Assembly (NCBI RefSeq): GCF_000006405.1 | Contig: NW_003214716.1 | Coordinates: 18,398 to 49,467, forward strand | DNA length: 31,070 nt | Reading direction: 5' to 3' | Origin: Perkinsus marinus ATCC 50983 | Taxonomy: Eukaryota > Perkinsozoa > Perkinsida > Perkinsidae | Part shown: in pieces, positions 1-31,070 of the stretch | How the letters are laid out: each line of letters begins with the position of its first letter | How positions within the stretch are numbered: position 1 is the stretch's first letter | Notes under the pieces: generated by a model | Databases searched by the model: none | Told to the model about the DNA's origin: nothing | Seen by the model: only the letters and a program-made list of their open reading frames with translations | Translations under genes and position numbers: made by a program

Positions 1-326
1 CCAACCTTGAGAGGAGCTTGGGTCTTCCCCATCCCACTATATGGTCTACTTAATGTTCCCTGGCCCAGGCCTGTGAAAAGTCACCAAGTTTGGGTGCGTA
101 CCGGCGATGATGCTCATCTCAGCGATCCCGCAAATCGGGCTTCCCGGCGCGTTAAATTAGCACGCTCGAAACACGTGGGTCTGGAGACAAGCTAGGCTTG
201 TCCATGAAGGGTCGAGCTTGAAGGCTGCACTCACAGGATTAATGCTGCTTGGTATCCGTGATACCACTAGGATGCCACGTCTACATCAAGGATGGGAAAA
301 GTGCGGTCTACAAGCAAGTCGGCTCT

Positions 327-357
327 TCTCACACCGAGCACAGTGCTCGGGGTGAGA
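327..357. repeat. Near-perfect 31-nt inverted repeat
   Basis: Arms TCTCACACCGAGCAC and GTGCTCGGGGTGAGA are complementary over 15 bp with one mismatch and a one-base centre. No function is evident. Confidence 0.85.
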
Positions 358-616
358 GGGATGGGTAGCGCATAATGACAGCACTATCTACGCGACACTC
401 TGATCTGCAAGCTATCCTTAACGCGTGCATACGTGGTGCAATCTTGCACGCGTGCGCTGTGTATCGACTGTCCCTTTTTTTGGCAGCGGAGCGACGTGTG
501 TCTCGTTACCGGAATTTAACTTGGGATGAAGGATTATCCTTGACAAATCGCGAGGCTCTTGTATAATATCGAACCATGCCTTTCTGGAAGTGCGCGAAAA
601 GTTTCGGGTCTCAAGT

Positions 617-637
617 ACACTGTTGGGCCAACAGTGT
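617..637. repeat. Perfect 10-bp inverted repeat
   Basis: ACACTGTTGG, a single G, then CCAACAGTGT. The arms are perfectly complementary. No associated gene is seen. Confidence 0.85.
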
Positions 638-870
638 TGGCATTTAGCCGACTGGAAATTTACTCATAATATAATTGCTTAGAACAACACCTGCAAAAAG
701 TGTAGTTGTCAATCCGTTTAAGTTGTTATAAGGCGATCAAAGATCCTGTTCTCCCTCTGTTGGTGTTTTCTCCTTATACTTCCTTCGAGAGAAATTTGAC
801 AGTCATCATGCCCAGAATACTTGGAGATGTAGCCGCACAGGGAGGGGATGTGGTGATATTACGGCGTCAT

Positions 871-921
871 GTTCCATCCACAGCTGGCGCCTACGATATA
901 GGCGCAGGTTCCGGATGGAAC
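871..921. repeat. Nested two-stem hairpin
   Basis: The outer arms GTTCCATCC (871-879) and GGATGGAAC (913-921) are perfectly complementary. They enclose an inner hairpin GCGCCTA/TAGGCGC with a 5-nt loop. The nesting suggests a structured RNA or a transposon end, but neither can be assigned. Confidence 0.75.
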
Positions 922-1187
922 TAACCTTTTGTGCTGTTACGTGCAGAGTGAATCCCTGACACCTGTAAAGCATGCGTACCTCCAACACACCGACATTTGA
1001 TGTTGGTTCTATTGTTTGGACCATCGAATTGGACTCCCTTTGACCTCCTGGATAGTTTACGTAGTGTATACCCGTCAACCACCATAGACTTGACCAATTC
1101 AGTGAAGCGATGATCTCAAGAAACAAGGAATATTACAAACAGCAGTGAATTTTAGACAAGTTGATCAGTCAGTGAGTGACACTCGCA

Positions 1188-3917
1188 TCATCCCAAGCCA
1201 ATTTTGCGAAACTTCGCTTCGCTGTTGTCACCAACTTTTCCACTTCGTTTCGCCGCCTTTTTCCGAGCCACCACTTTTCCTTCGACCCACTCTACCAGCC
1301 GATCCTTCCGATGGTCAATCAAATTCGTCCATCCCCCGTCGTGCGGTAGTACACAGGAATATTTCTCTATCATCATTCTGGATATCTTCTCAACTTCAAT
1401 ATCAAAGTGAGAGGAAGGCCATTTCATCAGTTCCCTCTCCCGACAGATATGCGCTACAAAGCTCGATACTATCGGATCGATAGTGGATTCGGGCCGGGGC
1501 GTCATCAAAGTAGGCTTTACAGTGGTTTGTTTGTCGGTGTAATTTTGTGGCGCGTGACGCTGCTCTGTGGGCGGAGGAACACCCAAATAGCTAAGCCCTC
1601 GCAGTGGTTGCCTAATATTCTTCTGGTACACCGTCTGAGCGCCCAACAACTGGGACAGAGAGAATCTTTCCGCTGCGGTGGACCGCGGCGGGACAGTATC
1701 TTTCGCTGGCTTCTCTTCCTCAGCCGATTTCAACTGCTCAAATTGAGCTGCCGTTCTGAGGGTATCAATAATTCCATCGCTCTCAGAGTCGCTACCCTCA
1801 TTCAAGGGCTTCCACCTCACAGTTTGCCTCGACTGGCCACGCCTCCTACTCCTCCTCCTCTCCTTCCTCACAGTACGTGCTCGTCTTCTACCAACTGCGC
1901 CCCATAGGAATCCTTCCTCACCCACTTCCCCACGGCCAATCTCTACATCAACTCCGGCAGTTTTCAACTTAGCAGCAGCAGGCATCTTTCCACCAGCGGA
2001 TAACCTCGCGAGCCGAAGAGCCTTGAAGTGTAAAGGAACAGAATGAACTGATGGCCAAAGGTCAGGGCTAAGCTTCAACACCAGAGAAGATACTTCCCCA
2101 ACTTCCATCGGGTTCAGATTCGTACCAGATATATCGAGCTCGGACAGAAACCAGGTCACTTTGCTCTGCTCCGCTCTGCTAAGTTTTTCAATCTTCTTCG
2201 CGTAACTGATTTGAGCCGCCTTTAACGATCTCAATATTTTACAAATCATCTTTCCGGTAACTAATGTATTATTGACAAAGTAAAGCTGAAGATATCCTCT
2301 TGTGGGCACGCGTGCAGATTCCCATACCACTCCATTCGAAGTCAATATTCCCTTCCAACCCAGCATAGCCTGTACCACTCCTTTTTTAACTTCTCTCACC
2401 AATCCACCCTCATCTCCCGCATGCCCACCAACAACACTATCCGTTACGCCAATCCCAATGGCTACCTCCCAATTTCGTGGCGCAGTGACGGTTATATACG
2501 TCGGCAGGATAGCGACCTTCACCTTCTTCCTCGGCATCATCATCTCAGCCACTTCCTCAGCCATATTATCCTCCTCCCTCTCGTCCTCATCACTACTAGT
2601 TCCAAGTTCCACAACTTCCCTCTTCTTTATATCGGTTTGGAAAGATTCATTAGGCTCACTTCTTGAGGAGGAGCTGGAGGTGGACAGCCCAGCAGGCGTG
2701 GTAGTGTTGACTTCTTCCTCAATGACAGGTGGAAGGAGGTGGCTATGTTGGGGACAAAACACCTGACATGGAATCGAACTTGCAGCCTCCTGGTTGACAG
2801 CCAAACACACACCCTATCCGACGACAACACACCAAAATACTTCCACTCATTATACCGTCTCTCAGTTTGAACCCTCCTCACCTCTCCATCAGGCACTCCA
2901 CTATAGCCCGCACAAAAGGGATGGAACGGAGCATCGCAGGTCTTGGCAGTGGAAGTAGATCCTTTCCGATTTCGTTTCTGAGGCAGTCTGGCATCACATA
3001 GAAGCATCACCCCTCTCTGGTCCGCCGGGGCAGCTTGGATGATGGAGTCGCCGCATATCACACAGCGGTAAGATGCAGAGTCTGACTCTTCGGAAGAGAG
3101 AAATCTGGTCGAAAGGATATCATGTCCGACAATCCTACGCAACCCTCAAGTTCGAAAGACACACAATACATCATACCTTCCACAAATTCATGAAATCTTC
3201 TGAGTAACAGCTCCGGTATATCAATGTTTTTGAATTTACTTTCAACGGCTGTAATCATCAAAATTCATTTGAATCCCCTCAAGATCTGCCTTCATCATCA
3301 GAAACTATGTGATATATAGGAACACACAAGCGTCCCTCTATTACCCATCATCATCATCATCCTCTTCATCTAATGTATCAGCCTGCTTAGCCTCCTGTAC
3401 TTGAATAACCTGTTCAATCATCAACCGCCATGCCGTCTTCATCGAGGACCCCTCAGGCCCTCGTTTCTGGAGGCTATACTCAGCAACATAATGGATGGTA
3501 GCTCGGCAACTTGGACAAGAGTTCTCCCGCTGAGTACTCCAATGCTAAAAAGGAGTACCCATCCTTTCATGGATACATCGTATTAGTGATTACATTATTA
3601 TCATTTTCGTACCGTAAATGCGAAATCAGAACTTTGTGAGGGAAGTTGGAAAGAATTCTCCCGAAGGCAAATTTCCCAGAGAAATGTCTTTCAATAAAAC
3701 TGCAGTATCATCCATCAATGGCAGCATCCTGGCTCGAGCTCACCTCGAGACAGCCAACATGGAAGGTGTGTTCGCAGCAATCCATTTTGGCGTATCGTGG
3801 AGGGCCATCCGTAGGAGCCATACCTTCAACATCCTCATCACCGAAGGCTTCTCGGCAGATTGGACAATCAATAGAGGCGCCACTTGGAGTAACAAAACCA
3901 GCATCAACGAAGGAGAT
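1188..3917 (-). CDS. RING and PHD finger protein (PHRF1-like architecture), N-terminus unresolved
   Basis: Likely a nuclear E3-ligase/chromatin-reader protein. Exons read 3917-3744, 3544-3345, 3238-3177, 3144-2882 and 2762-1188, all joining in phase with GT-AG introns (about 758 codons). The RING-H2 finger spans the first two exons: CPIC, then CCEHTFHVGC, then CPSC after the intron. An acidic run ends exon 2. The PHD finger starts with CVIC and runs through LLCD, CDAPFHPFC and, after the last intron, FCPQH; its final Cys/His pair confirms that splice. The long last exon has Ser-rich, Glu/Asp-rich and Arg-rich segments and no domain I recognise. The frame stays open upstream of 3917 to about 4022 without an ATG, so the start lies in an unfound exon. 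The name rests on domain order only. Some breaks in the last exon are possible because two intronic-type repeats fall inside it. Confidence 0.8.
1539..1559 (+). repeat. Copy A of the GTAATTTYGTGGCGCG element
   Basis: TAATTTTGTGGCGCGTGACG on the plus strand, antisense to the RING-PHD gene and inside its last open exon. Other copies are intronic, so this may mark an unrecognised intron or an exonised copy. Confidence 0.7.
2471..2490 (+). repeat. Copy B of the GTAATTTYGTGGCGCG element (diverged)
   Basis: AATTTCGTGGCGCAGTGACG on the plus strand, again inside the long last exon of the RING-PHD gene. It differs from the others by one inserted base after GGCGC. Confidence 0.6.
2763..2881 (-). repeat. 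Intron carrying a tRNA-like sequence at its 3' end (sense)
   Basis: This 119-nt intron begins GTGAGG and ends ATGTCAG. Its 3' half resembles a degenerate tRNA: a possible anticodon arm with loop CTGTCAA (GTC in anticodon position), then GCAAGTTCGATTCC as a T-arm, then ATGTCAG as the acceptor. Splicing here is supported because it restores the last PHD residues (FCPQH) in frame. It is not an intact tRNA gene. Confidence 0.75.
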
Positions 3918-4600
3918 CTGAGGAAAAGGGCGAGATGAGTTCCGATGACCTCCATTACCATTCAAATTCTCAGTAAAACACCCATAAATATTAAATACAG
4001 ACAACAGTATGATTTGGGACACTTAATTGAGATGCGATCTAAGAGCACCAAAAACGCGGGGAAGTATTCCTTCGATGCGTAAAACTTTATGAGGACATGT
4101 TCCCGCGTGATCAACTTCCTATGAGCACAACTCCGAGAAAAGTATTCCTCAGAAAACTGAGTAATGAGACGACGACCTCGAAGACCCCCGAGTTCCGATA
4201 GGACGTCAGAACTGTTGCAAAATCGAGTTAATGAACTCTGCCGTGTACCACAGCTGGATTGAAAGATTCGACTCATCCAACTCTCGTATCCCGATTAATA
4301 TCCCCCAACGACCTCGATTTCAAGGACTACTTAGCGGCAACACTGAGGAACGCATAATCATTATATCCCAGCGCTCGATAGCTTTCTATATATCAATGAA
4401 AACATGTTAGTACTTCTTCCACAAAATGTCCTTTACTCAACAGGCGAGACGAGATTCGCTTCTTCCGCTCCATGGGGACATGGACATGAGAGGTAACATA
4501 AACTGATAAAACAAAGGTGATCCACCGCGTTCGATCAAAGTACTGGTCTAAGAGTTTCCATTACGATGCCTTTCTACATACTCAAACCACTAGAGATCTG

Positions 4601-4634
4601 TGCTAGGCCGGAGCGGCTCCGGCGGAGCCTAGCA
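4601..4634. repeat. GC-rich compound hairpin
   Basis: TGCTAGGC (4601-4608) pairs with GCCTAGCA (4627-4634) around an inner CGGAGC/GGCTCCG repeat. It is much more GC-rich than its surroundings. Confidence 0.75.
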
Positions 4635-5096
4635 TCAACATTTCCAACCTTGGGTACAGATTCAATTCAAGTACTACTCTGGAGTGCTCCTCCACAAATT
4701 TTCCACAGCTCAAGTTGTTTGAAGGACGTGTCGTATCCTTGCTATTTAACGCAACGGTGGGAGCCATATTAGAAGATTACAGATGGAGGTTGGCTAAAGA
4801 CCAGCACAGTATGTCCAATAGCAGATGTAATCCCACAAAGAATGGCAACCGTGGGGTAATGGAGAATCTAACGGTTTCACAGTTACACATTGAAATGGGC
4901 GATATACAAAGATACTCAGAGTGAGGGGCTTACGAATCTCATAGACCTACAGTCAAGAAGATGCTTAGGAGTAGCAAGGTTGATCAAGATTGCAAGATTC
5001 ATATCGATTTGTTTGGGATATTGATCCAAATTAAAAGGTAAATCGTAAGGCTACAGGGTACGATCTAAGGACAAAATCTCGCTCGCCCTCGGACAC

Positions 5097-5172
5097 TTTC
5101 TAAGGAATGTTCTGCCATTTTCTAAGGAACTTCAGTATTTTTCTAAGGTACTTCTGCCTTTTTCTAAGGAAG
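5097..5172 (+). repeat. Four-copy tandem repeat, about 23-bp unit
   Basis: The core TTTCTAAGGAACTTCTGCC recurs four times with small changes at a spacing of about 23-25 bp. Confidence 0.8.
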
Positions 5173-5212
5173 CCACCTCTCCACTAATGGGGCCTTCCGG
5201 CCTTGTTTTGCA

Positions 5213-5329
5213 GCTTCGCCTTGGATAACAGCCTTGCCTTGGATAACAGCTCGGGTTTCGGGTTGCCCTGGATAACAGTTCGGGTTTCGGGTTGCCCTAT
5301 CCGGTTTCGGGTGGGGTTTCGGGCTTCCC
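5213..5329 (+). repeat. Degenerate tandem repeat with TTGGATAACAG and CGGGTTTCGGG units
   Basis: Units CCTTGGATAACAG or CCCTGGATAACAG and TCGGGTTTCGGG alternate. It follows the neighbouring 23-bp array after a gap of about 40 bp. The frame is open across it, but the composition is repeat-driven, so I do not call a protein. Confidence 0.75.
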
Positions 5330-6403
5330 TTTCCCCGCTCTCACCTACAATCCTTTCTTTTCTCTTTGGTTTTGCGGTTTGGGTTCTGCCTTGCTGTTAA
5401 GGGATCTGGGTTGCTTATCTTTCATTGGTGACCCAACTCCCGCGTACGTTTAGAAATCTGTTAGTGATCACGAAGTTTCTCGTGATAAAATGTTGTTCTG
5501 CAACCTAGCTGCCAATAGCCACCTCGAGCTTCCTTGCGGGTTTGATCTGCCAAGCTAAATCACGAAGACCCCCTTCTACTAACGCAACGCTTCTTAAGCT
5601 TTCTCAGGACGCTTACTCCTCGCCTGCCTGGAGCTCGAGGCGTCGGAATTCAGTTACATACGTTATCACACAGATAAGTACACCGAGGGGTACTTAGAAA
5701 GGCCAATCGGCGGCTACCGTGCTGCCAGCACGTTTAAGTGAAAAATGGGCGAGCGAGATTGTTCCCTTGGAAATGGAGATCTTCCTTAGATTTTACCTTT
5801 TCACCGATTGATCCATCATTGTCAACGACTTAGGAGTGTGAGTTTAAGGCTAAGACCTCAACCGCTGAAGAATCTTGAAATGACCTACCACAGTCTACCA
5901 TAATCACATAGGATGTGACGAATGCAGGGCGAGCGGTGGTTGGAAGTTCCTTACAAATTCTATTTTTCATCGGGATTTTCATAGTTAATTTGAACTGTAT
6001 GATTTGTAAGGAACGTAATAATGGATACACTACAGTACTTACAATAACTAAGCCAACCAGGGTGAGTGTAAGGATCTCCCACACGAACGTATTCGAACAA
6101 ACGCGACTGTGTACAGGAGGCAACTAGGCTGAGGGCAGATGCGTGGAAATTGCATGGTTAGTAACACCGCGAAAGCAACACACGTGAATTCGAACATTTC
6201 AATCTCTGTTCACAGACTTGCAGTTTCAACCATACTCGAGAGGGTAGCCGTTAGCTTAGAGTTCTATGTGTACACGGCTAGTCAGTTTCCAGTGGAAACT
6301 TTCCACGACTTTTGTAAATTGAACTAATCCATTTGCCGTTTTTCTCACAGTAGGCAGGTCGCACCTGCGTAAGTTGTCCAGTAGACAATGCCTACAGGTT
6401 TGG

Positions 6404-6459
6404 GCGCGCTCGCCTAGGGGCCCCCACTTCTGGAGCGCGCATATGCCAGCATGGCATAT
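6404..6459. repeat. Two adjacent perfect hairpins
   Basis: GCGCGCTC (6404-6411) pairs with GAGCGCGC (6433-6440). It is followed directly by ATATGCCA (6441-6448) pairing with TGGCATAT (6452-6459). Confidence 0.75.
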
Positions 6460-7263
6460 ATTAAGGCTTTGGGTAAAGCAGGTGCCCAACATCAAGTCCT
6501 TCTTATACGATGATTAAAATGCCTTTGCTATAGTGATGACGGTATACATATGTCACGCCCGATGTGACAGGTCGTATGACTTATACAGACCCACTGCGCC
6601 CCCTCATGCGTCACGCACCATGAGATGTGCTCCACGAACACGCCCAGTGAACGTGCACAGTCGTCGACTGGAATACCTCGTTCACTTTTCTGCACCCTAC
6701 TCCGTTGCATATGGTGTTCGGGTTTCTCCCCTTTTCCATCATAGCAATAGTGAAGCTCTCGCTCGCTTCCAATCTACAACTGTTCATTTCCAGATTTGCG
6801 AAAGATTTCACCAGCAAATACACACATACATTTCTTCTTTTATAAATCTTTTCCTGAGATGTTTTATATGTTGAATACCCACGAGTTATGAGCCCGGACA
6901 TATCTTGTACATACTGATGAGGAACAGTGACCAACGAACGATGACTACTATACTCTTCGGAAAAGTCTCTTCCCATAACTCGTCATTTAATACACTATCG
7001 TTCCTATCGCTCGCCCTACTCGTGCTCCGTGATGTCAACACACGTGATGCTCCACGCGCCGTCTCGAGGTGGGCCGCCACGCGTGATGTGACGCGAGGGG
7101 CTTGAGCCACTCATTCGTGTTTGATAGCAATAATCTGCTTGTCCCACAACGGCTTTGAAGATGAGTTCCACTGAAACTACAACAATACATTTCCTCGACT
7201 TGGCTCCTTTACTTGAGTCGTTCGGTGACTGGGGAATACAAAAGAGGTTTCCCAGATTTTGAT

Positions 7264-8097
7264 ATGTACCTCATCGTCGTCTTCATTGCTGCTATGTGCT
7301 TTATGGATCTGGGTGATGCTGTTTACGAGCCCGGGCTCGGAGAGCTCCCTATAAGCTATTCGTGAGTACAGTCTGTACTGTACAGACAGGCGCCATCCAT
7401 ATCAGGGATTGGATATTTGAGGAATCGATTGAGTTCTAAAGAGAGGATGATTTGCTCATTTTAGGAACGGTTCCCTGGAGCTGGGATCTCTACCAGTCAC
7501 AAGGCGCTTAGTCGGCCAAGTGGAAAGGGGTACGGCAGCCGTAGTACGGCTCATCCGTCAGGATCTCCATGAATGCTAATTCAGGTGCAGTTTACGGTAA
7601 ACCACTCAACGACTGTAAGGACGGTTGCCAGTGTAACACTGACACTGCGATCGCTGCATATGTGAGTATATTCACCTCACCTCGACTGTTGAGGCTCAGC
7701 GTCGGCATCACTTCGGAGATTCTCTACCTGATAGTGTCTACCAGCTTTGATATGTAGCTCATAACATTGCTTTGAACTTGCGATGGTCTGCTCGATGGGG
7801 AAGGAAGCAGATCCTCATGTAGAAAGTGGCTGTGACTTTTTTCAGGATGGAGGTCGTGTCTCTTATGCTGTGTGTGCCACCAGCTGCAAAAAAGACGGCG
7901 ACTGTCCCGGAATAGGAGTGTGCCAACCTTTCTCGCGTTGCTACCAGAAGTGCGACAGATTCGGCGTAAGAGATATTAGGTTCCCGACGTATCGGAGTGG
8001 ATCATCATATCATCAGAGTCTGGATTGTTATGGAGGGGATTGTGTTCATCTCAACGTTGCGGGCAAGCAAGCATATATATGTATGTTCAAGATGTAA
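7264..8097 (+). CDS. Secreted cysteine-rich protein, family unknown
   Basis: Four exons: 7264-7361, 7465-7556, 7585-7661 and 7846-8097, giving about 172 residues. Phases are consistent at each GT-AG junction. The N-terminus is a signal peptide: a hydrophobic core MYLIVVFIAAMCFM followed by LGDA as a plausible cleavage site. After a short charged segment the mature part carries about 12 cysteines in closely spaced pairs (DCKDGCQC, CATSC, RCYQKC, DCYGGDC), as in small disulfide-bonded extracellular proteins. I recognise no named domain. Intron 2 is only 28 nt. The start is the first ATG giving the signal peptide. Function unknown; export is inferred from the signal peptide. Confidence 0.72.
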
Positions 8098-8793
8098 CAT
8101 TGCTGTTATCTTCAGCTGATCGCTGATCGATTACCGTTGATTAGACAGAGCTCCATTGCTGCTGTAATGTTTCCCTATTTCATGTCATTCGTCCGATAAC
8201 TCTATGTTGTGCGCCCATCGCACGCTACTATGTGTATGCGTGCACAGTTGCGTTGCGTACAATCCGTTCATTGAGTTGGTTAAATCGTCTTTTCCTACTT
8301 AATGTCTGCTCACGAGGCGAGTCAACAGTCACAGGAGGGAGACGGGTCCCAAACACCGTTAACAATCGTCAACACACGACTTAGTTGTCAAAACTGTTTT
8401 ATTCCATTCCGCAACTCTTCGTTCCATATTAATTGCATGTAAAAGAGTCGCTGACGAGGCTCCTGATTTTCCCACTGTTCACTGACAGACAGAACAGTTT
8501 GCGACCACGACATTCGTCCTAGGACCATGGGTACGCGTACGGACTTTTTGCGTTGGCCATAAGCCGAGTGATGAGCCAACTCTACCCATACCATATCCAT
8601 GCCACTCGTGAGTAGTACCGCTGAACCCCGTTCATCAGAAAATTGCCATGGGGCTGACGAACCTGCGCGGCGCGCTCAATCGGTATACTTGATTCGAAGA
8701 TACGGCTGTCGTTTAAGTAAAGTAATTCACCTCACCACTGGCCCAGTGGCACTGGGTGGGATAGTGTCAATATAGCAGTATAGCGCAAGTATG

Positions 8794-8817
8794 GACCGAT
8801 TTGATTTGAAATCGGTC
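8794..8817. repeat. Perfect 9-bp hairpin
   Basis: GACCGATTT and AAATCGGTC around a 6-nt loop, in a gene-free stretch. Confidence 0.8.
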
Positions 8818-9743
8818 ATATCATTTCTGCGCGAGAAACGACTGCTTCTCATCGGCATAGAGTCTCAGATGCACTCTGCTAGAGGGGGAGTACTTACGAA
8901 TAAGTGGGACTCATGATGCATGAGCCATGCAGCATGGGCGTTTTATGCATCCTCAACACTCTCTACTTGAGCAAAATCCTCGGCTGTCCTTATTCGGCGT
9001 GGCTGTGTGCAAGAAGGATCCTCACATCGATCCTGCGGTCACGCGGTAGACAATGGACGATTGACTGATTTAACCAACGAGTGGTAAGGAGACTAACCGA
9101 CACTCTTTCGAACTGGCATGATTCAAACAGACGAAGTACTTCGCCCTCATATATTCACGTATATTCGGTTTTCGAGAAACTAGGTATGACAACTATCTGT
9201 CTCCAAGATTTTGTTTCGGCTGTGTCATTTGACACTAGGGCACGCTTATATAAGGTTTTAGCAAAATAAGTTGTATAAATAAACCTACTACTTCTATCCA
9301 TAACAAGCATACTTCGGTTCGGTTTAATTCAATACAATTCGATAAGAATATAATCCATCCCAATTTGTTAAGTTTGGGACTCCTAAATTCAACACTCTCA
9401 TCCTTCTTACCACCCGTAGCCAGCTGCACTTCACCGAGGAAAAAAGATGTAGTCAGTAGAGCGATGCAAACCGTAAGCTTCCTATAGTCCTCTGTCCGAC
9501 CTACCCCACTTCAAAAGAGCGAATCTCCAAAAAAGTAGGCATGTAGAATAAATGAGTACAATTCCCCCAACAACGCTCCGTCCACATTCATCAACAACAC
9601 AAGACGATTAACCACCTCCAACGTAAACTCAACTAGGTCATCAGCTATCCCTTCTAGCGGCCGGTAAAGTCGATCTCGAAGGGCCTACCGACCCCGATTC
9701 GATATGCTCTCGAGCGGCTACGTCCTGAAGAAAAAGTGATAGT

Positions 9744-9953
9744 ATGATCACAGAGTGGTACTCGCTGACGCTCTCTCATCGTCGAGTTTCAGAGGAGTCC
9801 CTCGTGAGGGTGAGAGAGATAATTCAAACCAGCCTAAATCAGGCATGCCACCACGACCAGCAATTAATATTGCTACCGCGTCTTTGTGATGAACTTCGAC
9901 GCTTAGCGATTTTCCTAGGCGATCCCGTGGGAGGTGATTCATCTAATGAGTGA
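9744..9953 (+). CDS. Hypothetical short protein, doubtful
   Basis: A 69-codon ATG-to-stop frame with a mixed, helix-like composition (many Leu, Arg and Glu) and no recognisable domain. It could be a last exon of an unfound plus-strand gene converging on the CCHC/SR gene, or chance. The opposite strand is also open over the same span, which lowers confidence. Confidence 0.2.
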   Translation: MITEWYSLTLSHRRVSEESLVRVREIIQTSLNQACHHDQQLILLPRLCDELRRLAIFLGDPVGGDSSNE

Positions 9954-10080
9954 AGACCACGAGATAATGCCTGTATAATGTAGGTCAGCTTGTATAGTTC
10001 CATCTGTCCTTAGTTCCTTATCAGTCACAATATCAACTATCTACACGTCTTTACATGAATCGGGATAGCAATCAGAATCA

Positions 10081-11576
10081 CTAATCGTGTATGAAATGAA
10101 ACAATATCATTACCCCCATGAAAACCCCAGATGTGAGTCGTGAACCTATGACAAGTAACCTACCGCTGTCTTCAACCGCATCCTTCCTCTTCCTACGTCT
10201 CGGTGACTCCACGACATCCTTCCTTTGTCTACGTCGGGGACTCGGAGGAGATCGGCTACTCTCTCCCCGGGACCTCTCATATGAACGCCCATCTAAAGAC
10301 TCAAGTAATCAGTGCCATTCGAAGATGGCAGTATCATAACAGAATTCCAATTATTCCCCCATCCACCGACACTGCATGACAACAGCGCCGCCGCGTGAGC
10401 TTACCTCGACCCGATGGGCGTTCAATATAGCGTTGCCTCGGACCAGCTTGAGCATCGTCACGTGCCTTCCTCCAGGCATTCAAGTCTGCTGATGATTTCG
10501 ACGATCTACCTATTTCCAACCTATACTTCGAAAAGTCTCATCCGATTATTCTCCTTACTTTCCTTCACCGGCGACTCGGGCCTCCTCCTTTTCTGCTGTG
10601 ATGAAGACATATTCCCCTTCCCTCTACTACTATCACGACGACTCCTGATAACAACATCACTGGGATCGATCGAGCTAGGACTACCTGCTGGGACTCCTGC
10701 TAGGACTCTCAGACGATGATGATGACGATTCGCTGCTGCTGTCACTATCTGAACTACTGCTACTAGACGAAGATGATGATGACGATGAAGACGATGATGA
10801 TGATAATTCAGAGCGTCGACGGCTCCTCTTCATTTCCCTATGCTTCGAACGAGCCTTTCGAGTCTCTGTAAAATGAAGTACATCACTGAGTCATCCTCAG
10901 CAGAATCTCCAACCCTTTTTTACCTTTCTTAGGAATCACCACCTGGCCTTCACGGGCTGCTTTCCTCTCTCCAAAGCGCTTATTGTCATATAAGAAATTG
11001 TTCCTATATAAACAATCATCGTCCCATCCACACTGCCTACACGAGCTCTCCGTAGCGTCCCTCTATGCCCTAGCGGCTAAGGCCTAACCTCGTTGAAAAC
11101 TACTTTTCAACGACCCTTATTTAATTGTCTACTCCCGTTATTTGTCGTCGTCCGACTTACTGAGGGACGTCCGGGCCAGGATCCTCATTAAACTTGGGCT
11201 GATACTTCTTACTCCGAATTTTCTGCATCTAGAAATACACTCCGTGAGAATCGAACCTGCGTCCTTTCCACGAAGCCCGTCTTACCCGCGACATCCGACT
11301 AGCATTCTTAGGCGGATTCTTGCACTCGTAACTCCAATGACCATACTGAGCGAACAATAATACCAACCATAGTTCCGGCGATTAAGCCATGCCGACCTGT
11401 AGACAGTTCTGGCAGAGAATATCCTCTTTCGCCTTACTCGTGGCCGTCGAGAGCCTCAACATTTCGTCAGAGAAAATTCCTGAAAACTTCGCTCCGCCCG
11501 ATTTCTCCAAACACTTTACGCAAGCATCTTTTCCATTATACGATGGTGAGAATGTTACGCATGAAACATGCAGCAT
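10081..11576 (-). CDS. CCHC zinc-knuckle protein with Ser-rich and Arg/Ser-rich tail (ZCCHC10-like)
   Basis: Exons 11576-11397, 11345-11286, 11222-11161, 11036-10924, 10865-10685, 10644-10559, 10509-10405 and 10292-10164 join in phase. The CCHC knuckle (C-x2-C-x4-H-x4-C) spans the first junction: CQNCLQ then YGHWSYEC, which resembles the zinc knuckle of ZCCHC10/SREK1IP1-type proteins. Next come basic residues, a WDDDC segment, a run of about 20 serines with Asp/Glu, then SPSRSP, KRRRPESP and SPRRR repeats typical of nuclear pre-mRNA processing factors. The role as an RNA-binding splicing-related protein is inferred. The 3' end is uncertain: without a further splice the frame stops at 10081. 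The start is also uncertain; the first in-frame ATG (11576) lies one base past the stop of the channel gene upstream. Confidence 0.7.
11223..11285 (-). repeat. 63-nt intron with sense tRNA T-arm
   Basis: The intron runs GTAAGA to ATGCAG. Inside it GCAGGTTCGATTCTC forms a T-arm-like B-box about 20 nt before the acceptor. Exon phases on both sides agree. Confidence 0.8.
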
Positions 11577-11577
11577 G

Positions 11578-14500
11578 TTAATCAGAGTCTGCTGGATCAT
11601 CGTCGTCATCATCATCATCGTCATCATCATAATCATCATCATCCGACATCGACGACACATCCTCCGAGGTGTCTTCATAACGCCTACGGGGGTCGGCAAG
11701 TATGCCCGATCTGGCAGAGGACCTCTCAGCGACATCGCCCCGATGTCGAGGATAAATACACGCGCCGCCAAGGTGATCGTCTGACAGTCGGGAGGTATCC
11801 GGCTCGAATCCCAGTGAGGTTATTTTACATGCTGGATCTCCCTTCACGACCTGTACAGTTCCCTCAGGATTCAGCTTCGCCACTTCATCGCTAATTCGCC
11901 CAAATACCTCCTGAGAATGCACGAAAAATATCCCCACCGGGGATCGAACCTCCGCATATCACATCATCCGGCACGCATAAAAGCGAACACCAATCCGATA
12001 TCTTCCCTTCGTCCTCTTCAGTGATAACATAAATATGCGGACTCCCTGCTGCAATGGCACTAGACCTAGCATCTTCCCGTTTACGGTAAGCTCTCAACCA
12101 GGAAAGTATCTTACACTCACATACCATACCATCAATAACTTCCGCTTCTACATCAACTCGACCGTCCCAAAATATTACGAAAATATCATCGATTTTCTCA
12201 TTGTCCCGTATGATCGAGGGATCTGCATCGCACTCTTCGACCAGGAAGTGGGTCATCTCGAAATCCAGTAAACCCACTGCCACATTTAGTGCTGGGGCCA
12301 TGCCTACAGAGGACAACAACCCAATGATTATCCCCGGTTCGATTCCCAGCAACGGCACTTTTACCTGCTACTCCCGTCGAGGAGTTCACTACTCTTCTAA
12401 CCGCATCAAACCCATGCCGCTCCTTCATCTACCATCCACAAATCGGCAAGGCGGAGCGAAGCATTATTTATCCCCGGTTCTATTCCCAGCAACAGCTTTT
12501 TTCTATTCATTAACCAACCCAGCGTTATCAGACCGAGTACGATTCCAAGAATCCACTTCCTACCGCTCTAAGGACCATCCTGGCCGCCGAGAAATAATGC
12601 GTATCGATCAATATGTCCGCTGGGGTACTTCCTACCCTGTTAGTAACAGCAGCATCAGCTCCGCGATCTAAGGCGATGAATCCGGGTCAAATACCGAGTC
12701 TATCATAGTTTTAAGTCTACACAGATTAATATCCACCGAAATCAGTACGAATGGAGTTCTAACTGAATTCTGAGAATTTCCCAAGCTGTATTATAGTGAT
12801 CCATGAATGACTTTAGGTGTGTACAGCAGCGACATGAATTTCGACCAAAATATTGTCATTGCCATCAACACGCGTATTTAACCATGTGAATGTTATTTTA
12901 TAGAGTCTTATCAAGTAGACTATACTTAATACAGTCACCAAGGATCGAACCGGATACCTCCAGCATTACCCAACAGGAGCGACAGCAGCAACTCCATTCC
13001 ACCATTCGTCCGTAGCGCCACAGCATGCAAAGGAGTCTCGCCCGTCCTCGGATTCATATAATTGACATCCGCACCAAAATCGTCGATACATCTCCTCGCC
13101 ATCGACAAGGCCAATTCTTCATCAGAATAACGGCATATCTAAATTCAACAATTTCGTGGCGCGTGACAAAATATCGCCTTCAGACGTGTAAATTATTTTA
13201 TGCAACCGCATCACCTTCAATTTTTTACCCGCATTAAAGTAGAATCCCTCGTATCCGGATCCACAGCGTCTGGCACAGCTCCACCTTCCAACAAAACCGA
13301 TACCACGCCATCCCCACATCCCGATTCCAACGCTCTTTGAAACGGCGTCACTCCTCTACTAGCAAACACATTGACCTAAAGATGTACAAAAATCCTCATT
13401 TTCACAGCGGAGCGGAGCACTACCTCAGCTCCAGCACCCAAAAGTATATCGATGACTTCAATTCGAATATCATCCGGAATAGTTGAGACTCTCAAAAGCC
13501 CGAAAATCGGCGTTTCACCGTTGGCAGCCCTCACGTTTGGATCAGCTTTATGTTCAATCAAAAGTTCACAAGAGTGTTTATCGCCATTTTGAGTTGCGAT
13601 ATGAAGTGCACTCAATCCACCACCACCTTGAGTAGCCAAATTCGGCTTCGCTCCGCCTGACCAAATCATTACACGACGCTTTCAATGAAATAGATAAAAG
13701 GCTCATTTATCAAACGTATTGATTAACAATTATTATTTTTCTACACTTCTACTCCACGAAGTGGTGTGTATCCCAAGTCTGAAAACCCCTGCGCTCAGTC
13801 GTATAAAGCAACCATGCAGCAGAGTCCCATCCCGCCCACGACTCATCACCGTCACGCGCCACGAAATTACCCTCCAATAAAACCACAGCCAGGTCATGAT
13901 GTCCTTTTTCTATCGCCGTTTGCAATGGAGTAAACCCATTTCTCGGATGAGGTAAATCCAACTCCGCTCCGCTCTCAATTGCCATGTTACACGCTTCAAT
14001 ATCATTCTTCCTAGAATAACAAAAACAAAAAACAACTTCGCTCCGCTAGATATTTTCCCCAACTCAGCCGCTGAATGTAGATCCATAGCCTTCAATAAAG
14101 CATGAGTCGCCGAATCCTGCGTCATCTCCATCAACGTCCTTCCCATCGCATCAGTCACATTCAGCTGTGCACCATGTGACACCAAACATTTTATCTATAA
14201 ATCTTACAATCTTGCTCTACCTTACATTTCCTCAACGACATACCATATCTCGATCGTTTGCTGTCACCGCTATCGTCAAGGGCGTGTCACCATTTTGACC
14301 AACCACATTCGGGTCCGCCGAAGCCTCCAGTAGAACCGTGGCCATACCCACATCGCATCCACTGTCTACCGCCTAAATCAGCAATGTTGGAGTAGGAATA
14401 TATGTTCCTCAATAATTATAAGAGTTTACACACCAATTAATGTCGAAACCAACAACAAGAATTCCCTCACAATTTCCATATTCTCACCGACACACGTAGT

Positions 14501-17500
14501 TGACCACCACCACGTGCATTGTCTACCACGTCTGCACGCATGCACATACCAGTATGATTATGGGTTCCTTAGTTGCCGAATCGATCAATGTAGGATCCAC
14601 ACCGCTCTTCAGTAGGGCCTTCATCGCGCCAATCGAAGAATTATGATCAACAACAGACGGCGTACGAAGGGACAACGACGAGGCCGCCATCATCATAGAC
14701 TAGAGAAGATGACACACCCCTGGATCGAACCAGGGACCTTACGATACACAAAACTCACACTTCTTTTTTCAGCCAATGAAGAACTCGAAGACGCTCGCCT
14801 ACCATCACCACCCAGCCAATTGAATATCTCCCACACTTGAATATTACTTTTTATTCAAACTAGCTCGACGAGGTGTTGTTGTTGTTGTCCCCACATTATC
14901 ATTAGCCTGCCACCCCACAGGGAGCCTCGACGATGACGAATGTGATGATGATGATGAAGAGGAAGAGGAGGAGGAGGTATCATCATACAGTTCATCATAT
15001 TTCGTTCCCATACTAAAAACGAGTTAATTATTCAGCACGCCTGCACACATATCACGATTTGGGTGATAGACCCCTCCTCCTAAGAGGGACCCTAGGAGAA
15101 CGCAGAGGAGAGGTGTATTGAACACAGCGACCCAACCCAATCTCAGACGTTTCTTACGTGGCCAGCGCGATCGCCAGAATATTCCTTATTTCCGTAACCG
15201 CCATCGATACTTCACTCAACTTCTCAGTAGGGGCTGCAAAATTAATACCATAATTTCAGCTAATTCCCAACTCCAAATATACCCTCACCCGACCTTAGGA
15301 GTGCCACACACAATTTTCCATCCTACCCTCCTTACGTTCACTATCGGATGTCATCGGCTCCACAGTGAAGTCCATAACTGCTGATTGGACTCTTCCCTGA
15401 TGAAGTCCCTGTGCTGCTGCTGTTGATGCCAACAACAAAGCGCTCGATCTGCCTGTATCCTTCCTACGCAGCCCTCTAGCAGGCTGATGAATACCAATCT
15501 CTGACCGAAATTCATCATAACAAACCACTAAGACGATCTAATACAGGTTCAATATTCAATTACGAACCCGATCAGGTCCGATCCTTGGGCCCGATATTTA
15601 TATAATCTATCCGCGATATACTACACAATAGACGACATCTTCGAAATTTCGAGTATAAAAATTGTAGCACCATCATCGAACCTGGGTGCTTCGATGACTA
15701 AACAACGTCCTTCCCCTACTACTCAATCCTTTCTCATCAAATTCCGCCGTAGCATAATTTATCGGAGTTAGATCAGCATCATCCAATATCAAAGGATTCG
15801 CCCCACCCTCCAACAACAGGGATACAATCTCAACCTTCAAATCCTTCACAGCCACATGTAACGGAGTACCTACATCAATCCAAATCGATCACGTGATCGA
15901 TTTGGATCCCTACGATGGTCCACAATGCTAGGCATATTAACAGCCCTGCCATTATCCTCCACAGCTTCCGTGAGAATCTCAACAGCGATCTCCCTCCCCC
16001 AACGGACCGCCAACATCAGCATCGTATCCCCAGTGTCGAGATCGTCGATTGAACTTGGTAATACCACACCATCCGTAACAAGGTCGACGAACGTCTGAAT
16101 ATTAAAAAGAAGAATCATCAGAAATGCATAGGAAAAAATGCAACATATCAAATGACAAAAACACGAAAAAACGTGACAAAAAGTAATTGAAAAACCTTAA
16201 AATGCATTCACTGTAATGTAAGATGAATAAATTCGCGAAACGAAGAGATAAAGCAGCTGAAAATTCAAAAACCCTCTGAAAAAATACAACCCCGCCAGGT
16301 ATCGAACCCACGACCATCCCATTAGCAGCCCACCTCCATATCGTTCTTAGTTATACAATACACTCCTTTGGTCTCCATATAAAATGTCACCGCTTCCGGA
16401 CTCGTCGATATCCTTTCCACAAGATCATCTCTTTTCAACTTCACCAACTCCGTAAATGATCCGCAAACTCCCGTCTCCTCGTAATCGCCCTAATCATTAT
16501 AATCTATCAAACTACAGTACGCGCCATGTACAGACCATAACTTCGTGTGCAGCGATAACTTTCTCAACAGCTAAAATTTTGAATATTTAAAAGGCCCTTT
16601 TTATAGTTATACTTCATGGAAACTTTCTGCGATCGATTTTCGGAAAAAATCGGGGCTCTTCTTTACACATGTCCAAGTTTATCCCCATGCCTCTGCTATT
16701 TCCCTTTTCAATGAGAATATATATTTTAGCTACGTAATAAGGACCGTATATCACGAGTATTTCAACAGTTATGCAAATTTGATAATTGAATCTCAGAAAA
16801 TTATGCAACAATACCTCTAAATGAAATCGAGAAAAGCAAACGCATAGTTCAAATTGAATCGGTTTTAGCTCAACAACAATATACACAAATCTAATACCCA
16901 CTGATTTCAAATTGTATTAGTTTTCATGCATTTTTCCCGTAAAAAAAGGAAATTCCTCTAGAGATTCTCCCCTTACCATAATACTGACAAAAACACATTT
17001 TGCATCAATTCAATTCCAATCTATAGATCGTAAACATACCACTTCAATTCACCATCATCAACATGGAATAATCAATTTCCACACCATAACTCAATAAGAA
17101 AACATAAAAAAAACCCAAAAAAGTCCAAAAAAGCACCAAAAAGAAAGCAAAAAACCGTCCCTCGAGTGGTCACGTATTACCGCAATGAATAGATATTGCT
17201 CCCCCACATAGTCTTCCGCTTTCAAACTGCGTACATGTTCAGTGACAACCTCCGCATCATCCCCTTCATCCTCTCCATCTACTTTACCACCCGATCGACG
17301 TGAGGCGGAGGTATCCCTGAACCCATTTAGAGTTTCACATGAAGTGGTGTAATACTCCATGTATAAAAACCAATATTCGCAATATGAAGTGAATTGTGAA
17401 ACATATGTTTTAAACATACAAAAAATATACAACATTGAAATCCCACCCATGATATGAAAAACACGACTACTGCATATCACCGCGAATATCGCGTTTTCAC

Positions 17501-20500
17501 AGAGTATCACGCCACTCCAGATAAAACAGGTGAAATTCTATTACAGCAATCACATAAATAATATTTTTTATCATTATATGCAATATCGTGCCTAATTCAT
17601 GCGGCTTGGGACAATAACTGTTGGTTGTTGTACACTTCTACCCGGTGTCGTGTGTTAATTTCCATACCGAAACTTTGGCAACTCCTGAGCTAAGCTACTG
17701 AGAGCAGACATATATTCCAACACCGTCATCAGGCCTCCTTAATTCCAACCACAATCGAAACTAGCCCCGACCGCGCGCCACAAAATTACTCGTTCGCCCC
17801 ACGCTCGTCATCACCAGTCACCACAGCCACCAACGTCATTCTACCCTTCCGAACAAAATACCTGAAAAATGCCCTTGCCAGGATTCGTACCCGGGACCTT
17901 TTACATGCCTTCCGCCGGTTCTCCCTGATAGAACATTACATCTCCCGGAGCACAGAAAACATGGTTGCAAGCCATGCATATCCTCGCGAGTAATTCCTCA
18001 CGTGTTCGTGCGAAAAAATTATATCTGCGAAAAAATCTCCTTGCGAGGGATCGAACCGGGGACCTTTCGCTGGCCCTACCTCCGTAATAACTTGCCCATC
18101 AATGTGAGCTGCATTTCATTCCTCAACGAATCCGACAACTATAAAATCCAATACCAATTCAATCAAGAGCCGCATGAATTACCATCGTCATCAACTCGGC
18201 TTTGGCTTTACTCTCGAATTGATTATCCAATAAATTTTCAATATATCTGCGAACTCGCAACTGAGACAAAAGGAAAAACTTTCAAAATGTGCGGAAAAAT
18301 CAACGAAAATTTACTAACAAGAATATTCCATCCACGATACAAAAAATACAAGACAAAAAATATTTTACATTTCCCCCCAAAAAACGGGGTTGATTGAATC
18401 AACTTGATTCCACTGATACGAATACTGATTCTCCCCTCAAAAATATTTTAAAAAATCTAATTTCCACACTGATCGGGGAAATTTCCAAAATTTTCGGGAA
18501 AATTTTCGCTTGAAAATTACCTGCAAATGTGGTCCGACGTTATTCGCTCTCATAAATTTCATCGCTCTTTTCATCCTCTGCCGGAATTCAGTTTTATATT
18601 CCCCAAAAGATACCACAAGATTCGTCACCGAACCTAAAAACTCACCAAATATTTTCGTGGCGCGCGGTCATTTTTCTCTACCAACAACCACCGCAAAAAT
18701 AACCCCAGCTGCAAGCATCAACATCATCGTAAAATTTCTTTCATTATTATTTTCAGCAGCTACCGGTCCGTACATAGTCGATACCACCGAAACCGCATAG
18801 AATAGCGACCGAACGTACCTAACGAAAATCCTCATCGGCATGATGATGATGAGAGAAGACAATTTAAACAATGTGCATCGATGCGAATCTAACTAAGCCG
18901 TGTCGTCGTAGTAGGCGTTAGAAATCACAAAGTCTCGCGTATTGCTATCATACTCTTATTCCGTTTGGGAGGAGGAGAAAATTCATTTACACGTGTCGGT
19001 GACAATATGAAAATTCCGAAAAAACTTTGCTGATTATTTTCTGTACATTCCTACCCAAATTCGTATGTAAACTCAGCCGTTGAGGAAAACCAACATATAT
19101 TACTCCAAGTAGGAGTTAATATATTACTATACATTTACATAATTATATACTACATACTAGAGCTATATATACTTATTTACCATAATTACATTATATACTA
19201 TTACATACATTACTCGTATTACTGTTGGAGTCTCCAACAGTAATAATGTTATTATTAGTAATATCAATACCATATAAAATACCGATAACTACTATCGAAT
19301 ATTATTCCCCAAATACCCAACCTACTTATCATATAACGCACCCTGCACATTCAAGTTGTTTTCTTTAACCCAATTATCCTCCATTTCAATTTGAGCTTCT
19401 CCAATGGTCCACCAAAAACAGGCGATCCAATGCGAAAAGCACATGAGCCCAAGGAACATCTTCAGCATAGTAAAGGAGACCAACCAAATATCCGATTCAA
19501 TATGTTCTTCCATTTTTCCCAGAAGTTGCCGCAGACGTACCAAACGCAGTAAACGTACCAATTCTGGACATGCTTTGTATCTTACCATACTACAACCTAA
19601 GATTCTTACTTAGAACTTTGAAGGCGTCCACAATACTCATTGACGATCTCTCACTCGACCCAGTATCTAACAAAGCAGTGCTAGAGGAGGAGGAGGAGGA
19701 GGAATATATATTTGCTTTCCTTAGCTCAGCTACTCAAAAGCGAAATCATATAAATTAACATACGACTGTACGAAACCCAACCAGAATTCCGCATAGTTTA
19801 CCATCTACTCAAAAACAGAAACTTCACGCGGTGTGCACTCCCAGGGCCCGTATGAGGGAGAATATGCATATACTAAACTACATGAGTCGGCGATAATATG
19901 AAAATTATGAGGAAATTATGGGGAATTTCCTATCAGTTTGTGTACACTCCTGCCCCAACTCCTATGTAAACTCAGCTGAGGAAAGCGAACATATATTCCT
20001 CCAATACTACCTCCTGTGAATATCCAATAAAATGGTGTCGAGGAAATAAGATCCACGATAAACCACGTGCGAGTATAATTATATATTATCGCTTTATTTT
20101 CCAGGTTGAGTTCCTGCGTTGAGGAAATGCAAGATTGCAAGATACTCATCATCGCCACCACTCACCCCCCTATACCAAAAACCAGTGAAGAAATTCAAAA
20201 CCAGATCCGTGAAAAAGAATATCCCCACGCAGTGATCGATATCGGATAACCAACCACTCAGGACTGCATCAAATGACAATAAATAGGGTACCTAAAACAC
20301 GAATTTACGACGGTGTGGTACAGTAGACGCTTGCAAAGGGTTGGAAATAGAGTAATATTTTTTCAAGTGCGCGACTTGGATTTTAATACAAAATGTTAAG
20401 TGAAAAAACATTAGCACAAAAGTCGATGTCGTTGAGAAAAAACTCATCTGACGGCGAGTGCGTGAGAATATGCAAATGGTCAACTACATATGTTGATGAT

Positions 20501-21500
20501 AATATGGAAATTTCGAGAAAATTTTCGGAAATTCTTACGGATTCCTTTACATTTGTACCAAGATTCGTATAATTAGCTTTGGAAACTCTTGACCTCAGCT
20601 GGGGAAGGCGCAGAAGTTATATTCCAACGCGTATGGTATTTCCAATAACAAATCCCGTATACAAAATGAATTCGGTAATAAACTAAAACCAAAATGAATT
20701 TGTTTGAATCAAATCCGCTTCCCCATGATGGTTTACTAATCTCGAAATCTCAAAAATCATTTTCCAGGAGAGTTCGAAAACGTTAATTCGTTTATTCTAA
20801 TTCGTCAGTCTAGTAACTATCAAGGATTTAACCGGAAAAATATCATTGGCCGAAAACCGTCCAAAAAATGCGAGAGTTGAAAATGGTGTGGTATAGTACA
20901 TGGTCACCAAAATATTTTATACCACCAATGAGAGGAAGCATATGATAACCGTCACGCGCCACGAAATTACCAAGAAGGATTGATAGGCGATGAAGAGGAG
21001 ACTGACGAAATCCCAAACCAGTCGGAATTTACGGTCCGGGTAGACGATCCATCTCCCTGAAGATTCTAAAAAGAGAAAAAATGACACATGCCGGGATCGA
21101 ACCTGCGCACACTACCTCCATTGGATTGCAACATTGCAGCTGCGGAACCATCCACTATACCACCACTTCTGCCATGAAGCACAGCTCGAGATGACGATCT
21201 GGACCACATTCGCTCTGCTCCCTGATCGCAGGTTCGATTTCTTGTGAATTCATTTTCTCAAATAATTCATATAACGACATAACCAGAATTGTTTATTATT
21301 GAATTCGTTACGAATTTCGTAAGGACCTGAATTCTTCACAAGTTCCTTCAAGAATCCACACAGTTTTCAAAATCACTGAGGAAAAAATATGAGTCCGCAC
21401 GTGTTAGTCATAATAGACCCCCGAGTTCAATATTCGTCAATACACTCAACCGCATTATAATGAATCCATTCATAACACACATTTCACGAGTAATAAATTA

Positions 21501-21578
<78 letters not shown>

Positions 21579-23752
21579 GAGTAAACCGTAGTAATTTACT
21601 ACCGCGAATTCTACTACAAGAAAATTATCAAAAAACTATTACTACCATTTTCGTTTTCCGTGGAGTTACCGATACCCGTGATAATGGTGTCATAGTCGGC
21701 TCTGAAAAACAATACCCAAATCGATCAACCGTTTCATTATATATAAATAATATTACTTCCACTTTCCATAGCACCAGCATGAGCATAATATTCCACCAGT
21801 GAGTCCAACGCCCCGCCCTTCAGCAGAGGCGACTGGTCGGGGCCGGCCTCCTCCTTGGTGAAGTCCTTATTCTCAATACTGCCACGTGGAGTATCTCAAA
21901 AATAGTACATGATGTGATTTGGGAAAAATACTCATCAATATTAGAAATCATGGAGAGTATGGGAATGCATATTTTCACTATCGTAAACCTGCTGGAGGTG
22001 TCCATCATAAAAATGATAATGAAAGTGTAATACAAAAGTCTGAACACTTTTACTATTTTTCTCTACTTTTTCTAGGTATAAATATTCGAGTCAGCTGTTT
22101 CACAACCCGTTTTACGTAAAACTCGGTGTAAAACGCGATAGTCGCGGTGATATGCAGTAGTCGTGAAATATGTCTTTCACTAGCGTTTTTCATACCACTA
22201 GGGTGAAACTACAATGAAAGGCCTCAAATAGAAAATAAATGAAAAAGTTCCCTGAGGCAGAGTGAATCACTCGATTATAAATCAAAATGGAGTATTTATG
22301 AACCCTCGGATGATCCTCGATAATTTATACTCTATCTCAGCCGAGTAAACAGATTTTCCGGAAAATTCCCAAACAATTTTCTGCAGAAAAAATTATGCAA
22401 CCCGGCCATTATCAATTAATCCTACCATTTCTTCTTGATAACCTCCTCAACTGCCGGCGACTCGACAACTTGTCCTCATCAATTACCTCAGACAGGACAC
22501 TACCTGAGATGCCATCCCAAAGGTCCCCGGTTCCATCCCCACAGACTCTACTCATCACTATTATATTTCATACTCTATTAAACTCAATTACTGTTTCTTT
22601 CAATTAGACTGACCACCGGAAGGTCCCCGGTTCGAACCCCAGCAACGTCATTATTATTACTCCAAGAAGCCCTCCCAGATCCTCTCCCTTGCTCAGCTTG
22701 CTGCAATGACCTCCCACGCACAGCCGATGGATCTTTAACCTGATATACCGTATCAACTACATCAACGCGTCCACCTCCCTCACACCAACGATTAGGAATA
22801 TATCTTCAAATGTAATATATCCAAAAACTACACAGCATTGCCGAATGCCACTATAATCGCAGACTGCCTCAAATACCCGATTCCACCGTATAAGTTAATC
22901 GTGCGCTTTAAACTAGTATACTACTACTACCTCCAATCGGTTTGGTAAGTTCACAGGAGTTTTCCCTTCACCATCATCGCCCGATCCCACGCCAAAAACC
23001 TTCCGCGTGCGCACATCCTTCGTCGCATCTATCTCGGTAGACACATGAGAAGATATCTTCCCTGTAGGATTCATTTCATGCCCGACAAGAGCCTTCCGGA
23101 ATTCCTCAATAATAGATCGATGATGTGCCATCATATCCTCTGCTGTTGCCTTTGCGATGTTCATTTGCATCTTCCTCATTTCACCTGAGATCCAGCCCTA
23201 ATACTAGTCAGATCATAGCCATAAAAACGAGGAGAATCACAACCCTTCCAATGTGGACTACTACTACACTTCAATTAAAACGATGCGTCCTCGTGTGGGG
23301 AAAACATGACGAACTACATGTGTTGATGACAATGAGAAAATTTTTCGTTGGTTTTTGTACAGTCCTTCCTCCTAAGTCGTGCGTAAATCTACATAATGTA
23401 GCCTCGGAAACTTCTACTACGAGAATAAAAGAAAAACTTTGCATTTTTCGCCTATATACAAATAGCACTATCCACCCCAAATAGCTAATATTTATTAATA
23501 ATTACTACCTAGTACATCGTGAAGGGTCAACTCTGAAGCGGCAGTTCCTGACACACCCCATCCCGGAGTAACATTCCTCGAAGCAGCTAGCGGTGATGGC
23601 AAGTCAGCATCGAGGCCATTCCTCGTCCTCCGAGGACTTGCTGTTGTTGTTACGAATGTCGATGGTACCATCAAGGTGCGAACTTTGGCATGTGATTGCT
23701 GCTTTGATGGTGATACACTACTGCAATCTTGGTGGTGGTGACGGATAACCAT
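11578..23752 (-). CDS. Voltage-gated, cyclic-nucleotide-type ion channel with C-terminal ankyrin repeats
   Basis: About 34 exons and 1,600 residues. Main exons: 23752-23509, 23184-22931, 22778-22661, 21894-21757, 21065-20971 (S1, YPDRKFRLVWDF), 20291-20166 (S2/S3, FFTDLVLNFFTG), 20113-20011 (RTWFIVDLISSTPF), 19666-19610 and 19563-19326 (S4 LVRLLRLVRLRQ, S5), 18818-18682 (pore, S6), 18633-18521, 18260-18183 and 18138-18092 (C-linker), 18024-17905, 17861-17790, 17316-17181, 16562-16536 and 16489-16334 (cNMP-binding fold: APGDVMFYQGEPAEG, MYFVRKG, YVGEQ). From 16094 to 11963: 14 exons, mostly ankyrin repeats (RTPLHVAV, GETPLHAVAL, GADVN). Then 11910-11829 and 11780-11578, an acidic tail with 11 straight Asp. 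Layout matches plant AKT-type and protist EAG/CNG-like plasma-membrane channels. Odd points: the filter reads STMYGPV, not TVGYGD; the cNMP fold has an acidic insertion and its expected Arg is missing from my model. Exons between 15527 and 14870 (Ser-rich linker) are less certain. Confidence 0.85.
11781..11828 (+). repeat. 48-nt intron with antisense tRNA T-arm
   Basis: The minus-strand intron starts GTAAAATAACC. Within 20 nt it contains GGGATTCGAGCC, the reverse of a T-arm; plus strand GGCTCGAATCCC. Splicing joins the exons in phase and leads to the acidic C-terminal exon. Confidence 0.75.
11911..11962 (-). repeat. 52-nt intron with sense tRNA T-arm
   Basis: The intron contains GGAGGTTCGATCCCCGG followed by GATATTTTTC and the acceptor CTCAG. 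The T-run serves as polypyrimidine tract. Both neighbouring exons are phase 0. Confidence 0.8.
12304..12364 (+). repeat. 61-nt intron with antisense tRNA T-arm next to the donor
   Basis: The minus-strand intron starts GTAAAAGTGCCG, then GGGAATCGAACCGGGG. The plus-strand copy reads CCCCGGTTCGATTCCCAG. The same CAGCAACG tail follows the copies at 12476-12498 and 22624-22648, so these three share a recent source. Confidence 0.8.
12476..12498 (+). repeat. Antisense tRNA T-arm copy in intron 12429-12563
   Basis: Plus strand ATCCCCGGTTCTATTCCCAG followed by CAACA, nearly identical to the copy in the next intron (12304-12364). The B-box is mutated (TTCTA for TTCGA). Confidence 0.7.
12932..12960 (-). 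repeat. Sense T-arm close to the donor of intron 12668-12969
   Basis: On the gene strand the intron opens GTAATGCTGGAGG and continues CCGGTTCGATCCTTGG. The element sits near the 5' end here, with an AG (AAGTATAG) shortly after, so an original short intron may have been extended. Confidence 0.65.
13151..13168 (+). repeat. Copy C of the GTAATTTYGTGGCGCG element, near an acceptor
   Basis: Plus strand ATTTCGTGGCGCGTGACA, antisense to the channel gene. It lies 12 nt from the 3' splice site of intron 13139-13228. Confidence 0.85.
13851..13870 (-). repeat. Copy D of the GTAATTTYGTGGCGCG element, forming a donor
   Basis: On the gene strand the intron 13657-13870 begins exactly GTAATTTCGTGGCGCGTGAC. 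The junction restores the ankyrin sequence LLEGGAKPN, so the splice site is well supported. Confidence 0.9.
14395..14545 (-). repeat. Intronic repeat family 2, sense copy in intron 14373-14549
   Basis: Shares the words GGTCAACTACGTGTGT, GAGAATATGGAAATT, TGTGTAAACTC and GAGGAACATATATTCC with the other family members. Its ATATATTCC end lies about 25 nt before the acceptor. Confidence 0.75.
14700..14760 (-). repeat. Sense tRNA T-arm before the acceptor of an ankyrin exon
   Basis: Gene strand: TAAGGTCCCTGGTTCGATCC, then AGGGGTGTGTCATCTTCTCTAG and the exon at 14699. The T-stem pairs well (CCCTGG/CCAGGG). Confidence 0.8.
15870..15913 (-). repeat. 44-nt intron made almost entirely of a perfect palindrome
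   Basis: The intron is GTAGG, then a perfect 30-nt palindrome (15878-15907, centred on CACGTG, with arms ATCCAAATCGATCAC), then TGATGTAG. Splicing rebuilds the ankyrin motif HRTPLHVAV in frame across phase 1. Confidence 0.9.
16283..16333 (-). repeat. Sense tRNA-like element at the 5' part of intron 16095-16333
   Basis: The intron begins GTGGGCTGCTAATGG and continues GTGGGTTCGATACC, then GTATTTTTTCAG. CTGCTAA resembles an anticodon loop (GCT). The proximal AG gives a 58-nt intron; the in-frame model uses a distal AG at 16095. Confidence 0.7.
17436..17541 (+). mobile_element. MITE-like inverted-repeat element, copy 1
   Basis: Ends GAAATCCCACCC and AGGTGAAATTC. The interior ATGATATGAAAAACAC, ACGACTACTGCATATCACCG and TTTTCACAGAGTAT is shared with copies at 22094 and 26707. 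Confidence 0.8.
17574..17735 (+). repeat. Intronic repeat family 2, antisense copy
   Basis: Shares TGTACACTTCTACC, GTGTGTTAATTTCC and GACATATATTCCAACAC with other copies. It lies about 35 nt inside the donor of the host intron on the gene strand. Confidence 0.7.
17769..17789 (-). repeat. Copy E of the GTAATTTYGTGGCGCG element, forming a donor
   Basis: Gene-strand intron start GTAATTTTGTGGCGCGCGGT. The exon before it encodes the cNMP-fold strand MYFVRKG. Confidence 0.9.
17862..17904 (-). repeat. 43-nt intron that is essentially a tRNA T-arm plus T-run
   Basis: It reads GTAAAAGGTCCCGGG, TACGAATCCTGG, CAAGGGCATTTTTCAG. Removing it joins GEPAEG to MYFVRKG, a conserved stretch of the cNMP fold, so the intron is real. 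Its last half matches intron 18025-18091 closely. Confidence 0.88.
18025..18091 (-). repeat. 67-nt intron with sense tRNA T-arm and T6 run
   Basis: GCGAAAGGTCCCCGGTTCGA, TCCCTCGCAAGGAGA, TTTTTTCGCAG. The T-stem is nearly canonical and is followed by an acceptor-stem-like stretch and a Pol III-terminator-like T run, which doubles as the polypyrimidine tract. Confidence 0.88.
18652..18670 (+). repeat. Copy F of the GTAATTTYGTGGCGCG element, inside a 48-nt intron
   Basis: TTTTCGTGGCGCGCGGTCA, antisense to the channel gene, occupies the middle of intron 18634-18681. The intron separates S6 from the C-linker in phase. Confidence 0.85.
18968..19112 (+). repeat. Intronic repeat family 2, antisense copy
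   Basis: Shares TACACGTGTCGGTGACAATA, TGAAAATTCCGA, TGTACATTCCTACCC, GTATGTAAACTCAGC and CAACATATATTACTCCAA with the copies at 19845 and 20457. Located in intron 18819-19325. Confidence 0.85.
19845..20010 (+). repeat. Intronic repeat family 2, antisense copy whose end is the donor
   Basis: GAATATGCATATACTAAACT through TATGTAAACTCAGC to ACATATATTCCTCC. On the gene strand the intron 19667-20010 begins GTAGTATTGGAGGAATATAT, so the repeat terminus is at the splice site. Confidence 0.85.
20457..20637 (+). repeat. Intronic repeat family 2, antisense copy
   Basis: GAATATGCAAATGGTCAACT, TGATAATATGGAAATTTCGA and TTATATTCCAAC match the family. Located in intron 20292-20970. Confidence 0.85.
20951..20970 (-). 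repeat. Copy G of the GTAATTTYGTGGCGCG element, forming a donor
   Basis: Gene-strand GTAATTTCGTGGCGCGTGAC, identical over 20 nt to the donor at 13870. Splicing joins S1 (AYQSFL) to VPYLLSFD in phase. Confidence 0.9.
21078..21170 (-). repeat. tRNA-like element with possible extra arm before an acceptor
   Basis: Gene strand: GGTATAGTGGATGG (A-box-like), GCAGC/GTTGC arm around TGCAAT, GCGCAGGTTCGATCCCGG as T-arm, then ATTTTTTCTCTTTTTAG and the S1 exon at 21065. This is the most tRNA-like copy; it resembles a type with a long variable arm, but the acceptor stem is not intact. Confidence 0.75.
21501..21578 (+). repeat. (TAC)n microsatellite, about 26 units
   Basis: Uninterrupted TAC repeat in intron 21066-21756 of the channel gene; reads GTA on the gene strand. 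Confidence 0.97.
22094..22213 (-). mobile_element. MITE-like inverted-repeat element, copy 2
   Basis: Minus strand: GTAGTTTCACCCTAGTGGTA, AAAACGCTAGTG, ACGACTACTGCATATCACCG, ending GGGTTGTGAAAC. Located in intron 21895-22660. Confidence 0.82.
22504..22530 (+). repeat. Antisense T-arm copy in intron 21895-22660
   Basis: Plus strand AAAGGTCCCCGGTTCCATCC, followed by CCACAG. Same family as 22610-22648. Confidence 0.7.
22610..22648 (+). repeat. Antisense tRNA T-arm next to a donor
   Basis: Plus strand GGAAGGTCCCCGGTTCGAAC, then CCCAGCAACG. On the gene strand it starts about 12 nt inside the donor GTAATAATAATG at 22660. Confidence 0.8.
23292..23425 (+). repeat. Intronic repeat family 2 copy
   Basis: ACGAACTACATGTGTTGATG, ACAATGAGAAAATTT, TGTACAGTCCTTCC and CCTCGGAAACTTCT match the family. 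It lies in intron 23185-23508 of the channel gene. Confidence 0.75.
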
Positions 23753-24307
23753 TTTAAAAGCATGGAGAACTGTAGGGTAATAATTCGCGAAGTGAACACA
23801 ACAACATAATATGAGGCTTGAAGCATGTTTTAGCATTAATAATTTCCTCCGGATTTACTTTTCCCAACAAATTCGAGCAAAAACGAACCTTTAGGGAGAC
23901 CCCAACTCAGATGGGCTAATGATAAGACGATTGGCCCGAACAACAATAAGAAGTATGCAAATACTAATTCAGACAGACACACTCGAACAATAGATCGACA
24001 GTATGTCAGTCTCAAGCGAGGAAGGATATCTTACTTATTAACGCTTGGCCTCTATCACTCAACACCAACCTGTAAATGATGTAGAAATGCCCCGTGTGGG
24101 TTTCGATATTGCGACTACCTGCGCCATTTCGTGACTTCAACGAATACTCCAAGAGGTACGCCGCTTAGCTGACGAGAAGAGCAGTCCGAAATAGACGACT
24201 CAAGTTACTACACGATGTCCGATCGAAGCTAAGGCATTACTATGGAACTGGGATCAGTTCATAAAATCAAGGCCACAGGGAGTTATCCTGCTTACATAAC
24301 GCGTTCT

Positions 24308-24495
24308 ATGTAGTGCAGTATGGGAATATATGTTTGGTTTCCTCAACTGAGCTCGTAAGTTCCCTCACTATATTATGAAAAATTCCGGCGATCTTGAGTA
24401 TAAGTATACAAAAATCAAGGATAATTTCCTCAAAGTTTCCATATTGCTAGCAACACATGTAGTTGACCATGTGCATATATTCCCTCACTGATGGA
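24308..24495 (-). repeat. Family 2 repeat copy, intergenic
   Basis: Minus strand: GAATATATGCACATGGTCAA, CTACATGTGTTGC, AATATGGAAACTTTGAGG and GAGGAAACCAAACATATATT match the intronic copies. Confidence 0.8.
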
Positions 24496-25308
24496 GTGAA
24501 CAAAACGCTCCGGACTTCATGTTTGCACGCAGACACACCAGTCGCAGGTTCAAACCTCACATGAGGCATTTCTCCGGGAATTTATCGATAAGGTTTGTAC
24601 CTGGGAAGGGTCGAGATAAAGTCCGGCCGGCCGGAGAGCCGCCTCTAGTTGGAGTCGTTATGCTCATGCTCTACTACTCTCAGTGTGCTAAACGCGTTTG
24701 GTGTCAGCGAGCCCGCTCGACTGAATCTGTCAGTACTGGGACAATGGCACAATTGTTGTTTCATTGCATGAGCTCTAAGAGCTCAGCTCTTATAGTCTCC
24801 CATATTCTATAAGGGTGTTACAAACAGATTACTCTCCTTAGCGAGTCATCCGTAGGAATTATTGGTTCGAGGAAGTGTTCGAGGAGGGAATATATCGGGG
24901 CTTCTTCTTCTCGGGGCATACGGAACTACCTTGCGCCCCAGTGCAACACGTCGATTGGGCAACATGAAGGAAGCCTTCAATATTGAGAACACCAGTTGTA
25001 CTGTGTTCGGCATCTGTCTGGTATATTTAATTTATAATTCGTCTTTTTATTACATCAAGTGTACATGAGTCTTACTTATTACAAAGCACGACCGCTCATC
25101 ATCAATTGTGGACAGAAGGCTCGACTTCGTCGTGGCGTCAATGTCGAGATTTATCACTATTCCCGCTGGGCATGCTCGGGTACACCTATCAAATGGCCCA
25201 CCGTTGGGATTTGACAGATCGTTCGATATCACCAACTGAGCTGTATCAGTCAGACTTGCTAATCTGAGGTCAGCGATTGATGACAGTCACCTATACAACA
25301 ATGCTACC

Positions 25309-25348
25309 ATGATGTTATTATGGTATGATGGTATTATAATAACATCAT
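25309..25348. repeat. Inverted repeat with perfect 13-bp arms
   Basis: ATGATGTTATTAT and ATAATAACATCAT, with further partial pairing inside the 14-nt spacer. Confidence 0.85.
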
Positions 25349-25764
25349 TGCGTCGTTCAGCTGAGCGATGGCTAGAGTGTGGCCATCCATTGCTCACCCT
25401 CCCAACTTCTGCATTATGAAAATTTATATCACCACCATTCGATCAATAAATATTGCGGCTATCCAAATATGAAAAAATGAGATTCGAAAAGCAATCCTTA
25501 CTCGAAAAATACGGTTTCAGTTTAGTTGCATTTGAAATGTTTATATTATGCCAATTCTAATCCATCCTAGATTGGTCCTGGATTGCTATGTTGGAGATTA
25601 TGTCAACAGTTGTAGCGGTTGAAATGTCGATCACCGAATTAATGATGATGGTTTTAGTCTTCTTTCGCCTTAGACCCAACCCTATGCTAGTCAAGCAACG
25701 AATAGGGTCCTTTCAATGCGTCGTAGGTCTACTATCATTACAGTTCAATTAGAGTGCCGCGTCT

Positions 25765-25895
25765 TCTTGTGGGAAAATATGCAAATGACCGATTACACGT
25801 GTTGATAACAATGAGGAAATTCTTTTACACCAAGTCATGTGTTAATTGACATACCGTAACTCTAGAAACTCTTCTGAAACCATCACTAATACCCT
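25765..25895 (+). repeat. Family 2 repeat copy upstream of the ZNF830-like gene
   Basis: AATATGCAAATGACCGATTA, CACGTGTTGATAACAATGAG and TGTTAATTGACATACCG match the family. It ends about 40 nt before the start codon and may lie in the 5' UTR. Confidence 0.7.
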
Positions 25896-25931
25896 CTCAA
25901 ATCACCCCCTTGCATGTAGTGGCTCATTTAC

Positions 25932-28900
25932 ATGTCATCAGCCTCTTCCCAAGCCCACGCCAGAGCTCTAGTCCGGCAAGCAAGAGCAGCTGCTGAATCT
26001 GGTGGAACAGGTGGACCGTCGGCTCCTACTACTATACGGGGAGTTGCGATATGTAGTATTGGAAAGTATATGGGGGGGGGGGGGGAAATCATCTCAAAAA
26101 TACTAATATGAAAGGAAATTTAGTATATATAATTGAATTATACTCCCCATCTACCAATAAAGGATATTACCATAGTCATTCATAACGATTGTGATTTTTG
26201 CGAAATAATTAATTTTTACAGAATTATGAATAACTTGATTTTCATAATTTTACGAATAACGGCTGCTTTTCGAGGTACTCCAATTCCAGGAGTCACTGAT
26301 GCGGTTATTTGCGTCCTTTGCAAGAAACGAGTGAAAACCGGTCGTATGTGGGCGATTCATTCCAAGACACCTCAACACCAGCATCTAGTACAACGATTAC
26401 AACTGGTAATAATTTACCCGTACCGTTTTAACGCACTTTTTTATAAGGCATTGGTATCACAAGAAAGTAAACCTGCTGCTACCGAGACAGAGGACAATGA
26501 ACAACATGCAGATAAAGGTGTTGAGGGAAAGAACGAAGAAAAATCGGGAGTAATAAAATGGGAGAAATAATACCGTAATTTTCCCGAATTCGGAGAGTCG
26601 ATTGCTTTGTAATTGTGTTAGTCCTGAAATTTTCCCAACGATTTTCTCTATATTTTTTACGACAGAAAAAACTCTACACGAAGTGTTTTTTAGAGAATAT
26701 AAATAAGTTTCACCCTTGCTATGAAAAACACTAGTGAGAAATATATTTCACGACTACTGCATATCACCGCGAATATCGGGTTTTTCACAGAGTATTATTA
26801 CGCCACTTATTACGCATAAAACGGGTAGTTGTGAAACTCCAATGTATGTGGACGAGTTGTTCATAAACGTATGAAATTATTTGTGTTTTTATTGATAGTT
26901 ATTGAGTGCTGGGTACGGTGATGATGATGACAATGAAAGCTCGGGGGAATCTGAGGTTGATGATGGGAAGATTCAAAACAGGCCCGAAACGCCACCTGCG
27001 GATGATGTTGTCGTACCTCCGCCACGGAAGGTATTATTGGATCGGATTTAAAAGAATAACTTAAACTGGAAAGTTTGTGGAAACATGTGGGGAAATATCG
27101 TGAAAATAAGCGGAAAATTTTACCGAAAAAATCAGAAAAAAAAGGAAATGATCCAAGTTCTGGTCAAAAATTTTTGACCAGAACTTGGATCAAAACCCAA
27201 AAGCAACTTCTGAGAGCGACGAAATGCAGTGGATACTAAAAATGAATTTTTGGGAAAAAAACTATAAATTTATACTCAGTAAGAAAATCGGGAAAATAGA
27301 TGTTTTTCTGCTCAGGAAACTGAGATGGAAGCTGTCGGCCCTATACCGGCAAATGAGGATCTTCTTGATAGCGACGATATTCGGAATTATGTTACAGCAG
27401 AGCTGGCTGGGTTGGTGGTGTCGGGAACAGTGTAATAATGAGAGAGCGAAATTATTGGCTTATCACATTCTGTTATATCATCAAAGTTTGAGTCATAAAA
27501 TAATGCAAATTTTCAGTTTTGAGATTATGACGGTTACAGATTTATAAACTGCTAGGAAACATTGTCAATCTATTCACCTTATTATCAAGTGGATGACCCT
27601 CGAATTCTCGAAATTGCAGAAAAATGATTTTGCACAACGGTTTCATACACCGTGCTGTGAATCAATAGCGAACCCATAAAGCGGCGATAATATGAGCATT
27701 TCCTCCTAGACGTTTTTACCAGTAAAAATATTTAGGCGTTGATGATAAAATTTTTGGGATTTTTTTGGTTAATGAAATAAAAATATTCCAATAATTATGT
27801 TTGGTATGTTTTTGGAGGTTGTACAACATTAAATATGTGAAAATTTATTTTTCCCAGATATGAATATGAAAATGGTGAGACGGGAGAACCAGCGAAGGGG
27901 AAAAGGAAGAGAAGGCCGATGAAGAAAAAGAAAGGTAAAAACCATATTTTCCTCGAATGATTCACGTTCACTTGATAATTGATTCTTAACGGGAATTTCA
28001 ACACGGTGTTTTCGTGATAATTTTCATATTATAATTCATCTCGGTAATCACCATCTCACGGAGCTCTCATTTGACCTTTCCTGAGTTCCAAGACCGCTCC
28101 TCCCAGAAACGAGTTTTACTTGTGAAATCCAATCCTGGGAGGTCTACCAAACTCCCGGTAGTGTCGTATTGGAAATATATGTTTAATTTCTGGTATAAAA
28201 TTCCTCTCTGAGTAGCTCACTTTATATAATGTATACAGTGGAGTTACAACCGTGATATGATTAACATTAGTGACAAATATATCTCACATTTCACTCCGCG
28301 AAAAATAGGTGAATCTCAATAGTGAAATATTATCCGCAATTATTATAGATTTGGAATTGCCATAGTTGTGCTCGATCAGCTTTGGGTACATCAGCACTCC
28401 CAGAAGGGTTCTTCGATGATGAAGATAAAGCGGCGGAGGTGTTTGGTCGTGGTAATATACGTAACAGGTATGCATGTAGTTGTTGGCAATCATCATCTCA
28501 GAGGCCCCGAGTAAAAGGCGAGATAAGGATATGCAGATTGACATGAAGAAGTAAATTTGGGAATAATTTCGTGGCGCGCGGTCATGAATACTCACTCTTC
28601 ATTAACTTTCATAGGGAAATTCTCGCGATGTTCGTCTTAGATTTTACGTAATTTTTCTTAAGGAATCTATAAGGGGATATGGTTATCAATATTTCAAGTT
28701 GAAAATCCCCGTCGTTATCGGTTCGAACGCGAGCAGTTGATGTGAAATTCTCACAAGAAAGCATGAGATTGTTATCATTGAATATGTAATGTTTGATAAT
28801 TCTCTCAGATTGGAACTCCAACTTGATGCTGGCGATAGACGGCAATTGGTAGAAGGTAACACACGAATTGAGGAGGATTCAGATATCATCACAGACGAGT

Positions 28901-30291
28901 AAGTTGTTGCATGATCATCATCCTTCTCACCGGCTATAACTACTGATTTACTATATTATACCGCTATGACGTGGTAAGGGTTAGACCATGACGCTCATGG
29001 CAAGTTATATAATGGAATTCTACTCGTGATATGAAGAATACTAATCATAGACTTATTCCATAATTCACTTCATATCGCGTTTCTCACAAAGAGTATTATT
29101 GCGCCACTTCACGTGAAACTGGTGAAACTCTAAGATTAATATAGATATACATATTGTTGATAGAGACTATAATATAAAGTGAATTCTACCTGTCAGCTAA
29201 GCAAAGATGTTGAATGGAGTTTCACCCTAGTGATGTGAAAAACACTAGTGAAAAACACATTTCACATTTCACTTCGCGAAAAAAGGGCGAAACTCCAATA
29301 TTACTCATATTGATTTCATTGTTATTAAATTGTGATGCAGTATCACGTTATTAAGTGATAACAGTGTCAGACTCACCTGGGTATGGCCACTTCATTGTGG
29401 TTGATAATTGCGGAACTTCTTCGTTTCATATCGTCTTGATGGGATTAACGTTACGTCTGGTGTGCATTTGCTTGCTCTACTTGAAATATGCATTGATATA
29501 TTTTGGAAAGTTTTTCTATATAAGCTTCTGCGGGGAATTTAAAGTTACATTTTGCCAAAAGCCATCTTAGGAGGGAATGAAATTAGCATGCCTGTGCACG
29601 ATTATTTTAATGATAGGGCCACCCGGAGCTCGATATTGTTAACCAAACTCTTAGTGTATATATTTGTTACATGGATACATTTATCATGTTGTAAATTTGA
29701 ATGAATATTCGTCGTATTAGCCGAGAAATTAGTTTTCTATGCATTTGTATAAGAAAACACACGGACAGTATATGGGTGACGGTCACGCATATGACCGTTT
29801 TACTTCAGTGTATGATGGTTCATTACTATATCTAAGCCTTGTTGAACTCTCAAGTTCGCTGAAACACTACCTAATGAACGTGAAATACTGAGTTTTCGGA
29901 TTTTCTTGAGATATAAATACCTTGTTACGATTCCATATATTTTAAGATACGTTCGTTCGCTGCACCACGACCAGGAAGATCGCGAAAGACACCTTTCTGA
30001 ACTGCGTGATAAACGAAGGAGAGTCCACGACAGACATGAATTACATCTTCCACCGCCTCCTCCCACTGATCAATCATCGGTTGTTGATGATACGGAAAGC
30101 AGTTCCGAAGAGGAAATCCAACAAGAAGAATTACCATCGAAAAGTAAGACTTATTTTTGGGCGCGCGCTATTTACTTCGTGTAGGTGCTGCTACACCTGA
30201 GGTGCCTGCTGCTAGTAATGATGATGATAGTGAGGAAGAGGATTTTGATGAAGATGATTTTGCCTCGAATTGGCGGTCGAAGTCAATGTGA
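25932..30291 (+). CDS. ZNF830 (CCDC16)-like C2H2 zinc-finger protein
   Basis: Eleven exons: 25932-26052, 26275-26405, 26448-26549, 26899-27030, 27316-27410, 27858-27934, 28380-28438, 28504-28550, 28809-28898, 29947-30143 and 30185-30291. Phases agree at every junction, giving 385 codons plus stop, close to the family's usual length. The single U1-like C2H2 finger is VICVLCKKRVKTGRMWAIHS followed by KTPQHQH. Next comes an acidic, Pro-rich middle and the family signature LPEGFFDD. A coiled, charged segment follows (QEDRERHLSELRDKRRRV), then an acidic tail ending in NWRSKSM, like the WR-containing C-terminus of ZNF830. The protein family acts in the nucleus with the spliceosome and genome maintenance. 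Introns carry MITE-like elements, a 42-nt palindrome and one GTGGCGCG element. Confidence 0.87.
26072..26085 (+). repeat. G14 homopolymer in intron 1
   Basis: Fourteen consecutive G, 19 nt after the 5' splice site of the first intron of the ZNF830-like gene. The length could be a sequencing artefact. Confidence 0.85.
26707..26840 (+). mobile_element. MITE-like inverted-repeat element, copy 3
   Basis: GTTTCACCCTTGC, AAAACACTAGTG, ACGACTACTGCATATCACCG, ending GTGAAACTCC. The terminal GTTTCACCC and GTGAAAC are inverted. It lies in the ZNF830-like intron 26550-26898. Confidence 0.87.
27150..27191. repeat. Perfect 42-nt palindrome in an intron
   Basis: Arms GATCCAAGTTCTGGTCAAAAA and its exact reverse complement meet with no spacer at 27170/27171. 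Located in intron 27031-27315 of the ZNF830-like gene. Confidence 0.95.
28239..28317 (+). mobile_element. MITE-like inverted-repeat element, copy 4
   Basis: Ends TGGAGTTACAACC and GGTGAATCTC. The interior ACATTAGTGACAAATATAT and CATTTCACTCCGCGAAAAA matches copy 6. It lies in intron 27935-28379. Confidence 0.8.
28562..28585 (+). repeat. Copy H of the GTAATTTYGTGGCGCG element, near a donor
   Basis: AATAATTTCGTGGCGCGCGG on the gene strand, about 11 nt after the 5' splice site of intron 28551-28808. Confidence 0.85.
29013..29131 (+). mobile_element. MITE-like inverted-repeat element, copy 5
   Basis: TGGAATTCTACTCGTGATAT, CACTTCATATCGCGTTTCTC, ACAAAGAGTATTATTGCGCC, ending GGTGAAACTC. It lies in the long intron 28899-29946. 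Confidence 0.8.
29216..29296 (+). mobile_element. MITE-like inverted-repeat element, copy 6 (shortest, best ends)
   Basis: This 81-bp copy begins GGAGTTTCACCCTAGTG and ends GGGCGAAACTCC, so the 12-bp termini are inverted repeats with one G-T mismatch. An inner inverted pair CACTAGTG follows. It lacks the ACGACTACTGC block of the longer copies. Located in the same intron as copy 5. Confidence 0.9.
30144..30184 (+). other. 41-nt intron with degenerate GGCGCGCG core
   Basis: GTAAGACTTATTTTTGGGCG, then CGCGCTATTTACTTCGTGTAG. It sits before the final exon of the ZNF830-like gene and resembles the GTAATTTYGTGGCGCG family with substitutions. Confidence 0.7.
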
Positions 30292-31070
30292 CGATTATTA
30301 CGTTTCTAAAAACGATGATGTTGGGTGATTTATTCCGAAGTTGGGAAATATCGGCAAGAGCTGTCTCCATCGACTCTAAGAAGCTCATCAGATCGACATC
30401 AAACCGGGAGCCGATCGAATTGCTGAAATACTCCGAATTACGAGCAGCTCTGGAAACCCCAAAACGAGAGTTCATACATTACTGAAGTGTAACTTATTGA
30501 GAGAGTCGATTCCCGAGCTTTTGCACCGAGGATTACGTTCGAGTCACCCTCTGTGTTTACCATCGATATCAGTGCGGTCCCGGGGAGATGTTCAATATTT
30601 TGGTGTCAAAAGTGGAACACCGAGAGTACTTGGACGCAAGCGGCGCTTGTTCTTTTCGGGATTTTCGATGGTGTTGCCGCGTGGCTTGTGAACTCTTTTG
30701 AGTCGGAAAATTTACCGAAATTGGGACTCGGAAAGCCATGATACTCGGACGGAATCGATCCAAGTATCATTGCACACGATTACACACTTTCCTGTCGTCG
30801 ATGTCCTGGACGGACTGATACCTTGTGAGGCCGGAGAAGGCACTTGAAAGTCAATCCTTTTTCTTTTTAAATCGAAAATCAATATGTCATCTTTATTGCC
30901 ACTATAAGGCTGTATACCTTGATGTAGCCGTATACAGTCTATTGGTTCGGCACATCGGTCAGGCTATGTATACACGCCGTGATGGGACGTTGCATATCAG
31001 TTATGTTCCATCACTCCCATCGTCACTGCGGCCACAAATTATTCTGAAACTCTGTTTAAACCACACCACT
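30292..31070. other. Stretch without a confident gene downstream of the ZNF830-like gene
   Basis: Several overlapping ORFs on both strands, none with a recognised domain. The best plus-strand frame (30553-30741) contains a hydrophobic stretch (AALVLFGIFDGVAAWLV) and might be an exon of a membrane protein. A minus-strand frame around 30475-30290 is also open. Two hairpins occur: ATGATACT/AGTATCAT near 30738-30771 and CTGTATAC/GTATACAG near 30910-30937. Confidence 0.4.

Follow-up and report, generated by a model that had tools for sequence, protein, structure and literature searches.

Where new spliceosomal introns come from is a long-standing question, and a 31,070-nt stretch of Perkinsus marinus DNA, hereafter the window, raises it for the region between positions 11223 and 22660. 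A sequence-only reading had claimed that at least 14 introns in three genes of this region are built around tRNA T-arms, with the tRNA 3′ end acting as the splice acceptor. Is the motif real, does it lie in introns, and is it a piece of tRNA? Scanning the region with a profile at ≥12 bits, we found 15 copies. We compared them with contig C31, whose larger aligned blocks are about 81-96% identical to the window.

11229..11285, minus strand: 57-nt putative GT-AG intron, sense copy with core at 11247, lying before MQKIRSKKYQPKFNEDPGPDVPQ; read by eye.
11781..11828, minus strand: 48-nt antisense form, core at 11801 on the plus strand.
11911..11962, minus strand: 52-nt predicted intron, sense copy with core at 11940; the unspliced frame hits a stop and the spliced frame continues.
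12336..12346, plus strand: copy antisense to a minus-strand gene.
12476..12486, plus strand: diverged copy.
12941..12951, minus strand: sense core copy in an ankyrin-repeat region.
14700..14758, minus strand: 59-nt GT-AG segment, sense copy with core at 14721; it has a counterpart in C31 (the L110 paralog).
15575..15585, plus strand: diverged copy, kept in C31.
16298..16308, minus strand: sense core GGTTCGATACC followed by T6 CAG; degenerate in C31.
17862..17904, minus strand: 43-nt predicted intron GTAAAAGG...CATTTTTCAG, filled by a sense copy with core at 17881.
18025..18079, minus strand: 55-nt predicted intron GTAGGGCC...TTTTTTCGCAG, sense copy with core at 18047, in the same channel-like gene as 17862-17904.
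21093..21103, minus strand: copy with an A-box-like TGGTATAGTGG upstream (by eye) and T6 downstream.
21231..21241, plus strand: diverged copy.
22529..22539, plus strand: copy, kept in C31.
22629..22639, plus strand: copy with the palindromic core GGTTCGAACC, kept in C31.

The segment at 17862-17904, named earlier as the shortest intron and as little else than a T-arm plus a T-run, turned out exactly as described: 43 nt, with a T-arm-like copy and a T-run. Splicing it out gives QGEPAEGM/YFVRKG in frame, and Pfam cNMP_binding matches across the junction with 26.7 bits (cut-off 27.5). Removal of 18025-18079 yields GKLLRR/YNFFARTREELLARIC in one open frame, with stops in the other two. When both are taken out, the join gives LLRRYNFFARTREELLARICMACNHVFCAPGDVMFYQGEPAEGMYFVRKG in a single open frame of a minus-strand, cNMP-binding-like channel gene. 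The intron at 11911-11962 also occurs in the paralog on C31 (L110, core at 1156), and Pfam found no family for the protein around it. Judged by reading frame, protein match and paralog, these three are well supported as introns, and the segments at 14700-14758 and 11229-11285 are plausible ones. Thus, of the claim of at least 14 introns, the motif matches stood, but the remaining copies are not proven individually as introns. Because 14700-14758 ends just before ATG ATG ATG, it may be a cis intron of the 5′-UTR or an SL trans-splice acceptor. Spliced-leader sequences are abundant in the genome (97 matches at ≤2 mismatches; reversed controls 0). For 11781-11828 splicing is unproven, since the length is a multiple of three and the frame is open unspliced. 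About 36 nt matching the motif is missing from C31 at this place, a single case in a messy, diverged stretch with ambiguous flanks.

The motif is real and extends well beyond the window. The window is C218:18398-49467 in an assembly of 54.5 Mb and 347 contigs, one HSP90 of which (its gene is also on C233) matches that of P. marinus ATCC 50983 with 100% identity over the query, that of P. olseni with 97%, and that of P. chesapeaki with 95%. In this P. marinus assembly, the core GGTTCGATCCC occurs 924 times, against 5 for the reversed control. A 35-letter near-consensus with ≤3 mismatches allowed gives 263 matches against 0. The profile scan covered 197 kb, comprising loci centred on tRNA, HSP90, U2, and SL genes, the window, and contig C31, which was taken in for its richness in copies. 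It gave 72 distinct matches at ≥12 bits (reversed-sequence control, 1), 19 of them ARAGORN tRNAs by our own count, and 69 matches at ≥14 bits (control, 0), true tRNAs being among the 69. Cores with ≤1 mismatch number nine in the window, where 0.47 would be expected. Some individual matches do read as protein-coding: those at L057 and at L009/L010 look like plain coding sequence, and the RING frame at L090 reads through its copy. Given the reversed controls, chance, a compositional artefact, or coding matches are nevertheless a very improbable source of the motif as a whole.

The sample comprises 88 loci, taken in the order of the list from the first contigs (C1-C40); 8 came with the core search and 80 were added. 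They hold 93 exact core copies with enough flank, 92 of which are free of N. Among 139 open reading frames near copies, Pfam recognized 14 families with one member each, and we placed E2, HAD, and RING by eye.

Several other repeats were seen along the way. Upstream of a U2 snRNA gene on C102, seven B-box-like motifs stand in tandem over ∼330 nt (L039, 320-653). The neighboring array unit (L040) has similar motifs at 628 and 3136, identical contexts being counted once. A dispersed non-coding repeat, also of ∼330 nt, carries the motif at L003, L062, L065, L085, L104, L121, and L126 and has a GCTCCGCTCGCTCCGC-like tail; short pieces resembling this tail occur in the window. The window also contains a ∼77-nt dispersed repeat at 17462-17538 (>30 matches, roughly 76-97% identity) and a 44-nt hairpin at 27149-27192, whose Rfam match lies far under the cut-off.

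What, then, is the motif? The 92 copies have in common a block of ∼36 nt, from about −8 to +28 around the core, and outside it they are flat (mean identity ∼0.25 at −90 to −15 and at +30 to +80). Since the exact core was the selection criterion, only the flanking columns count as evidence of conservation. The block aligns with tRNA positions 44-73 and a T-run. Numbered as in a tRNA, A44 G G T C48 is followed by the T-stem, the TTCGATC loop, the T-stem again, and seven acceptor-like letters (the first three close to random), after which come A73 and the T-run. The discriminator position 73 is A in 60 of the 92 copies, and T-rich columns follow. B box, discriminator A, and T-run stand at tRNA distances from one another, which makes the block tRNA-3′-end-like.

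The fold is a different matter. The T-stem pairs 51-63, 50-64, and 49-65 are formed in 41, 67, and 46 of the 92 copies, respectively, where shuffling gives 38.9, 64.6, and 42.9. Their mutual information is matched by 169, 23, and 57 of 200 shuffles, so these pairs show no covariation. Mutual information exceeds z 3 in 17 of 351 position pairs; the strongest are neighbors (65-66, 46-47), with a few weaker distant linked pairs such as 48-72. Upstream of the 92 copies, the best candidate for a 5′ acceptor partner is about at chance level, and an A box (≥7 of 8 consensus positions) precedes 13 copies, a small subset only, against 7 and 5 in two controls. Within the window, ARAGORN and Rfam found no tRNA, and none of the 93 sampled core copies overlaps an ARAGORN tRNA. 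We rejected a conserved T-arm fold, as the T-stem pairs do not covary, and full tRNA genes for most copies, given these searches and the few A boxes. An LTR primer-binding site was rejected by reading, because a T-run and not CCA follows the motif. Of the idea that the introns are built round a tRNA T-arm, the tRNA-3′-end-like sequence in unrelated genes and its tRNA spacing hold, but the T-arm fold does not.

One account of such a block starts from introns that already existed: common tRNA pseudogenes or tRNA-derived SINEs would have inserted there and degenerated, leaving the B box as the most recognizable remnant. PMC3706591 gives more than 500 P. marinus tRNA genes in five types, and an RF00005 search gave at least 63 tRNA matches (63 of 4410 candidates scored). 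The account also draws on the dispersed ∼330-nt repeat, which bears the motif at 7 of the 88 sampled loci, on the A box in a few copies, and on a 118-nt intron of a GTP cyclohydrolase I (GCH1) gene. At the donor of that intron (L073) begins an antisense stretch that looks to the eye like a near-complete tRNA, with D-arm-like and T-arm-like parts; the same gene carries a motif intron besides. At 43-62 nt, however, the tested motif introns are about as long as the published median of 49, which argues that nothing was added to an intron of normal size. Moreover, conservation does not reach far upstream of position 44, the T-stem pairs do not covary, and no acceptor partner stands out. On balance, we regard decayed pseudogenes or SINEs as an unlikely origin. 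A stretch on C31 outside any gene identified there (L135, 5980-6060) looks by eye like a decayed tRNA followed by T6.

Intron status in unrelated genes was judged by protein continuity. Seven spliced junctions were searched as one chimera against proteins, and the best 120 relatives were examined. Pfam was run on 10 proteins, including one ankyrin stretch of the window gene. The seven junctions, left by removal of candidate introns, are as follows.

GCH1: 62-nt sense intron, CEHHLLPFY/GTVDIGYIP when removed; Pfam matches across the junction with 97.1 bits, and 54 of 55 relatives span it, all 54 gap-free within 6 residues.
Cystathionine beta-synthase (CBS): 49-nt antisense intron, GYDFIPT/VLDRDPS when removed; Pfam PALP runs across with 20.6 bits, under the cut-off; 71 of 71 relatives span the junction, only 5 of them gap-free within 6 residues, and the gap in one inspected alignment (P0258) amounts to two residues, shortly after the junction.
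Phosphatidylserine synthase (PSS): 48-nt sense intron, GLYLC/NYLEFKEYHW when removed; Pfam across the junction 79.4 bits, spanned in 1 of 1 relatives.
AAA ATPase: 51-nt sense intron, AFVS/RIDTSVEFALPD when removed; Pfam across the junction 23 bits (cut-off 21.2), spanned in 3 of 3 relatives, all P. olseni.
Nucleoside-monophosphate-kinase-like (NMP-kinase-like): 54-nt antisense intron, GWVLD/GFPST when removed; no Pfam match and no relatives among the best 120.
CFAP251-like: 51-nt sense intron, CAL/GFFPSQLEI when removed; spanned in 1 of 1 relatives.
fn3-containing frame: 49-nt sense candidate intron, suggested by the open frame and by an fn3 match (18.2 bits, under the cut-off) that stops at the junction; no relatives among the best 120.

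The names NMP-kinase-like and CFAP251-like are presumptive. The single relatives of PSS and CFAP251-like are both P. marinus gene models, and such models may themselves be predictions; none of the best 120 relatives is named as a Perkinsus transcript. Pfam likewise found no match for the L071 segment. Mapping of five P. marinus proteins resolved one ordinary intron. Judged by protein continuity, several copies are the bodies of real GT-AG introns of 43-62 nt, and introns of unrelated genes share sequence beyond their splice signals. In GCH1, the relatives have neither fewer nor more residues at the junction, which indicates that the entire intron was an addition.

Splice signals around the sampled copies were counted for both orientations. 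In the sense orientation, GTRRG occurs 19 times at −29 to −6 among the 92 copies, where ∼5.6 would be expected (∼1.4 per 6-nt bin, four bins). In the antisense orientation it occurs 20 times at +19 to +36 against about 5-6 expected (∼1.5-2 per bin, three bins), and 15 of the 20 lie beyond the motif, at +25 to +36. Within the motif, at +13 to +18, there are 8 sense and 5 antisense occurrences, so motif composition alone can yield some donor-like words. Pyrimidine-AG is in excess at +25 to +36 in the sense orientation and near −11 in the antisense one. Over the whole genome, the 10-letter core has a sense GTRRG 2-16 nt before it in 193 cases; with a permuted donor the count is 74. A spliced-ORF score of ≥90 was reached by 22 of 93 copies (null mean 9.1, maximum 13 in 30 sets); at ≥70 the excess is weak, with 28 copies against a null mean of 19.8 and a maximum of 27.

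The sequence-only reading had made the tRNA 3′ end a general splice acceptor. This did not survive, because both orientations make comparable short introns: the antisense donor excess is as large as the sense one, and two antisense introns (CBS and NMP-kinase-like) restore conserved motifs. The related statement, which puts most sense copies 5-35 nt ahead of the 3′ splice site, agrees with the introns we tested, but the distance is largely forced, as the motif fills introns of ∼50 nt.

How many copies are intronic? The GTRRG excess amounts to ∼28 of 92 copies, and GTRRG is present in 12 of 16 hand-read introns; rough arithmetic from this donor excess puts perhaps ∼30-45% of copies in short introns. 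Table 1 of PMC7789003 lists for P. marinus 109,756 predicted introns (median 49 bp, mean 124 bp, 99.3% GT-AG) and an assembly of 87 Mb, 26.4% of it coding. With that number of introns of median 49 bp in 87 Mb, introns of ∼49 bp make up no more than a few percent of the genome. An intron share of the estimated size lies far over the genomic fraction of such introns and nearer the coding fraction, which would be expected if insertions into exons persisted solely as introns.

A second account places the cause in function: the motif would be a constrained DNA site, a putative extended B box for TFIIIC or a similar factor (ETC-like, serving genome organization or Pol III), which evolved or was retained in introns, exons having no room for it in a genome of closely packed genes. 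Extended B boxes at sites free of Pol III (ETC sites) are known in yeast and human (PMC12409998). Scarce A boxes, orientation independence, and S/R/Y degeneracy with mostly local linkage all fit such a site, which explains the degeneracy and orientation independence better than an introner-like history does. Paralogs bear on this too. Over all 12 paralog pairs, 336 of 372 motif positions are identical, against 727 of 900 in the flanks. In three distant pairs (L005/L114, L056/L094, L071/L103), where the motif stays as the rest of the intron diverges, the figures are 77 of 93 and 114 of 225. This comparison is partly circular: the exact core led to both members, which makes 33 of the 93 positions identical from the outset, and with these set aside the motif keeps 44 of 60 against the same 114 of 225. 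The distant pairs thus give moderate support for constraint. In L071/L103, antisense introns of 48 and 51 nt lie between conserved exons (by eye). At L094 (485-520), downstream of a ubiquitin-conjugating-enzyme frame, an acceptor-like TAG precedes an ATG, and an antisense copy comes directly after that ATG; this island is kept in L056 despite diverged surroundings. By itself, a constrained B-box site leaves unexplained both the share of copies that fill introns of 43-62 nt and the constant distance, as in a tRNA, to A73 and the T-run, and we hold it to be possible but rather unlikely.

The reading that we favor, with about an even chance of being right, is an old, diverged introner-like family with a tRNA-3′-end-like core. 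A tRNA-3′-end-like element of ∼36-50 nt, running from the variable loop to the discriminator A and then the T-run, would have inserted many times in either orientation, and copies in coding DNA would survive as GT-AG introns of 43-62 nt. In the sense orientation, the T-run would sit at the polypyrimidine position before AG; in antisense copies, the donor would have the A-run or the acceptor-like end next to it. The common motif, its excess, its two orientations, and, by protein continuity, intron status in several unrelated genes are all found in the DNA. That insertion created the introns, and that the element came from a tRNA or a tRNA-derived short element, we infer. The ∼36-nt block takes up most of an intron of ∼50 nt, and the intron share, far above the genomic fraction, together with the whole-intron addition in GCH1 favors an introner-like history. 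Two features speak against such a history: motif positions are linked mostly over short distances, so that no subfamilies stand out clearly, and the core lies at varying distances from the splice sites. The target-site duplications that had been looked for gave no signal either (direct repeats of ≥5 nt at 25 of 83 copies, mean 21.3 in mismatched pairs), and intron creation by the element thus stays an inference. Being S/R/Y-degenerate but free of T-stem covariation, the sequence resembles a binding motif more than it does decayed tRNA copies. A mixture may also apply, in which inserted tRNA-like elements were retained for their B box. We further propose, tentatively, that a tRNA 3′-end fragment (variable loop, T-arm, acceptor strand, terminator) may itself have been mobile, inserting either way and being spliced as a near-minimal intron of ∼45 nt, one of whose splice signals would come from the T-run or its complement, and may so have seeded part of the intron set.

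How does such a family compare with known systems? Introner elements occur in Micromonas and Aureococcus, and in classic introners the splice sites lie at a fixed distance from the core, unlike the variable core-to-splice-site distance here. PMC7789003 cites those of both genera and describes introner elements (IEs) in Amoebophrya. Like introners, the present family consists of many copies in which introns of unrelated genes, here GT-AG, share sequence beyond the splice signals; it differs in having no detected direct repeats, a length of 43-62 nt, both orientations, and a tRNA-3′-end-like core. Conversion into introns and exons is known for tRNA-derived SINEs and Alu-type elements. With these the family shares the Pol III B box and a T-run or A-run near splice sites; here, in contrast, A boxes are few, most sampled copies lack a shared body or tail, and only tRNA positions 44-73 and the T-run are present. 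ETC (extra TFIIIC) sites are dispersed extended B boxes lacking an A box (PMC12409998), and in most of the 92 copies the B box likewise comes without an A box; the present motif is tied to short introns and keeps the tRNA spacing of A73 and the T-run. Dada transposons also link mobile DNA to tRNA genes in the P. marinus genome. They insert into the tRNA genes themselves, with a putative TAGCTC A-box duplication in three of the families (PMC3706591), and this duplication is not the intron motif.

In the titles and abstract openings listed by literature searches, we found no report tying a tRNA-end-like motif to introns, though an earlier mention may exist. Known introners are mostly thought to be DNA-transposon-like. 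If the present reading is true, a tRNA-3′-end-like family that lies either way round in near-minimal introns would suggest that introns have another source as well, or that their DNA has an unsuspected function.
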